This document shows positions 1-62,283 of a stretch of 62,283 nt of DNA, piece by piece. The stretch's first letter is position 1; each line of letters starts with the position of its first letter. The stretch spans positions 1 through 62,283 of the forward strand of contig NZ_PVLR01000043.1 in the NCBI RefSeq assembly GCF_002980625.1. The letters run 5' to 3'. Made by a program: the position numbers and the translations under genes. The notes below the pieces were generated by a model. That model did no database searches and was not told the origin of the DNA. It saw only the letters and a program-made list of their open reading frames with translations. Source of the stretch: Malikia spinosa. Its GTDB lineage: Bacteria; Pseudomonadota; Gammaproteobacteria; Burkholderiales; Burkholderiaceae_C.

Positions 1-1
1 C

Positions 2-1057
2 GAGACGATTGTGCAGGCGCCAGTCGAGCCGCACGTGATCGACAAGGGCATACCGACTGCCGGCCTAGTGGCCCATGTGATGGTGGCCAAGTATGCCGAC
101 CACCAGCCGCTGTACCGCCTGGAGCCCATCTTCGGGCGTGCCGGCTTCCCCGTCCCGCGCTCGACCTTGGCGCAGTGGGTGGGCACCTGCGGCGTGCGAC
201 TGCAGCCACTCGTCGATGCCCTCAAGGCCGTGGTGCTGCGCCACGGCGTGCTGCACGCCGACGAGACTCCGGTGCAGATGCTCAAGCCGGGCAACGGCAA
301 GACTCACCGCGCCTACCTCTGGGCTTACGCCGCCGGCGCCTTCGAAGACCTCAAGGCTGTGGTCTACGATTTCTGCGAGTCGCGCGCGGGGGTGCATGCG
401 CGCGAGTTCCTCGGCGACTGGCAGGGCACTCTGGTCTGCGACGACTACTCCGGCTACAAGGAGGGCTTCAAGTCAGGCCGGATCATCGAGGCCGGCTGCC
501 TGGCGCACGCCCGGCGCAAGTTCTTCGACCTGCACGCAGCCAACAAGAGCCAGATCGCCGAGTTCGCGCTCGAGCAGTTCAGCAAGATTTATGAGATCGA
601 GCGTCAGGTCAAGGACCTGGAAGCCGAGGAAAGAAGAACGATACGACAGCAGCAGACTCGGCCGCTGCTCGACGCTCTGCACGAGTGGATGACACTGCAG
701 CGACAGAAGGTGCCGGGCAACTCGGCCACCTCGAAAGCACTGGACTACAGCCTCAACCGCTGGGCTGCGCTGACGCGCTTCGTCGACGATAGGCAGCTAC
801 CCGTGGACAACAACTGGGTCGAGAACCGGATCCGTCCTATTGCCCAAGGAAGGGCTAATTGGCTCTTCGCAGGCTCGCTGCGTGCGGGCCAGCGCGCGGC
901 CGCCATCATGAGCTTGATCCAGTCGGCGCGCATGAACGGGCACGACCCGTATGCCTACCTCAAGGACGTCCTGACCCGGCTGCCCACGCACAAGGCCAGC
1001 CAGATCGAGGAGTTGCTACCGCATCGCTGGAAGTCTGCTGTCAGCACCGACGCCTGA
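2..1057 (+). CDS. tnpC: IS66 family transposase TnpC, 5' partial
   Basis: This is the catalytic C-terminal two thirds of an IS66-type DDE transposase. The frame is open to the window edge, with residues ETIVQAPVEP reading in from base 2, so the real start is upstream. The family hallmarks are in order. The HADETPVQML block carries the first catalytic Asp, the VCDDYSGYK block the second, then comes EAGCLAHARRKF. The VDNNWVENRIRP block carries the catalytic Glu and is followed by WLFAGS. The C-terminal tail (LPTHKASQIEELLPHRW) is typical of the family. No internal stops or frameshifts are visible, so this part looks intact. It is followed directly by the right end of the element. Confidence 0.93.
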   Translation, partial: ETIVQAPVEPHVIDKGIPTAGLVAHVMVAKYADHQPLYRLEPIFGRAGFPVPRSTLAQWVGTCGVRLQPLVDALKAVVLRHGVLHADETPVQMLKPGNGKTHRAYLWAYAAGAFEDLKAVVYDFCESRAGVHAREFLGDWQGTLVCDDYSGYKEGFKSGRIIEAGCLAHARRKFFDLHAANKSQIAEFALEQFSKIYEIERQVKDLEAEERRTIRQQQTRPLLDALHEWMTLQRQKVPGNSATSKALDYSLNRWAALTRFVDDRQLPVDNNWVENRIRPIAQGRANWLFAGSLRAGQRAAAIMSLIQSARMNGHDPYAYLKDVLTRLPTHKASQIEELLPHRWKSAVSTDA

Positions 1058-1073
1058 GCGTCAATCACCCTAC

Positions 1074-4000
1074 GTGCCGGCGGTCAAGTATGGGGTTAGC
1101 CGGACGCATACCGCGCTGCGTCGATTTGCGTATGACATTCGGGGGGCAATGGAACGAGCCACGGTGGTCATCACCGCTCGCCCTGTGCCCATCGATCGCC
1201 AGGCGTTCAAGGACATCCTGCCAGTGACCCCTCCAGTGCGGCATGAAGATTCGCAAGATGAGTTCATTCGCATCGCCATGGATGGCCCCAGCAAGACCAA
1301 GGACGACGGGCCGCCCTCCAGCCGAGAGGTCGAACTGCTACCTCTGACTGGCCCTCAGATCATGGAGTTCTCGCGGTCTCGAGGCGTTGAGGATCCAGAG
1401 GCCTTGCTGGCAGCCATCGACGCAAAGCACGCCAGAGAGTTCGCTCGCAAGCCGCAGGATCTGATCGAGCTCTGCGACGACTGGAGAGAACACGGAGTGC
1501 TTCGTGCGCACTTTGAGCAGATCAAATCTCATGTGCGCGCCCGCCTCGCCGCCCGACCCGATCGGCGCGAGAAGGCAGAGCTTCCGCCAGCGAAGGCGCT
1601 GGTCGGCGCACAGCGACTAGCGCTCGCAGTCATCCTGAGCCGGCGCCTGACCATCCGGTATAGCGCTGGATCGGATGGCGACTCGTCAGGCGCTGCACCG
1701 ATCGATTCGCGTGAGCTGCTGGCGGATTGGGGCCCCAATGAGGTGTTGACGCTTTTGGAGCGTCCCATCTTTGTCGAAGGCGGATACGGAAGGGTCCGGT
1801 TCCACCATCGGTCAGTGATGGAGTTTCTCGCCGCCCGCCAGATCCATGACCTGATCGAGGCAGGGCTGCTGGTCCAGTCGGCTGCTTGCCGCATGTTGTT
1901 CGCACTCACGGGTTCGAACGAGACGATCCTCAGGCCGTCGATGAGGCCCGTGGCCGCGTGGCTTGCCTTGCTCCGGCACGACATGTTCGAGCGGGTGGTC
2001 AAGATCGAGCCGGACGCCCTGCTTATCCATGGCGACCCTGAGTCGCTCACGGACCTCCAGCGGGAGCGCGCGTTGCTCGGCTACGTGGCGCGATACGGCA
2101 AGGGTCAGTGGCGTGGCCTTGAAGTGCCGAATCTGCAGGTGGCGCGGTTCGCGCAACTTGGCCTCGCTGGCACGGTGCAATCTGCCTGGGCTGCTGGCAT
2201 CGAGGCACCTGAGGTCCGGGAGCTTCTGCTCCGGCTTGTGAGCTCCGGCCACATGCAGGGTTGCGCGGACTTGGTTGCACACGTTGCAGCGGACGCATCT
2301 TGCAGCGATCGCGAGCGATTCGAGGCATTGCTAGCGCTTGCGGCCCTGAGCGATTCCCGCCTTGCATCGATGGTCGATGCGATCGTCAAGCTGGCGCCGG
2401 GGTGGTCCGAACGACTGGCGCGTTGGGTTGGGACGATGCTTTATCCGGAACATGTCACCGAAGCCCAACTGGTTCAGCTCTTGGCGAGGGTGCGCAGCGA
2501 AAAGAGGGATCTTGGGGGCTACGCAGACAGTGTCGCCCGGGTGATTCAGAAGGCCGACATGAGCCAAGCTCGCCTTGAAGCCTTGTTGCCTGATGTGCTT
2601 CGGCTTGCACGCGGGGGGCTGTCTGCGGTCGAGGAAGAGTTTCAAGAGGCCGATGGGCGGCTGGAAATGTCGAGCATCTTGCGCTCGCTGTGTCTCCGGT
2701 TGCTGGAACTTGGAAGCGTCAGCGAGACACTGATCGCGGCCTCGGTTCTTGCCAGGCGGTCGGCCGACGCTTCCTCCGGCTTGGGTAAGGGCAAGACGGA
2801 ACTGAGTGCGTTGCTCGACTCGCTGCCAAATGGTTGGCGACCGCAGGTCTTCGAGGCAGATCTGGCCTGTGTGGAAGCGCTTGGCGGCGATCGCAGTGCC
2901 AGTTACCGCCTGGTTCGCATCGTCTATGAAGGAGCACTGAACTACACGTTGGAGCGGGACGGCCGGTGGGTGCAGGCAGCGCTAGCTGACGTACAGATGT
3001 CGCCAGAGCGTCGAGCGGTTCTGTTGCACCTGGCCGCGCACCTCTACGCGATCGAGGGAGGCCTCAAGGACGGCGAGGGCGCTCTTCGCGGGGCCGTGGC
3101 AGATTCGACAGCGCTGAACGACGAGTTGAACTCGATCGTTGCGTCGAACCAGCCAAGCCCTGAGTTCCTGAAGATGCAAGAGGAGCAGCGGAAACGGCAA
3201 GAGCGCCAGGCCAAGAAGCGCACAGAAGAGCGGGATGCCTGGGCTCGGATCAGGCGCGAGCTGGCTGAGCAGCCCGCGCTGGCACTTGGGCCCGGTCGAA
3301 GGGACAGCACGATCTGGAACCTCTGGCTGGTCTTGCGCAAGCTGGGTCGAAATGGCGACGAAGGGCGATGGGATCGTGCGTTCTTGACCTCACAGTTCGG
3401 AGGCGACATCACAGACAGGCTGAGACTTGCCTTGATGGCCTACTGGCGCGGCTTGCGCCCGACGGTTCGATGTGAACGCCGGCGCGGAGAGGAAAACACC
3501 TATTTGGCGGTGTGGTCGATCGGCCTGATGGGCGTTTATGCGGAAGCGGAGGATCCCCACTGGGCTGCCAAGCTAAAGCGCAGTGAAGCGGAACTTGCTG
3601 CTCGCTATGCCTTGCTGGAGCTGAACGGCCTGCCCAGTTGGCTGGGCAGCCTAGCGAAGGCGCATCCCACCGATGTGGAAACCGTAGTTGGCGCCGAACT
3701 GCTCGATGAGCTACTCGATGCGGGCGGCGATTCAGGGTGGCACTCGATGGTGCTGCAGTCCCTGCGGAGCGGCACGCAGGATGTAGCACAGTTGCTTCTG
3801 CCTCGTCTCGTTGGCTGGCTCGCATGGTCGGGCTTGACATTGATGCAGCTCCCGCACTCGCCGTCGAACGAACAGAAGCTCTCCCTGGTTATTCGCGTGC
3901 TACTGGCGCACGCCGGCCCCGAGGTCAAAGGACCTTTGGAGGAACTGGCCGCGGCTCAGGTTCAGGCGGCCGGCACCGGCCCGTACTTGCTGTTCTGGCT

Positions 4001-5054
4001 GCCGATCTTGTTCTCGCTCGCGCCGTTGCGCGGTGTGGAGAGCATGCTTCCCCTTCTGGCAGCACTTCCCGTGGAGCCCAACGGGGCAGCAGTTCACATC
4101 ATTGGTTCACTGTTCAACGAGCGGACTGGCTCTGGATCGACCGAATGGGCCTCCAAGCTGGCTCCGGCGCAACTACTCCGGTTGACGCTTGAATTTCATT
4201 GTCACGTGAGGTCGCAAGATGACCTCGTGCATGACACCGTCTACTCGCCTGGGGCGCGTGACGCTGCTGAGAACGGGCGTCGGTACATCTTCGATGCGTT
4301 GATGAAGGCAAGCGGACCTGAGGCTCTCAGCGCTAAGTTGACTCTTGCGGCTGATCCACTCTTCGAGCGCTTGCGGGATCGCATCGCAGCATTGGCTCAG
4401 GAACGACTTGCTGCAGAGATCGACTCCAGCGCCTGGATACCGGCGGAGGTAACCACACTTTTGTCCCGTAAGGAGCTCTCACCCAAGACTACAACCGACA
4501 TGGCACAGCTGCTAGTCGATCGGCTGGACGACCTTCAGGAGCTGTTGCTCAGGGACACAGGACCACGAGCGGGTTGGGCGTCGATCGACGACGAGAACAC
4601 GCTGCGGCCCTTGATTTCACGCGAACTGGAAGTTGCATCGCGGGAGGCTTATACCGTGGATCAGGAAGCGGTGACGGCTGATGGCAAGGAGACGGACATC
4701 CGCCTTCGCGCGCTATCCGGCTACCAGGCCACCATCGAATTGAAGATTGGTGAGAAGGGACGATCCGCGCGAGAGCTGTGCGACACCATCGAAGAGCAGT
4801 TGGTCAGGAAATACATGGCTCATCGCGACGCGCGTACAGGCTGTCTACTTGTCTCCGTAGCTGACCCGGCCAGGTACTGGCTACACCCCGACACAGGCGA
4901 ACGAATTGATCGCTTTGGCCTGCAGACGCTCCTTCAGGCCAAGGCCGATGTTGCTCAGCGGCAACTCGGTGGGGAGGCACGGGTTCTCGCTCGCGTCCTT
5001 CATCTTGTGCAGCGCCTTTCTACGGAAAAGCAGGCTTCTGGCACTGCGCGATGA
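1074..5054 (+). CDS. STAND/NACHT-type NTPase with C-terminal PD-(D/E)XK nuclease-like domain, 5' truncated by IS66
   Basis: The open frame gives 1326 residues, but the GTG at 1074 lies inside the IS66 end and the first 13 codons are IS-derived; host sequence starts at about 1112. The surviving protein begins at the strand carrying VVITARP, which looks like the sensor region after Walker B in NACHT/STAND ATPases, so the P-loop and any N-terminal effector are missing. Next come the helical part (LTGPQIMEFSRSRG), a winged-helix end with FHHRSVMEFLAA (F243 to A254), and a long helical-repeat-like region. A charged coiled-coil stretch lies near residues 700-730. The C-terminus has D1208, E1222 and K1224 in TDIRL...IELK, the D-x13-ExK layout of PD-(D/E)XK nucleases, followed by EEQLVRKYM. 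Base use is less G/C-biased than the metabolic genes to the right, which suggests transfer. Family knowledge points to an anti-phage STAND sensor; that role is inference. As it stands the gene is broken. Confidence 0.72.
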   Translation: MPAVKYGVSRTHTALRRFAYDIRGAMERATVVITARPVPIDRQAFKDILPVTPPVRHEDSQDEFIRIAMDGPSKTKDDGPPSSREVELLPLTGPQIMEFSRSRGVEDPEALLAAIDAKHAREFARKPQDLIELCDDWREHGVLRAHFEQIKSHVRARLAARPDRREKAELPPAKALVGAQRLALAVILSRRLTIRYSAGSDGDSSGAAPIDSRELLADWGPNEVLTLLERPIFVEGGYGRVRFHHRSVMEFLAARQIHDLIEAGLLVQSAACRMLFALTGSNETILRPSMRPVAAWLALLRHDMFERVVKIEPDALLIHGDPESLTDLQRERALLGYVARYGKGQWRGLEVPNLQVARFAQLGLAGTVQSAWAAGIEAPEVRELLLRLVSSGHMQGCADLVAHVAADASCSDRERFEALLALAALSDSRLASMVDAIVKLAPGWSERLARWVGTMLYPEHVTEAQLVQLLARVRSEKRDLGGYADSVARVIQKADMSQARLEALLPDVLRLARGGLSAVEEEFQEADGRLEMSSILRSLCLRLLELGSVSETLIAASVLARRSADASSGLGKGKTELSALLDSLPNGWRPQVFEADLACVEALGGDRSASYRLVRIVYEGALNYTLERDGRWVQAALADVQMSPERRAVLLHLAAHLYAIEGGLKDGEGALRGAVADSTALNDELNSIVASNQPSPEFLKMQEEQRKRQERQAKKRTEERDAWARIRRELAEQPALALGPGRRDSTIWNLWLVLRKLGRNGDEGRWDRAFLTSQFGGDITDRLRLALMAYWRGLRPTVRCERRRGEENTYLAVWSIGLMGVYAEAEDPHWAAKLKRSEAELAARYALLELNGLPSWLGSLAKAHPTDVETVVGAELLDELLDAGGDSGWHSMVLQSLRSGTQDVAQLLLPRLVGWLAWSGLTLMQLPHSPSNEQKLSLVIRVLLAHAGPEVKGPLEELAAAQVQAAGTGPYLLFWLPILFSLAPLRGVESMLPLLAALPVEPNGAAVHIIGSLFNERTGSGSTEWASKLAPAQLLRLTLEFHCHVRSQDDLVHDTVYSPGARDAAENGRRYIFDALMKASGPEALSAKLTLAADPLFERLRDRIAALAQERLAAEIDSSAWIPAEVTTLLSRKELSPKTTTDMAQLLVDRLDDLQELLLRDTGPRAGWASIDDENTLRPLISRELEVASREAYTVDQEAVTADGKETDIRLRALSGYQATIELKIGEKGRSARELCDTIEEQLVRKYMAHRDARTGCLLVSVADPARYWLHPDTGERIDRFGLQTLLQAKADVAQRQLGGEARVLARVLHLVQRLSTEKQASGTAR
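1090..1111 (+). repeat. IS66 right terminal inverted repeat
   Basis: The segment starts ATGGGGTTAGCC and ends GGACGCATAC. Read on the other strand it starts GTATGCGTCCGG, close to the general IS66-family end (GTAAGCG...CCCC). It lies where IS66 right ends usually lie, a few tens of bases after tnpC. The exact outer base is inferred from the family, because the left repeat is not in the window. Confidence 0.7.
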
Positions 5055-5072
5055 CCTGATACGAACACCTCT

Positions 5073-6569
5073 ATGGCAGAACGCACTGTTGGCCCCCATG
5101 AGTTTTGGCTTCAGACCTGTGGCCTCAATACCCATCGTCGCGGCACGAGCTACGCTCGTTTAGATACGCCATGGAATGCCTTCACAGCTGACGGTGGCAA
5201 GCTCGTCTGCACTATTTGGGTTGACGAGATCGTCGAAGTTCATGACCCAGAGTTGGGCCACGCTCGTCGCTTCGTGAAGATGGGCGGGCGCTCTCGACGA
5301 TGGAAGGGCGTTGGGATGCAACACGGGCAATATGCGCGCGCCAACCTGGACAAAGCCGTCGCTGAGAAGCTACCAATATTCGGCTTTGAGGCCGAGCCTA
5401 ACAAGGCCGCCTTGGAGCGCGGAGAGAGGTCGGTCAAGCACTTCTACCTCGACCGGACACACCAGCTGCAGGGTCGAATTGGCCTCAGTCTGTACGAACT
5501 GGAGAAAAAGCTCCACATCGAAGACGCTTTCAGGAAGCGTGGAATCGCCGATGAAGAGGATCCGAATCTGCCCGCATCACTCTTCGAGTTGGTGGGCACG
5601 ACGATCGAACCACCAGCAGCGGGGGATTACCAGATCGAGGACGCGAGAGAAGAACACGAGGTCGATCTGCCGTTAGAAGGAAACCAGTCTGCCGATGTGT
5701 ATGCCCGCAAGGCCCTGCCAATACTTGTGGCGCACGTGCTTCAACAGCAAGACGGCGTAATGGCGCCAATCACATACCGCCGCCTCGCTGAACTCCTTGG
5801 CCGGCGGAACAGGCACGGCGACCCCTGGGCGAGAGGACTGGGCTTCGTATTGGGTCGGGTGACTGAGCTGATTGACGGCGTTCGCAGCCGATTGACTGAG
5901 CCACCGCCGTTTCTCACGAGCATCGTCGTTCTGTCGAGCGGCCCAAATGTGGGCTTACCCGACAAAGGGGTGAGTGGTGTATGGCCTGGGTACGAGACGA
6001 TGTCCAGGGAGGAGAAGCGAGCCAAGCTCGCTGCCGAGTTTCAGCGCATCCTCGCCTACCGTAGCCGGTGGAACGAGGTGCTGCGCCTCGCAGGCCTGCC
6101 AGTGATCGAACCGCCAGTCGGCTCGAATGGAATCCCCGTTCCAGGTGGTTGGGGCGGAGGGGAGTCAGAAGCACACTTGGCGCTGAAGCTCTATGTGCGC
6201 GATCACCCCGAGTTGGTTGGTGCGCGAGCTGACTGGGATGCCTGGGTCGAGTACGCCCTGCGCTCCGCAGACGAGTTGGAGGTCATGTTCTTATCGGATC
6301 GGGTCTGGATCGGGGTCGAAGTGAAGTCAAGGACCTCCGATCGGAACCTTGCCGATTATGAGCGCGGCATTTACCAGGTCGTAAAGTACCGCTCCATCCT
6401 TGAGGCACAGGCTCTCGTCGATTTTCCGGATGCTCAACCGGAGATTCGCGTAGTGCTGCTCCTTGAGCGAGAACTTCCTGCCGTATATCGCGCTTTGGCA
6501 GCTCATTTGCGGGTGACGGTTATTGATGGCATTGTCCCTACCAATGCTCAGATAGAGTGCGATGCCTGA
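5073..6569 (+). CDS. Uncharacterised protein with C-terminal PD-(D/E)XK nuclease-like domain
   Basis: A 498-residue protein starting 18 bp after the STAND gene on the same strand, so probably in one operon with it; no clear Shine-Dalgarno is seen. The N-terminal 120 residues (HEFWLQTCGLNTHRRG onward) form a compact basic domain that I do not recognise. Residues about 230-330 look like a winged-helix-type module (PITYRRLAELLGRR, then LTSIVVLSSGPNVGLP). The C-terminal domain has SADELEVMF (D400 to E403) followed by VEVKSR (E416, K418) and GIYQVVKYRSIL. This is the beta-hairpin plus ExK plus helix pattern of PD-(D/E)XK enzymes. A DNA- or RNA-cleaving partner of the neighbouring NTPase is a reasonable inference, not shown. 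There are no transmembrane segments or signal peptide. Confidence 0.65.
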   Translation: MAERTVGPHEFWLQTCGLNTHRRGTSYARLDTPWNAFTADGGKLVCTIWVDEIVEVHDPELGHARRFVKMGGRSRRWKGVGMQHGQYARANLDKAVAEKLPIFGFEAEPNKAALERGERSVKHFYLDRTHQLQGRIGLSLYELEKKLHIEDAFRKRGIADEEDPNLPASLFELVGTTIEPPAAGDYQIEDAREEHEVDLPLEGNQSADVYARKALPILVAHVLQQQDGVMAPITYRRLAELLGRRNRHGDPWARGLGFVLGRVTELIDGVRSRLTEPPPFLTSIVVLSSGPNVGLPDKGVSGVWPGYETMSREEKRAKLAAEFQRILAYRSRWNEVLRLAGLPVIEPPVGSNGIPVPGGWGGGESEAHLALKLYVRDHPELVGARADWDAWVEYALRSADELEVMFLSDRVWIGVEVKSRTSDRNLADYERGIYQVVKYRSILEAQALVDFPDAQPEIRVVLLLERELPAVYRALAAHLRVTVIDGIVPTNAQIECDA

Positions 6570-7107
6570 GTCGGAAAGTCGGTAATTAGACCTATAAAGA
6601 CGCGGGTGAAAAGCGGATGTTGCGAGCTCGATCTTTTGGCCGCAGTCGCCCCGATGGCCAGTCCAAATTCCCGCACCTGTGGCCATCCCAAATGCCCCCA
6701 GGCAAGGCTGGCCGCATTATGGCGGCTCGGTCCTCGACGAATCGGGCGCGCCACTTCGAAACCATCTGCCGTGTCACACGCTGACGGCGCGCAACGTCAG
6801 CGCGTGAGTAGCTCGCGCTCGGCTTCGCTCAACACCAGTTCTGCCTTGAGTCTTCCTCGCATTGGTGCCCTCGTGATGTGCATAGAGGGTGTGCAGAATT
6901 TGTGTAAGTGGACAATCCACCGCAGGCGCGCGCCGGCTTGCCCGTAAGACTGCTTCCGGTGGCATCAGTCTTCCAGCGGAACAATACGAAAGACTGCTCC
7001 CTGCCTAAACCGGCCATCGGCTGAACCATTCTGGCGGTAAGCTTGTAGCTGGGAGCCGACACCCAGAGTCGATTTGTCAAACTGATCCATACCCTGGATG
7101 GACATTG
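6570..7107. other. Intergenic region with transposon debris
   Basis: About 540 bp between the nuclease-like gene and the inositol transporter terminator, without an intact gene. It holds the IS630 transposase remnant (6734-6862, minus) and a short perfect inverted repeat, AAGACTG at 6946-6952 with CAGTCTT at 6966-6972. Short open frames on both strands in 6829-7080 show no family resemblance I can defend. This stretch marks the border between the accessory left edge and the metabolic island. Confidence 0.6.
6734..6862 (-). pseudogene. IS630-family transposase remnant
   Basis: On the minus strand an ATG at 6862 opens MRGRLKAELVLSEAERELLTR and then hits a stop. In another frame the reading continues RRQRVTRQMVSKWRARFVEDR. 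Both pieces match the N-terminal helix-turn-helix region of IS630-type transposases. The normal roughly 25-residue linker between them is deleted and the frame is shifted. Nothing recognisable as the DDE domain follows. It is therefore a decayed fragment, not a working element. Confidence 0.7.
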
Positions 7108-7134
7108 AAAAATCCCCGGCCGATTGGCCAGGGA
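7108..7134 (-). terminator. Rho-independent terminator of the inositol ABC transporter operon
   Basis: Read on the minus strand this is TCCCTGGCC, a 4-nt AATC loop, GGCCGGGGA, then five T. The stem is 9 bp with one G-U pair. It lies 33 bp after the stop of the permease gene and fits the end of the ibpA-iatA-iatP transcript. Confidence 0.8.
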
Positions 7135-7166
7135 CTCTTGTCAGGGGCTGGGACGCTGCCGCGGCT

Positions 7167-8183
7167 TCAGCGCTTTTTCTTGTTGCGGTACTGGTCGGCG
7201 ACCACGGCCGCGACGATGATCGCGCCCTTGACCATCTCCTGGTAGTAGGCGTCGATGCGGATGAAGGTGAAGCCCGAGGTCATCACGCCCAGGATCAGCA
7301 CGCCGATCACGGTGCCGGTGATGCGGCCCTTGCCGCCGACCAGCGAGGTGCCGCCGATCACGACCGCGGCGATCGCGTCGAGCTCGTACATCACGCCCAT
7401 GCCCGACTGGCCCGAGATGGCGCGTGCCGCGGTCACGGTGCCGGCAATGCCCGCCAGCAGGCCGGCGATGGTGTAGATCCAGATCAGGTGGCGGTTGACG
7501 TTGATGCCCGAGACGATGGCGGCCTGGCGGTTGGCACCGATGGCGTAGGTGAACTTGCCGAAGCGGGTGTGGCGCAGCACGACATGGAAGATCACCGCCA
7601 GCACCAGGAAGATGATGACCGGGTTGGCGCCGGAGCCGATCCAGGCGAAGTCATCGGTCAGCATCGACACCGGCATGCCGCCCGTGAACCACTTGGCAAA
7701 GCCGCGCGCCGCGACCATGGTGCCCAGCGTGGCGATGAAGGGCGGGATCATGGTGTAGGCGATCAGCGAGCCGTTGATGCAGCCAATCACCAGCCCGGTC
7801 AGCGCACCCGCGATGATCGGCCAGATGATGGGCAGGTCGGTCAGCGCCGGAAACACCGCGCGCGGGAAGTCCGACACCTGGGCCAGGCTGGCCGAGACCA
7901 CTGCGGCGGCGGCGACCACCGAGCCCGATGACAGGTCGATGCCGCTGGTGATGATGACCAGGTTGACGCCGATCGCGATGATGCCGATCACGGCCATCTG
8001 CAGGATGATGATCTGCAGCCGGTCGAGGTTGAACAGGAAGCTCTGTCCGTTGACATACCAGCCCAGCCCCTCGAACAGCAGGCCGATGCCCAGCAGCACC
8101 AGGAAGATGCTGGCTTCCTGCGGCAGTTTGAACTTGAAGGGGGAGGGAAGTGAGGCCATGGTGTTGACGGCGGTAGTGCTCAT
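7167..8183 (-). CDS. iatP: Inositol ABC transporter permease (RbsC/IatP-like)
   Basis: A 338-residue inner-membrane permease of the RbsC/XylH/MglC class with about ten hydrophobic segments. The family signatures are the GIDLSSGSVVA block near residue 90, which faces the ATPase, and GGTSLVGGKGRITGT near residue 280. It ends in the basic tail RNKKKR. The start is supported by GGAG eight bases before the ATG. It is the last gene of a three-gene operon (binding protein, ATPase, permease), with a 14 bp gap to the ATPase. The inositol assignment comes from divergence from iolCDEB and from the IbpA-like binding protein; on sequence alone the RbsC class includes ribose, xylose and galactose permeases. 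Confidence 0.85.
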   Translation of the reverse strand: MSTTAVNTMASLPSPFKFKLPQEASIFLVLLGIGLLFEGLGWYVNGQSFLFNLDRLQIIILQMAVIGIIAIGVNLVIITSGIDLSSGSVVAAAAVVSASLAQVSDFPRAVFPALTDLPIIWPIIAGALTGLVIGCINGSLIAYTMIPPFIATLGTMVAARGFAKWFTGGMPVSMLTDDFAWIGSGANPVIIFLVLAVIFHVVLRHTRFGKFTYAIGANRQAAIVSGINVNRHLIWIYTIAGLLAGIAGTVTAARAISGQSGMGVMYELDAIAAVVIGGTSLVGGKGRITGTVIGVLILGVMTSGFTFIRIDAYYQEMVKGAIIVAAVVADQYRNKKKR

Positions 8184-8197
8184 GTTGTGTCTCCGGT

Positions 8198-9739
8198 TTA
8201 CTTGGCGGCCAGGCTCATGACGCTGACCTGATCGGCATCCTTGCGGTCCAGGATGCCGGTGATACGACCTTCATGCATGACGGCGACGCGGTCGCTCATG
8301 CCCAGGACCTCGGGCATCTCGGACGAGATCATCAGGACGGCGACGCCCTGGCCGGCCAGTTCGGAGACCAGTCGGTGGATCTCGGCCTTGGCGCCGACGT
8401 CGATGCCGCGGGTCGGCTCGTCCAGGATCAGGATGCTCGGGTTGGTCAGCAGCCAGCGCCCGACCAGCACCTTTTGCTGGTTGCCGCCTGACAGGTTCTG
8501 GATCACCTCGTGCATGTTGGGGGTCTTGACGCGCAGGCGGCGCGCCATCTCGTTGCAATCCTTGGCGAGTTGGCTGCTTTGAACGAAGCCCAGCTTGTTG
8601 ACGTAGCGGCTGTTGAGCACGGCCAGGTCCATGTTGTCCTGGATGTCCAGGCACAGGAAGCAGCCGGTGTCCTTGCGGTCCTCGGTCAGGAAGGCCATGC
8701 CGGCGGCCATGGCCTTGGCCGGCTTGTCGATCACCAGCTGCTGGCCGCGGATCGTGATGCTGCCCGAGCTCGCCGGCGTGACGCCGAACAGGGTCTCGGC
8801 CACGTTGGAGCGGCCCGAGCCGACCAGTCCGGCCAGGCCCAGGATCTCGCCGGAGCGGATGTCGAACGAGACGTCGTGGAACACGCCGTCGAGCGTCAGG
8901 TTCCTGACCGACAGCACGACGTCGCCGATCGGCACCGTTTCCTTCGGGAACATCTGCGTGATCTCGCGTCCGACCATCATCTGGATGATGTCGTCGCGCG
9001 TGACGTCGCTGGCGGCGCAGGTGGCGATGTACTTGCCGTCGCGGAACACCGAGAACTCGTCGGCGATCTCGAACAGCTCGTTCATCTTGTGCGTGATGTA
9101 GATGATGCCCTTGCCCTGCTCGCGCAGGCTGCGGATGATGCGGAACAGGTGCGCGACTTCCTTTTCGGTCAGGGCCGAGGTCGGCTCGTCCATGATCAGC
9201 ACGTCGGAGTTCCAGGACACCGCCTTGGCGATCTCGACCATCTGGCGGCTGGCCACCGACAGGGTCTGGACCTCGGCCAGCGGATCGATGTCGATGCTCA
9301 GGCGCTCGAACAGCTCCTCGGTGCGGCGCTTGAGTTCGCGGTGGTCGACCAGGCCGAAGCGGTTGCGCGGCTCGCGCGTGATCCAGACGTTCTCTGCCAC
9401 CGTCATGTGCGGCATCAGGTTGAGTTCCTGGTGGATCATCGCGATGCCCTGCTGCAGGGCATCGATCGGCGAGCTCAGCGTGACAGGCTTGCCCCTGAGC
9501 AGGATCTGGCCCTGGTCGGGAATGTAGACGCCCGCGATGATCTTCATCAGGGTCGATTTGCCCGCGCCGTTCTCGCCCATCAAGGCATGCACGCTACCGG
9601 CCTTGAGCGTGAAGGACACGCCGTCGAGCGCCACGACGCCGGGAAATCCCTTGCGTATGCCGCGAATGGCCAGCAAGGGCGGCGACTCCGGCGTGGGGGG
9701 AGCGTCGACCGCGCGCTCGAGGGTGGCTGTCTCAGTCAT
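8198..9739 (-). CDS. iatA: Inositol ABC transporter ATP-binding protein, duplicated ATPase (IatA/RbsA-like)
   Basis: A 513-residue double-ABC ATPase that powers sugar import. The first half has a standard Walker A (GENGAGKST), a relaxed signature ([14 protein letters not shown]) and Walker B ([10 protein letters not shown]). The second half has the altered P-loop normal for the second site of RbsA/MglA proteins (GLVGSGRS), then [15 protein letters not shown] and [12 protein letters not shown]. Length and layout match RbsA/MglA/IatA. GGAG precedes the ATG. It sits between the binding protein and the permease genes on the minus strand and shares their transcript. Confidence 0.9.
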
Positions 9740-9810
9740 CTTGTGAACTCCGCTGCGAATCTGAGTAAAAGGCAGGGCCTCCCGAGCGGAAAGCCCTGCG
9801 CGTCGGTGGA

Positions 9811-10740
9811 TCAGTTCTTGCCGGCGTACTTGCTCAGGTTCTGCGGGGTCACGAGCTCGAACGGCACGTTGACGAAGCGCTCGACCGGCTGCTTCTTGAT
9901 CAGCTTCATGGCCGCTTCGACCGCACCGGCGCCTTGACCGGCGGCGTTCTGGAACACGGTCACTTTCAGGTCACCGACCTTCATCGAGGCCAGCGCGTCG
10001 GGGGTGGCGTCGATGCCGGCGACGATGCTGGTCGGGGTCCACTTCTTGGCGGCCTTCAAGGCGTTGATGGCACCGAGCGCCATTTCGTCGTTGTTGGCGA
10101 CGATGGCATCGAACTTCACGCCCGAGGACAGCCAGTTGGTCATGATGTCCTGGCCCTTGGTACGGTCCCAGGCGCCTTCGCGCTTGTCGACGATCTTCAG
10201 GCCCGAGCATTCCGGGGTCTTGACCACGTCCTCGATGTCCTGGGTGCGGGTGCGGGCGGCTTCATTGGACAGCTCGCCCATCAGCACCAGCAGGTTGCCC
10301 TTGCCGTTGAGCAGCTTGCAGACCTGCTGGGTCTGGACCGTGCCCGAGACCTTCTCGTCCGAGGCCACGAAGGCCACGCCAGCGGGCAGCTTGGCGAAGT
10401 CGACCGGCTTGCGGTTGACATAGACCAGCGGGATCTTGGCATCAGACACCATCTTGGTGATCTTGGGGGTGGCGTCGGTATCGACCGGGTTGACGATGAT
10501 GGCGTCGACCTTCTGCGCAATCATGTTCTGGATCTGGCTGAGCTGCTTGCCGACGTCGTTGCCAGCGTCTTCCACCTGTACCGTGGCGCCGAATTTCTTG
10601 CCGGCTTCCAGCGTACCGTTCTTCAGGATGGTCAGGAAGGTGTCCTGCTGCGCCATGGCCAGACCGATCTTCTCGGCCTGGGCGGCCAGCGGTACGAGCA
10701 GGGTGGAGGTAACGGCTGCGGCGATCAGAAGTTTTTTCAT
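9811..10740 (-). CDS. ibpA: Inositol-binding periplasmic protein (IbpA-like, RbsB family)
   Basis: A 309-residue periplasmic solute-binding protein of the RbsB class. It has a Sec signal peptide (basic start MKKLL, hydrophobic core, cut after LAAQA). The mature part has the family pattern: [11 protein letters not shown] at the first strand, then [14 protein letters not shown], then [15 protein letters not shown]. It resembles Caulobacter IbpA and binds sugar or inositol for the IatA/IatP pair. GGAG lies upstream of the ATG. As the first gene of the operon it is read from the divergent promoter region shared with iolC. Confidence 0.87.
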
Positions 10741-10993
10741 GAATGTCTCCGAAAGATGAGTGGTTGTGGATGCCTGACCCTTGCCCGGTTGCTTCTGCTG
10801 GCTGTTGGCGCTGGGGGTCTCGACAAGACTGAACTATAGACAAGACTGGATAAATTTAGAAAATATTTTTCTAAGTAATTACACCTAGAAAAAATATTTC
10901 GATTTAACGTAGACTGGCGCCACCGAGGTGGTCAAACGCCTTGATTCGCCCTTCCTTCACTTCATGACGCAGCCCTGACCGGCTGGATTCAAG
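10741..10993. promoter_or_regulatory. Divergent ibpA / iolC promoter region with two operator-like motifs
   Basis: About 250 bp, AT-rich in its middle, between the transporter operon and iolCDEB. Two structures stand out. First, the 10-bp direct repeat GACAAGACTG occurs at 10822-10831 and 10839-10848; a TATAGT on the minus strand lies between the copies and could be the ibpA -10. Second, the palindrome TTAGAAAA-TAT-TTTTCTAA lies at 10856-10874, with a diverged copy (CTAGAAAAAATATTTC) at 10885-10900. These are good candidates for the binding site of the inositol regulator. Which protein binds is not shown by the sequence. Confidence 0.6.
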
Positions 10994-12949
10994 ATGAGCA
11001 AGCTACAGTTCCCCGCTCCGCGCCGACATGATCTGGCCTGTCTCGGCCGCCTGGCCGTTGATCTCTATGCCCAGCAGTTCGGTGCGCGGCTGGAAGACGC
11101 CCGCAGTTTCTCGATGTACCTGGGCGGCAGCTCGGCCAACCTGGCTTTCGGCGTGGCCCGGCTCGGCTGCAAGACTGCCATGATCTCGCGCGTCGGCGAC
11201 GAGCAGCTCGGCCGTTTCCTCAACGAAACGCTGCAGCGCGAAGGTTGCGACACCAGCCAGGTGCAGACCGATCCCGAGCGCCTGACCGCGCTGGTGCTGC
11301 TGGGCCTGAAGGACCGCGACACCTTCCCGCTGCTGTTCGTGCGTGAGAACTGCGCCGACATGGCGATCGAAGCCGAGCAGATCAGCGAGGACTTCGTTGC
11401 GGGCTGCCGCGCGCTGGCCATCACCGGCACCCATCTGTCGACGCCGACCACCCGCCTGGCCTCGCTGACGGCACTTTCCTATGCGCGCCGCCATGGCACG
11501 ACGACCGTGCTCGACATCGATTACCGCCCGGTGCTCTGGGGCCTGACCCCGCGCGGCGCCGGCGAGAACCGCTATGTGCCCGACGCGGCCGTGACGGCAC
11601 AGCTGCAGCAGGCCTTGCCCTGGTTCGACCTGCTGGTCGGCACCGAGGAGGAATTCTTCATCGCTGGCGGCGTGGCCAATGACCTGATCGCCAGCCTGCG
11701 CGTGGTGCGCGAACTCTGCCCGGACGCGACCCTGGTGGTCAAGCGCGGCGCGCTGGGCTGCTGCGTGATCGAGGGCGAGATCCCGGACGACATCGACGCG
11801 GCGCCGACCTACCGCGGCGAACGGGTCGAGGTGCTCAATGTGCTGGGCGCCGGCGACGCCTTCCTGTCCGGCCTGCTGGCCAGCCTGCTGCAGGGCAAGG
11901 ACTGGGCCGAGTCCACCCGCGTCGCGAATGCCTGCGGCGCCATCGTGGTCTCGCGCCATGCCTGTTCGGCCGCGATGCCGACCCCGGCCGAGCTGGCGCA
12001 CTGGTTCGGCGGCAGCCGCAACCCCCAGGTCGATGCCGACCAGCAGCTGGCGCACCTGCACCGCGTCACGGCCGCGCGCCGCGACTGGAACGAGCTGTGC
12101 GTGATGGCCTTCGACCACCGGGCCCAGTTCTATGACATCGCGCGCGCAGCTGGCGCCGACGAGGCCCGCATTCCGGCCCTCAAGCGCCTGCTGGTGCAGG
12201 CGGCCGAGCAGGTCGAGCGCAGCCGCCAGCTGCAGGGCCACACCGGCGTGCTGATCGACGGCGGCGACTACGGCCGCGACGCGCTGGCCAGCGCTACCGG
12301 CCGCGGCTGGTGGGTCGGGCGTCCGGTCGAGCTGCCGGGCTCGCGCCCGCTGCGCTTTGACGGCACCCGTTCGGTCGGCAGCGCGCTGACGCACTGGCCG
12401 ACCGAGCAGGTCGTCAAGTGCCTGCTGCATTACCATCCCGATGATGCGGTCGATCTGCGCCTGGAGCAGGAGCAGCGCGTGCTCGAGCTGTGGGAAGCCA
12501 CGCGTGCGAGCGGCAACGAGCTGCTGCTCGAGATCATTCCGCCCAAGGCGCTGACGCCCGACGGCAGCAGCGACGCCGCCGTGCTGCGCGCGGTCAAGCG
12601 CTTCTACAACCTGGGCGTCAAGCCCGAGTGGTGGAAGCTCGCGCCGATGCAGCCCGCCGGCTGGCGCCAGCTCGAGGCCCTGCTGGCCGAGCGCGACCCC
12701 TATTGCCGTGGCGCCGTGATCCTGGGCCTGAACCAGCCGCTGCAGTATCTGGCCGACAGCTTCGCCGCTGCCAGCAGCCCGATCGTCAAGGGCTTCATGG
12801 TCGGTCGCACGCTGTGGGCGGACGCCTCGCTCAAGTGGTTCAAGGGCGAGCTTGGCGACGCCGAACTGATCAACGAAGTGGCGCGCAACTTTGCCGTGCT
12901 GGTCGATGCCTGGCGCAACCGCCACCAGGCCCTGCGCGCCGCGGCCTGA
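10994..12949 (+). CDS. iolC: 5-dehydro-2-deoxygluconokinase fused to a DUF2090 aldolase-like domain (IolC-IolJ type)
   Basis: A 651-residue two-domain protein. Residues 1 to about 330 are a PfkB-family sugar kinase, with the N-terminal GGSSANLAFGVARLG motif and the anion-hole/catalytic GAGDAF motif (Asp288). This part should phosphorylate 5-dehydro-2-deoxy-D-gluconate. Residues about 342-651 are DUF2090 (VMAFDHRAQFYD at its start), a TIM-barrel aldolase relative. It probably splits the phosphorylated product into dihydroxyacetone phosphate and malonate semialdehyde, replacing a separate IolJ. The fusion is common in proteobacterial inositol operons. It is the first gene of iolCDEB. The Shine-Dalgarno before this ATG is weak. 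Confidence 0.93.
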   Translation: MSKLQFPAPRRHDLACLGRLAVDLYAQQFGARLEDARSFSMYLGGSSANLAFGVARLGCKTAMISRVGDEQLGRFLNETLQREGCDTSQVQTDPERLTALVLLGLKDRDTFPLLFVRENCADMAIEAEQISEDFVAGCRALAITGTHLSTPTTRLASLTALSYARRHGTTTVLDIDYRPVLWGLTPRGAGENRYVPDAAVTAQLQQALPWFDLLVGTEEEFFIAGGVANDLIASLRVVRELCPDATLVVKRGALGCCVIEGEIPDDIDAAPTYRGERVEVLNVLGAGDAFLSGLLASLLQGKDWAESTRVANACGAIVVSRHACSAAMPTPAELAHWFGGSRNPQVDADQQLAHLHRVTAARRDWNELCVMAFDHRAQFYDIARAAGADEARIPALKRLLVQAAEQVERSRQLQGHTGVLIDGGDYGRDALASATGRGWWVGRPVELPGSRPLRFDGTRSVGSALTHWPTEQVVKCLLHYHPDDAVDLRLEQEQRVLELWEATRASGNELLLEIIPPKALTPDGSSDAAVLRAVKRFYNLGVKPEWWKLAPMQPAGWRQLEALLAERDPYCRGAVILGLNQPLQYLADSFAAASSPIVKGFMVGRTLWADASLKWFKGELGDAELINEVARNFAVLVDAWRNRHQALRAAA

Positions 12950-12973
12950 CATCCCACCGACTCCTCACAGGTC

Positions 12974-14839
12974 ATGAAAACCCAACGACTCACCCTGGCG
13001 CAAGCGCTGGTCAAGCACCTGGCCGCGCTGCGCATCGAAACCCACGACGGCCAGATCCAGCCCTATTGCGGCGGGGTCTTCACCATCTTCGGTCACGGCA
13101 ACGTGGCCGGCATGGGCGAAGCCCTGGTGGCCGAGCGCGACCGGCTGCCGACCTTTCGCGCCCACAACGAACAGACCATGGCCCACGCCGCGATCGCCTA
13201 TGCCAAGGCGAGCTTTCGCGAGCGCATCCTGGCGGTCAGCACCAGCATCGGCCCCGGCGCGACCAACCTGGTGACGGCCGCTGCCGTGGCCCATGTCAAC
13301 CGGTTGCCGGTGCTGCTGCTGCCGGGCGACGTGTTCGCCAGCCGCCGCCCGGACCCGGTGCTGCAGCAGATCGAGAGCTTTGCCCAGGGCGATGTCAGCG
13401 CCAGCGACTGCTTCCGCCCGGTCACGCGCTACTTTGACCGGCTGACCCGGCCCGAACATATCCTGACCGCGCTGCCGCGTGCGATCCAGATGATGACCGA
13501 CCCGGCCAACTGCGGCCCGGCCTGCCTGTCGCTGCCGCAGGACGTGCAGGCGATGGCGTTCGACTGCCCGGAAAGCTTCCTGCAGCCCGAGCTGCTGCGC
13601 TTCCGCCGCCCGCCGGCCGATCCGCGCGAACTCGCCAGCGCCGCCGCGCTGCTGCGCCAGGCGCGCCAGCCGCTGATCGTGGTCGGCGGTGGCGTGCTCT
13701 ACAGCCAGGCCTGGGACGCGCTGCGCGCCTTTGCCGAGGCGCATGGCGTGCCGGTGGTCGAGTCGCATGGTGGCAAGAGCAGCCTGCCCTGGGACCATCC
13801 GCTCAACCTGGGTGCGATCGGTGTCGACGGTATCTCGGGCGCCAACGAGCTGGCGCGCTCGGCCGACCTGGTGTTTGCCGTCGGCACCCGCTTACAGGAT
13901 TTCACCACCGGCTCGCACGCGCTGTTTGCCCATGCGCGGCTGTTGAGCCTGAACGTCCAGCCCTACGACGCCGGCAAGTGGAGCGCCAGCGCGCTGGTCG
14001 CCGATGCCCGCACCGGACTCGAACAGCTCGCGCCGCTGCTGCAGGGCTGGGCCGCTGACCCGGCCTGGACCGAGCGCGCGCGCCGCAATGCCGCCGCCAC
14101 CAATGCCCGCATCCAAGAGCTGACGACCCAGCTGCCGCAGGGCGTGCTGCCCTACGACGCCGAGGTGATCGGCGCTGTGCGCGACTCGGCCGCCGAGCTC
14201 GGCCTCGACAGCGGCGTGCAGGATGTCGCGCTGTGCGCCGCCGGTACGCTGCCGGCCGAGCTGCACAAGCTCTGGCGCGCCAGCAAGCCCGGCAACTACC
14301 ACATGGAATACGGCTATTCCTGCATGGGCTATGAGGTCGCGGGCGGCCTGGGCGTCAAGATGGCGCGCCCCGAGCAGGAGAGCATCGTCTTCGTCGGTGA
14401 TGGCTCCTACATGATGGCCAACTCCGAGCTGGCGACCTCGCTGCTGCTGGGCAAGAAGATGATCGTGGTCATCCTCGACAACCGGGGCTATGGCTGCATC
14501 GAGCGGCTGCAGCTCAAGACCGGCAGCCCGAGCTTCAACAACATGCTCGACGACTGCGTGCCCGAGGGCGGCGAGCGCAGCCGGATCGACTTCGCCATGC
14601 ACGCGCGCGCCATGGGCGCCGACTCGGTGCATGTCAAGGATGTGGCCGAGCTGAAAGCCGCGATGGTCAAGGCCCGCGCCGCCAAGCGCACCCAGGTGAT
14701 CGTGATCGACACCACCCATACCCGCATCACCGATGGCGGCTGCTGGTGGGAGGTCGCGATTCCCGAGGTCTCTGACCGCGCCGAGGTCCAGCAGGCCCGT
14801 GCCGGTTACGAACAGGCCCAGCAGGGCCAGCGCCTCTGA
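12974..14839 (+). CDS. iolD: 3D-(3,5/4)-trihydroxycyclohexane-1,2-dione acylhydrolase (IolD)
   Basis: A 621-residue thiamine-diphosphate enzyme that opens the ring of the diketo intermediate to 5-deoxy-glucuronate. Visible are the N-terminal pyrimidine-binding domain with the activating Glu (RAHNEQTMAHAAIAYAKA) and a central domain (residues about 210-350). The C-terminal TPP-binding domain runs from VGDGSYMMANSEL to ILDNRGYGCIERL. Length is normal for IolD. It lies 24 bp after iolC in the same operon. It acts in the cytoplasm after inosose dehydratase. Confidence 0.94.
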   Translation: MKTQRLTLAQALVKHLAALRIETHDGQIQPYCGGVFTIFGHGNVAGMGEALVAERDRLPTFRAHNEQTMAHAAIAYAKASFRERILAVSTSIGPGATNLVTAAAVAHVNRLPVLLLPGDVFASRRPDPVLQQIESFAQGDVSASDCFRPVTRYFDRLTRPEHILTALPRAIQMMTDPANCGPACLSLPQDVQAMAFDCPESFLQPELLRFRRPPADPRELASAAALLRQARQPLIVVGGGVLYSQAWDALRAFAEAHGVPVVESHGGKSSLPWDHPLNLGAIGVDGISGANELARSADLVFAVGTRLQDFTTGSHALFAHARLLSLNVQPYDAGKWSASALVADARTGLEQLAPLLQGWAADPAWTERARRNAAATNARIQELTTQLPQGVLPYDAEVIGAVRDSAAELGLDSGVQDVALCAAGTLPAELHKLWRASKPGNYHMEYGYSCMGYEVAGGLGVKMARPEQESIVFVGDGSYMMANSELATSLLLGKKMIVVILDNRGYGCIERLQLKTGSPSFNNMLDDCVPEGGERSRIDFAMHARAMGADSVHVKDVAELKAAMVKARAAKRTQVIVIDTTHTRITDGGCWWEVAIPEVSDRAEVQQARAGYEQAQQGQRL

Positions 14840-14917
14840 GGCCCCGGCCTGCAAGTAGATCCAACCCCCATCGACAGACCCAAGCAAGCACTTCAGAAAA
14901 GATAGGAAGAGAATCAA

Positions 14918-15844
14918 ATGAGCTGGAACGTACGCATCGGCATCAACCCCCTGTCGTGGATGAACGACGACCTGCCGTCCCTGGGCGGCGAGACCCCGCT
15001 GGAGACCGCGCTGAAGGAAGGCAAGGAAATCGGCTACGAGGGCTTCGAGTTGGGCAACAAGTTCCCCAAGGACGGCCCCGGCCTGAAGGCCAAGCTCGAC
15101 GAGTTCGGCTTGGCCTGTGTCTCGGGCTGGTATTCGGGCTTCCTGGCAGAAGTGCCCGCCGGCCTGAGCGACGAGCAGGCGGTTGCCGCCGAGATCGAGC
15201 GCTGCCAGGCCCACATGAGCAAGCTGCAGTACAACGGCGTCCAGGTCGTGGTCTACGGCGAATGCGCCGGCACCATCCAGGGCCAGATCGACACCCCCGT
15301 GGCCAAGCGGCCGCAGTTCACCAGCGACGCACAGTGGCAGGCCTATGCCGAGCGCCTGAACGCCTTCGGCCAGCATCTGCTCGAGACCTATGGCATCAAG
15401 CTGGCCTACCACCACCACATGGGCGCCTATGTCGAGTCGCCGGCCGACGTCGATCGGCTGATGCAGCTGACCGATCCGGCCAAGGTGTTCCTGCTGTTCG
15501 ATACCGGCCACGCCTATTTCGGCGGCGCCCTGACCCCGGCCGAGCTGCTGCAAAAGCATGTCAAGCGCGTGGTCCATGTGCATTGCAAGGACGTGCGCCC
15601 GCAGGTGATCGCGCAGGCGCGCAACGAGAGCTGGAGTTTCCTGAACGGCGTCATCAACGGCACCTTCACCGTGCCGGGCGACGGCTGCATCGACTATGCG
15701 GCAGTGCTGCAGACGCTCAAGGACAACGGCTACGAGGGCTGGCTGGTGGTCGAGGCCGAGCAGGACCCGGCCGTGGCACCGAGCTACGCCTACGCGCAAA
15801 AGGGCTACCAGACCCTGCGCGGCCTGGTCGACAGCCTGGCCTGA
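14918..15844 (+). CDS. iolE: Inosose dehydratase (IolE)
   Basis: A 308-residue TIM-barrel metalloenzyme of the xylose-isomerase-like fold. It removes water from 2-keto-myo-inositol. The start (VRIGINPLSWMNDDLP) is characteristic of IolE. Probable metal ligands lie in YHHHMGAYVES, LFDTGHAYFGG, VHVHCKDVRP and LVVEAEQDP. The start is well supported by AGGAAGAG upstream of the ATG. It follows iolD after a 78 bp gap and is followed closely by iolB. Confidence 0.94.
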   Translation: MSWNVRIGINPLSWMNDDLPSLGGETPLETALKEGKEIGYEGFELGNKFPKDGPGLKAKLDEFGLACVSGWYSGFLAEVPAGLSDEQAVAAEIERCQAHMSKLQYNGVQVVVYGECAGTIQGQIDTPVAKRPQFTSDAQWQAYAERLNAFGQHLLETYGIKLAYHHHMGAYVESPADVDRLMQLTDPAKVFLLFDTGHAYFGGALTPAELLQKHVKRVVHVHCKDVRPQVIAQARNESWSFLNGVINGTFTVPGDGCIDYAAVLQTLKDNGYEGWLVVEAEQDPAVAPSYAYAQKGYQTLRGLVDSLA

Positions 15845-15860
15845 GCCAAGGAGCTGCATC

Positions 15861-16667
15861 ATGCCAAGTCATTTGCTGGCCAAGGCCGCCCCGAGCGGGC
15901 GCGAGATCGTCGAGGTCACGCCCGAGCGGGCCGGCTGGACCCATATCGGTTTTCGGGCGCTGCGCCTGGGTGCCGGCGAAACGGAAACCGTCGCGACGCA
16001 AGAGCGCGAGCTGTGCCTGGTGGTGCTGACCGGCACGGTCGATGTCACGGTCGACGGCCAGACCTATGCCGGCCTGGGCCGGCGCGACAGCGTGTTCGAT
16101 CCGGTCTCGCCGGCAGCGGTCTACGTGCCGTCGGGCCATCAGGTCGTGATCCAGGCGCGGCGCGACGCCGAGCTGGCGCTGTGCAGCGCGCCCTGCGACG
16201 ACCAGGTGCGGCAGGTCCGGTTGCTCGACTCGCAGGCCATGCGCCGCAGCGTGCGCGGCCAGGGCAGCAACACCCGCTATGTCTGCGACATCCTGCCGCA
16301 CGACGACCCGACCGCCGCCCACCTGCTGGTGGTCGAGGTGCTGACGCCGGCCGGTCACTCCTCGAGCTACCCGCCGCACAAGCACGACCTCGAGCAGCCG
16401 CCGATCGAGACCCAGCTCGAGGAAACCTACTACCACCGGCTCAATCCGCCGCAGGGCTTTGCCTTCCAGCGCGTCTACACCGATGACCGCAGCCTCGACG
16501 AGGCCTGCGCGGTCGAGGATCATGATGTCGTGATGGTGCCGCGCGGCTACCACCCGGTGGTGGCGCCGCACGGCTATGACCTCTACTACCTCAACGTGAT
16601 GGCGGGACCGAACCGCTTCTGGGTCTTCAAGAACGACCCGGCGCACGAGTGGATGCTCAAGGCCTGA
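15861..16667 (+). CDS. iolB: 5-deoxy-glucuronate isomerase (IolB)
   Basis: A 268-residue double-cupin enzyme that converts 5-deoxy-D-glucuronate to 5-dehydro-2-deoxy-D-gluconate, the substrate of IolC. The C-terminal cupin has the metal site SSYPPHKHD with a downstream Glu (ETQLEETYYHRL), and the protein ends in the usual WMLKA-type tail. The ATG at 15861 has AAGGAG at the right distance; longer in-frame starts upstream would overlap iolE and lack support. It is the last gene of iolCDEB, with a terminator directly after it. Confidence 0.94.
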   Translation: MPSHLLAKAAPSGREIVEVTPERAGWTHIGFRALRLGAGETETVATQERELCLVVLTGTVDVTVDGQTYAGLGRRDSVFDPVSPAAVYVPSGHQVVIQARRDAELALCSAPCDDQVRQVRLLDSQAMRRSVRGQGSNTRYVCDILPHDDPTAAHLLVVEVLTPAGHSSSYPPHKHDLEQPPIETQLEETYYHRLNPPQGFAFQRVYTDDRSLDEACAVEDHDVVMVPRGYHPVVAPHGYDLYYLNVMAGPNRFWVFKNDPAHEWMLKA

Positions 16668-16686
16668 GCCTGCGGTCTGCCTGAAT

Positions 16687-16720
16687 TCACCCGCCTCGCT
16701 GGTCCGAGGCGGGTGAGTTT
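16687..16720. terminator. Terminator between iolB and the PhyH-like gene
   Basis: TCACCCGCCTCG (16687-16698), a 6-nt loop, and CGAGGCGGGTGA (16705-16716) form a perfect 12-bp stem followed by GTTTT. It ends the iolCDEB transcript. The partner gene is convergent, so it may also act for the minus strand, although that side has only a short T-run. Confidence 0.85.
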
Positions 16721-16728
16721 TGCTGTTT

Positions 16729-17931
16729 TCAGCTCTGGCGGCGCTCGGCCATCAGGTCCATCTGATGCTGGTACTGTTCGGCCGGCCAGCCTTCGCGCAA
16801 GGCCTGCAGCGTCACCGCTTGCGGGCTGGCCGGGGCCAGGCCGCCGAGCGGCGGGTCGCGGTCGAGGTTGGTCGGGAAGGCATAGCCTTCGGCGCTGGCG
16901 GCCACGACGCGGGCCAGGGCGGCGTCGTCGAGCCGGCCGTCGCGCACCTGCGCGAGCAGCTCCGGATACAGGGCGCGCATCATGGCTGGGCGGTCCACCG
17001 ACTCCATCGCGCGACCGAAGGCCGACGAGACCTGCAGCAGGTTGGCCATGCGCTGGATGCCGGCCGAGCGGTTCCCGCCCGCCGCGTGCAGCAGCGCGGG
17101 ATTGAAGAAGACCGCGTCGCCCTTGTCCAGCGGCAGCTGCACGCGTTGGCGCTCGAAGTAGTCGCGGAAATCGGTGCGCTGCGCCACCAGGTAGCCGTGA
17201 CTGTATTTCTGCGAATGCGGCAGGTAGAGCGTCGGGCCGCTTTCCAGTGGCATGTCGACATGGGCGACTGCACCTTGCAGCGTCAGCAGCGGCGAGAGCT
17301 GGTGGACATGGGCCGGAAAGCGTTCGGCCTGTTCCGCCGTGCAGAAACCCAGGTGATAGTCGCGGTGCGGCGTCTGGGCAGCGCCGCCGGGGCGCACGCT
17401 GTTGACCTGCGAGGTGATCTGGTAGCCGGGTCCGAGCCAGGCCTGGCTGGCCAGTGCGATCATGTCGTTCGAGTAGTAGCGGGCAAACAGCCCGGGGTCG
17501 AGCAGGCAGAGCTTTTCGAGCGCGTTCCAGATCCTGTCGTTCGCGCCGGCCTTGGCAAAGTGGTCGCCGCCATGCTGCTGGCTGCGCTCGCGCGCGATGA
17601 TTGCCTCGAAGCGCTGCGTGACCGCATCGATGATCTCTGGTTCGGGCAAGGCGCCCTTGAGCACGATCAGTCCCGGTCCCTGTTGCCAGATCCAGGCCCA
17701 TTCGCTCATCAGGGTCTGGCGGAAATCAGCGCTGGCGCCCAGATGCTCGCGCATCGAGGCGCAGTCGTAGATTGGTACCTCGTCCGCTATCTGCGCCGCA
17801 TGCGGGCAGCAGCGCGGATCGGTTCGCTGGTTCACGAGTTGCTGCAAGTCCTCGAGTCGGGCGTCCGCGGCTGAAAGGTAGGCGGGGTAGGCGGGGTAGG
17901 TGGGATGGGCAGGGCAGGCGGTGCTTGGCAT
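16729..17931 (-). CDS. Phytanoyl-CoA dioxygenase (PhyH) family protein
   Basis: A 400-residue putative Fe(II)/2-oxoglutarate dioxygenase. The iron triad is visible as PHRDYH (His-x-Asp) and the distal His in NPALLHAAGGNRS, whose Arg can bind 2-oxoglutarate. The ATG at 17931 is chosen because GGAG precedes it; the frame stays open 22 codons further upstream. A Pro/Tyr-rich repeat (HPTYPAYPAY) sits near the N-terminus. It has no signal peptide. It lies between the iol operon and a divergent LacI regulator, and the gap to that gene holds shared operator-like repeats, so co-regulation with inositol use is likely. The substrate is unknown. Confidence 0.82.
   Translation of the reverse strand: MPSTACPAHPTYPAYPAYLSAADARLEDLQQLVNQRTDPRCCPHAAQIADEVPIYDCASMREHLGASADFRQTLMSEWAWIWQQGPGLIVLKGALPEPEIIDAVTQRFEAIIARERSQQHGGDHFAKAGANDRIWNALEKLCLLDPGLFARYYSNDMIALASQAWLGPGYQITSQVNSVRPGGAAQTPHRDYHLGFCTAEQAERFPAHVHQLSPLLTLQGAVAHVDMPLESGPTLYLPHSQKYSHGYLVAQRTDFRDYFERQRVQLPLDKGDAVFFNPALLHAAGGNRSAGIQRMANLLQVSSAFGRAMESVDRPAMMRALYPELLAQVRDGRLDDAALARVVAASAEGYAFPTNLDRDPPLGGLAPASPQAVTLQALREGWPAEQYQHQMDLMAERRQS
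17877..17903. repeat. Three 9-bp tandem repeats in the PhyH-like gene
   Basis: GGTAGGCGG, GGTAGGCGG, GGTAGGTGG. The repeats are in frame and encode the TYPAYPAY stretch near the N-terminus of the dioxygenase-like protein. Copy number could vary between strains without shifting the frame. Confidence 0.8.
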
Positions 17932-17947
17932 GGGATCTCCGGGTGGC

Positions 17948-18012
17948 TGAGGTGCCCAGTCTATGCAGCGCCGTGTCTTGCACAGGCGCGCCGACACCTC
18001 AAAAACACCTCA
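17948..18012. promoter_or_regulatory. Operator-like cluster between the PhyH-like gene and the LacI gene
   Basis: The heptamer CACCTCA occurs twice on the plus strand, 11 bp apart (17995-18001 and 18006-18012), inside the tandem ACACCTCA. It occurs once inverted as TGAGGTG (17948-17954). The cluster fills the divergent intergenic region and fits a site for the adjacent LacI-family regulator or another factor controlling both genes. Confidence 0.5.
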
Positions 18013-18047
18013 GAATCACGCTGGTGTCCATACCCGGTTTGAAGCCA

Positions 18048-19097
18048 ATGCCCCATCCCCATGCCATGAAGGAAATCGCCCTGCAGGCCGGCGTCAGCCT
18101 GGCGACGGTCGACCGCGTGTTGCACCAACGCCCGGGCGTGCGAGCGGCCACGCAAAGGCGGGTGCAGCAGGCTTGTGCCGAACTCGAGCGCCAGCACCAG
18201 CAGGTGGGCCTCAAGGGCCGGCGTTTCCTGATCGACCTGGTCATGGAGGCGCCGGTCCGCTTTTCGCGCATGGTCCGCACCGCGCTCGACGGCGCCATGC
18301 AGCGCGCGCAGCCGGCGGTGTTTCGCGCGCGCGACCATCTGGCCGAGACCATGGGCGTTGACGAGTTGGTGGCCTTGCTTGATGCGATCGCGCGCCGCGG
18401 CAGCCATGGCGTGCTGCTCAAGGCGCCGGACCTGCCGGCGGTGGCCGCTGCGGTGATCCGCCTGCAGCAGCGCGGCATCCCGGTCATCACCCTGGTCACC
18501 GACTTGCAAGGCGCGCCGCGCCAGGCCTATGTCGGGCTGGACAACCACTGCGCCGGCCAGACGGCGGTCTACCTGATGGCGCAATGGCTGGGCGGCCAGG
18601 CCGTCGATCTGCTGGTGTCGAGCAGCGGGCAGCGTTTCCAGGGCGAAGGCGAGCGCATCGATGCCTTTCGCGCATCGATGGCCGCGCTGCTGCCGGCTTG
18701 TCGGGTGCATGTGCTTGACGCCGGACTCGGGCTGCACGGGCCGACCGACGCGGCGGTGAGCCAGCTGCTGGCCAGCCAGCCCGGGCTGGCGGCGGTGTAT
18801 TCGGTCGGGGGCGCCAACGCCGCCATCCTGTCGGCCTTCGAGCGCGCTGGCCGTAGCTGCCGTGTCTTCATCGGGCATGACCTCGACGACGACAACCTGG
18901 CGCTGCTGCGTGGCGGGCGGCTGTCGGCGCTGCTGCACCATGATCTCGAGCATGACCTGCACATGGCCTGCCTGCTGCTGCAGCAGATCCATGGCAACCC
19001 GGGCAGCGCCCAGGTGCCCAGGCGCTCGAATGTCGAGGTGATCACGCCCTTCAACCTGCCCGCGGCCGTCCTGCGTCGCGGCGGTCCTGACCGGTGA
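18048..19097 (+). CDS. LacI-family transcriptional regulator, probably of inositol use
   Basis: A 349-residue regulator. The N-terminal LacI helix-turn-helix is clear (MKEIALQAGVSLATVDRVLH, then PGVRAATQRRV). It is followed by a periplasmic-binding-protein-like effector domain of the RbsB type (GVLLKAPDLPAVAAAV; VYSVGGANAAI; FIGHDLDDDN). The ATG at 18048 is used; another at 18066 (MKEIA) is equally possible. The effector domain resembles sugar/inositol-binding proteins, and the position between iolB and iolA suggests that it senses inositol or an intermediate. It is divergent from the PhyH-like gene and ends 9 bp before the convergent LysR gene. Confidence 0.8.
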   Translation: MPHPHAMKEIALQAGVSLATVDRVLHQRPGVRAATQRRVQQACAELERQHQQVGLKGRRFLIDLVMEAPVRFSRMVRTALDGAMQRAQPAVFRARDHLAETMGVDELVALLDAIARRGSHGVLLKAPDLPAVAAAVIRLQQRGIPVITLVTDLQGAPRQAYVGLDNHCAGQTAVYLMAQWLGGQAVDLLVSSSGQRFQGEGERIDAFRASMAALLPACRVHVLDAGLGLHGPTDAAVSQLLASQPGLAAVYSVGGANAAILSAFERAGRSCRVFIGHDLDDDNLALLRGGRLSALLHHDLEHDLHMACLLLQQIHGNPGSAQVPRRSNVEVITPFNLPAAVLRRGGPDR

Positions 19098-19106
19098 CGG
19101 GCCGGC

Positions 19107-20048
19107 TTACAGCCCGGCGCCAAAGCCGGGTGCCAGCCGCTCGCGCAGGAACGCCACCAGCGCGCTGACGGCGCGCGGCACATGGGCCGAGTAGGGCCGG
19201 ATCGCATGGAGCTGTCCGGCAAACGAGTCGACCGGCGTCCAGTCCGGCAGCACCCGCACCAGCTCGCCGGCCTGCAGGCCGGCCTGGGCGCTGAAGTCGG
19301 GCAGCAGCGCGATGCCGAGTCCCGCCAGTGCGGCGTCGCGCAAGGCCTCGCTGTTGTTGGCCGCCAGCGAGCCGCTGATCTGCACCGTCACGCGCTCTTG
19401 CCCGGCCGGATCGCGCTTTTCCAGTGTCCAGGCCGGCCGGTCCTGCGAGCGCGGGTAATGCAGGCAGTTGTGTCCCAGCAGCTCCTGCGGCTGCTGTGGC
19501 GACCCCATCCGACTCAGGTAGGCCCGGGTCGCTACCAGCACCGACTGCGTCTCGCACAGGGTCCAGGCCACATGGGTGTCGGGCGCGGTGGCGCTGTGGC
19601 GGATCGCCAGATCAAAGCCTTCGGTCGCCAGCGACGCCAGCCGGTCCGACAGGTCCAGCTCGATCCTCACCTCGGGATACTGGCGCAGGAAGTCGGCCAG
19701 CAGCGGCACCAGTTGCTGGCGCGCGAACGCCACCGGCGCCGTCACGCGCACCAGCCCGCGCGGCGTGCCCGCCAGGTCGCGCACCTGGGCGAAGCTCTGG
19801 GCGATCTGCTCGAACGCGCCGCGCGTGTCGTCGACCAGACGCTGGCCGGCCTCGGTCAGGCGCACGCTGCGCGTCGTGCGCCGCACCAGCGCCACCCCGG
19901 CCACCCGCTCAAGCTCGGCCACGCGCTGGCTCATCGCGGCCTTGCTGACCCCGAGCCGATCGGCCGCGGCCGTGAAGCTGCCCTGCTGGGACAGCACCGT
20001 GAGCCAGTGCAGATGGCCCCAGAGTTGTTCGACTTTTTGTTGTTCCAT
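19107..20048 (-). CDS. LysR-family transcriptional regulator
   Basis: A 313-residue LysR regulator of the AaeR/DmlR-like group. The N-terminal winged helix-turn-helix is visible (LTVLSQQGSFTAAADRLGVSKAAMSQRVAELE), followed by the effector-binding domain. The ATG at 20048 is preferred; the frame runs 9 codons further. It is divergent from the methylmalonate-semialdehyde dehydrogenase gene, with an inverted repeat between them. It therefore most likely controls that gene and itself. The ligand is unknown. Confidence 0.85.
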   Translation of the reverse strand: MEQQKVEQLWGHLHWLTVLSQQGSFTAAADRLGVSKAAMSQRVAELERVAGVALVRRTTRSVRLTEAGQRLVDDTRGAFEQIAQSFAQVRDLAGTPRGLVRVTAPVAFARQQLVPLLADFLRQYPEVRIELDLSDRLASLATEGFDLAIRHSATAPDTHVAWTLCETQSVLVATRAYLSRMGSPQQPQELLGHNCLHYPRSQDRPAWTLEKRDPAGQERVTVQISGSLAANNSEALRDAALAGLGIALLPDFSAQAGLQAGELVRVLPDWTPVDSFAGQLHAIRPYSAHVPRAVSALVAFLRERLAPGFGAGL

Positions 20049-20053
20049 GATTT

Positions 20054-20077
20054 GATTGTTCAATATATCAAACAATC
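20054..20077. promoter_or_regulatory. LysR-type operator candidate upstream of iolA/mmsA
   Basis: The inverted repeat GATTGTT (20054-20060) and AACAATC (20071-20077), with a 10-bp AT-rich centre, lies just before the LysR start codon and about 70 bp before the dehydrogenase. Position and shape fit the T-N11-A-type site of a divergently transcribed LysR gene. Confidence 0.65.
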
Positions 20078-20149
20078 TGTTCAGTCTGGCGGTCTAGGCA
20101 GCTGTGCGGGCGATTTCTACACTGTCTCCAACCACAACAGGAGACACCC

Positions 20150-21673
20150 ATGACCCCTTACACCGACAGCAGCGAAATCGCCCAGTTCATCGCCGGCCAG
20201 CGCACTACCGGCAGCGGCAGCCGGACCCAGCCGGTCTACAACCCCGCCACCGGCGCCGTGGCGCGCCAGGTGCGCCTGGGCAATGTGCAGGATGTCGACA
20301 GCGCCGTCGCCGCCGCCGCCGCCGCCTTCCCGGCCTGGTCCGAGACGCCGCCGATCCGCCGCGCCCGCGTGATGTTCAAGTTCCTCGAACTGCTGAACCA
20401 GCGCAAGGATGAGCTGGCCGCCATGATCACGGCCGAGCACGGCAAGGTTTTCACCGACGCGCAGGGTGAGGTCGCGCGCGGCATCGACATCGTCGAGTTC
20501 GCCTGCGGCATCCCGCAGCTGCTCAAGGGCGACTACACCGAGCAGGTCTCGACCGGCATCGACAACTGGACCATGCGCCAGGCGCTCGGCGTGGTCGCCG
20601 GCATCACGCCGTTCAACTTCCCGGTCATGGTGCCGATGTGGATGTTCCCGGTCGCGATCGCCGCCGGCAACACCTTCGTGCTCAAGCCCAGCCCGACCGA
20701 TCCGTCGCCCTCGCTGTTCATCGCCGGCCTGCTCAAGCAGGCCGGCCTGCCCGATGGCGTCTTCAACGTGGTGCAGGGCGACAAGGAAGCGGTCGATGCG
20801 CTGCTGGTGCACCCGGACGTCAAGGCGATCAGCTTCGTCGGCTCGACCCCGATCGCCAACTACATCTACGAGACCGGCGCCCACCACGGCAAGCGGGTGC
20901 AGGCGCTGGGCGGCGCCAAGAACCACATGGTCGTGATGCCCGACGCCGACATCGACCAGGTGGTCGATGCGCTGATCGGCGCCGGCTACGGCTCGGCTGG
21001 CGAGCGCTGCATGGCCATCAGCGTGGCGGTGCTGGTCGGCGACGTGGCCGACAAAGTGATCCCCAAGCTGCTCGAGCGCACCAAGACCTTGCAGGTGCTC
21101 GACGGCATGAACCTGGCGGCCGAGATGGGCCCGATCGTGACCGACGCGGCGCGCCAGCGCATCAGCGGCTACATCGAGGCTGGCGTGCAGGAAGGCGCCC
21201 AGCTGCTGGTCGACGGCCGCGGCTTTGACGGCGCCCAGGCCGGCGCGGGCTGCGACAACGGCTTCTGGCTCGGCGGCACGCTGTTCGACCATGTCACGCC
21301 CGAGATGAAGATCTACCAGGAAGAGATCTTCGGCCCGGTGCTGGCCTGCGTGCGCGTGCCCGACTTCGGCACCGCGGTGCAGCTGATCAACGACCACGAG
21401 TTCGGCAACGGCACCGCCTGCTTCACCCGTGACGGCAACGTGGCCCGCGAGTTCGCGCGCCGCATCCAGGTCGGCATGGTCGGCATCAACGTGCCGATCC
21501 CGGTGCCGATGGCCTGGCATGGCTTTGGCGGCTGGAAGCGCAGCCTGTTTGGCGACATGCACGCCTATGGCGAGGAGGGCGTGCGCTTCTACACCAAGCA
21601 GAAGTCGGTCATGCAGCGCTGGCCCGAGAGCATTGCCAAGGGCGCCGAGTTCGTGATGCCGACGGCCAAGTAA
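20150..21673 (+). CDS. mmsA: CoA-acylating methylmalonate-semialdehyde dehydrogenase (MmsA/IolA)
   Basis: A 507-residue aldehyde dehydrogenase that turns malonate or methylmalonate semialdehyde into acetyl- or propionyl-CoA with NAD and CoA. The catalytic Cys287 is in [11 protein letters not shown]. The usual general-base Glu of other aldehyde dehydrogenases is replaced in [12 protein letters not shown], the hallmark of the CoA-acylating subgroup. [15 protein letters not shown] is also typical. CAGGAGA precedes the ATG. In this locus it would complete inositol breakdown by consuming the malonate semialdehyde made by IolC-DUF2090. It has its own promoter, divergent from the LysR gene. Confidence 0.93.
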
Positions 21674-21689
21674 GCCGCAGGCGCCGCGC

Positions 21690-22709
21690 TCACTTCTTGC
21701 CGCGCAGCTTGGCGAGCTCGGCCTGGGTCTCGTTCCAGAGCTCCATGCCGACGCTGGCGCCGATCGAGGCGTAGACCCGGGTCAGGTTGCTGCGCATGCG
21801 GGCGGCCTCGGCCGGCGAGAGCTCGTTGACCTGCATGCCCTTCTTCTTGAGTTCGGCGACGGCACCGGCGGCCTCCTTGCGGGTGTCCTGGCGCTCGAAG
21901 TCGCGGCTGGCCTTGGCGGCGTCCATCAGCACCTTCTGCTCGGCCGCCGACAGGCCGTCCCACCATTTCTTGCTGACCAGCACGATCCACGGGCTGTAGA
22001 CATGGTTGGTCACGGTCAGGTACTTCTGCACCTCGTAGAACTTGCTCGACAGGATGGTGTTGAACGGGTTTTCCTGGCCGTCGACGGTGCCGGTCTCGAG
22101 CGCGCCGAACAGCTCCGAGAAGGCCAGCGGCACCGCGTTGGTGCCCAGGGTCTTGAAGCTGTCGAGGAAGACGTTGTTCTGCATCACGCGCAGCTTGATG
22201 CCCGACAGGTCCTCCATCTTGCTGATCGGGCGCTTGCTGTTGGTCAGGTTGCGAAAACCGTTCTCCCAGTAGACCAGGCCGACCAGGCCCTTGTCCTGCA
22301 GCTTGGCGCGCACCTTGTCGCCGACCGGGCCGTCGAGCAGGGCGTCGGCTTCCTTGGCGCTGTTGAACAGGAAGGGCGTGTCCCACAGCGCCATTTCCTT
22401 GCTGATGCCGACCAGGGTCGCGGTCGAGCCGACCATCATCTCCTGCGCGCCGCCGATCAGCGCCTGCTGCATCTGGGTATCGGGCCCGAGCGCGGCCGCG
22501 CCGATCGCGCGCACCCGCATCTTGCCGCCCGACGCCTTCTCGACCTGCTCGGCGAACAGCTTGGCGGCGCGGCCCTGGTTGCTCTGCTCGTTGAGGCCGT
22601 AGCCGAAGCGGATCAGGCGCGGCTTGAAGTCCTGCGCCTGGGCCATGAAGGGCGCTGCCAGCGCCAGCGCGGCAGCCGTGGTCACGAGGGTGCGACGGAA
22701 CATAGTCAT
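21690..22709 (-). CDS. dctP: TRAP transporter solute-binding protein (DctP family), probably gluconate
   Basis: A 339-residue periplasmic binding protein of a TRAP transporter. It has a signal peptide cut near FMAQA. The family motifs are IKLRVMQN, with the substrate-carboxylate Arg, and ALETGTVDGQENPF. The start at 22709 is supported by AGGAG; the upstream continuation of the frame is only a shadow of the permease gene. It is the distal gene of the order gntK-dctQ-dctM-dctP on the minus strand. The sugar-acid ligand (gluconate) is inferred from gntK and the GntR-type regulator. It converges with mmsA with only 16 bp between the stops. Confidence 0.9.
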   Translation of the reverse strand: MTMFRRTLVTTAAALALAAPFMAQAQDFKPRLIRFGYGLNEQSNQGRAAKLFAEQVEKASGGKMRVRAIGAAALGPDTQMQQALIGGAQEMMVGSTATLVGISKEMALWDTPFLFNSAKEADALLDGPVGDKVRAKLQDKGLVGLVYWENGFRNLTNSKRPISKMEDLSGIKLRVMQNNVFLDSFKTLGTNAVPLAFSELFGALETGTVDGQENPFNTILSSKFYEVQKYLTVTNHVYSPWIVLVSKKWWDGLSAAEQKVLMDAAKASRDFERQDTRKEAAGAVAELKKKGMQVNELSPAEAARMRSNLTRVYASIGASVGMELWNETQAELAKLRGKK

Positions 22710-22753
22710 GGGAGTCTCCTGGAGGAAAGCCAATTCTGGCGGGGTTTGAACGG

Positions 22754-24046
22754 TTAACGCATCCACGCCACGGGCGCGGTCACGATCTGGGGGAACACGA
22801 CGAAAAGCGCGAGGATCAGCACATAGGTCAGCAAGAACGGATTGACCCCCTTGATCACCTGGTGCAGCGACAGCCGCCCGACGCCGGCGACGACGTTGAG
22901 CACCGTGCCCACCGGCGGCGTGATCAGGCCGATGGCGCCGTTGAGCACGAACATCAGGCCGAAGTAGACCGGGTCGATGCCGGCCTTGATCGCGATCGGC
23001 AGCATCACCGGCGCGAAGATCAGGATGGTCGGCGTCAGGTCGAGCGCGGTGCCGATCAGCACCAGCGCCAGCATCATCACCGTCATCAGCAGGCGCGGGC
23101 TCTCGACCAGCGGACCGAGCCAGCCGGTCAGCACGCCGGGCAGGTCGGCCAGCGTGATCATGTAGCTCGCGACCTGGGCGCCGGCACACAGGAACATCAC
23201 GATCGAGGTGGTCTTGGCCGCGCGCACCAGCACCGGACCGATCTCGGCCAGCTTCATCTCGCGGTGGATCGCCAGTGCGACGAACAGGGCGTAGAAGGCC
23301 GCGACCACCGCCGCCTCGGTCGGCGTGAAGATGCCGGTCTTCATGCCGCCGATGATGATCAGCGGCATCAGCAGGGCCCAGAACGCCTTGGCCGTGATGC
23401 GCAGGCGCTCGGACAGCGGCAGCGGCTCGCCGGCGGGCAGCTCGATGCGGCGCAGGATCAGCTTCCAGGTCACGATCAGGCCGGCTCCCATCAGCAGGCC
23501 CGGCACGATGCCCGACAGGAACAGCGCCGAGATCGAGGTGTTGGTCGTCACGCCGTAGATCACGAACGGCATCGACGGCGGGATGATCGGCGCGATGATG
23601 CCGCCCGAGGCGATCAGGCCGGCCGAGGTGTTCATCGGATAGCCCTGCTGCTTCATCATCGGCAGCAGGATGGTCGCCAGCGCGGCGGTATCAGCCAGCG
23701 CCGAGCCGCTCATGCTGGCCATCAGCACCGCGGCGCCGATCGCGACGAAGCCGAGTCCGCCGTGGATATGGCCGACCCAGGCCTGCGCCATCGCGATGAT
23801 GCGCCGGCTGATGCCGCCCGAGTTCATCAGCTCGCCGGCCAGGATGAAGAAGGGCACGGCCAGCAGCGGAAAGCTGTCGATGCCGGCGACCAGGTTCTGC
23901 GCCAGCAGCTGGGTGTCCCAGAAATCCAGCACCCAGGCCATGCCCGCGCCGGTCAACACCAGCGCCAGCGCCATGTTCATGCCGATGCCCATCAGCAGCA
24001 GCATGCCGCCGACGAACACGATAAAGGCCAATCCTTCGGGGCTCAT
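22754..24046 (-). CDS. dctM: TRAP transporter large permease (DctM family)
   Basis: A 430-residue membrane protein with about twelve hydrophobic segments, the ion-coupled transport subunit of a TRAP importer. Family motifs include VAGIDSFPLLAVPFFILAGE near residue 55, GGIIAPIIPPSMPFVIYG near residue 150, and GLITPPVGTVLNVVAG near the end. Length is normal. It starts 4 bp after the stop of the small permease, so the two are translationally linked. Confidence 0.93.
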   Translation of the reverse strand: MSPEGLAFIVFVGGMLLLMGIGMNMALALVLTGAGMAWVLDFWDTQLLAQNLVAGIDSFPLLAVPFFILAGELMNSGGISRRIIAMAQAWVGHIHGGLGFVAIGAAVLMASMSGSALADTAALATILLPMMKQQGYPMNTSAGLIASGGIIAPIIPPSMPFVIYGVTTNTSISALFLSGIVPGLLMGAGLIVTWKLILRRIELPAGEPLPLSERLRITAKAFWALLMPLIIIGGMKTGIFTPTEAAVVAAFYALFVALAIHREMKLAEIGPVLVRAAKTTSIVMFLCAGAQVASYMITLADLPGVLTGWLGPLVESPRLLMTVMMLALVLIGTALDLTPTILIFAPVMLPIAIKAGIDPVYFGLMFVLNGAIGLITPPVGTVLNVVAGVGRLSLHQVIKGVNPFLLTYVLILALFVVFPQIVTAPVAWMR

Positions 24047-24050
24047 GGTT

Positions 24051-24554
24051 TCACTCCACTTCGACGCCGTGGCCGAGGTCCAGCGGCTGGCGTTTGAACA
24101 ATTCGATCAGCGCCATCACGCCGATCGCGGCGGCGCTCAGGAAGGCCGGCAGCGGCAGCAGGGCGGTCGGGTAGCCCAGCACCACCGAGTGGCTGTCGAG
24201 GCCGACCATGACCTGCTGCCAGGCGCCGTGGGCCACCAGGCCGGCGCCGGTCACGACCAGCAGCCGGATCACGGCGGTGGCCAGCAGCATCGCGGTCCGG
24301 TGCCGGCGCAGCAGGCCGATCAGGCTGGTAAAAGCCATGTGCTCGCCGGCCGGGTAGGCCGCGGTCGCGCCGATGAAGACCATCCAGACGAACAGCAGCC
24401 GCGACAGTTCCTCGCTGGCGGCCACGCCGCTGCCAAAGCCGTAGCGCAGCACGACGTTGACGAACACTGCGACCGCCATCACGCCCAGGCAGGCGGCCAT
24501 GGCGAACTGGGTCAGCCGTTGCAGGCGCGGGGCCGGGGTGTTGTCCGGGCTCAT
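24051..24554 (-). CDS. dctQ: TRAP transporter small permease (DctQ family)
   Basis: A 167-residue membrane protein with four hydrophobic segments. The DctQ signature ASEELSRLLFVWMVFIGA is near residue 45 and the AAYPAGEHMAF segment follows. The ATG at 24554 overlaps the gntK stop as ATGA, so the two are translationally coupled. It pairs with the large permease directly after it. Confidence 0.9.
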   Translation of the reverse strand: MSPDNTPAPRLQRLTQFAMAACLGVMAVAVFVNVVLRYGFGSGVAASEELSRLLFVWMVFIGATAAYPAGEHMAFTSLIGLLRRHRTAMLLATAVIRLLVVTGAGLVAHGAWQQVMVGLDSHSVVLGYPTALLPLPAFLSAAAIGVMALIELFKRQPLDLGHGVEVE

Positions 24555-25057
24555 GCCGTCTCTCCTTGCTGCAGCCAGGCTGCGACCTCGGCTTGCAGTT
24601 GTGGCAGCGGGGCGGTGGCGTCGAGGCGCAGCACCCGCGCTTCTCCGAGCGGGGACTCGAGCGTGGCGAACTGGCTGTCGACCAGGCTGGTCGAGAAGAA
24701 ATGCTGCGGGGCCCGGGCGCTCACGCGCTGCTGTGCTTGCTCGCGTCCGATCTCGAGGAAGACAAAGCGCAGGTCGGGTGCGGCCGCGCGCAGCCGCTCG
24801 CGGTACTGGCGCTTGAGCGCCGAGCAGCTCAGCACCGCGCCGTCCGCGTGCTGGCGCAGTTCCTCGCCGAGCCGGCTCAGCCAGCCTGCGCGGTCGGCAT
24901 CGGTCAGCGCGATGCCCTGGCTCATCTTGGCGCGGCTGTCGGCGCTGTGGAAGTCGTCGCCCTCGATCAGGCTCAGGCCCTGGGTCTGGGCGACGAGCGT
25001 GGCCAGGCTGGATTTGCCGCAGCCGGCCACGCCCATGATGACGATCTGGTGGCTCAT
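24551..25057 (-). CDS. gntK: Gluconokinase (GntK)
   Basis: A 168-residue P-loop kinase that makes 6-phosphogluconate from gluconate and ATP. The P-loop is GVAGCGKSS at residues 9-17. The substrate region EGDDFHSADSRAKMSQGIALTDADRAGWL and the CSALKRQYRE motif are diagnostic. It is the first gene of the gntK-dctQ-dctM-dctP operon. One GntR-type operator lies immediately upstream and a second about 125 bp further, divergent from the regulator gene. Confidence 0.94.
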   Translation of the reverse strand: MSHQIVIMGVAGCGKSSLATLVAQTQGLSLIEGDDFHSADSRAKMSQGIALTDADRAGWLSRLGEELRQHADGAVLSCSALKRQYRERLRAAAPDLRFVFLEIGREQAQQRVSARAPQHFFSTSLVDSQFATLESPLGEARVLRLDATAPLPQLQAEVAAWLQQGETA

Positions 25058-25062
25058 GTTGG

Positions 25063-25074
25063 GATAGCGCTATC
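25063..25074. promoter_or_regulatory. GntR-type operator 1 (GATAGCGCTATC)
   Basis: A perfect 12-bp palindrome just upstream of the gntK start codon. It shares the TAGCGCTATC core with the second site at 25188-25201. LacI-family gluconate regulators use such CG-centred palindromes. Confidence 0.75.
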
Positions 25075-25187
25075 TCATGGAGTTGAAAAAAGCGGCGGGG
25101 CCTGGGAAGTCGAAAATCGACCGGTCGCGCTGCGCACAAGCAGCTCAATGCGACCGAGCGAGGGTATTTCCCTTGCGGCCCGCCTTT

Positions 25188-25201
25188 GGGTAGCGCTATC
25201 C
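25188..25201. promoter_or_regulatory. GntR-type operator 2 (GGGTAGCGCTATCC)
   Basis: Near-perfect CG-centred palindrome with the same TAGCGCTATC core as operator 1, about 125 bp away. The pair could bridge by looping, or serve gntK and gntR separately. It lies 43 bp upstream of the regulator's start. Confidence 0.75.
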
Positions 25202-25244
25202 TATCGGTTTTCGAACATCTGCCAACCAGGGGTTTACCCTAGAC

Positions 25245-26270
25245 ATGAGCCAGCCTGCCTCCCGTTCCCGCGCCACCGGGCGCATCACCCTGGCCGACGT
25301 GGCCCAGCGCGCCGGCGTCAGCCCGATGACCGTCTCGCGCGCGCTGCGCGGCGAGCGCGCGGTCGATCCGCAGCTGGTCGAGCGCGTCAAGGCGGCGGTC
25401 GACGCGCTGGGCTACCTGCCCGACCCGGCCGCGCGCGCGCTTGCCTCGCGCCACAGCAGCCATGTCACGGTGCTGATTCCGCTGCTGTCCAACGCCCTGT
25501 TCGTCGACCTGCTCGAGGCGGTGCAGCGCACGCTGCGCCCGGCCGGCTACCAGACGCTGATCGGCATCACGCACTACGACCCGGCCGAGGAGGAGCAGCT
25601 GCTGCGCGAGCAACTGCTGCACCGCCCGGCCGGGCTGCTGGTGACCGGGCTCGAACGCAGCGACGCCACGCGCGCGCTGATCGAGCGCAGCGGCGTGCCC
25701 TGTGTCTACCTGATGGAGGCCTCGGACCAGCCCGGGCTGCACTGCGTGGGCTTCTCGCAGCAGGAGGCCGGCGCCGCCATGACCCGGCATCTGCTGGCGC
25801 GCGGGCGCCGGCGCATCGCCTTCGCCGCCGCCCAGCTCGACCCGCGCACGCTGCAGCGGCTGGCCGGCTGGCGGCACGAACTTGAGGCGGTCGGCCTGTA
25901 CCAGCCGGCGCTCGAATGGCTGGACCCGGCACCGTCCTCGATCGCGCTCGGCGGGGCGATGTTCGAGCGCCTGCTGGCGCATGACCCCGGCATCGACGCC
26001 GTCTTCTTCAACAACGACGACTTGGCGCAGGGCGCGCTGCTGGCGGCGCTGCGCCTGGGGGTGGCCGTGCCGGGCCGGGTCGCGGTTGCCGGCTTCAACG
26101 ACCTGACCGGCAGCGACCAGATGCTGCCGCCCCTGACCACGGTGCGCACGCCGCGCGCCGAGATCGGCAGCGCGGCGGCACAGATGCTGCTGGCGCTGAT
26201 GACGGGCCAGCCGGTGCAGCCGTCCTCGGTCGACCTGGGCTACGAGCTGCTGGTGCGCGGCAGCACCTGA
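25245..26270 (+). CDS. gntR: LacI-family gluconate-type repressor (GntR-like)
   Basis: A 341-residue LacI-family regulator. The DNA-binding part spans residues about 14-70 (ITLADVAQRAGVSPMTVSRA, then hinge helix DPAARALAS), followed by a ligand-binding core (VTVLIPLLSNALFVDLLEAV; FFNNDDLAQGALLAAL; VAVAGFNDLTGSDQMLPPLTTVR). The sequence and the divergent position beside gntK support a gluconate-responsive repressor acting on the two palindromes in the gap. The palindrome GGGTTTACCC lies only a few bases before the ATG, where the ribosome site should be; a purine run GGGG is the only Shine-Dalgarno candidate. Confidence 0.88.
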   Translation: MSQPASRSRATGRITLADVAQRAGVSPMTVSRALRGERAVDPQLVERVKAAVDALGYLPDPAARALASRHSSHVTVLIPLLSNALFVDLLEAVQRTLRPAGYQTLIGITHYDPAEEEQLLREQLLHRPAGLLVTGLERSDATRALIERSGVPCVYLMEASDQPGLHCVGFSQQEAGAAMTRHLLARGRRRIAFAAAQLDPRTLQRLAGWRHELEAVGLYQPALEWLDPAPSSIALGGAMFERLLAHDPGIDAVFFNNDDLAQGALLAALRLGVAVPGRVAVAGFNDLTGSDQMLPPLTTVRTPRAEIGSAAAQMLLALMTGQPVQPSSVDLGYELLVRGST

Positions 26271-26289
26271 AGGACAAAGGCTCCGGGGC

Positions 26290-26318
26290 TTTACTGGAAT
26301 TAGGGTTTACCCTATACT
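26290..26318 (+). promoter_or_regulatory. Sigma70-like promoter with palindromic operator in its spacer
   Basis: TTTACT (26290-26295), a 17-bp spacer and TATACT (26313-26318) form a good promoter for the small gene at 26361. The palindrome TAGGGT-TT-ACCCTA (26301-26314) fills the spacer and touches the -10 box, a classic repressor position. The same GGGTTTACCC core occurs in other promoter regions of the window. Confidence 0.6.
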
Positions 26319-26360
26319 GTACTGCACCATATTCAATGATCGCTTTGCAGGAGTATCGCC

Positions 26361-26642
26361 ATGAGCAGCGCCGTCTTCATTCCCCTGATCCCGTCCGCCG
26401 CCGCCCCGGTCCGGGCCCGCAAGGCATCCTTCCTGGCTGGCTGCCAGCGCCTGGCCGCCCGACTGTTCACCAGCCGGCGCGCGCCGGCTGCCGCCGCGAC
26501 CGCACCGGTGCTGACCGCCTTCCAGGAAGCCGAACGCGTGCGCGCGATGGCCGACGACCTGCTCAAGACCGACCCGGATTTTGCGCAGGAACTCTACGCC
26601 GCGGCTGATCGCCACGAATACGAGCACGCGGCCCGCGCATGA
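26361..26642 (+). CDS. Small uncharacterised protein, 93 aa
   Basis: A short gene with a good AGGAG ribosome site and a clear upstream promoter, so it is probably real. The N-terminal half is Ala/Arg-rich. The C-terminal 40 residues (EAERVRAMADDLLKTDPDFA, then ELYAAADRHEYEH) form a predicted amphipathic helix pair. They look like short conserved tails seen in small Burkholderiales proteins, but I cannot name a family. No transmembrane segment or signal peptide is obvious. It stands alone between gntR and the convergent aldo/keto reductase. Confidence 0.65.
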   Translation: MSSAVFIPLIPSAAAPVRARKASFLAGCQRLAARLFTSRRAPAAAATAPVLTAFQEAERVRAMADDLLKTDPDFAQELYAAADRHEYEHAARA

Positions 26643-26646
26643 ACAG

Positions 26647-26662
26647 CCGGCCGCCTGGCCGG
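26647..26662 (+). terminator. Stem-loop after the small gene
   Basis: CCGGCC-GCCT-GGCCGG lies 4 bp after the stop codon. It has no T-run, so it may be a weak or Rho-assisted terminator or only an mRNA 3' end. Confidence 0.35.
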
Positions 26663-26718
26663 GTCGTGGCCTAGGTGTGGCCTGGGCCTGATGATGGTCG
26701 CGCGCAGCCCGTCCTCTC

Positions 26719-27759
26719 TCAGGGCCGCAGGTCGGTCGAGGGTCGCTGCCAGAGGTTGATGCCGCCTTCGACCGCATGCTGGTCGATCGCGGCCAGCTCC
26801 TCGGCGCTGAACTGCAGGTTCTGCAGCGCGCCGGCCAGTTCCGTGATCTGCTCCGGGCGGCTGGCGCCGATCAGGGCCGAAGTCATCTCGGGGTGGCGCA
26901 GCACCCAGGCCACCGCCATCTGGGCCAGGCTCTGGCCGCGCGCTTGGGCGATCTGGTTCAGCGCGCGCACATGCCGCAGGTTGGCCTCGCTCAGGTGCTC
27001 GGCCTTGAACGAGGCGCCGCCCGGGCGGTTGATGCGCGCATCCTGCGGCACGCCGTTCAGGTACTTGCTGGTCAGCAGGCCCTGGGCCAGCGGGCTGAAG
27101 GCGATGCAGCCGGTGCCCAGCTCGCCCAGGGTGTCGAGCAGATCTTCCTCGACCCAGCGGTTCATCAGGCTGTAGGAGGGCTGGTGGATCAGCAGCGGCA
27201 CGCCCATGGCGCGCAGCAGCGCGGCGGCCTCGCGTGTCTTGCCGGCCGAGTAGCTCGAGATGCCGACATAGAGCGCCTTGCCCTGCTGCACTGCGCTGGC
27301 CAGCGCGCCGCAGGTTTCCTCCAGCGGGGTGTCGGGGTCGAAGCGGTGCGAGTAGAAGATGTCGACATAGTCCAGCCCCATGCGCTGCAGGCTCTGGTCC
27401 AGGCTGGCCAGCACGTACTTGCGCGAGCCGCCGCCCTGGCCGTAGGGGCCGGGCCACATGTCCCAGCCCGCCTTGCTCGAGATCAGCAGTTCGTCGCGAT
27501 AGGGCTTGAAGTCGCGCCGCAGGTGTTCGCCGAAGTTGGTCTCGGCGCTGCCGTAGGGCGGGCCGTAGTTGTTGGCCAGGTCGAAATGGGTGATGCCGAG
27601 GTCGAACGCGGTGCGCAGCATCGCGCGCTGGGTCTCGAACGGGGTGCTGTCGCCGAAGTTGTGCCACAGGCCGAGCGTGATGGCCGGCAGCTGCAGGCCG
27701 CTGCGGCCGCAGCGGCGGTAGCTCATGGTGTCGTAGCGTGAGGGCGAGGCGGAGTACAT
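26719..27759 (-). CDS. Aldo/keto reductase, YghZ-like (L-glyceraldehyde 3-phosphate reductase type)
   Basis: A 346-residue NADPH-dependent TIM-barrel reductase. The catalytic pieces are ANNYGPPYGSAE with the active Tyr, ISSKAGWDM with the Lys, and FYSHRFDPDTP with the His. The GPPYGSAETNFG and WPGPYGQGGGSRKY segments and the length match E. coli YghZ (Gpr). It starts 21 bp after gtsD ends and is probably the last gene of the glucose-transporter transcript. A detoxifying or side-product reductase role is likely; the substrate is inferred from family. Confidence 0.87.
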   Translation of the reverse strand: MYSASPSRYDTMSYRRCGRSGLQLPAITLGLWHNFGDSTPFETQRAMLRTAFDLGITHFDLANNYGPPYGSAETNFGEHLRRDFKPYRDELLISSKAGWDMWPGPYGQGGGSRKYVLASLDQSLQRMGLDYVDIFYSHRFDPDTPLEETCGALASAVQQGKALYVGISSYSAGKTREAAALLRAMGVPLLIHQPSYSLMNRWVEEDLLDTLGELGTGCIAFSPLAQGLLTSKYLNGVPQDARINRPGGASFKAEHLSEANLRHVRALNQIAQARGQSLAQMAVAWVLRHPEMTSALIGASRPEQITELAGALQNLQFSAEELAAIDQHAVEGGINLWQRPSTDLRP

Positions 27760-27780
27760 GGCGGGTCTCTCTTTCTGGGC

Positions 27781-28854
<1,074 letters not shown>

Positions 28855-28865
28855 GACTTTTCCTT

Positions 28866-29720
28866 TTATCCCTTGACGGCGCCGGCGGTCAGCCCACGCA
28901 CGAAAAACTTGCCTGCGACGATGTAGACGATCAGCGTCGGCATGGCGGCGATCAGCGCGGCGGCCATGTCGACGTGGTATTCCTTGACGCTGCTGCTGGT
29001 GTTGGCCAGGTTGTTCAGGCCGACCGTGATCGGCTTGCTGTCGGCACCCGAGAACACCACGCCGTACAGGAAGTCGTTCCAGATGTTGGTGAACTGCCAG
29101 ATCAGCGTGACGACCAGGATCGGCGTCGAGAGCGGCAGCACGATGCGGCGGAAGATCTGCCAGAAGCTGGCGCCGTCGAGCATGGCGGCCTTGATCAGCT
29201 CGTCAGGCAGGCCGACGTAGTAGTTGCGAAAGAACAGCGTGGTCGACGGGATGCCGGCCAGCACATGCACGAACACCAGGCCCCAGACCGAGCTGGCGAT
29301 GCCGAGCCAGCCCAGCACCTGGCTCATCGGCAGCAGCACCACCTGCATCGGCATGAAGACGCCGAACAGCATGAAGGCGAACAGGGTTTCGCTGCCCGGG
29401 AACTTCCACTTCGACAACACATAGCCGTTGAGCGCGCCGAGCAGGGTCGAGACCAGCACCGCCGGCACCACCGTGATGACCGAGTTCCAGAAGAAGGGCT
29501 GCAGGCCCTCGCATTGCACGCCGGTGCAGGCGCTGCTCCAGGCCTTGCTCCAGGCGTCGAGCGTGGGCGCGGTCGGCAGGCTCAGCAGGTGACCGACGCG
29601 CAGCTGCTCGGCATCCTTGAGCGAGGTCACGACCATCACGTAGAGCGGGGTCAGGAACCAGGCCGCGAAGATCAGCAGGACGGCCCACAGCAGCAGGCGG
29701 TGAAGGGTGAGTCGGTTCAT
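28866..29720 (-). CDS. gtsC: Glucose/mannose-type ABC transporter permease 2 (GtsC-like, MalG class)
   Basis: A 284-residue inner-membrane permease with six hydrophobic segments. The MalG-class EAA loop reads LPDELIKAAMLDGASFWQIF, which docks onto the ATPase. The C-terminus GLTAGAVKG is typical. The ATG at 29720 overlaps the stop of gtsB as ATGA, so the longer upstream frame is not used. The Cys pair in WSSACTGVQCEGLQP, in the first outer loop, is seen in Gts-type permeases and may form a disulfide. Confidence 0.88.
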   Translation of the reverse strand: MNRLTLHRLLLWAVLLIFAAWFLTPLYVMVVTSLKDAEQLRVGHLLSLPTAPTLDAWSKAWSSACTGVQCEGLQPFFWNSVITVVPAVLVSTLLGALNGYVLSKWKFPGSETLFAFMLFGVFMPMQVVLLPMSQVLGWLGIASSVWGLVFVHVLAGIPSTTLFFRNYYVGLPDELIKAAMLDGASFWQIFRRIVLPLSTPILVVTLIWQFTNIWNDFLYGVVFSGADSKPITVGLNNLANTSSSVKEYHVDMAAALIAAMPTLIVYIVAGKFFVRGLTAGAVKG

Positions 29721-30595
29721 CGCTTGGCTCGCAATTCCGAATAGAGGTAGGGCACGACGATGGCGGCCACGGTGGCCAGCATCACGGTCGCGCTGGCGGC
29801 GCCGAGGCCGATCTGGCCGCGCGTGAAGGCGTGGGCGTACATGAAGGTGGCGGGCAGGTCGGTCGCGAAGCCCGGACCGCCCGAGGTCAGTGCCATCACG
29901 AGGTCGAAGCTCTTGATGGCCAGGTGGCTGACCACCAGCAGCGTGCTGAAGAACACCGGCCGCAGGCTCGGCAGGATGATGCTCCAGTAGATGCGTGGCA
30001 GGCTGGCGCCGTCGACCTGCGCGGCCTTGATGATCGATTCGTCCACGCCGCGCAGCGCGGCCAGGAACAAGGCCATCACGAAGCCCGCGCTTTGCCAGAC
30101 ACCCGCGATCACGACGCAATAGATCGCCATCTCGGGGTTGATCAGCCAGTCGAAGCTGAAGTTCTCGAAGCCCCACTGGTGCATCAGGTGCTCCAGGCCC
30201 TGGCCCGGATTCAGCATCCATTTCCAGGCGGTGCCGGTGACGATGAACGAGATCGCCATCGGGTAGAGGTAGATGGTGCGCAGCAGGCCTTCGCCACGCA
30301 CCTTCTGGTCCAGCAGGATTGCCAACACCACGCCCACGGCCATCGCGCCACCGATGAACAGCACGCCGAAGATGGCGAGGTTGCCCATCGCGACCCGGAA
30401 GCGCTCGTTGTCAAACAGGGCCTGGTACTGCGCCAGCCCGACGAAGTCGTAGTTGGGCAGGATGCGCGAGGCCGAGAACGACAGGTAGCCGTTCCAGGCC
30501 ATCAGGCCGTAGATGAACAGCAGCGACAGCAGGAAGCTGGGCGCGACGACCAGCCTGGGTAACCAGGGGCCGGAGGAGCGGGTGGTGGCGGACAT
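29717..30595 (-). CDS. gtsB: Glucose/mannose-type ABC transporter permease 1 (GtsB-like, MalF class)
   Basis: A 292-residue permease with six hydrophobic segments and a leading basic N-terminus. The EAA motif region is LRGVDESIIKAAQVDGASLP. It forms the channel with GtsC. It starts 4 bp after gtsA and overlaps gtsC by 4 bp, so all subunits are translated in step. Confidence 0.88.
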   Translation of the reverse strand: MSATTRSSGPWLPRLVVAPSFLLSLLFIYGLMAWNGYLSFSASRILPNYDFVGLAQYQALFDNERFRVAMGNLAIFGVLFIGGAMAVGVVLAILLDQKVRGEGLLRTIYLYPMAISFIVTGTAWKWMLNPGQGLEHLMHQWGFENFSFDWLINPEMAIYCVVIAGVWQSAGFVMALFLAALRGVDESIIKAAQVDGASLPRIYWSIILPSLRPVFFSTLLVVSHLAIKSFDLVMALTSGGPGFATDLPATFMYAHAFTRGQIGLGAASATVMLATVAAIVVPYLYSELRAKR

Positions 30596-30599
30596 GGGT

Positions 30600-31862
30600 T
30601 TACTTGATCTTGGCGGCGGCAGCGATCTTGGACTGGGCGGAGGCGACGCTCATCTTGTCGTCGTTCCAGAACTGGCTGACGGCGTCCTGCAGCGCGCCGG
30701 CGGCGGCGGCCGGAACCGCCATACCGTGTGCGACCGACGGCACCAGCGCGCCGGACTTGGCCGATTCGACGAAGGTCGCCGCGCTGGACTTGGCGCAGTC
30801 ATCGAACTTGGCCAGGTCCATGTTCAGGCGCACCGGGATCGAGCCCTTGTTGAGGTTGAACACCTCCTGGAACTGCGGCGACATGATGGCGGCGGCCAGG
30901 TCCTTTTGCGCCTTGACGTTGGCTTCGTTCTTGAGCTTGAACAGCGCGAACGAGTCGACGTTGAAGGTGAAGGCCTTGGCGCTGCCCGGGGCGGCGACGC
31001 AGGCGAAGTCCTTGCCCGGCTTCTTGCCGGCGGCGACGAATTCGCCCTTGGCCCAGTCGCCCATCAGCTGCATGCCGGCCTCGCCCTTGATCACCATCGC
31101 GGTCGCCAGGTTCCAGTCACGGCCCGGGGCGTTCTTGTCGGTGTAGGACTTGACCTTGCGGAAGGTCTCGAGCACCTTGGTCATGGTCGGGCCGTTGAGC
31201 GCAGCCGGGTCGAGCTGGACCAGTGCCTTCTGGTAGAAGTCGGTGCCGCCCAGGCCGAGCGCGACGCTCTCGAAGGTGGTGAAGTCCTGCCAGTTCTGGC
31301 CGCCATGGGCGACCGGGATCACGCCGGCCTTCTTGAGCGCCTCGGCGGCGACGAAGAACTCGTCCCAGTTGGTCGGCAGCTTGGCGCCGGCCTTCTTGAA
31401 CGCCTCCGGGTTGGCCCAGAGCCAGTTGACGCGGTGCACGTTGACCGGCACTGCGATGTAGTTGCCCTTGTACTTCATGACGTCGCTGACCACCTTGGGC
31501 AGCAGCTTGTCCCATTGCTCGGCCTTGGCCACGTCGTCGATGTTGGCCAGCACGCCTTCGGCGGCCCATTCCTGCAGCGACGGACCCTTGATCTGGGCCG
31601 CGGCCGGGGCGTTGCCCGAGACCACGCGCGACTTGAGCACCGTCATGGCGTTGTCGCCACCGCCGCCAGCGACCGCGAAGTCCTTCCAGCTGTGGCCCTT
31701 GGCTTGCAGCTGGTCCTTGAGGGCGGAGGCCGCCTTGGCTTCGCCGCCGGCGGTCCACCAATGCAGCACCTCGACTTCGCCGGCGAAGCTGGCCGCGCAG
31801 CTGCAGACGGCGATGGCCGCGACGGCGGTACGGGTGAGGGAGGTGAGGAAGGCTGGTTTCAT
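30600..31862 (-). CDS. gtsA: Glucose/mannose-type ABC transporter substrate-binding protein (GtsA-like)
   Basis: A 420-residue periplasmic binding protein with a signal peptide (cut near AASFA). The mature start VEVLHWWTAGGEAKAA and the SVAGGGG-like block AVAGGGGDNAMTVLKSR closely resemble Pseudomonas GtsA, a glucose-binding protein. The PVNVHRVNWLWAN and HGGQNWQDFTTFE segments are also shared. AGGAG precedes the ATG. It is the first gene of the gtsABCD operon, whose promoter lies in the gap to the divergent two-component genes. Confidence 0.9.
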   Translation of the reverse strand: MKPAFLTSLTRTAVAAIAVCSCAASFAGEVEVLHWWTAGGEAKAASALKDQLQAKGHSWKDFAVAGGGGDNAMTVLKSRVVSGNAPAAAQIKGPSLQEWAAEGVLANIDDVAKAEQWDKLLPKVVSDVMKYKGNYIAVPVNVHRVNWLWANPEAFKKAGAKLPTNWDEFFVAAEALKKAGVIPVAHGGQNWQDFTTFESVALGLGGTDFYQKALVQLDPAALNGPTMTKVLETFRKVKSYTDKNAPGRDWNLATAMVIKGEAGMQLMGDWAKGEFVAAGKKPGKDFACVAAPGSAKAFTFNVDSFALFKLKNEANVKAQKDLAAAIMSPQFQEVFNLNKGSIPVRLNMDLAKFDDCAKSSAATFVESAKSGALVPSVAHGMAVPAAAAGALQDAVSQFWNDDKMSVASAQSKIAAAAKIK

Positions 31863-31918
31863 CTGTGTCTCCTGTGGAGTCGGGCCGGCTGGCCCGGGTT
31901 CCGATGGGTTGTTGTCGT

Positions 31919-31984
31919 TAATGTTTCTTTAAGAAACGGCCGAATCTTAACCAAACATTAGTTATTTAATATGCGGTAAAACCC
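31919..31984. promoter_or_regulatory. gtsA / two-component divergent region with nested inverted repeats
   Basis: TAATGTTT (31919-31926) pairs with AAACATTA (31953-31960). Inside it GTTTCTT-T-AAGAAAC (31923-31937) is a perfect palindrome. AT-rich sequence follows, and GGTAAAACCC (31975-31984) is a one-mismatch copy of the GGG-(A/T)4-CCC motif seen elsewhere. The repeats are good candidates for the response-regulator site controlling gtsABCD. Confidence 0.5.
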
Positions 31985-32037
31985 TAAGCAGCAGCTGGCA
32001 GCCGCTCGCTGCGGGGGCTATCCGTTAAGCTTCAGTC

Positions 32038-32718
32038 ATGAAACTGCTGCTGGCCGAAGACGACGCCATCCTTTCCGACGCCCTGACCGCGCAGCTGCAA
32101 GGCGCGGGCTACGAGGTCGAACATGCCCCGAACGGCGCGGTGGCCGACTACTTGCTGCACAAGCAGGCCTTCGACATCGCCGTGCTCGACATCGGCCTGC
32201 CGATGCTCGACGGGCTGGCGGTGCTCCAGCATGTGCGCCAGACCCAGCCGGCCTTGCCGGTGCTGCTGCTGACGGCGCGCGACGCGCTCGACGACCGCGT
32301 TGCCGGGCTGCAGGCCGGCGCCGACGACTATGTCACCAAGCCCTTCGACCTGCCCGAGCTGCTGGCGCGGCTGCAGGCGCTGCTGCGCCGGACCCAGCCG
32401 GCGCTGGCGCCGCTGACCCCACCCTCGCGCCAGCTGGTGCTCGATGCCGAGCGCCGCTGCGCGCTGCTGTGCGGCGAGGCACTCGAGCTCAGCGGGCGCG
32501 AATGGGAGCTGCTGCAACTGCTGTTGCAGCAGCGCGGCAAGGTGGTGACCAAGGAGCGCATCTTCCAGGCTTGGGCCAGCGAGGGCGGTGAGCCCGGCAG
32601 CGGCAACACGATCGAGGTCTATATCCACCGGCTGCGGCGCAAGCTCGAGGGCGGCGGGCTGGTGATCCGGACCGTGCGTGGCCTGGGCTACCTGCTCGAG
32701 GAGGAGGAAGGCTTGTGA
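32038..32718 (+). CDS. OmpR/TctD-type response regulator
   Basis: A 226-residue two-domain regulator. The receiver has the acidic pocket in LLAEDDAILS, the phospho-acceptor Asp51 in VLDIGLPMLDG, the Thr in LLTARD and the Lys in YVTKPFD. The winged-helix output domain follows from about residue 125 (ELSGREWELLQLLLQQRGKV; VEVYIHRLRRKL; IRTVRGLGYLL). It overlaps the kinase gene by 4 bp. Its position divergent from gtsABCD suggests it controls glucose uptake, as two-component pairs next to gts genes do in Pseudomonas. Confidence 0.9.
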   Translation: MKLLLAEDDAILSDALTAQLQGAGYEVEHAPNGAVADYLLHKQAFDIAVLDIGLPMLDGLAVLQHVRQTQPALPVLLLTARDALDDRVAGLQAGADDYVTKPFDLPELLARLQALLRRTQPALAPLTPPSRQLVLDAERRCALLCGEALELSGREWELLQLLLQQRGKVVTKERIFQAWASEGGEPGSGNTIEVYIHRLRRKLEGGGLVIRTVRGLGYLLEEEEGL

Positions 32719-34220
32719 GCCTGGCCCGCTGGCGCCAGCGGCTGTCGGGCTGGCGCAGCCGCAGTCGTGGTCGCCTTGGCAGCGGCAGCCTGAGCCTGTC
32801 GCGCCAGCTGCTGTGGTGGGTGCTGCTGCCCCAGCTGGTGCTCTGGCTGGCGGGCGGCGTGGCGGCCTACCGCTTTGCCGCCAGTTACGCCAACGAGGCG
32901 ATCGACGCCAGCCTGTCACAGGCCAGCCGCGCGCTGGCGCGCCAGCTCAAGCCGATCGGCTCCGGCTTGCTGATCGATTTTCCGAAGGCGGCGCAGGATG
33001 TGCTCGAGGCCGATCCGGCCGACCGGCTGCTCTACATGGTCAGCCAGCCGCCGGGCCAGTTCATCCTGGGCAACCAGGCCTTGCCGCCGCCGCCGCTGGC
33101 CCAGGGGGCGGCCTTGCGCATCGGCCAGCCCTATTTCTACGATGGCAGCATGCCGCTGGCCGGGCCGGGTGATGCCGAGCAGGCGGTGCGGGTGGTCGCG
33201 CTGCTGCTGCGCCTGGGCGGCGAGCAGCAGCCCGAAGCCCAGACCCTGCTGGTGCAGGTCGCGCGCAGCAGCGCCAACCGCGAGGAGCTGGCGCGGCGCA
33301 TCCTGGTCGACATGCTGCTGCCGCTGTCGAGCCTGATCCTGCTGATGACGCTGATCGTCTGGCTTGGCATCCGGGCCGGGCTGGCGCCGCTCAAGCGGCT
33401 GCGCCAGCAGGTCGAGGGCCGGGCGCCGGCCGATCTGGCGCCGCTGCAGCTGGCCTCGGCGCCGCGCGAGCTGCTGTCGCTGGCCGGTGCGATCAACACC
33501 TTGCTGGCCGAGGTGCAGCACAGCGTGGAGCGGCAAAAGCGCTTCATTGGCGACGCCGCCCATCAGCTGCGCACGCCGCTGGCCGGGCTCAAGAGCCAGA
33601 CCGAACTGGCGCTGACGCTGCCGTCGGCCAGCGACCCCGAGCTGCGCGCCCGGCTGCTGCGGGTGCACGAGAGCGCCACCCGCAGCGCCCACCTGGTGTC
33701 GCAGCTGCTGACCCTGGCCCGCGCCGAGCCCGGTGCGCTGCGGCTGCAGGACTGCCCGCCGGTCGATCTGCTGGCGCTGGCGCGGCAGTTGACGGCCGAA
33801 CTGGTGCCGCGCGCCCTGCGCGCCGGGCTGGACCTGGGCATGGACGAGGCGGCGCAGACCCCGGTCTGGGTGGCGGGCGAGGCGCTGCTGCTGCGCGAGG
33901 TGCTGTCGAACCTGATCGACAACGCGCTGCGCTACGCCGGCGCGGGCGCCACCGTCACGGTCGGCGTCCAGCGTCTGGGGGCCCAGGCCTGCCTGAGCGT
34001 CGAGGACAGCGGCCCGGGCATCGCCGCGCAGGACCGCGCGCGCGTGTTCGGCCGCTTCGTGCGCGCGACCGACGCCGGCAGCGGTTGCGGGCTCGGGCTG
34101 GCGATCGTCAAGGAGATCGTCGAGCGCCACGGTGGCCAGGTCAGCCTCGAGCCGGTGCTGCCTCATGGCCTGCGAGTACGGGTCCTGCTGCCGCTGGCAG
34201 GCAATCCCCAGCCCGCTTGA
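32715..34220 (+). CDS. TctE-type sensor histidine kinase
   Basis: A 501-residue membrane kinase starting at a GTG inside the regulator's stop. It has a first membrane segment near residues 32-52, a periplasmic part (about 55-195) of the 2CSK_N type, and a second membrane segment near 200-220. The HisKA domain carries His283 in FIGDAAHQLRTPLAGLKSQ. The ATPase part has LIDNALRYAG, SVEDSGPGI and GCGLGLAIV. The partner is the regulator just upstream. The stimulus is unknown; a sugar or glucose signal is inferred from the neighbours. Confidence 0.9.
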   Translation: MSLARWRQRLSGWRSRSRGRLGSGSLSLSRQLLWWVLLPQLVLWLAGGVAAYRFAASYANEAIDASLSQASRALARQLKPIGSGLLIDFPKAAQDVLEADPADRLLYMVSQPPGQFILGNQALPPPPLAQGAALRIGQPYFYDGSMPLAGPGDAEQAVRVVALLLRLGGEQQPEAQTLLVQVARSSANREELARRILVDMLLPLSSLILLMTLIVWLGIRAGLAPLKRLRQQVEGRAPADLAPLQLASAPRELLSLAGAINTLLAEVQHSVERQKRFIGDAAHQLRTPLAGLKSQTELALTLPSASDPELRARLLRVHESATRSAHLVSQLLTLARAEPGALRLQDCPPVDLLALARQLTAELVPRALRAGLDLGMDEAAQTPVWVAGEALLLREVLSNLIDNALRYAGAGATVTVGVQRLGAQACLSVEDSGPGIAAQDRARVFGRFVRATDAGSGCGLGLAIVKEIVERHGGQVSLEPVLPHGLRVRVLLPLAGNPQPA

Positions 34221-34334
34221 GCGCCTGTGGGCGCCCTGATCGTCACGGCCCAGGGTGGCGGGACATCCCTTGGCTTACTGCTCGCAACAAACGTTTTCAT
34301 GACTACGTGGGAAATTTGTTGTTTTTTTCATGAA

Positions 34335-34400
34335 TTTTGTCGTTACAAAATGGGTACGAGCCATTTTCTAGGGTTTTCCCTTCAGTGCAAGCGATTGCAC
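34335..34400 (+). promoter_or_regulatory. Porin upstream region with three palindromes
   Basis: The 300 bp between the kinase and the porin gene hold no gene but three palindromes. TTTTGT-CGTT-ACAAAA lies at 34335-34350. AGGGTTTTCCCT (34370-34381) belongs to the GGG-(A/T)4-CCC set. GTGCAAGCGATTGCAC (34385-34400) is a CG-centred LacI-type operator closely matching the ones upstream of the alpha-glucoside operon. The porin is thus probably under the LacI regulator encoded just after it. Confidence 0.65.
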
Positions 34401-34520
34401 CAGTGTTGAAATTGCGTTGCTGCCGGACACCGGGAGCCCTGCCAGACAGGGCCAAGCCTAGCCCCAGGTGTTCAGCAGGCGATAGCCAATATCTAAAACA
34501 TCCCTTCACTGGAGACAACC

Positions 34521-35429
34521 ATGTCCAAGACTTTCAAGCTGGCCGCTGTGGCCGCCCTCTGTGCCGCCGCTGCAGTCGCCCATGCCGACGTCAAGTTCGA
34601 TGCCAACTTCGAAGGTGACACCACCAACACCAGCGCCGCCACCGACAGCTTCAAGTCCGGCGGCCGCATCGAAGTCAACGCCAATGCCGAGTTGCTCAAG
34701 CAGGGCGACAACTTCGTCAACGCCCGTGCCAGCCTGCTGCTGGGCCTGAACGCCGACTCGACGGTCGACGATGCCTGGATCCAGTTCGGCAACTCGTCGG
34801 TCGACCTCAAGATCGGTCGCTTCGAAGCCCTCGACCTGTTCCCGGTCGCCAAGGACACCGTGCTCGATCCGGCCACCGGTGCCGGCTACCGTGCCAACAT
34901 CGGCCGCGGCCGCTTCAAGGACGGCCAGTTCCATGGCGCGCTGGGCCTGAACGCCGCTCCGGGCCTGCGTTTCGAACTCGGTGTCGTCAACTACAAGGAC
35001 GGCACGCCTCCGGCTTCCGGTGCCGCCGAGCAGGTCGTGCGTCCGGCCGTCAGCTACACCACCGGTGACCTGACGCTGCGCGCCGGTTTCGAATCGTTCG
35101 ACAAGGGCCTGGGCGCTGGCACCCAGACCGGCTACGGCCTGTCGGCCGGCTACATGCTGGCCAAGGACGCTGCCGTCAACGTCAACTACGCCAACAGCAG
35201 CGATCTGGATGCCTCTTCGGTTGGCGCCAACCTGGTCTACGGTCCGGCCGGCATCGGCTACATCAAGGACAAGACCGGTGCCACCACCGTCGACACGGTC
35301 TACGCCGCCTACAGCTTCCCGCTGTTGGGTGTCAAGGGCGCCTTCATCACGCCGGCCATCAGCGTCTCTTCGGGCGACGGCGTGGCTGACAAGACCGCTT
35401 TGCGCGTGCGTCTGAACTACCAGTTCTGA
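34521..35429 (+). CDS. Outer-membrane porin, carbohydrate-porin type
   Basis: A 302-residue beta-barrel protein. The signal peptide ends at AAVAHA, and the mature protein starts DVKFDANFEGD. It shows alternating strands throughout and the outer-membrane terminal Phe (RVRLNYQF). The IEVNANAELLKQGDNFVNARASLLLG and IGRFEALDLFPVAKD parts resemble small sugar-selective porins. GGAG lies upstream of the ATG. Codon use is strongly biased and two hairpins follow, so it is probably highly expressed. It likely passes glucosides or glucose to the Gts and alpha-glucoside importers. Confidence 0.75.
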   Translation: MSKTFKLAAVAALCAAAAVAHADVKFDANFEGDTTNTSAATDSFKSGGRIEVNANAELLKQGDNFVNARASLLLGLNADSTVDDAWIQFGNSSVDLKIGRFEALDLFPVAKDTVLDPATGAGYRANIGRGRFKDGQFHGALGLNAAPGLRFELGVVNYKDGTPPASGAAEQVVRPAVSYTTGDLTLRAGFESFDKGLGAGTQTGYGLSAGYMLAKDAAVNVNYANSSDLDASSVGANLVYGPAGIGYIKDKTGATTVDTVYAAYSFPLLGVKGAFITPAISVSSGDGVADKTALRVRLNYQF

Positions 35430-35441
35430 TTCGCGCAAGCA

Positions 35442-35472
35442 CGGCTGCTGTCGCCGATCACGACAGCAGCCG
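35442..35472 (+). terminator. Perfect 12-bp hairpin after the porin gene
   Basis: CGGCTGCTGTCG, a 7-nt loop and CGACAGCAGCCG, 12 bp after the stop codon. There is no T-run. It probably protects or ends the porin mRNA in concert with the stronger terminator at 35497. Confidence 0.6.
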
Positions 35473-35496
35473 TGGGTATTCCTCGGGGTTAACTTG

Positions 35497-35526
35497 GCCT
35501 GAAGCTTTTGCTTCAGGCTTTTTTTT
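35497..35526 (+). terminator. Rho-independent terminator of the porin gene
   Basis: GCCTGAAGC-TTTT-GCTTCAGGC is a perfect 9-bp stem followed by eight T. This is a strong terminator, 67 bp after the porin stop and 50 bp before the next gene. Confidence 0.93.
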
Positions 35527-35575
35527 GCCCGGCAGTCGCTGAGCCGATCTGAAACGCAGATGGAATAATCGGACC

Positions 35576-36667
35576 ATGTCTCCCAGAATCCCCAAGCAGA
35601 TCCCGCTCGCCGATCCCTTGCCCGCCAGTGCCGCTGGCAAGCCAGCGCCGGACGCGCGCAGTGCCGGCAAGCGTCGGGTGCAGATGGCCGATATCGCACG
35701 CATGGCGGGGGTTTCGCTGTCGACGGTCTCGCGCTCGCTCAGCGGCAGCTCGCTGATCCCCGAGACCACGCGCCAGCGCATCACCGAACTCGCGCGTTCG
35801 CTCAACTACCAGGTCAATATCGGCGCGGCCAACCTGCGCAAGCGCGACATCCAGACCGTTGGCGTCGTGATCCTGGGCGACAGCATGCAGACGATCTCGG
35901 ACCCGTTCATCCTGAACATCCTGGGTGCCGTGGCCGATGCGCTCGACGAGCGCGGCATGAGCCTGCTGCTGACCAGGCTCAATCCGCAGCGCCAGGAGCA
36001 GATGGCGGCCATGTTCGACAGCGGTCAGGTGGCCGGCCTGATCGTGATCGGGCAGCTGACCTGGCACGACTATCTGAACGAGCTCGCGCGCCGTGGCGTG
36101 CCGATGGCGGTCTGGGGCGCCTGTCTGTCCGACGCCTACTATCCGGTCGTCGGCGGCGACAACGCGACCGGCGGCTATCTGGCGACGCGCCATCTGCTGC
36201 AGCAGGGCGCGCGCCGGATCGCCTTCTTCGGCGACATCAGCCATCCGGAGGCGGCGCTGCGCCATCAGGGCTATGCGCGCGCGCTGGCCGAGGCCGGGCT
36301 GACGCCCGACCCGCGCCTGCACCAGTCCTTCCTGTTTGGTGACCGGCGCATCCGGCAGGTCATCGACATGTGGCTGGACCAGGGGCTGGACTTCGACGCC
36401 ATCTTCGCCAGCGCCGATATCGCGGCGATCTCGCTGATCGGTGCCCTCAACGAGCGCGGGCTCGAGGTGCCGCATCGGGTCCGGGTGGTCGGCTACGACG
36501 ACATCGCGCTGTCGGCCTACCTGCATCCCTCGCTGACCAGCATCCGCCAGCCGACCGCCGTCGCGGGTCGTGCCCTGGTGGAACTGCTGTTCGAGGCCAT
36601 CGCGGGCCTGCCGCGCCGCAGCGTGATGCTGCCGGCCGAACTCGTGGTGCGCGACAGCAGCGCCTGA
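35576..36667 (+). CDS. LacI-family transcriptional regulator, candidate regulator of porin and alpha-glucoside genes
   Basis: A 363-residue regulator with an unusual 35-residue Pro/Ala-rich N-terminal extension before the helix-turn-helix (VQMADIARMAGVSLSTVSRS). The hinge (NIGAANLRKRDIQTVGVV) and effector core (VGGDNATGGYLATRHLL; IFASADIAAISLIGAL; VVGYDDIALSAYLHPSLTSI) follow. A start at the internal Met of QMADIARM (residue 37) cannot be excluded. It lies directly after the porin, whose promoter has a LacI-type palindrome like those before the alpha-glucoside operon 7 kb away. AglR of rhizobia, which controls an alike operon, is also LacI-family. Confidence 0.85.
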   Translation: MSPRIPKQIPLADPLPASAAGKPAPDARSAGKRRVQMADIARMAGVSLSTVSRSLSGSSLIPETTRQRITELARSLNYQVNIGAANLRKRDIQTVGVVILGDSMQTISDPFILNILGAVADALDERGMSLLLTRLNPQRQEQMAAMFDSGQVAGLIVIGQLTWHDYLNELARRGVPMAVWGACLSDAYYPVVGGDNATGGYLATRHLLQQGARRIAFFGDISHPEAALRHQGYARALAEAGLTPDPRLHQSFLFGDRRIRQVIDMWLDQGLDFDAIFASADIAAISLIGALNERGLEVPHRVRVVGYDDIALSAYLHPSLTSIRQPTAVAGRALVELLFEAIAGLPRRSVMLPAELVVRDSSA

Positions 36668-36681
36668 GCCCAGAGCAAGAC

Positions 36682-36711
36682 CCAGGACCAGAACCAGAAC
36701 CAGAACCAGAG
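36682..36711. repeat. Five 6-bp tandem repeats (CCAGAA type)
   Basis: CCAGGA, CCAGAA three times, CCAGAG. They lie in the gap between the convergent LacI and MFS genes and run into CTGGAGCTGG, which could pair with the CCAG units. No coding role is seen. Confidence 0.7.
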
Positions 36712-36751
36712 CTGGAGCTGGCTCCTGCTGCGGGTTTGTGCGCCTGGCCTG

Positions 36752-37999
36752 TCAGCGCCTTGGCAGCAGGCGCGCACCCCAGGCCAGCAGCAGCGAGGCC
36801 AGCACCACCACCCCGAGCGCCCAGCTCAGGCCGAAGCCCTGCGCCAGCGTGCCGATCAGCGGCGGGCCGAGCAGGAAGCCGCTGTAGCCGACCGAGGTCA
36901 CGGCGGCGATCGCCGCCGCCCGCGTCGTTCCCGGCACCCGGGTCGAGGCGTTGTACAGGATCGGCGCCGACAGCGCCAGGCCGGCACCGATCACGGCGTA
37001 GCCCAGCAGCGCGACCCAGGCCAGTCCGGTCAGCAGCACCAGGCTCATGGCCACTGCCGTCAGCAAGCTGCCCGCGCGCAGCAGCAGTGCTTCTGGGTAG
37101 CGGTCGCGCAGCCGGTCGCCCAGCAGCCGGGCCACGGCCATGGCGCCGGCGAAGGCCGCATAGCCCAGCGCGGCCTGGTCCTGCGGCAACAAGACTTCCT
37201 GCGTCAGGTAGAGCACGCTCCAGTCGTACATCGCGCCTTCGGCGCTCATGGCGGCGAAGATCAGCAGGCCCAGCAGCAGCAGCTGGCCGCGCGGCCAGGC
37301 GAAGCGCGCCGGCTCGGCCTCATGGCCGCCCTCGGCGGCGGCTTCGGGTGGATGCTGGTCCAGCATGCCGCGCGAGGCCAGGCCGACCGCGCCCGCGATC
37401 AGCAGGCCGACGCCGGCCAGTTGCAGCTCGGGCGGCCATTGCCAGCGCAGCAGCAGCGCACCCAGCGCCGCGCCGGTCATGCCGCCCAGGCTGAAGCTGC
37501 CGTGCAGATTGCTCATGACGGCCCGGCCGGCCAGCGACTCGAGCGCCGAGCCCTCGGTGTTGATCGCGACATCGAACAGGCTCATGGCGGCGCCGAACAG
37601 CAGCATCGATGGCAGCATCCAGCCCAGCGTGGGCCATTGCAGCGCCAGCGCCAGCATGGCGCCCATCAGCAGCGCCGCCAGCACCGTGGCGCGCCGCAGG
37701 CCCAGGCGGGCGATCACGCGCCCGGCGCCCAGCAGCGACAGCACGGCGCCCAGCGCCATGGTCAGCAGCACCAGTGACAGGGCCGCTTCGCCGAGCGCGT
37801 AATGGGCCTTGATGCTCGGGATATGCACGCCCCAGATTCCGCTGATCAGCCCGAGCGCGGCAAACTGGGCCCGGATCGACCAGAGCGCGGGCACGAGCGA
37901 CTGGGCAGGCGAGGCAGTCTGGGCCGCTGAGCCAGGGCCGGGGGTGGCTGATGCGGTAGCGGAGGGCGCAGCGGGCGAGTGTGGTGAATCCAGTGACAT
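36752..37999 (-). CDS. MFS transporter (YbjJ-like)
   Basis: A 415-residue membrane protein with about twelve hydrophobic segments after a Pro/Ala/Ser-rich N-terminal tail of some 35 residues. It shows the MFS loop motif between helices 2 and 3 (GAGRVIARLGLRR) and FDVAINTEGSALE. These match the YbjJ-type subgroup of sugar or drug exporters. The start may lie further in, since the tail is low in complexity. It is convergent with the LacI gene and not clearly in an operon. The substrate is unknown. Confidence 0.8.
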   Translation of the reverse strand: MSLDSPHSPAAPSATASATPGPGSAAQTASPAQSLVPALWSIRAQFAALGLISGIWGVHIPSIKAHYALGEAALSLVLLTMALGAVLSLLGAGRVIARLGLRRATVLAALLMGAMLALALQWPTLGWMLPSMLLFGAAMSLFDVAINTEGSALESLAGRAVMSNLHGSFSLGGMTGAALGALLLRWQWPPELQLAGVGLLIAGAVGLASRGMLDQHPPEAAAEGGHEAEPARFAWPRGQLLLLGLLIFAAMSAEGAMYDWSVLYLTQEVLLPQDQAALGYAAFAGAMAVARLLGDRLRDRYPEALLLRAGSLLTAVAMSLVLLTGLAWVALLGYAVIGAGLALSAPILYNASTRVPGTTRAAAIAAVTSVGYSGFLLGPPLIGTLAQGFGLSWALGVVVLASLLLAWGARLLPRR

Positions 38000-38083
38000 C
38001 TGGCATGCAGGGCAAGAGCCGGGCAGATTTGGGCCGCCTGGTGGGCAGCCGCAAGGGTCGATCGGGCCGCGCTGGGCCGGTTG

Positions 38084-38932
38084 TCAGGCGTAGCGGCGGC
38101 TGTGCAGGTTGGACTTCATGTCCTTGAGCAGCGGCTGCAGCTGGTCGGCGCCGATGCGCAGCGCCAGCGCGGTCGCCAGCACGTCGACGATCATCAGGTG
38201 CAGCAGGCGCGAGGTCATCGGGCTGTAGCGGTCGTAGTTTTCCGGGTGATCGGCGGCCAGGTGGATGTTGCCGACCGAGGCCAGCGGCGAGCCGCTGGCG
38301 GTCAGCACGATCACGGTCGCGCCATGCCGGCGCGCGATATCGGCCGCGTCCATCAGGTCGCGCGTGCGGCCCGAGTTCGAGATCACGACCACCACATCGC
38401 CCGGCTTGCGCAGCGAGGCGCTCATGACCTGCATGTGGCCGTCGCTGTAGGCGATCGCGTTGACGCCGAGGCGGAAGAACTTGTGCTGCGCGTCCTGCGC
38501 CACGATGCCGGAGTTGCCGACGCCGTAGAACTCGATCCGGCGGTCCTCCTTCCAGGCCGCCTCAAGCGCTGTGACGGCGCGCTCGAGCGCATGGGTCGAG
38601 GCGTCGTTGCGATAGCGCAGGAAGGCCGCCACGCTGTTGTCGATCACCTTGACCAGTACATCGCTGATCTTGTCGTCCGAATCGACGCTGCGGTGGATGA
38701 AGGGAACCCCCTCGCTGACCGTTCCCGCCATCTTGAGCTTGAAGTCGCTCAGGCCGTCATAGCCCATGCTGCGGCAAAAGCGCACCACGGTCGGCTTGCT
38801 GACATGGGATCGGTCGGCGATCTCGCTGATCGGCATGTTGACGAACTTGCGCGCGTCGGCGACCACGAGTTTGCCCACGCGCTGTTCCGCGGGCGGCAGG
38901 GCCGAGAGCGAGGCCTGGATTCGGTCGAGCAT
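38084..38932 (-). CDS. hexR: HexR-like RpiR-family transcriptional regulator
   Basis: A 282-residue regulator. The N-terminal RpiR helix-turn-helix is ISEIADRSHVSKPTVVRFCR. The C-terminal SIS sugar-phosphate domain has FYGVGNSGIVAQDAQHKF and VVVISNSGRTRDLMDAA. HexR senses 2-keto-3-deoxy-6-phosphogluconate and controls central sugar genes. A near-consensus HexR palindrome sits 31 bp before its own start codon, which fits autoregulation. No Entner-Doudoroff gene (edd, eda, zwf) lies in the window, so its other targets are elsewhere. Confidence 0.9.
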   Translation of the reverse strand: MLDRIQASLSALPPAEQRVGKLVVADARKFVNMPISEIADRSHVSKPTVVRFCRSMGYDGLSDFKLKMAGTVSEGVPFIHRSVDSDDKISDVLVKVIDNSVAAFLRYRNDASTHALERAVTALEAAWKEDRRIEFYGVGNSGIVAQDAQHKFFRLGVNAIAYSDGHMQVMSASLRKPGDVVVVISNSGRTRDLMDAADIARRHGATVIVLTASGSPLASVGNIHLAADHPENYDRYSPMTSRLLHLMIVDVLATALALRIGADQLQPLLKDMKSNLHSRRYA

Positions 38933-38963
38933 GGAAACTCCTGATGAGGTGATGTCTCGATAG

Positions 38964-38978
38964 TGTAATCAAGTTACA
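38964..38978. promoter_or_regulatory. HexR operator (TGTAATCAAGTTACA)
   Basis: A 15-bp palindrome close to the known HexR consensus TGTAATTAAATTACA, in the promoter region of the hexR gene. On the upstream side, GGGGAAACCC at 39004-39013 is another member of the GGG-(A/T)-CCC motif set. Confidence 0.85.
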
Positions 38979-39131
38979 GACTCGAAACGATTCATTTGAC
39001 CCCGGGGAAACCCTGAAGCCAAGCCTTGCAAGCCGTTTTTAGCCGCTTTTCACTGGCTATATGCGATCTGTCAGCCAGACTTGGTAACTGCCGGAACGGA
39101 TTGCGGGCGGGGTTGATGAAACAATATTCCA

Positions 39132-40133
39132 TCAATCCGGCCCTGTCGCGCCCAGCCTGCCGGCGGCGCTCTGGCGCCAGGTGCTCGGGGTCTGGCCTTG
39201 CAGGCGGCGAAAGGTCTGGATGAAGTAGCCCGGGCTGTTGTAGCCGCAGGCCCAGGCCACCTCCTTGACCGCCATCCGGGAGCTGGCCAGCAGCTGCAGC
39301 GCGCGCTCCATGCGCAGGCGGGTGATGTAGCCGACCAGGGTCTCGCCGCTGTGGCGATGGAACAGGTGTGACAGGTAGTCGGCGCTGCAGGCGGCCTGCT
39401 GCGCCAGGCCGCGCACGCTGAGTTCGGGGTCGCCGAGCTGGTTCTTGACCAGCAGCCGGGTCCGGGCCACGGCGGCGGGTTCGTCTTGCTGCTCGCTCGG
39501 GGGCTGCTCGAGCAGCTGCAGCGCCTGGGCCAGGGTGGCGCTGACCAGGCCGCGCGCGCGCCAGTCGTCGAGGGTGCCGTCACTCTCGCCATGGCCTGTG
39601 CTGCACCCTGCGCTGTCGCCTTCGCCCTGGCGCTGGCTGGCGGCAAGCAGCTGCTGCGCCATCTGGGCCACCACCGGCAGCTGGCGCACTTCCAGGTGCA
39701 GGATGCCGGGCTGGCCGGGTTGCACTTCGTTGGCCAGGTGCACGCTGAGCGCCGTGCCTTCGGCATAGACCAGCAGGTTACGAAACTCGCCGCCAGCACC
39801 ACCAGCACCTGGCGCATCGGCCCCGACCGTCTCGGCATGCTGCAGATGCGGCGGCAACAGCAAGGCCTGACCCGCCTGCAGCCGGCAGCCGCCCTGGGGG
39901 AAAGTGAACTGGGTCCAGCCCGACAGCTGCAGGAACAGCTCGGGCGCGCTGTGGTAATGCCCTTGCGCGCCAGCTTGCCAGCCGGGCTGGGTCGGCGGGC
40001 GCAGCAGCGCGCTGTCGCCGCGCGCCAGCGCCAGCAACGCGGCCGACAGGGCCTGGCGCAGCTCCCGTGCCAGTGCCGGATCGGCCAGATTGTCAGTCGG
40101 GTTTTTTGACATGGTTTGCGGAATATTGCTCAC
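39132..40133 (-). CDS. AraC-family transcriptional regulator
   Basis: A 333-residue regulator. The N-terminal cupin-like sensing domain contains [14 protein letters not shown] and [14 protein letters not shown]. The C-terminal double helix-turn-helix has [35 protein letters not shown] and [18 protein letters not shown]. The ATG at 40133 or the one at 40112 (MSKNPT) may be used. It is divergent from thuA with about 95 bp between, so it most likely activates thuAB. Confidence 0.87.
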
Positions 40134-40229
40134 GATCCTGCTTGCTGCTGCGGGCGCTGCTGCCTACGATTGGCTCAGGCCTGCCAGCCATGGCGAGTCC
40201 ATCCCTTGATTCTACGGAGACCTGGAAAA

Positions 40230-41039
40230 ATGCAGCAAGACAAGATTTCTGTCATTGTCTGGAACGAATACCGACATGAACGCGAGAACGAGGCCATCCG
40301 CGCCGTCTATCCGCAAGGCATGCACCACACGATTGCCGCCGGCCTGGAAGCGACGCCGGCGCGCAGCCGCGCCGCGCTGCCGTTGCAAGTCGAGACCGCC
40401 ACGCTCGACGAGCCCGACCACGGCCTGAGCGCCGAGCGGCTCGAGGGCTGCGACGTGCTGATCTGGTGGGGCCACAAGGCGCATGACGCCGTCAGCGACG
40501 CCACGGTCGAGCTGATCCAGCGCCGCGTGCTCGAGGGCATGGGCCTGATCGTGCTGCACTCGGGCCATTTCTCGAAGATCTTCCGCCGCCTGCTGGGTAC
40601 CAACTGCTCGCTCAAGTGGCGCGAGGCCGACGAGAAGGAACGGCTGTGGGTGGTCGAGCCCAGCCATCCGATCGCCGCCGGCCTGCCGGAGTATTTCGAG
40701 CTGCCCTACGAGGAGATGTACGGCGAGCGCTTCGACATCCCGGCACCCGATGAGCTGGTGTTGCTGTCCTGGTTCGAGGGCGGCGAGGTGTTCCGCTCGG
40801 GTTGCTGCTGGCAGCGTGGCCACGGTCGCATCTTCTATTTCCGGCCCGGCCACGAGGCCTATCCGACCTACCATGACGCCAACATCCAGCAGGTGCTGGC
40901 CAATGCGGTGCAATGGGCCGCGCCCCGGGTGCAGATCGTCGATCAATGCCCGAACGCACCGGCGCTCGAACCGATCAAGGCCCGGGACATGCAGTTCGCC
41001 AAGGTCGGCATCCTGCAAGGCGCGGAGGACCTGAAATGA
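40230..41039 (+). CDS. thuA: ThuA-family protein (trehalose utilisation)
   Basis: A 269-residue class-I-glutamine-amidotransferase-like-fold protein of the ThuA family. Family marks are [18 protein letters not shown], the [17 protein letters not shown] block followed by SLKWRE, and the [25 protein letters not shown] segment. In rhizobia ThuA acts with ThuB in the conversion of imported trehalose-type disaccharides through 3-keto sugars. The ATG at 40230 is used; the frame is open 38 codons further but lacks support. Its stop overlaps the thuB start as ATGA. Confidence 0.9.
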
Positions 41040-42166
41040 GCGACTACCAGGCCCAGGCCGCTGCCAGCGGCGTGTCGTCGTCCCTTGGCATCGAGGCCGA
41101 CGTGGCAGGCGGGGAGGGTGGTCGCCGACTGCGGGTGGCCGTGATTGGCCTGGGCATCGGCCGCATGCACATCGAAGGCTGGCGCCAGCACCCACAGGTC
41201 GAGGTGGTCGCGATCGCCGACCCCGATCCGCTGCGCCTGCAGCAAGTCGGCCAGCAGTTCGGCATCGAGCGCCGCTACCCCGACCTCGCGAGCCTGCTGG
41301 CCGCCGAGTCGGTCGATGCGGTCAGCATCTGCACGCCCAACAAGTTCCACCAGGAGCTGACGCTGGCCGCGCTGGCCGCCGGCTGCCATGTGCTGTGCGA
41401 AAAGCCGATGGCGATGTCGGCCGCCGAGGGGCGCGAGATGGTGGCCGCGGCCCAGGCCGCCGGCAAGCGACTGATGATCAACTTCTCGTACCGCTTCAGC
41501 GCCCAGTCGCAGGGCCTCAAAGCCCAGGTCGATGCCGGCGTGTTCGGCGACTTCTACTTCGGCCGCAGCGTCTGGCACCGCCGCCGCGGCATGCCGGGCT
41601 TTGGCGGTTGGTTCGGCCAGCGCGAGCTCGCCGGCGGCGGCCCGCTGATCGACCTCGGCGTGCACCGGCTCGACCTGGCGCTGTGGCTGATGGGCTACCC
41701 CGAGCCCGAGTGGGTGCTGGGCAATACCTACGACCCGATCGCCGCTCCGCTGGCGGCGGCCTCGGGCAAGGCCTTCGATGTCGAGGACCTGGCTGCCGGT
41801 TTCATCCGATTCCGCAACGGCGCCACGCTGGTGCTCGAAGCCTCCTGGGCCGCCAACATCCGCGAGGCCGAGCTGATGGAGACCCGCCTGCTCGGCACCC
41901 GTGCCGGCCTGCTGCAGAAGAACCTCGACGAGGGCTATACCTTCTCGGCCGACATCTTCACCGAGCAGCATGGCGCCGCAGTCGACCTGCACCTGCATGC
42001 CCCGCAGCAGCCGGCCTGCTCGGCGATGCACCACTACGCGCAGGCGATCCTGACTGATCGCCCGCATGACGCCGATGGCGCCCAGGGCCTGATCGTGATG
42101 GAGATCCTCGACGCCATCTACGCCAGCGCGCGCAGCGGCGCGCCGGTCAGGATCGGCGCCCAGTGA
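41036..42166 (+). CDS. thuB: Gfo/Idh/MocA-family oxidoreductase, ThuB-like
   Basis: A 376-residue NAD(P)-dependent sugar dehydrogenase. After a 30-residue variable head comes the Rossmann motif [10 protein letters not shown], then [15 protein letters not shown] and the catalytic Lys123 in CEKPMAMS. The C-terminal domain has [21 protein letters not shown] with the catalytic Asp-x3-His pair. It is coupled to thuA by a 4-bp overlap. By context it oxidises a trehalose or glucoside at C3. It is the only Gfo/Idh/MocA gene in the window, so a role as inositol dehydrogenase is possible but less likely given its partner. Confidence 0.85.
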
Positions 42167-42297
42167 GTGCGGCAGCCTGCCAGACTGGCGCTGCGGCGCT
42201 GGCCTGGGCGGGCTGCGCACTGGCGGGCCCGGAGCGCGCCGGACGGACCCGCCAAGGTCGGCCCGTGCGGGATTCTTGTGCCGAAATCCGCCTTCTG

Positions 42298-42412
42298 ATG
42301 CAAACGTTTGCATGAATTCCAATTCAGGCCGGCGGTGCTTGGCGCAAAAACGGGTTACCTCAAGGTTACAACTTGATGTTTTTAGGGTAAACCCGGTTAC
42401 GCAAACCTTTGC
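42298..42412 (+). promoter_or_regulatory. Alpha-glucoside operon control region: two LacI-type operators and GGTTAC repeats
   Basis: The 330 bp between thuB and the binding-protein gene contain no gene. ATGCAAACGTTTGCAT (42298-42313) is a perfect palindrome and GCAAACCTTTGC (42401-42412) a second, weaker one, 100 bp apart. Both are CG- or CC-centred and match the site before the porin. Between them are three direct GGTTAC copies (42353, 42364, 42395), spaced 11 and 31 bp. There is also the palindrome GGGTAAACCC (42385-42394), which lies behind a possible -35 TTGATG at 42373. Confidence 0.7.
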
Positions 42413-42496
42413 ATGAATGGTGCAATAGCCTGGCTGTCAACGCTGTGCTCCAGCAAACGCTGACGGCCAAGAAAACTCCAACTTACAGAGGCAAGC

Positions 42497-43780
42497 ATGA
42501 CAATCTCCTTCCGTTCCACTGTAGCCAAGGCGGCATTGGCCGCCGTGGCAGCTCCGTTGCTGAGCGTTGGCGCCCAGGCCGCCACCATCACCATCTCGTG
42601 CGGCAACAACGCCGCCGACGTCGAGTTCTGTGGCAAGTTTGCCGAAGACTGGGGCAAGAAGAACGGCCACACCGTCAAGATGTACACCCCGCCGGCGAGC
42701 TCGACCGACCAGCTGGCCCTGCTGCGCCAGCAGTTCGCCGCCAAGTCGGGCGACATCGACGTGCTGATGATCGACGTGGTCTGGCCGGGTGTGATCAAGG
42801 ATCACCTGGTCGACCTCAAGCCCTATTCCAAGGGCGTCGAGAAGGACCATTTCCCGGCCATCGTCGCCAACAACACCGTCGACGGCAAGCTGCTGGGCAT
42901 GCCCTGGTTCACCGACGCCGGCCTGATGTTCTACCGCAAGGACCTGCTGGAGAAATACGGCGTCAAGGCGCCCCAGACCTGGGACGAGCTGTCGGCCGCG
43001 GCCAAGAAGGTGCAGGACGGCGAGCGCGCTGCCGGCAACAAGGACTTCCAGGGCTTCGTGTTCCAGGCCAAGGCCTATGAAGGCCTGAGCTGCGACGCGC
43101 TGGAATGGGTCTACAGCTACGGCGGCGGCACCATCGTCGATGCCAAGGGCAACATCACGATCAACAACGCGCAAGCGGCCAAGGCGCTCGATACCGCCGC
43201 TTCCTGGATCGGCACCATCGCACCTCAGGGCGTGCTGAACTACGGCGAGGAAGACGCCCGCGGCGTCTGGCAGAACGGCAATGCCGCCTTCATGCGCAAC
43301 TGGCCTTACGCCTGGTCGCTGGGCCAGGCCGCCGACAGCCCGATCAAGGGCAAGATCGGCGTGGCAGCGCTGCCGGCCGGCACCGGACCGGGCGCCAAGA
43401 AGGCCGCCACCCTGGGCGGCTGGCAGCTGGCGGTCAACAAGTACTCGAAGAACGTGGATGCCGCCGCTTCGCTGGCGCTCTACATGACCAGCGCTGAAAT
43501 CCAGAAGAAGCGCGCCGTCGGCGGCTCCTACAACCCGACCGTCATGTCGCTCTACAAGGACGCCGACGTGGCCAAGGCCAACCCGTTCATGGTCGAGCTG
43601 CTCGACGTGTTCACCAACGCCGCGGCCCGTCCGGCCACCGCGACCGGCCTCAAGTACCCCGAGGTCTCGCAGGCCTTCTGGGACGCCAGCCACGACGTGC
43701 TGTCGGGCAAGTCCAAGGGCGCCGACGCGGTCAAGAAGCTCGAGACCAAGCTCAAGCAGGTCAAGAAGGCCGCCTGGTGA
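42497..43780 (+). CDS. Trehalose/maltose-type ABC transporter substrate-binding protein
   Basis: A 427-residue family-1 (MalE-type) periplasmic binding protein with a signal peptide ending at VGAQA. Its start ITISCGNNAADVEFCGKFAEDW and the IDVLMIDVVWPGVIKDHLVDLKP block resemble ThuE/AglE-type binders of trehalose and alpha-glucosides. Other marks are PWFTDAGLMFYRKDLL and GGWQLAVNKYSKN. GAGG lies upstream of the ATG. It is the first gene of a binding protein, two permeases, GH13 enzyme, ATPase order identical to rhizobial aglEFGAK. Confidence 0.88.
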   Translation: MTISFRSTVAKAALAAVAAPLLSVGAQAATITISCGNNAADVEFCGKFAEDWGKKNGHTVKMYTPPASSTDQLALLRQQFAAKSGDIDVLMIDVVWPGVIKDHLVDLKPYSKGVEKDHFPAIVANNTVDGKLLGMPWFTDAGLMFYRKDLLEKYGVKAPQTWDELSAAAKKVQDGERAAGNKDFQGFVFQAKAYEGLSCDALEWVYSYGGGTIVDAKGNITINNAQAAKALDTAASWIGTIAPQGVLNYGEEDARGVWQNGNAAFMRNWPYAWSLGQAADSPIKGKIGVAALPAGTGPGAKKAATLGGWQLAVNKYSKNVDAAASLALYMTSAEIQKKRAVGGSYNPTVMSLYKDADVAKANPFMVELLDVFTNAAARPATATGLKYPEVSQAFWDASHDVLSGKSKGADAVKKLETKLKQVKKAAW

Positions 43781-43790
43781 TGGGCTGAGT

Positions 43791-43857
43791 GATGGCGCGC
43801 ACCTGAGTCCAGGTGTGCGCCATCGTCGGGGGTGCTGCCGGGCTAGGGCAGCCCCCC
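43791..43857 (+). promoter_or_regulatory. Two intercistronic stem-loops after the binding-protein gene
   Basis: GATGGCGCGCACCTG and CAGGTGTGCGCCATC (43791-43805, 43810-43824) form a 15-bp stem with one G-U pair. A second stem-loop follows (43828-43857; GCTGCC with GGCAGC plus a G5/C5 extension). Neither has a T-run. Such hairpins after a binding-protein gene commonly stabilise that part of the mRNA, giving more binding protein than permease. Confidence 0.65.
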
Positions 43858-43887
43858 TCGTTATTGCAGGCCTCGCGGGAGTTCCTC

Positions 43888-44802
43888 ATGAAAAACAGAA
43901 CACAAGTCGCCTGGACCTTCCTGGCGCCGATGCTGATCCTGATGGCCGTCGTGGCCGGCTGGCCCCTGTTGCGCTCGGTCTGGTTCAGCTTCACCGACAC
44001 CAATATCAACAACATCGCTGAATACAGCTATGTGGGGTTCGACAACTACTTCTCGGGCTGGGGTCTGTTCGGTCCGTCTATCCTCTCCAGGGAATTCTGG
44101 GATACCGACTGGGGCATCTCGATCAAGAACACCTTCCAGTTCTCGCTGGTTTCGGTGCTGCTCGAAACCCTGCTGGGCCTGGCGGTGGCGATGCTGCTGA
44201 ACCAGGAGTTCAAGGGCCGGGCCTGGGTCCGTACCGCGGTGCTGGTGCCGTGGGCGATCCCGACCATCGTGTCGGCCAAGATGTGGGGCTGGATCCTGCA
44301 TGACCAGTTCGGCCTGATCAACCAGCTGCTGCTCGACGCCGGCCTGATCTCGTCCAAGATCGCCTTCACCGCCGACCCGGCCTACGCCCTGTGGACCGTG
44401 GTCGGGGTCGATGTCTGGAAGACCGTCCCTTTCATGGCGCTGCTGATCCTGGCTGCGCTGCAGACCCTGCCCAAGGACTGCTACGAGGCGGCCCGGGTCG
44501 ACGGCATCCACCCGCTGCGCGTGTTCTGGAAGGTCACGCTGCCGCTGATCCGCTATCCGCTGCTGGTGGCGGTGGTGTTCCGCCTGCTCGATGCGCTGCG
44601 CGTGTTCGACCTGATCTTCGTGCTGACCTCCAACAGCTCTAGCACCATCAGCATGTCGGGCTTCGTGCGCCGCGACATGATCGACAACGGCAACCTGGGC
44701 ACCGGCTCGGCCGCGGCCACATCGCTGACGGTGATCATTTTCGTGACCGCCGTCCTGTTCATGAAGGCCGCCCGCGTGCGCTTCAACGAGGAGTCCAACT
44801 GA
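43888..44802 (+). CDS. Alpha-glucoside/trehalose ABC transporter permease 1 (MalF class)
   Basis: A 304-residue permease with six hydrophobic segments. The EAA loop is LPKDCYEAARVDGIHPLRVF. The ATG at 43888 begins MKNRTQVAWTFLAP, the normal start of this class; the 25 upstream codons of open frame fall in the stem-loop region and are not coding. It overlaps the next permease by one base (TGATG). Confidence 0.88.
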   Translation: MKNRTQVAWTFLAPMLILMAVVAGWPLLRSVWFSFTDTNINNIAEYSYVGFDNYFSGWGLFGPSILSREFWDTDWGISIKNTFQFSLVSVLLETLLGLAVAMLLNQEFKGRAWVRTAVLVPWAIPTIVSAKMWGWILHDQFGLINQLLLDAGLISSKIAFTADPAYALWTVVGVDVWKTVPFMALLILAALQTLPKDCYEAARVDGIHPLRVFWKVTLPLIRYPLLVAVVFRLLDALRVFDLIFVLTSNSSSTISMSGFVRRDMIDNGNLGTGSAAATSLTVIIFVTAVLFMKAARVRFNEESN

Positions 44803-45638
44803 TGAACCAACGTCCTCTGTGGGGCAGTGTGCTGCTCTATCTCTGCGCTGCCCTGGTGGTGATCGTCTCGGTCTACCCCTTCCTCTACACCGTCACGACT
44901 TCGCTCAAGACCGGCACCGCACTGTTCAGCACCAGCCTGCTGCCTACGAACCCGACGCTGCACAACTACGTCACGCTGTTCCAGGGCAAGCAGCCGTTCG
45001 GCACCCAGCTCGGCAACTCCGTCATGGTGGCCACCACCACGGTGGTGCTGTCGATGCTGATGGCTGTGACCGCCTCCTATGCGTTGGGCCGCATCGCGTT
45101 CAAAGGCAAGGGCCTGCTGCTGCTGGCGATCCTGGCGGTCTCGATGTTCCCGCAGGTGGCGGTGCTGTCGGGCATGTTCGAGCTGATGCAGGCGCTGGGC
45201 CTCTACAACCGCACCCTGGGCCTGGTCGTGCCCTACACCGTGTTCACGCTGCCGTTCACGGTCTGGATGTTGACCACCTTCATGCGCCAGCTGCCCAAGG
45301 AGCTGGAGGAGGCCGCGATCATGGACGGCTGCGGCCCGCTGCGCATCATCTTCCAGGTCTTCATGCCGCTGCTGGCGCCGGCGCTGGTCTCGACCGGTCT
45401 GCTGGCCTTCATCGGCGCCTGGAACGAGTTCATGTTCGCGCTGACCTTCGTCAGCGATGACTTCAACCGCACGGTTCCGGTCGGCATCTCGATGATCTCC
45501 GGCGCCACCGCCTACGAGATCCCCTGGGGCTCGATCATGGCCGCCTCGGTCATCGTGACCGTGCCGCTGGTGGCGCTGGTGCTGGTGTTCCAGAAGAAGA
45601 TCGTCTCGGGCCTGACGGCCGGCGCGATCAAGGGCTGA
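44802..45638 (+). CDS. Alpha-glucoside/trehalose ABC transporter permease 2 (MalG class)
   Basis: A 278-residue permease with six hydrophobic segments. The EAA motif reads LPKELEEAAIMDGCGPLRII and the tail GLTAGAIKG is typical. Its start codon shares a base with the stop of permease 1, so translation is coupled. The two form the channel for the MalE-type binder at the head of the operon. Confidence 0.89.
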   Translation: MNQRPLWGSVLLYLCAALVVIVSVYPFLYTVTTSLKTGTALFSTSLLPTNPTLHNYVTLFQGKQPFGTQLGNSVMVATTTVVLSMLMAVTASYALGRIAFKGKGLLLLAILAVSMFPQVAVLSGMFELMQALGLYNRTLGLVVPYTVFTLPFTVWMLTTFMRQLPKELEEAAIMDGCGPLRIIFQVFMPLLAPALVSTGLLAFIGAWNEFMFALTFVSDDFNRTVPVGISMISGATAYEIPWGSIMAASVIVTVPLVALVLVFQKKIVSGLTAGAIKG

Positions 45639-45672
45639 ATCCTCCACTTACCCAATCCAATTACCGATTCCC

Positions 45673-47307
45673 ATGAGCAACAAAGCACCGAACAACGGCT
45701 GGTGGCGCGGCGGCGTCATCTATCAGATCTACCCGCGCAGCTACCAGGACAGCAATGGCGACGGCATTGGCGACCTGCCGGGCATCACCGCGCGGCTGGA
45801 CTACATTGCCGGCCTGGGCGCCGACGGCATCTGGCTGTCGCCCTTCTTCAAGAGCCCGATGAAGGACTTCGGCTATGACGTCAGCGACTACCGCGATGTC
45901 GATCCGATGTTCGGCAGCCTGGATGACTTCCGTGCGCTGGTGGCGCGCGCCCACGAGCTGGGCCTGAAGGTGATGATCGACCAGGTGCTGTCCCATACCT
46001 CGGACCAGCACCCCTGGTTCGTCGAGAGCCGCGCCAGCCGCGACAACGCCAAGGCCGACTGGTATGTCTGGGCCGATGCCAAGGACGACGGCAACCCGCC
46101 CAACAACTGGCTCAGCATCTTCGGCGGCAGCGCCTGGCAGTGGGACACGGGACGGTTGCAGTACTACATGCACAACTTCCTGACCAGCCAGCCGGACCTG
46201 AATTTTCATAATCCGGCGGTCCAGCAGGCGATCCTGGACGATGTGTGCTTCTGGCTCGATCTTGGCGTCGACGGCTACCGGCTCGACACCGCCAATTTCT
46301 ATTTCCACGACCGCGAGCTGCGCAGCAACCCGCCGCGCGGCATGCCGCAGGGCGAGGACCCGGCGGTCGACAAGGTCAACCCCTACGGCTGGCAGTGGCA
46401 CCAGTTCGACAAGAGCCAGCCCGAGAACCTGGTGTTCCTGCAGCGCCTGCGCGCCTTGCTCGACGAGTACCCGGACACCACCATGGTGGGCGAGATCGGC
46501 GACGACGACGGCCTGGGCCGCATGGCGCAGTACACCAGCGGCGGCGACAAGCTGCACATGGCCTATTGCTTCGACCTGCTCGGCAGCCAGAAGAGCGCGA
46601 CCTTCCTGCATGCGCTGTTTTCGCGCTTCCTCGACATCGTGGGCGACGGCTGGCCTTGCTGGGCCCTGTCCAACCACGACTGCGTGCGCCTGGCCACGCG
46701 CTGGGGCGGCCCGAACCCGGACCCGCGCCTGCTGCGGCTGGCCGCTGCGCTGCAGATGAGCCTGCGCGGCTCGCCCTGCATCTACCAGGGCGACGAGCTC
46801 GGCCTGCCCGAGGCCGAGATCGCCTACGAGGACCTGCAGGACCCGTTCGGCCTCACGATGTGGCCCAAGTTCAAGGGCCGCGACGGCTGCCGCACGCCGA
46901 TGCCCTGGGATGGCGCGCAGGCCCATGCCGGCTTCGGTCCCGCCAAGCCCTGGCTGCCGGTGTCGCCGGCGCATCTGCCGCTGGCGGTCGAGCAGCAAGC
47001 CGGCGTGGCGGCCAGCCAGCTCGAGTACTACACCCAGCTGCTGCACTGGCGGCGCCAGCAGCCGGCGCTGCTGCAAGGCGGCATGACACTGCTGCCGGCG
47101 CACGAGCAGGTACTGGCCTATGTCCGCGAGCAAGACGGCCAGCGCGTGCTGTGCGTGTTCAACTTCAGCGACCAGGCCCTGCAATGGGCGCTGCCCGAGG
47201 GCTGGGCCCAGGCGCAGCCGCTGCCCGGCAGCGGGCTGGCAGGGGCGCGCCTGCAAGGCGGCCATGTCGAACTCGAACCCTGGGGCGGCCTGTTCGCCAC
47301 GCTCTGA
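45673..47307 (+). CDS. GH13 alpha-glucosidase (AglA-like)
   Basis: A 544-residue cytoplasmic glycoside hydrolase of family GH13 (oligo-1,6-glucosidase/alpha-glucosidase branch). The start WWRGGVIYQIYPRSYQDSNG is diagnostic. Catalytic residues are Asp205 (nucleophile, GYRLDTANF), Glu274 (acid/base, VGEIGDD) and Asp336 (SNHDCVR). There is no signal peptide, so it cleaves sugars after import, releasing glucose for the downstream glucokinase. It sits between permease 2 and the ATPase as in aglEFGAK. Confidence 0.92.
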   Translation: MSNKAPNNGWWRGGVIYQIYPRSYQDSNGDGIGDLPGITARLDYIAGLGADGIWLSPFFKSPMKDFGYDVSDYRDVDPMFGSLDDFRALVARAHELGLKVMIDQVLSHTSDQHPWFVESRASRDNAKADWYVWADAKDDGNPPNNWLSIFGGSAWQWDTGRLQYYMHNFLTSQPDLNFHNPAVQQAILDDVCFWLDLGVDGYRLDTANFYFHDRELRSNPPRGMPQGEDPAVDKVNPYGWQWHQFDKSQPENLVFLQRLRALLDEYPDTTMVGEIGDDDGLGRMAQYTSGGDKLHMAYCFDLLGSQKSATFLHALFSRFLDIVGDGWPCWALSNHDCVRLATRWGGPNPDPRLLRLAAALQMSLRGSPCIYQGDELGLPEAEIAYEDLQDPFGLTMWPKFKGRDGCRTPMPWDGAQAHAGFGPAKPWLPVSPAHLPLAVEQQAGVAASQLEYYTQLLHWRRQQPALLQGGMTLLPAHEQVLAYVREQDGQRVLCVFNFSDQALQWALPEGWAQAQPLPGSGLAGARLQGGHVELEPWGGLFATL

Positions 47308-47330
47308 CCTCGCCTGCAAGGAAAACCACC

Positions 47331-48467
<1,137 letters not shown>

Positions 48468-48601
48468 AGTCCGGGCCGGCGCTGATCTGCCGGCGGCGCT
48501 GACCGGCGCCTGCGGGCCTCATCGTTCGGGTTACGAAACTCCGTGGCCCGGATGCCCGCAGGAAATCCAGTAACAATTGCTGTTTTTGATAGGGCCACCG
48601 C

Positions 48602-49969
48602 GTGCACCAGACCCCCACTCCCGCTCGCCCCAGTCTGAACAAGGTCGCGGTTCCGATCGTCGGCGAGTTCATCCTGGGCATGAGCGTGGCGCTGGCCGGC
48701 CTCTATCTGGCCTCGCACAGCTCGGACGCTGCCGCCGGCTCCTTCGGCCTGGTGCAGCAGGTGCTGGAAACCCTGTTCGTGGTGTTTCGCGTGCTGGCGA
48801 TCGGCCTGGGTGTGGTGGTCACGCAGCGCCTGGGCAGCGGCGACCTGGAGCAGGCCAACCGGATCGCCCGCATGGCGCTGGGCGCCAGCAGCTGGGCCGG
48901 CGTGCTGGTGGCGCTGTGGCTGCTGTTGGGCGGCAACTTGACGCTGGACATGCTCAACGCGCCCGACGAGCTCTGGCCGATGGCCACGCTCTACATGCTG
49001 CTGCTGGCACCTTCGATGGTGCTCGAAGCCTGCAACCTGAGCATGGCCGCGGTGCTGCGCGCCCACCTGCACGCGCGCGAATCGCTGCTGATCATGGTCG
49101 CGATGCATGGCAGCCATCTGCTGCTGGCGGTACCGTTGATGCGCGGCTGGGGCGACTGGGACGGCCTGGGCCTGAACGGCTATGCGCTGGCCTGGTTCAT
49201 CAGCCGCAGCCTGGGCCTGGCGCTGCACCTGTGGATGTGGCGCAGCCGGATGCAGATCCGCCCGCTGGCGCGCGACTGGTGGCAGGTGCCGCGCGACCTG
49301 CTCGGGCCGGTGCTGCGCATCGGCCTGCCGGGCGCGGCCTCCGAGATGGTGTACCGGATCGGCTTCATGATCTCGCTGTCGGCGGTGGCCCGGCTCGGCG
49401 TGGCCGCGCTGGCGACCCATTCCTATGTGCTGCAGACGCTCAAGTATGTGCTGATCATCAGCATGGCGATCGGCTGGGCCTGCGAGATCATGGTCGGGCG
49501 CCTGGTCGGCTCGGGTTCGCTGCGCGCGGCCGATGCCATGGTCAGGAAGGGGGTGCGCAACGGCATGCTGGCCTCGGGCTGCATCGCCTTGCTGGCCGCG
49601 CTGGCCGCACCCTGGCTGATGCGCATCTTCACGCGCGACCCGGTCATCATCGCGGCGGCCCAGACCCTGCTCTGGCTGTCGGTCCTGCTCGAGATCGGCC
49701 GGGTGCTGAACCTGGTCGTGCCCGGCGCGCTGCGCGCCAGCGGCGACATCCATTTTCCGCTGCTCAGCGGCATCCCGTCGCAGCTGTTGGTGCTTGGGCT
49801 GGGCTCCTACCTGCTCGGGCGCAGCTTCGGCCTGCCGGGGATCTGGCTGGCCTATGTCGCCGACGAATGCCTGCGCGGCGGCCTGATGTGGTGGCGCTGG
49901 CGCGGCCACGGCTGGCTGCCCTATGCCCGCAACACCCTGCGCGCGCTGCGCCAGGGCAACCGCTCTTGA
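48602..49969 (+). CDS. MATE-family efflux transporter
   Basis: A 455-residue membrane protein with about twelve hydrophobic segments and MATE-type repeats (VPIVGEFILGMSVALAGLYL; VLRIGLPGAASEMVYRIGF). It starts at a GTG 134 bp after the ATPase and ends 27 bp before glucokinase, all on the plus strand, so it may be read with the sugar genes. MATE proteins export drugs or organic solutes with Na+ or H+. Its job in a glucoside operon is not known. An outlet for excess sugar or a toxic analogue is speculation. Confidence 0.83.
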   Translation: MHQTPTPARPSLNKVAVPIVGEFILGMSVALAGLYLASHSSDAAAGSFGLVQQVLETLFVVFRVLAIGLGVVVTQRLGSGDLEQANRIARMALGASSWAGVLVALWLLLGGNLTLDMLNAPDELWPMATLYMLLLAPSMVLEACNLSMAAVLRAHLHARESLLIMVAMHGSHLLLAVPLMRGWGDWDGLGLNGYALAWFISRSLGLALHLWMWRSRMQIRPLARDWWQVPRDLLGPVLRIGLPGAASEMVYRIGFMISLSAVARLGVAALATHSYVLQTLKYVLIISMAIGWACEIMVGRLVGSGSLRAADAMVRKGVRNGMLASGCIALLAALAAPWLMRIFTRDPVIIAAAQTLLWLSVLLEIGRVLNLVVPGALRASGDIHFPLLSGIPSQLLVLGLGSYLLGRSFGLPGIWLAYVADECLRGGLMWWRWRGHGWLPYARNTLRALRQGNRS

Positions 49970-49996
49970 ACCCTTGCCTTTCTCTCTGCTTCTGAC

Positions 49997-50995
49997 ATGG
50001 AACAACTAAAAGCCTCTCCCGCTGGTCACGCGGCGCTGGCCCCGCGCCTGCTGGCCGATGTCGGCGGCACCAATGCCCGCTTTGCCTGGCAGGCCGCTGC
50101 TGGCGCCCCGATCGAAGACCCGATCACCCTGCCTTGCGCCGACCATGTGTCGATCGAGGCCGCGATTCGCATCTACCTCGCGCGCATCGACCGGCCCCGG
50201 CCGCAGTCCTGCGCGATCGCGATCGCCAACCCGGTGCATGGCGACCGGGTCCAGATGACGAACCACCACTGGTCATTCTCGATCAGTGCGCTGCGCCAGG
50301 CGCTGGGCTTCGATCGGCTCGAGCTGCTCAACGACTTCACGGCGCTGGCGCTGGCGCTGCCGGGCCTGGGCGCCGACCAGCTGCACCAGGTCGGCGGCGG
50401 CCAGGCTTTGCCCGGGGCCGCGATCGGCCTGCTCGGTCCCGGCACCGGCCTGGGCGTGTCGGGACTGGTGCCTGACGGCCGTGGCGGCTGGGTGCCGCTG
50501 CAAGGCGAGGGCGGCCATGTCAGCCTGGCGCCAGTGACGCCGCGCGAGCAGCTGGTGGTCGAGTTCCTGACCCAGCGCTACGGCCATGCCTCGGCCGAGC
50601 GTGCGGTCAGCGGCATGGGCCTGGTCGACATCCACCGCGCCCTGTGCCTGGCCGACGGTGTGCTGCCGCCCGAGGGCTGGAGCGCGGCGCAGGTCAGCGC
50701 GGCCGCGCTGTCGGGCCAGCAGCCGCGCTGCGTCGAGGCGCTGGCCATGCTGTGCGCCTGGCTCGGCTCGGTCGCCGGCAACCTGGCGCTGACCCTGGGC
50801 GCCAAGGGCGGGGTCTATATTGGCGGCGGCATCGTGCCGCGCCTGGGCGAGTGGTTCGACCATTCGCCGTTCCGGGCCCGCTTCGAGGCCAAGGGGCGCT
50901 TCCAGTCCTATCTGGCCGAGATCCCGGTCTGGGTGATCCACGCCAGTCAGTCGCCGGCCCTGGCCGGAGCGGCCAAGGCACTCGACCAGAACTGA
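49997..50995 (+). CDS. glk: Glucokinase (Glk)
   Basis: A 332-residue ROK-unrelated, E. coli-type glucokinase. The ATP site is LLADVGGTNARFAW near residue 18, the catalytic region is LLNDFTALALALPGLG with the Asp, and GPGTGLGVSG, GEGGHVSLAP and GGIVPRLGEWF follow. It phosphorylates glucose released by the GH13 enzyme or taken up by Gts. The Shine-Dalgarno is weak. It is separated by 27 bp from the MATE gene and is likely the end of the alpha-glucoside transcript. Confidence 0.92.
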   Translation: MEQLKASPAGHAALAPRLLADVGGTNARFAWQAAAGAPIEDPITLPCADHVSIEAAIRIYLARIDRPRPQSCAIAIANPVHGDRVQMTNHHWSFSISALRQALGFDRLELLNDFTALALALPGLGADQLHQVGGGQALPGAAIGLLGPGTGLGVSGLVPDGRGGWVPLQGEGGHVSLAPVTPREQLVVEFLTQRYGHASAERAVSGMGLVDIHRALCLADGVLPPEGWSAAQVSAAALSGQQPRCVEALAMLCAWLGSVAGNLALTLGAKGGVYIGGGIVPRLGEWFDHSPFRARFEAKGRFQSYLAEIPVWVIHASQSPALAGAAKALDQN

Positions 50996-51125
50996 AGCTT
51001 TCGATCCAGTGGCTGTGCAACGCCGTTGACGGCGCAGGGCTTTGCGTCGCCAGTAAACTGCCAATCAGGACCTGGTGCAACGCCTGCCGCAGGCCCAGCC
51101 ATAACCCCTTGATCGGAGCCCCTGG

Positions 51126-52019
51126 ATGAAACTGATGGATTACGGCCGCCAGGCCATCGACTTTCGCAATCCCCAAGCCGCTGGTACCAGCTCGGGCTTT
51201 TCACGCCGCGGCTTCGTGATGGGTTCGCTCGCCAGCGGCTTTGCGCTGGCGTCGCAGCCGGTGCTGGCGCAAGCCATCAGCACCGACAGCCAGGGCCTGG
51301 TGGTGGCCGAGCTCAAGCTGGCGGTGGCCGATGGCCAGATCCCGGCCTATGTCGCGCGTCCGGCGCAGGCCGGCCAGCATCCGGTGATCCTGGTGGTGCA
51401 GGAAATCTTTGGCGTGCACGAGCACATCAAGGACATGTGCCGCCGCTTTGCCAAGCTGGGCTACTACGCGATTGCGCCCGAGCTGTTCGCGCGCCAGGGC
51501 GATGTCTCGAAGATGAGCGACATTGGCGCCATCCTGTCCGAGGTCGTGTCCAAGGTGCCCGATGCCCAGGTCTGCGCCGACCTGGACGCCGCGGTGGCCT
51601 TTGCGCAGGCCAGCGGCCACGCCGACACCAGCCGGGTGGGCCTGGTCGGCTACTGCTGGGGCGGCCGCACGGCCTGGATCTACGCCCGGCACAACCCGCG
51701 CCTCAAGGCCGCCGTGGCCTACTACGGCCTGCTCGATGGCATGAAGTCACCGATCAAGCCGCTCGACCCGGTCGACTTCGGTGCCGAGATCAAGGTGCCG
51801 GTGCTGGGCCTGTATTCCGGCATCGACGCCTTCATCAAGCCCGAGGTGGTGGCCCGCATGCGCGGCGAGATCGCCAAGTCCGGCAGCGGCTCCGAGATCG
51901 TCGTGTTCCCGAACGTCAACCACGGCTTCAATGCCGACTACCGTCCGACCTACGACAAGACCGCTGCTACTTACGCCTGGAAGCTGACGCGCGACTGGCT
52001 CAAGGACCACGGCGTTTGA
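51126..52019 (+). CDS. Dienelactone hydrolase family protein, Tat-exported
   Basis: A 297-residue alpha/beta hydrolase. The N-terminus carries a twin-arginine signal (SRRGFVMGSLASGFALAS), then a cleavage site near VLAQA, so it is probably folded before export. The DLH nucleophile elbow is GLVGYCWGGR (Cys), followed by the acid region LGLYSGIDAFI and the His in VNHGFNADYRP. The family opens lactones such as dienelactone. The true substrate here is not known. Its last 20 bp overlap the 3' end of the convergent MFS gene. Confidence 0.86.
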   Translation: MKLMDYGRQAIDFRNPQAAGTSSGFSRRGFVMGSLASGFALASQPVLAQAISTDSQGLVVAELKLAVADGQIPAYVARPAQAGQHPVILVVQEIFGVHEHIKDMCRRFAKLGYYAIAPELFARQGDVSKMSDIGAILSEVVSKVPDAQVCADLDAAVAFAQASGHADTSRVGLVGYCWGGRTAWIYARHNPRLKAAVAYYGLLDGMKSPIKPLDPVDFGAEIKVPVLGLYSGIDAFIKPEVVARMRGEIAKSGSGSEIVVFPNVNHGFNADYRPTYDKTAATYAWKLTRDWLKDHGV

Positions 52020-53169
52020 GTGCCAGCAGCAGCAGCGTGCCGAGCGCCATGACCGCGGCGGCCAGGTAAAGCCCGGCCTCGTAGCTGCCGAAGCGGCCTG
52101 CCAGCCAGCCGGTCACGGCCGGTCCGACGATCTGCGCGCTGCCGTAGGCCAGCGTCATGCGTCCCATCATCTTGGCCGGGCGGCCCGGGTAGTAGCGCCC
52201 TGCCATGGTCAGCACCAGGCTGACGATGCCGATGAAGGTGGCGCCGAACAGCCAGGCGCCGACCAGGGTCGCTGCCAGTCCGCCCAGCAGCACCGGCAGC
52301 AGCATGCCGGCGATCTGCAGCAGCGCGGCCATGATCAGGGCGTTGAGGTCGCCGACGCGGCGCGCGACCAGGTCCCAGACGATGCTCGCCGGTGCCGCGG
52401 CCAGCCCGATCGCCAGGAAGGCCCATTTGCCCTGACCCGCCAGTCCGGGCAGGTGTTCGACGATCGCGACGATGAAGGTTGCGCTGACCACATAGCCCAT
52501 GCCGGCGCAGAAGTAGGCCGCCATCAGCAGGCGCAGGAAGCGCGGCGTCGGCGGCTGGTCCTGCATCGATGCCGGACCGGCGCCGGTCGGCACCGGTTCG
52601 GGCCGTGGCAGCCAGGCCAGCGCCGGAACGGCCAGCAGGCCGCCGAAGGCCGCCAGCGCCAGCCATTGCCCGCGCCAGTCGAGCCAGCTGCCCATGACGG
52701 CGACCAGGGCCGAGCAGGCGACGATGCCCAGCCCGATGCCGCTGTAGTGGATGCCGAGCTCGCCGCGGTGGCCGTGGCGCATCAGCCAGTTCAGCACCAG
52801 CCCGGCGCCCAGCAGCATGCCGGCCGCGCTGCTGAGCCCGCCCAGGTAGCGCGACAGCGCCCAGACCCAGGGCTCCTGGCTCAGGCCCATCAGGGCGGTG
52901 CTCGCGACCGCCACCAGCAGGCCGATCCGGTAGATCCGGTCCTTGAGCCGCAGGTCGCTGATCAGCATCGCCAGCAGAGCGCCGCTCAGGTAGCCGGCGT
53001 AGTTGATCGCGGCCAGCGCGCCGGCGGCGCCGACCCCGAGGCCGGCTTGCGCCTGCATCGGCGGCAGCAGCAGGGTGTAGGCGAAGCGCGCCACCCCCAG
53101 CGTCAGGATCAGGCTGAAGATGCCGGCTGTCAGTACCCGCAGGCGCGCGCTTTGCTGTCCCATCGGCAA
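52000..53169 (-). CDS. YbfB/YjiJ-family MFS transporter
   Basis: A 389-residue membrane protein with about twelve hydrophobic segments. LGVARFAYTLLLPPMQ near the N-terminus, then AAINYAGYLSGALLAMLISD, are typical of the YbfB/YjiJ subgroup. The substrate is unknown. It is convergent with the hydrolase gene and divergent from the polyol operon, with about 210 bp between. Confidence 0.87.
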   Translation of the reverse strand: MPMGQQSARLRVLTAGIFSLILTLGVARFAYTLLLPPMQAQAGLGVGAAGALAAINYAGYLSGALLAMLISDLRLKDRIYRIGLLVAVASTALMGLSQEPWVWALSRYLGGLSSAAGMLLGAGLVLNWLMRHGHRGELGIHYSGIGLGIVACSALVAVMGSWLDWRGQWLALAAFGGLLAVPALAWLPRPEPVPTGAGPASMQDQPPTPRFLRLLMAAYFCAGMGYVVSATFIVAIVEHLPGLAGQGKWAFLAIGLAAAPASIVWDLVARRVGDLNALIMAALLQIAGMLLPVLLGGLAATLVGAWLFGATFIGIVSLVLTMAGRYYPGRPAKMMGRMTLAYGSAQIVGPAVTGWLAGRFGSYEAGLYLAAAVMALGTLLLLALKRRGP

Positions 53170-53229
53170 TTGTCTCCTGGTAATTCTTCCACTGAGCTTA
53201 CCCGGTTCGGGTGCTGGTCCGGCCTAAAC

Positions 53230-53383
53230 TTTCAAGCGATTCCTAGGGAAAACACCAGGGAAATATTGCAATAGAGTATTGAAAGCAACTTTTCGGATAC
53301 CTGTCAGTGCAACAGCCTTGCGCAAAATAGGCGCCACGGCTGGCAACGGTCGTAACAGTACAAACGAACTGAAGGAGACATCC
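53230..53383 (+). promoter_or_regulatory. Polyol operon promoter region
   Basis: The gap upstream of the polyol binding protein is AT-richer than its surroundings. It holds the perfect palindrome TATTGCAATA (53264-53273), a related AGTATTGAAAGCAA just after it, and the Shine-Dalgarno GAAGGAG at 53371-53377 before a GTG start. The palindrome is a candidate site for the AraC-type regulator encoded within the operon. Confidence 0.45.
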
Positions 53384-54691
53384 GTGAAATTCAAGCTTTC
53401 CGCCGTCGTCGCGGCTTCCCTGCTGGCCACCGGCATGGCACAGGCCGCCACCGAGCTCGTGATCGCGACCGTGAACAACGGCCACATGATCGAGATGCAA
53501 AAGCTCGGCAAGCATTTCGAGCAGGCCAACCCCGACATCAAGCTCAAGTGGGTCACGCTCGAGGAGGGCACGCTGCGCCAGCGCGTCACGACCGACATCG
53601 CGACCAAGGGCGGCCAGTTCGACGTCATGACCATCGGCATGTACGAAACCCCGATCTGGGGCAAGAAAGGCTGGCTGCAGGAGATCAAGACCGACGTCGC
53701 CTATGACGCCGACGACCTGCTGCCCGCCATGCGCAACGGCCTGAGCGTGGACGGCAAGATGTTTGCCGTGCCGTTCTACGGCGAGAGCTCGATGCTGATG
53801 TACCGCAAGGACCTGGCCGACAAGGTCGGCGTCAAGGTGGCTGACCGTCCGACCTGGACCGATATCAAGGACCTGGCTTCCAAGATCCACGACCCGAAGA
53901 ACGGCGTCTACGGCATCTGCCTGCGCGGCAAGCCGGGCTGGGGCGACAACATGGCCTTCCTGTCGACCCTGGTCAACACCCATGGCGGCCAGTGGTTCGA
54001 CATGAACTGGAAGCCGCAGCTCGAGAGCAAGCCCTGGAAGGACGCGATCAACTTCTACGTCGACCTGCTCAAGAGCTACGGCCCGCCCGGCTCCTCGGCC
54101 AACAGCTTCAACGAGATCCTGGCGCTGTACAACGAGGGCAAGTGCGGCATGTGGATCGACGCGACGATCGCGGCCTCCTTCATCAGCGACCCCAAGCAGT
54201 CCAAGGTGGCCGACAAGGTCGCGTTCGCGCAGGCGCCGACCATGGTCACGCCCAAGGGCGCCAACTGGCTCTGGGCCTGGTCGCTGGCCATTCCCTCGGG
54301 CACCAAGAAGGTCGATGCGGCCCAGAAGTTCGTCAACTGGGCCACTTCGAAGGACTACATCCAGCTGGTCGCCAAGACCAATGGCTGGGCCGCCGTGCCG
54401 ACCGGCACCCGCAAGTCGACCTACGCCAATCCGGAGTTCCAGAAGGCCGCCAAGTTCGCCGCTGCCGAGAAGGTTGCGATCGACAGCGCCAATCCGAACG
54501 ACAGCACCCTGCCCAAGTCGCCCTATGTCGGCGTGCAGTTTGCCGCCATCCCCGAGTTCCAGGCCATTGGCGTGTCGGTGGGCCAGCACATGAGCGCAGC
54601 CCTGGCCGGCAAGACCACGGTGGACGCGGCCCTCAAGGCCGGACAGATCGCCGCTGACCGCGAAATGCGCAAGGCCGGCTACTACAAGTAA
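53384..54691 (+). CDS. Polyol (mannitol/sorbitol/arabinitol-type) ABC transporter substrate-binding protein
   Basis: A 435-residue periplasmic binding protein with a signal peptide cut near GMAQA. TELVIATVNNGHMIEMQKLG and the FDVMTIGMYETPIWGKKGWL block are characteristic of the SmoE/MtlE polyol binders, as are FYGESSMLMYRKDL and LRGKPGWGDNMAF. The GTG at 53384 has GAAGGAG at the right distance; the 35 codons upstream are not used. It heads an eight-gene-plus polyol operon. Which polyol is bound cannot be told from sequence. Confidence 0.89.
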   Translation: MKFKLSAVVAASLLATGMAQAATELVIATVNNGHMIEMQKLGKHFEQANPDIKLKWVTLEEGTLRQRVTTDIATKGGQFDVMTIGMYETPIWGKKGWLQEIKTDVAYDADDLLPAMRNGLSVDGKMFAVPFYGESSMLMYRKDLADKVGVKVADRPTWTDIKDLASKIHDPKNGVYGICLRGKPGWGDNMAFLSTLVNTHGGQWFDMNWKPQLESKPWKDAINFYVDLLKSYGPPGSSANSFNEILALYNEGKCGMWIDATIAASFISDPKQSKVADKVAFAQAPTMVTPKGANWLWAWSLAIPSGTKKVDAAQKFVNWATSKDYIQLVAKTNGWAAVPTGTRKSTYANPEFQKAAKFAAAEKVAIDSANPNDSTLPKSPYVGVQFAAIPEFQAIGVSVGQHMSAALAGKTTVDAALKAGQIAADREMRKAGYYK

Positions 54692-54699
54692 GTCCGGCC

Positions 54700-54717
54700 G
54701 GGGCCCGCGCGGGCCCC
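54700..54717 (+). promoter_or_regulatory. Intercistronic stem-loop after the polyol binding protein
   Basis: GGGGCCC-GCGC-GGGCCCC forms a perfect 7-bp GC stem, 8 bp after the stop and before the permease gene, with no T-run. It parallels the hairpins after the alpha-glucoside binding protein and probably tunes the protein ratio. Confidence 0.6.
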
Positions 54718-54798
54718 TTGGCCGCCGATGGTCCTTTGTGGTGAACGGGTGGCGTCCGGCCCAGCGGGCAGGATGTCACCCCCTTATTCCCAGTGCTT

Positions 54799-55659
54799 AT
54801 GAACCGATTCCTGCCCCGCGTCCTGATGACGCCGGCCATCGCCACGCTCTTCCTCTGGATGATCGTGCCGCTGGTGATGACGATCTACTTCTCCGTCATC
54901 CGCTACAACCTGATGCAACCCGACCAGAGCGGCTTCATCGGGCTGGAGAACTACATCTTCTTTGTCACCGACCCCAGTTTCTGGCCCTCGGTGCTCAATA
55001 CCGTGCTGCTGCTGGGCAGCGTGATCCTGATCACGGTGGTGCTGGGCATTGCGCTGGCGCTGCTGATCGACGAGCCTTTCCCCGGCCGCGGCCTGGTGCG
55101 CGTGCTGCTGATCTCGCCCTTCTTCGTCATGCCCACGGTCAATGCGCTGCTGTGGAAGCACATGATGATGAACCCGATCTACGGCGTGCTGGCCCAGGTC
55201 TGGATCTTCTTCGGTGCCACCCCGGTCGACTGGCTGACCGACTGGCCGCTGCTGTCGGTCATCATCATGGTGTCCTGGCAATGGCTGCCGTTTGCCGCGC
55301 TGATCTTCATGACCGCGCTGCAGAGCATGAACCGCGAGCAGCTCGAGGCCTCGCGCATGGACGGCGCCAACTACCTGCAGCAGCTGCGCTACCTCTATCT
55401 GCCACACCTGGGCCGCTCGATGGCCGTGGTCGTGATGATCGAGCTGATCTTCCTGCTCAGCATCTTCGCCGAGATCTACACCACCACCGGTGGCGGACCG
55501 GGCGACGCCAGCACCAACGTGGCGTTCCTGATCTTCAAGCAGGCGCTGCTGAACTTCGACGCTGGCGTGGCTTCGGCCGGCGCGCTGTTTGCCGTGCTGC
55601 TGGCCAATATCGCCGCCATCTTCATGATCCGCCTGGTCGGCAAGAACCTGGACAAGTGA
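54799..55659 (+). CDS. Polyol ABC transporter permease 1 (MalF class, SmoF/MtlF-like)
   Basis: A 286-residue permease with six hydrophobic segments. MNRFLPRVLMTPAIATLFLW is the usual start, and the EAA region is MNREQLEASRMDGANYLQQ. Starts at GTG 54793 or ATG 54799 differ by two codons; the ATG is preferred. YTTTGGGPGDASTNVAFLIF near the end is typical of the polyol subgroup. Confidence 0.89.
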   Translation: MNRFLPRVLMTPAIATLFLWMIVPLVMTIYFSVIRYNLMQPDQSGFIGLENYIFFVTDPSFWPSVLNTVLLLGSVILITVVLGIALALLIDEPFPGRGLVRVLLISPFFVMPTVNALLWKHMMMNPIYGVLAQVWIFFGATPVDWLTDWPLLSVIIMVSWQWLPFAALIFMTALQSMNREQLEASRMDGANYLQQLRYLYLPHLGRSMAVVVMIELIFLLSIFAEIYTTTGGGPGDASTNVAFLIFKQALLNFDAGVASAGALFAVLLANIAAIFMIRLVGKNLDK

Positions 55660-55667
55660 GAACCGCC

Positions 55668-56498
55668 ATGTCACGTCATTCCCATGTTTCCCCGGCCCTG
55701 GTGGTCCGCACGCTGGCGGCCTGGGCGGTCACGCTGCTGCTGTTCTTCCCGCTCGGCTGGCTGTTCCTGACCGCGTTCAAGACCGAGCTGCAGGCGATCT
55801 CGGTGCCGCCGCTGTTCCTGTTCGAGCCCACGCTGGCCAACTTCCACGAGGTCCAGGAGCGCAGCGACTACCTGCTCTACGCCAAGAACTCGGTCGTCAC
55901 CAGCGTGCTGTCGACCCTGCTCGGGCTGGCGATCGCTGCGCCGGCGGCCTACTCGATGGCCTTCTTCAAGAGCAAGCACACCAAAGACATCCTGATGTGG
56001 ATGCTCTCGACCAAGATGATGCCGGCCGTCGGCGCACTGGTGCCGATCTATGTGCTGGCGCAGACCAGCGGCCTGCTCGACACCCAGCTGGCGCTGATCA
56101 TCGTCTTCACGCTGTCGAACCTGCCGATCATGGTCTGGATGCTGTACTCGCACTTCAAGGACATCCCGCACGAGATCCTGGAGGCCGCCCGCATGGACGG
56201 CGCCACGCTGTGGCAGGAGCTGCGCCTGGTGCTGCTGCCGCTGGGCATGGGCGGACTGGCCTCGACCGGCCTGCTGTGCCTGGTGCTGAGCTGGAACGAG
56301 GCGTTCTGGAGCCTGAACCTGACGGCCGCCAATGGCGGCACGCTGGCCACGCTGATCGCGAGCTATTCCAGCCCCGAGGGCCTGTTCTGGGCCAAGCTGT
56401 CGGCCGCTTCGCTGATGGCCATCGCCCCGATCGTCGTCTTCGGCTGGTTCAGCCAGAAGCAGCTGGTCCAGGGCCTGACCTTCGGCGCGGTCAAGTGA
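55668..56498 (+). CDS. Polyol ABC transporter permease 2 (MalG class, SmoG/MtlG-like)
   Basis: A 276-residue permease with six hydrophobic segments. The EAA motif reads IPHEILEAARMDGATLWQEL and the tail GLTFGAVK is normal. It begins 8 bp after permease 1. The ATG at 55668 opens the usual short hydrophilic head followed by the first membrane helix; the long frame upstream is a shadow of permease 1. Confidence 0.9.
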   Translation: MSRHSHVSPALVVRTLAAWAVTLLLFFPLGWLFLTAFKTELQAISVPPLFLFEPTLANFHEVQERSDYLLYAKNSVVTSVLSTLLGLAIAAPAAYSMAFFKSKHTKDILMWMLSTKMMPAVGALVPIYVLAQTSGLLDTQLALIIVFTLSNLPIMVWMLYSHFKDIPHEILEAARMDGATLWQELRLVLLPLGMGGLASTGLLCLVLSWNEAFWSLNLTAANGGTLATLIASYSSPEGLFWAKLSAASLMAIAPIVVFGWFSQKQLVQGLTFGAVK

Positions 56499-56542
56499 AC
56501 GCGCCGCGCCACCCCAATACATAAGTACAACAGGAGATTTCC

Positions 56543-57583
<1,041 letters not shown>

Positions 57584-57598
57584 AGGAGCACCCATTCC

Positions 57599-58327
57599 AT
57601 GACACAGAAACTCCAAGGCCAGGTGGCCGTCGTCACCGGTGCCGCCTCCGGCATCGGACTGGCCAGCGCTGAGGCCATGCTGGCCGCTGGCGCCCAGGTG
57701 GTGCTGGTCGACCGCGACCAGCGTGCGCTCGCCGCGCTGTGCGAGCGGCTCGGCCCGGCCGCGCTGCCGCTGGTGATCGACCTGCTCGATGCGCGCCAAT
57801 GCGCCAGCCTGCTGCCCGGCGTGCTGGAGCTGGCCGGCCGGCTCGACATCCTGCATGCCAATGCCGGCAGCTATCTTGGCGGCGACCTGGTCGATGCCGA
57901 CCCGGACGCGATCGACCGCATGCTGAACCTCAACATCAACGTGGTGATGAAGAACGTGCGCGCCGTGCTGCCACACATGATCGAACGGCGCAGCGGCGAC
58001 ATCATCGTCACGAGTTCGCTCGCCGCGCATTACCCGACCCCCTGGGAGCCGGTCTATGCCGCCTCGAAATGGGCCATCGACTGCTTCGTGCAGACCACGC
58101 GGCGCCAGGTGTTCAAGCACGGGCTGCGCGTCGGCTCGATCTCGCCCGGACCGGTCGTCACCGGCCTGCTGGCAGACTGGCCGGCCGAGAAGCTGCGCGA
58201 GGCCCGCGAGTCGGGCAGCCTGCTCGAAGCCGCCGAGGTGGCCGAGGTGGTGCTGTTCATGCTGACGCGCCCGCGCGGCATGACGATCCGCGACGTGGTC
58301 ATGCTGCCGACCCAGTTCGATCTCTAA
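57599..58327 (+). CDS. SDR-family polyol dehydrogenase, ribitol 2-dehydrogenase-like
   Basis: A 242-residue short-chain dehydrogenase. NAD site GAASGIGLASAEAML, then HANAGSYLGG, LNININ, the Ser in VTSSLAAH, and the catalytic Tyr153/Lys157 in YAASKWA. The tail VTGLLADWPAEKL and the end IRDVVMLPTQFDL strongly resemble Klebsiella ribitol dehydrogenase. It would oxidise a polyol at C2 to a ketose (for example ribitol to ribulose). The operon context gives the substrate class but not the exact polyol. AAGGAG precedes the ATG. Confidence 0.84.
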   Translation: MTQKLQGQVAVVTGAASGIGLASAEAMLAAGAQVVLVDRDQRALAALCERLGPAALPLVIDLLDARQCASLLPGVLELAGRLDILHANAGSYLGGDLVDADPDAIDRMLNLNINVVMKNVRAVLPHMIERRSGDIIVTSSLAAHYPTPWEPVYAASKWAIDCFVQTTRRQVFKHGLRVGSISPGPVVTGLLADWPAEKLREARESGSLLEAAEVAEVVLFMLTRPRGMTIRDVVMLPTQFDL

Positions 58328-58348
58328 CCCTTACACGCGAGTCAGAAC

Positions 58349-59752
58349 ATGAATGTGATGTTGCACCTGGGCCTGGGATCGTTCCATCGTGCCCACCAGG
58401 CGGTCTACCTCGATGCCCTGATCCGCAGCGGCGACACCTCCTGGGCGCTGGCTGGCGGCAATATCCGGCCCGACATGGCCGAGACGATCGCCGCGCTGAT
58501 CCAGCAGGACGGCGCCTACACGCTCGAGACCATCTCGCCGGCCGGCGAGCACCGCTACCAGCGCATCGGCTCGATCCGCCAGGTCATTCCCTACCAGCCG
58601 GATCTGGCCGGCCTGATCGAGCAGGGCGCGAGCGCCGAGACGAAGATCATCTCGTTTACCGTGACCGAGGCTGGCTACTACCTCGACGCGCAGAACCGGC
58701 TCGACCTCGAGGCCTTTGCCGATCTGCGCGCCGACCTCGACGCGGCGCGCGCCGGTCGCCCCGGCGCCACGATCTACGGCGCACTGACGGCGATCCTGCG
58801 CGCGCGCATGGCCAGCGGCGCCGGCCCGGTGACCTTGCTCAACTGCGACAACCTGCGCCACAACGGCGAGCGCTCGCGCGCCGGCCTGCTGCAGTTCATC
58901 GGCCTGATCGGCGACGCCGCGCTGCTGGCCTGGGTCGAGGCCCACACCAGCAGCCCGAACGCGATGGTCGACCGCATCACGCCGCGCCCGACGCCCGACG
59001 TGCGCGAGCGCGTGCTGGCCGCGACCGGCAGCGACGACCCGGCCGCGCTGATGGGCGAGAGCTTCATCCAGTGGGTGATCGAGGACCGCTTCATTGCCGG
59101 TCGCCCGGCCTGGGAGCGGGTCGGAGTCGAGATGGTCGACTCGGTCGACGCCTACGAGGAGGCCAAGATCCGCCTGCTCAACGCAACCCATTCCTGCATC
59201 GCCTGGGCCGGCACCCTGGTCGGCTACCGCTACATCCACGAGGGCACGCAGGACCCGGCGATCCGCCGTCTGGCCTACGACTATGTGACCGACGACACCA
59301 TTCCGGTGCTCGACACGCCCGAGCATCCCTGTCCGATCGATCTGCCGCAGTACCGCGACGTGGTGCTGGACCGCTTTGCCAACCCGGCGATCCAGGACAC
59401 CAACCAGCGCGTGGCGATGGACGGCTTCAGCAAGATTCCCGGCTTCATCGCGCCGACCCTCCGCGAGCGGCTGGCGCGGGGCGAGGGCATCGCGAGCGTG
59501 GCGATGCTGCCTGCGCTGTTCCTGGCCTATCTGCAGCGCTGGCATCAGGGCCGGATTCCCTACACCTACCAGGACCAGGCGATGGACCCGGCGGCCGCGC
59601 ACGCGATCTGCTCTGCGGCCGATCCGGTGGCGGCCTTCTGTGCCGATACGGTGCTGTGGGGCGACCTGGCCGCCGACGCCCGGCTGGTCGATGCGCTGCG
59701 CCAGGCCAGCGCCCGGGTCGAGCGCTTCGTCGCCGAGCATCCGGTGTCATGA
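58349..59752 (+). CDS. dalD: Polyol long-chain dehydrogenase, D-arabinitol 4-dehydrogenase-like (DalD)
   Basis: A 467-residue NAD-dependent dehydrogenase of the mannitol-2-dehydrogenase / arabinitol-4-dehydrogenase family. It starts LGLGSFHRAHQAVYLDAL. The catalytic set is Lys273, Asn278 and His281 in KIRLLNATHS, with the same spacing as Pseudomonas mannitol 2-dehydrogenase (Lys295, Asn300, His303). CIAWAGTLVGYRYIHEG and length fit DalD more than mannitol 2-dehydrogenase. D-arabinitol to D-xylulose would feed the xylulokinase downstream. Its stop overlaps the regulator start by 4 bp. Confidence 0.85.
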   Translation: MNVMLHLGLGSFHRAHQAVYLDALIRSGDTSWALAGGNIRPDMAETIAALIQQDGAYTLETISPAGEHRYQRIGSIRQVIPYQPDLAGLIEQGASAETKIISFTVTEAGYYLDAQNRLDLEAFADLRADLDAARAGRPGATIYGALTAILRARMASGAGPVTLLNCDNLRHNGERSRAGLLQFIGLIGDAALLAWVEAHTSSPNAMVDRITPRPTPDVRERVLAATGSDDPAALMGESFIQWVIEDRFIAGRPAWERVGVEMVDSVDAYEEAKIRLLNATHSCIAWAGTLVGYRYIHEGTQDPAIRRLAYDYVTDDTIPVLDTPEHPCPIDLPQYRDVVLDRFANPAIQDTNQRVAMDGFSKIPGFIAPTLRERLARGEGIASVAMLPALFLAYLQRWHQGRIPYTYQDQAMDPAAAHAICSAADPVAAFCADTVLWGDLAADARLVDALRQASARVERFVAEHPVS

Positions 59753-60684
59753 GCGTCAGGACGCGCCAGCTGCCGCGCCAGCTCAAGCCCGAGCTCGAGC
59801 ACGACTTCGCCCGTCTGCCCGCGCTCGGCTACGAGCCGCCCGAGGAGGTCGGCCTGATCCGCTGTCTCTCGCACGGTTACCCGACGCCGCTGGCGCGCTG
59901 GCATTACCACGACGAGTACGAGCTGCACATCATCACGGCAACCTCGGGCAAGACCTTCGTCGGCGACTGGATCGGCCAGTTCCAGCCCGGCCAGGTGGTG
60001 CTGACCGGGCCCCGGTTGCCGCACAACTGGGTCACGACCGACCTGCCCGAGGGCGGCGTGCCGCTGCGCGACCTGGTGATCCAGTTCCCGCACGAGCCGC
60101 TGCTGCGCGCCAGCCAGGACATCCCCGAGCTGGCCGAGGTGCTGCCGATGCTCGAGCGCGCCCGCCACGGCATCGAGTTCTTCGGCCTGTCCGAGCGCGC
60201 CCAGCAGCACTGGCAGCAGATCAAGCGCGGCAGCGGACTCAAGCGCTTTGGCGCCTTCTGCAGCTTCCTGTCCGAGCTCGCCGCCTGCACCGACTACCGG
60301 CTGCTGTCGAGCGTGCAGCTGCAAAGCGACGAGGACGACGACTCGCTCGACCGGGTCGAGGCCGTGCTCAACCGCATCATGGAGCGCATGGCCGAGCCGC
60401 TGTCGGCCGCGACGCTCGCTGGCGAGCTCAGCATGAGCGAAAGCCAGTTCAGCCGCTTCTTTCGCAAGACCACCGGCAACACCTTCACCGATTTCGTCAA
60501 TCGGGTCCGCATCAACCGCGCCTGCCAGCTGCTGATGGAGACCGACCAGCAGATCACGGGCATCTGCTACGAGGTCGGCTTCAACAATGTGGCCAACTTC
60601 AACCGCCGCTTCCTGGAGCTCAAGGGCCTGACGCCCTCCGAGTTCCGCCGCCAGGCCATGACGCGCTTTCGCGGTGCGGCCTGA
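59749..60684 (+). CDS. AraC-family regulator of the polyol operon (MtlR-like)
   Basis: A 311-residue regulator. The N-terminal cupin sensing domain has HYHDEYELHIITATSG and GDWIGQFQPGQVVLTGPRLP. The C-terminal double helix-turn-helix has SAATLAGELSMSESQFSRFF and ITGICYEVGFNNVANFNRRF. It resembles MtlR of Pseudomonas, an activator of mannitol/arabinitol genes. The ATG at 59749 is coupled to the dalD stop by ATGA. Being encoded inside its own operon suggests positive feedback. Confidence 0.88.
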   Translation: MSVRTRQLPRQLKPELEHDFARLPALGYEPPEEVGLIRCLSHGYPTPLARWHYHDEYELHIITATSGKTFVGDWIGQFQPGQVVLTGPRLPHNWVTTDLPEGGVPLRDLVIQFPHEPLLRASQDIPELAEVLPMLERARHGIEFFGLSERAQQHWQQIKRGSGLKRFGAFCSFLSELAACTDYRLLSSVQLQSDEDDDSLDRVEAVLNRIMERMAEPLSAATLAGELSMSESQFSRFFRKTTGNTFTDFVNRVRINRACQLLMETDQQITGICYEVGFNNVANFNRRFLELKGLTPSEFRRQAMTRFRGAA

Positions 60685-60719
60685 GTCTTCTCTCACTTCA
60701 TACTGATACGGCAAACACC

Positions 60720-62225
60720 ATGTTTCTCGGACTGGATCTGGGCACTTCCGAGCTCAAAGCCCTGCTGCTCGACCGTCAGCACCGCGTGCTGGCAACCGCA
60801 CGCGCGCCGCTGACGGTGCAGCGCCCCAAGCCGCTGTGGTCGGAGCAGTCGCCCGTGGCCTGGTGGCAGGCGCTCGAAACCGTGATGGACCAGCTGCAGC
60901 GCGAGCAGCCCGCGGCGCTGGCCCGGCTCGAGGGCGTCGGTCTGTCGGGCCAGATGCATGGTGCCGTGCTGCTCGACGCCGAGCAGGCGGTGCTGCGCCC
61001 CGCGATCCTGTGGAACGACGGCCGCAGCGCCGCCCAGTGCGAGGCGCTGAGCCAGGCCGTGCCCGAGCTGGCCGTGATCAGCGGCAACCTGGCGATGCCG
61101 GGCTTCACGGCCCCGAAGCTGCTCTGGGTGCGCGAGCATGAACCCGCCCTCTTCGAGCGCGTGGCCCTGGTGCTGTTGCCCAAGGACTGGCTGCGCCTGC
61201 AGCTGACCGGCGAGGCGGTCAGCGAGATGTCGGACGCCGCCGGCACGCTCTGGCTCGACACGGCCAAGCGCGACTGGTCGGACCGCCTGCTGCAGGCCAC
61301 CGGACTGAGTCGCGCGCAGATGCCGCGCCTGGTCGAGGGCAGCGCGCGCTCGGGCGTCATTCAGCCCGAGCTGTGCCGGCGCTGGGGCCTGCCCGAGGGC
61401 CTGCCGGTGGCCGGCGGCGCTGGCGACAACGCCGCCAGCGCGATCGGCATGGGCCTGGTCGAGCCGGGGCAGGGCTTCGTCTCGCTCGGCACCTCGGGCG
61501 TGGTCTTCGTCAGCGGCGACCATTTCGAGCCCAATCCGGCTCAGGCGGTGCATGCCTTCTGCCACGCGCTGCCCGGGCGCTGGCACCAGATGTCGGTCAT
61601 GCTGAGCGCGGCATCCGCCCTGAGTTGGGCCACTCGGCTGCTCGGCTATGCCGACGAGGCCGCGTTGATTGCTGATGCGGCCACGCTCGACCCGGCGCGT
61701 CAGCAGCGCGCGCCGCTGTTCCTGCCCTATCTGGGCGGCGAGCGCTCGCCGCACAACAACCCGCAGGCCCAGGCCAGCTGGACCGGCCTGAGCCATGAGC
61801 ACCAGCGCGCCGACCTGGCCTATGCGGTGGCCGAGGGCGTGGGTTTCGGCCTGCGCGACGGCCTGCTGACGCTGGGGCAGGGCAGTGCGCCGCCACAGGC
61901 GCTGTCCCTGGTCGGCGGTGGTGCGCGCAGCGCCTGGTGGGCCCAGCTGCTGGCCCATGTCCTGGGCCTGCGCCTCAATGTCCATGCCGGCGGCGAGCTG
62001 GGCGGCGCCCTGGGCGCGGCGCGCCTGGGCTGGCTGTGCGCGGGCGGCCGGCTCGACGAGGTCTGCCGGCAGCCGCCAATCGAACAGCGTTACGAACCCG
62101 ATCCCGCCACCCAGCAGCGCCTGCTCGAGCGCCACCGGCGCTTCCAGGCGCTGTACCGGGCCTTGCATCCGGCCCTGCACCCAGCGGCCGGATCGCATGA
62201 CGCGCCGCCCAGCCAGCCTGATTGA
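60720..62225 (+). CDS. xylB: Xylulokinase (XylB)
   Basis: A 501-residue FGGY-family kinase making D-xylulose-5-phosphate. N-terminal LGLDLGTSELKALLLD (phosphate loop), SGQMHGAVLLD and ILWNDGRS are xylulokinase signatures. The catalytic Asp236 is in GGAGDNAASAIGMG. SLGTSGVVFVS, LGGERSPHNN and VGGGARSAWW follow. The C-terminus has an extra short Pro/Ala tail. The start is 35 bp after the regulator with a weak ribosome site; the longer frame upstream is a shadow. It takes the ketose from the DalD-like enzyme into the pentose phosphate pathway. Confidence 0.93.
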   Translation: MFLGLDLGTSELKALLLDRQHRVLATARAPLTVQRPKPLWSEQSPVAWWQALETVMDQLQREQPAALARLEGVGLSGQMHGAVLLDAEQAVLRPAILWNDGRSAAQCEALSQAVPELAVISGNLAMPGFTAPKLLWVREHEPALFERVALVLLPKDWLRLQLTGEAVSEMSDAAGTLWLDTAKRDWSDRLLQATGLSRAQMPRLVEGSARSGVIQPELCRRWGLPEGLPVAGGAGDNAASAIGMGLVEPGQGFVSLGTSGVVFVSGDHFEPNPAQAVHAFCHALPGRWHQMSVMLSAASALSWATRLLGYADEAALIADAATLDPARQQRAPLFLPYLGGERSPHNNPQAQASWTGLSHEHQRADLAYAVAEGVGFGLRDGLLTLGQGSAPPQALSLVGGGARSAWWAQLLAHVLGLRLNVHAGGELGGALGAARLGWLCAGGRLDEVCRQPPIEQRYEPDPATQQRLLERHRRFQALYRALHPALHPAAGSHDAPPSQPD

Positions 62226-62263
62226 ATCCAGCTCCCATCTGTCCCACCTTGTTACGGAACCTC

Positions 62264-62283
62264 ATGAACCAGCTCGACGCACT
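62264..62283 (+). CDS. Start of a further gene, cut by the window edge
   Basis: An ATG at 62264 opens MNQLDA- into the window end, 38 bp after xylB on the same strand, with only a weak GGA upstream. In similar polyol operons a fructokinase, phosphatase or another dehydrogenase follows, but six codons are too few to say which. Confidence 0.35.

What the first reader, a model, noticed from the sequence alone, without database searches (positions are those of the whole stretch)
1112..6569. Candidate two-gene STAND-nuclease plus nuclease system, uncharacterised
Seen: a STAND/NACHT-type ATPase fragment with a long helical region and a C-terminal D-x13-ExK motif (D1208, E1222, K1224), followed 18 bp later by a 498-aa protein with its own C-terminal nuclease-like motif (E403, E416, K418) and an unrecognised N-terminal domain. 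Known: STAND NTPases of the Avs/bNACHT kind sense phage proteins, usually with the effector at the N-terminus. A C-terminal nuclease domain together with a second nuclease-like partner is an unusual layout. Inference: a phage-defence pair that I cannot match to a named system.
Basis: partly seen in the sequence, partly recalled or inferred. Interest (0 to 1): 0.8.

Follow-up and report, generated by a model that had tools for sequence, protein, structure and literature searches.

The report
IS66-split HyoA antiphage gene plus nuclease
The "unknown" defence gene is a copy of HyoA, an already named bacterial antiphage protein, cut in two by a jumping gene, and the nuclease gene behind it belongs to a separate family that was mostly seen without HyoA, so this is largely ordinary.

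Summary
ORF 1074-5054 is the 3' nine-tenths of a STAND/NACHT gene; P2 (5073-6569) follows after 18 bp. The first gene has a name: NCBIfam NF058534, antiphage HyoA (1195 bits, cut-off 1200, profile 124-1430). An IS66 element cut it; profile positions 1-128 lie at the edge of contig C45 of the same genome, with the same 8-bp sequence at both junctions. The C-terminal E...D...ExK...Q motif is identical in 13 of 13 aligned HyoA rows that span it. P2's C-terminal part is a PD-(D/E)XK nuclease by fold. The pair is not a general system: of 18 HyoA loci examined outside this genome one carries P2, and of 22 P2-family loci examined one carries HyoA, the same locus (L003). Most likely: a broken copy of a known NACHT-nuclease defence gene beside an independent restriction-like nuclease. 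P2's first 195 residues stay unidentified. Residue 403, D in 19 of 19 aligned relatives, is E in this P2, so P2 may be decaying too.

The parts
2..1057 (+). IS66-family transposase, 5' end cut by the contig start
   Evidence: NCBIfam NF033517 transpos_IS66, 384 bits
1089..1111 (-). terminal repeat of the IS66 element (right end)
   Evidence: 22 of 28 bases equal to the left end on contig C45; pattern found at 3 places in the genome (C42, C45, C74), 0 in the reversed control
1112..1119 (.). 8-bp target-site duplication, also present at the C45 junction
1112..5054 (+). 3' part of hyoA: rest of the NACHT region, long helical region, C-terminal nuclease-like domain; the first 128 profile positions are on contig C45 147-530 (-)
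   Evidence: NF058534 1195 bits, profile 124-1430; C45 piece profile 1-128, 145 bits; alignment A2
4593..5003 (+). C-terminal PD-(D/E)XK-like domain of HyoA (ORF residues 1174-1310; E1198, D1208, E1222, K1224, Q1242)
   Evidence: motif 13/13; helix, three strands, helix, strand, helix, strand in the model; Foldseek hits weak
5055..5072 (.). 18-bp spacer, same length in L003
5073..6569 (+). P2, 498-aa nuclease protein
   Evidence: 84% identical to L003 2940-4436; one Pfam hit far under cut-off (XisH, E 0.24); none in PADLOC, NCBIfam, PHROGs or PDB sequences
5073..5657 (+). P2 N-terminal region, residues 1-195, seen only in this protein and in L003
   Evidence: no plasmid hit at E 0.1; in the fetched loci the next best match after the window copies and L003 has E 0.062; model mostly unreliable
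5673..6140 (+). P2 helical, winged-helix-like DNA-binding region (inferred)
   Evidence: model helices 204-223, 235-241, 256-269; weak PF01035 match in 1 of 20 family members, E 0.11
6162..6542 (+). P2 PD-(D/E)XK nuclease domain (E364, D400, residue 403, E416, K418, Q435, K438)
   Evidence: Foldseek Card1 6xl1, XisH 2inb, Cdn1, Can2
6570..6586 (.). end of the DNA block shared with L003
   Evidence: blastn block 2274-6586, 87% identity

Best explanation
The locus is a disrupted copy of hyoA, a NACHT-type antiphage gene that stands without P2 elsewhere, followed by an independent restriction-like nuclease gene. Intact HyoA would work as a STAND sensor: the helical region recognises a phage-derived signal, the N-terminal NACHT module binds ATP and oligomerises, and the C-terminal PD-(D/E)XK domain is activated and cuts DNA, stopping the infection. 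In this genome IS66 sits between the Walker A/B part and the rest, so HyoA is probably dead. P2 is a stand-alone endonuclease that reads DNA with its N-terminal and winged-helix-like parts and cuts with its PD-(D/E)XK domain, as a type IV-like or moron-type exclusion enzyme. Shown: gene identity, insertion, motif conservation, P2 fold, lack of general co-occurrence among the loci examined. Inferred: trigger, oligomerisation, DNA as target, P2's mode of action.
For: NF058534 match. The 5' piece on C45 carries SEAGAGKT (Walker A, my reading) and FLDSIDEL (Walker B-like, my reading), with an 8-bp duplication at both junctions; the empty-site frame is open for 1438 aa. Active-site residues 13/13 in HyoA and E416/K418 20/20 in P2. 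P2 fold. Of 8 neighbours of other HyoA copies that I picked by eye, 7 match PADLOC models: type I RM genes and a further protein (weak match) in L003, ThsB-like TIR in L057, RmrA in L031, HEC-05 in L055; 1 (in L036) does not (not an enrichment test). P2-family proteins were found without HyoA in 21 of 22 loci. dN/dS between window and L003: 0.111 for HyoA (906 codons), 0.155 for P2 (498 codons).
Against: The fragment alone scores 5 bits under the HyoA cut-off. Foldseek gave no match at E <= 0.001 for the HyoA C-terminal model, and unrelated folds were mixed into the list. No HyoA antiphage paper was found in the library, so its activity rests on the NCBIfam name alone. Identical spacing and a shared block ending 17 bp behind the P2 stop in L003 speak for some link between the two genes. 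For P2, nothing tested shows activity or target.
Confidence: 0.72

Rival explanations
1. HyoA and P2 form a lineage-specific two-gene defence module: HyoA senses, and P2 is a second effector or a regulator that adds target specificity.
For: Same order, orientation and 18-bp gap in window and L003; the two loci share 2274-6586 and diverge 17 bp behind the P2 stop, so the genes moved as one block; both under purifying selection.
Against: Only one independent relative. The 17 other outside HyoA loci examined have no P2, including the nearest outgroup, the P. aeruginosa plasmid copies (59-60% identical; L053 and L058, two plasmids of one strain), and 21 of 22 P2-family loci examined have no HyoA. 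Defence islands bring unrelated genes together (L003 also carries a type I RM system next door).
Confidence: 0.2
2. P2 is the endonuclease half of a restriction-modification pair whose methyltransferase is lost or elsewhere.
For: A relative of the nuclease part in Rhizobium lies between a 'BPTD_3080 family restriction endonuclease' gene and a methyltransferase gene (L106); a winged-helix-only relative lies two genes behind a methyltransferase in Rhodovastum (L104); methyltransferase-like ORFs (labels recalled) lie within some kilobases of relatives in L059, L065 and L070.
Against: No methyltransferase hit in the two neighbours tested here (ORF 6606-6944, no family; the next gene is ABC-permease-like); not a full survey. 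No DNA methyltransferase is annotated within 8 kb of the relatives on the Chryseobacterium and Falsirhodobacter plasmids (PLSDB's gene table is incomplete, and Falsirhodobacter has an rRNA methyltransferase there).
Confidence: 0.12
3. The 1326-aa fragment is still a working protein started inside or behind the IS.
For: The frame is open from 1074.
Against: It lacks the P-loop, which is on C45; other HyoA copies are also broken.
Confidence: 0.04

Closest known systems
HyoA, NCBIfam NF058534 'NACHT domain-containing antiphage protein HyoA'
   Same: profile match over all but the part cut off by IS66, which lies on C45; groups with other HyoA rows in the tree
   Different: split by IS66; followed by P2, seen at only one other HyoA locus
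EruA, NCBIfam NF058535
   Same: remote similarity over residues 85-1254 (157.9 bits)
   Different: far under its cut-off of 1000 bits
bNACHT25/bNACHT32 (PMC12169576, passages seen)
   Same: NACHT module plus PD-(D/E)XK DNase
   Different: there the nuclease is N-terminal and the C-terminus senses; in HyoA the nuclease-like domain is C-terminal
Avs STAND nucleases (recalled; Avs4 8dgf appears as a weak Foldseek hit, E 0.15)
   Same: STAND ATPase with a nuclease
   Different: no PADLOC match; effector at the other end (recalled)
XisH, Card1/Can2, NucS/SfsA-type PD-(D/E)XK nucleases
   Same: nuclease fold of P2; XisH, Tox-REase-9, NucS_C and SfsA profile hits in P2 or relatives, none shown to pass a cut-off
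   Different: no cyclic-oligonucleotide-sensing domain identified; other domain order

Membership tests
HyoA (NF058534) | whole-protein score over the curated cut-off (1200 bits) | tested here: inconclusive
   window fragment 1195 bits; separate 5' piece 145 bits; the protein is split, and the pieces were scored apart
HyoA (NF058534) | NACHT P-loop at the N-terminus | tested here: met
   SEAGAGKT in the C45 piece, residues 46-53; P-loop label is my reading
HyoA (NF058534) | conserved C-terminal domain up to profile position 1430 | tested here: met
HyoA (NF058534) | antiphage activity | not testable with these tools
   only the NCBIfam name says so
Avs / bNACHT with N-terminal effector | effector domain in front of the ATPase | tested here: not met
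   the P-loop starts about 46 residues from the start and the nuclease-like domain is at the C-terminus; no PADLOC hit
two-gene HyoA-P2 system | pair recurs across relatives | tested here: not met
   1 of 18 outside HyoA loci (L003); in 3 of the 18 (L038, L040, L041) only a 5' part of hyoA is present, so the next gene could not be judged
PD-(D/E)XK superfamily: P2 | core fold and E/D-ExK motif | tested here: met
PD-(D/E)XK superfamily: HyoA C-terminus | core fold and motif | tested here: inconclusive
   motif and order of secondary elements fit; no Foldseek hit at E <= 0.001
restriction-modification | cognate methyltransferase beside P2 | tested here: inconclusive
   none in the two neighbours scanned; not a full survey; some relatives do lie near methyltransferase genes

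The most novel reading that the evidence does not exclude
A lineage-specific dual-nuclease module in which an inverted-layout NACHT sensor (HyoA, nuclease at the C-terminus) works with a second, DNA-reading PD-(D/E)XK protein that carries an unidentified N-terminal sensor domain.
Probability: 0.18. Interest if true: 0.5.

Novelty: new member of a known kind. Interest (0 to 1): 0.3.

Why it matters
It assigns an apparently unnamed defence gene to HyoA, shows that HyoA-type NACHT proteins carry a conserved nuclease-like active site at the C-terminus (the reverse of the bNACHT layout described in PMC12169576), and separates it from a second nuclease family (P2 C-terminal part) that had no family hit shown over cut-off in the libraries searched and was found on plasmids, in genomes and on viral contigs. 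The HyoA layout gives a direct test: does a C-terminal nuclease serve as effector in a NACHT protein?

Tried and rejected
Profile searches of P2: Pfam gave one hit far under cut-off, PADLOC, NCBIfam, PHROGs and PDB sequences none; the P2-family profile against PDB sequences gave 4 hits at E 0.23-0.7 (spectrin, jouberin), taken as chance. HyoA against PDB sequences: 10 hits, all PIN1 entries at E 0.23-0.77, taken as chance; its C-terminal profile gave 5 hits at E 0.1-0.41 (a ribosomal protein, superantigen-like proteins), taken as chance; the whole-length profile gave none at E 0.1. HyoA against PHROGs: one weak hit of unknown function, E 0.025. The two nuclease domains showed no detectable relation by profile comparison (A5 against A3, Prob 0.2). 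An empty site beside the ABC permease in family members was sought; 21 of 25 genomes matched, own included, but matches outside this genome were at most 41% identical, so no comparison was possible. Megablast of the locus against plasmids: no match. Literature: HyoA was searched by name and no antiphage HyoA paper was listed; the EruA paper listed concerns an E. coli regulator (listing and start of abstract only). Three further listings on NACHT/STAND effectors (none, 3 papers, 7 papers) led only to PMC12169576 (passages seen); PMC13092281 was searched for terms, and its main text holds neither 'hyo' nor 'eru' at a word start. Phage records: no P2-family hit.

Full report
What is there. ORF 1074-5054 and ORF 5073-6569 lie on the + strand, 18 bp apart. 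To the left is an IS66 transposase cut by the contig start (NF033517); to the right, about 600 bp on, an ABC-permease-like gene on the other strand (best NCBIfam hit MglC, 250 bits, under its cut-off of 386). The ORF's own GTG at 1074 lies inside the IS end; homology to relatives starts at the junction, 1112.

The first gene. NCBIfam names it antiphage HyoA: 1195 bits against a cut-off of 1200, covering profile positions 124-1430 of 1430. The missing start is in the same genome: contig C45, 147-530 on the minus strand, matches profile 1-128 with 145 bits. Both contigs end in IS66 termini (22 of 28 bases alike) and share the 8-bp sequence CGCGCTGC at the junctions; across the empty site the frame is open for 1438 codons. 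A third copy of the terminus occurs on contig C74, so the element is probably multi-copy, which would explain the assembly break. The C45 piece holds SEAGAGKT (the P-loop, my reading) and the FLDSIDEL segment; the insertion follows them, so the fragment in the window lacks the ATP-binding loop.

The C-terminal domain. E1198, D1208, E1222, K1224, Q1242 and Y1247 are identical in 13 of 13 HyoA rows that span the region (14 rows aligned; the C45 piece does not reach it). The model of ORF residues 1041-1326 (mean pLDDT 75, 8 rows) gives helix, three strands, helix, strand, helix, strand, with D1208 just before the second strand and ExK in the third. Foldseek against the PDB gave no hit at E <= 0.001. 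The weak list contains many entries that I recognise (recalled) as PD-(D/E)XK enzymes (EcoO109I, SfsA, Hjc, McrBC, Cas4-like ACE1, Cdn1, Avs4, 2vld, FokI) but also unrelated folds (GRAS domains, ARL5, RAD51). I take the domain as a PD-(D/E)XK nuclease on motif and topology, short of proof by fold. In bNACHT25/32 the DNase is N-terminal and the C-terminus senses (PMC12169576, passages), so HyoA is inverted in layout.

The second gene. P2 has no family hit over cut-off. Residues 200-491 are modelled with pLDDT mostly about 90, apart from a weak stretch at 348-362; residues 1-199 are mostly unreliable. Foldseek against the PDB gave 2 matches at E <= 0.001: an R2 retrotransposon protein, poorly aligned (rmsd 21.9), and Card1 (6xl1, E 6.3e-4, probability 1.00); Cdn1, XisH (2inb, TM 0.59 by target) and Can2 follow. 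Predicted viral proteins gave 5 matches at E <= 0.001: two 'uncharacterized', two without a name, one 'Endonuclease Like Protein'. E364, D400, E416, K418, R431, G432, Q435, K438 and Y439 are identical in 20 of 20 rows; residue 403 is D in 19 of 19 relatives and E only here, a possible sign of decay (inference). The region before the nuclease looks like a winged helix; one of 20 members hits the MGMT DNA-binding domain weakly (E 0.11). The modules recombine: in L081 the winged-helix-like part is joined to an HNH_2 domain (E 2.3e-14); in L071 the nuclease has another N-terminus.

Do they belong together? P2 as a query found 2 of 369 genomes of the class sample and 4 of 399 of the order sample, the window's own genome included in both; in the other genomes only its C-terminal part matched. 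A scan of genome contigs with P2 gave one relative, L003; viral contigs gave none with P2 itself. A profile of the C-terminal part found 11 of 398 genomes of the phylum sample, own included, 5 of the 11 over part of the profile only, and 14 viral contigs, several near-identical. One relative as query gave 7 plasmid records (3 over at least 80% of it) and no phage record (P2 itself, also none). HyoA was found in 20 of 369 genomes of the class sample, own included, 5 over cut-off, with 1 of 14 control genomes ringing below cut-off, and in 55 plasmid records, 9 over at least 80% of the query.

Surroundings were examined for 18 HyoA loci outside this genome: L003, 11 of the 19 other genomes (the 8 weakest were left out) and 6 of the 55 plasmid records. 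Some of the 18 score below the HyoA cut-off (L036, L037, L057 and fragments). One (L003) has P2; in 3 (L038, L040, L041) only the 5' part of hyoA is present; L053 and L058 come from one strain. Of 22 P2-family loci (L003, the 14 viral contigs, 4 genome loci and 3 plasmid records), 1 (L003) has HyoA; the genome loci and the further plasmid records were not in this count. The loci are 4-20 kb long, so distant linkage would be missed. In a tree of 13 rows window and L003 are sisters, with the P. aeruginosa plasmid copy next (100/100 support; the program warned of unlike letter make-up for four rows, window and L003 among them, and of long branches); that copy has no P2. Window and L003 share one block, 2274-6586, 87% identical, which stops 17 bp behind the P2 stop, with dN/dS 0.155 (P2) and 0.111 (HyoA). 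So the two genes moved together at least once and both were under selection, but no wider pairing is seen.

Reading. A known NACHT antiphage gene, broken here, beside an independent restriction-like nuclease. What is not known: the HyoA trigger (no HyoA paper found in the library), the cut nucleic acid, and P2's N-terminal third.

Noticed in passing
L037 5273-9205 and 9221-9559: A HyoA homologue whose C-terminal nuclease is missing (match 1-1243) and replaced by a tail INFNDPVMVQAIGNGNTIHNNQ; the next gene, 15 bp on, starts with a like motif (FNFNAPVTTQVVGDGATIINQGQ), reminiscent of RHIM/BASS amyloid signalling motifs (recalled). A second relative of the partner protein is on another contig of that genome (L100); none in the 41 other genomes of its order sample. 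Suggests an exchangeable C-terminal effector.
   Followed up: partly
L003 1-195, L038, L039, L041, L053: HyoA copies are often broken: 5 of 18 outside loci have truncated or split frames (assembly errors not excluded); L003 runs into a transposase-like sequence (label recalled).
   Followed up: partly
window P2 residue 403 (6279-6281): Residue that is D in 19 of 19 relatives is E in this copy.
   Followed up: no
L062, L063, L064, L065, L069, L051: P2-type nucleases on viral contigs or among phage-like genes, some apparently beside lysis, tail or integrase genes (labels recalled); L062 and L065 copies are split in frame.
   Followed up: partly
L081, L071, L079: Module shuffling: winged-helix-like part with an HNH_2 domain; nuclease part with two other N-termini.
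   Followed up: no
L106 2437-3360: A P2-nuclease relative lies between a restriction endonuclease gene and a DNA methyltransferase gene on a Rhizobium plasmid.
   Followed up: no
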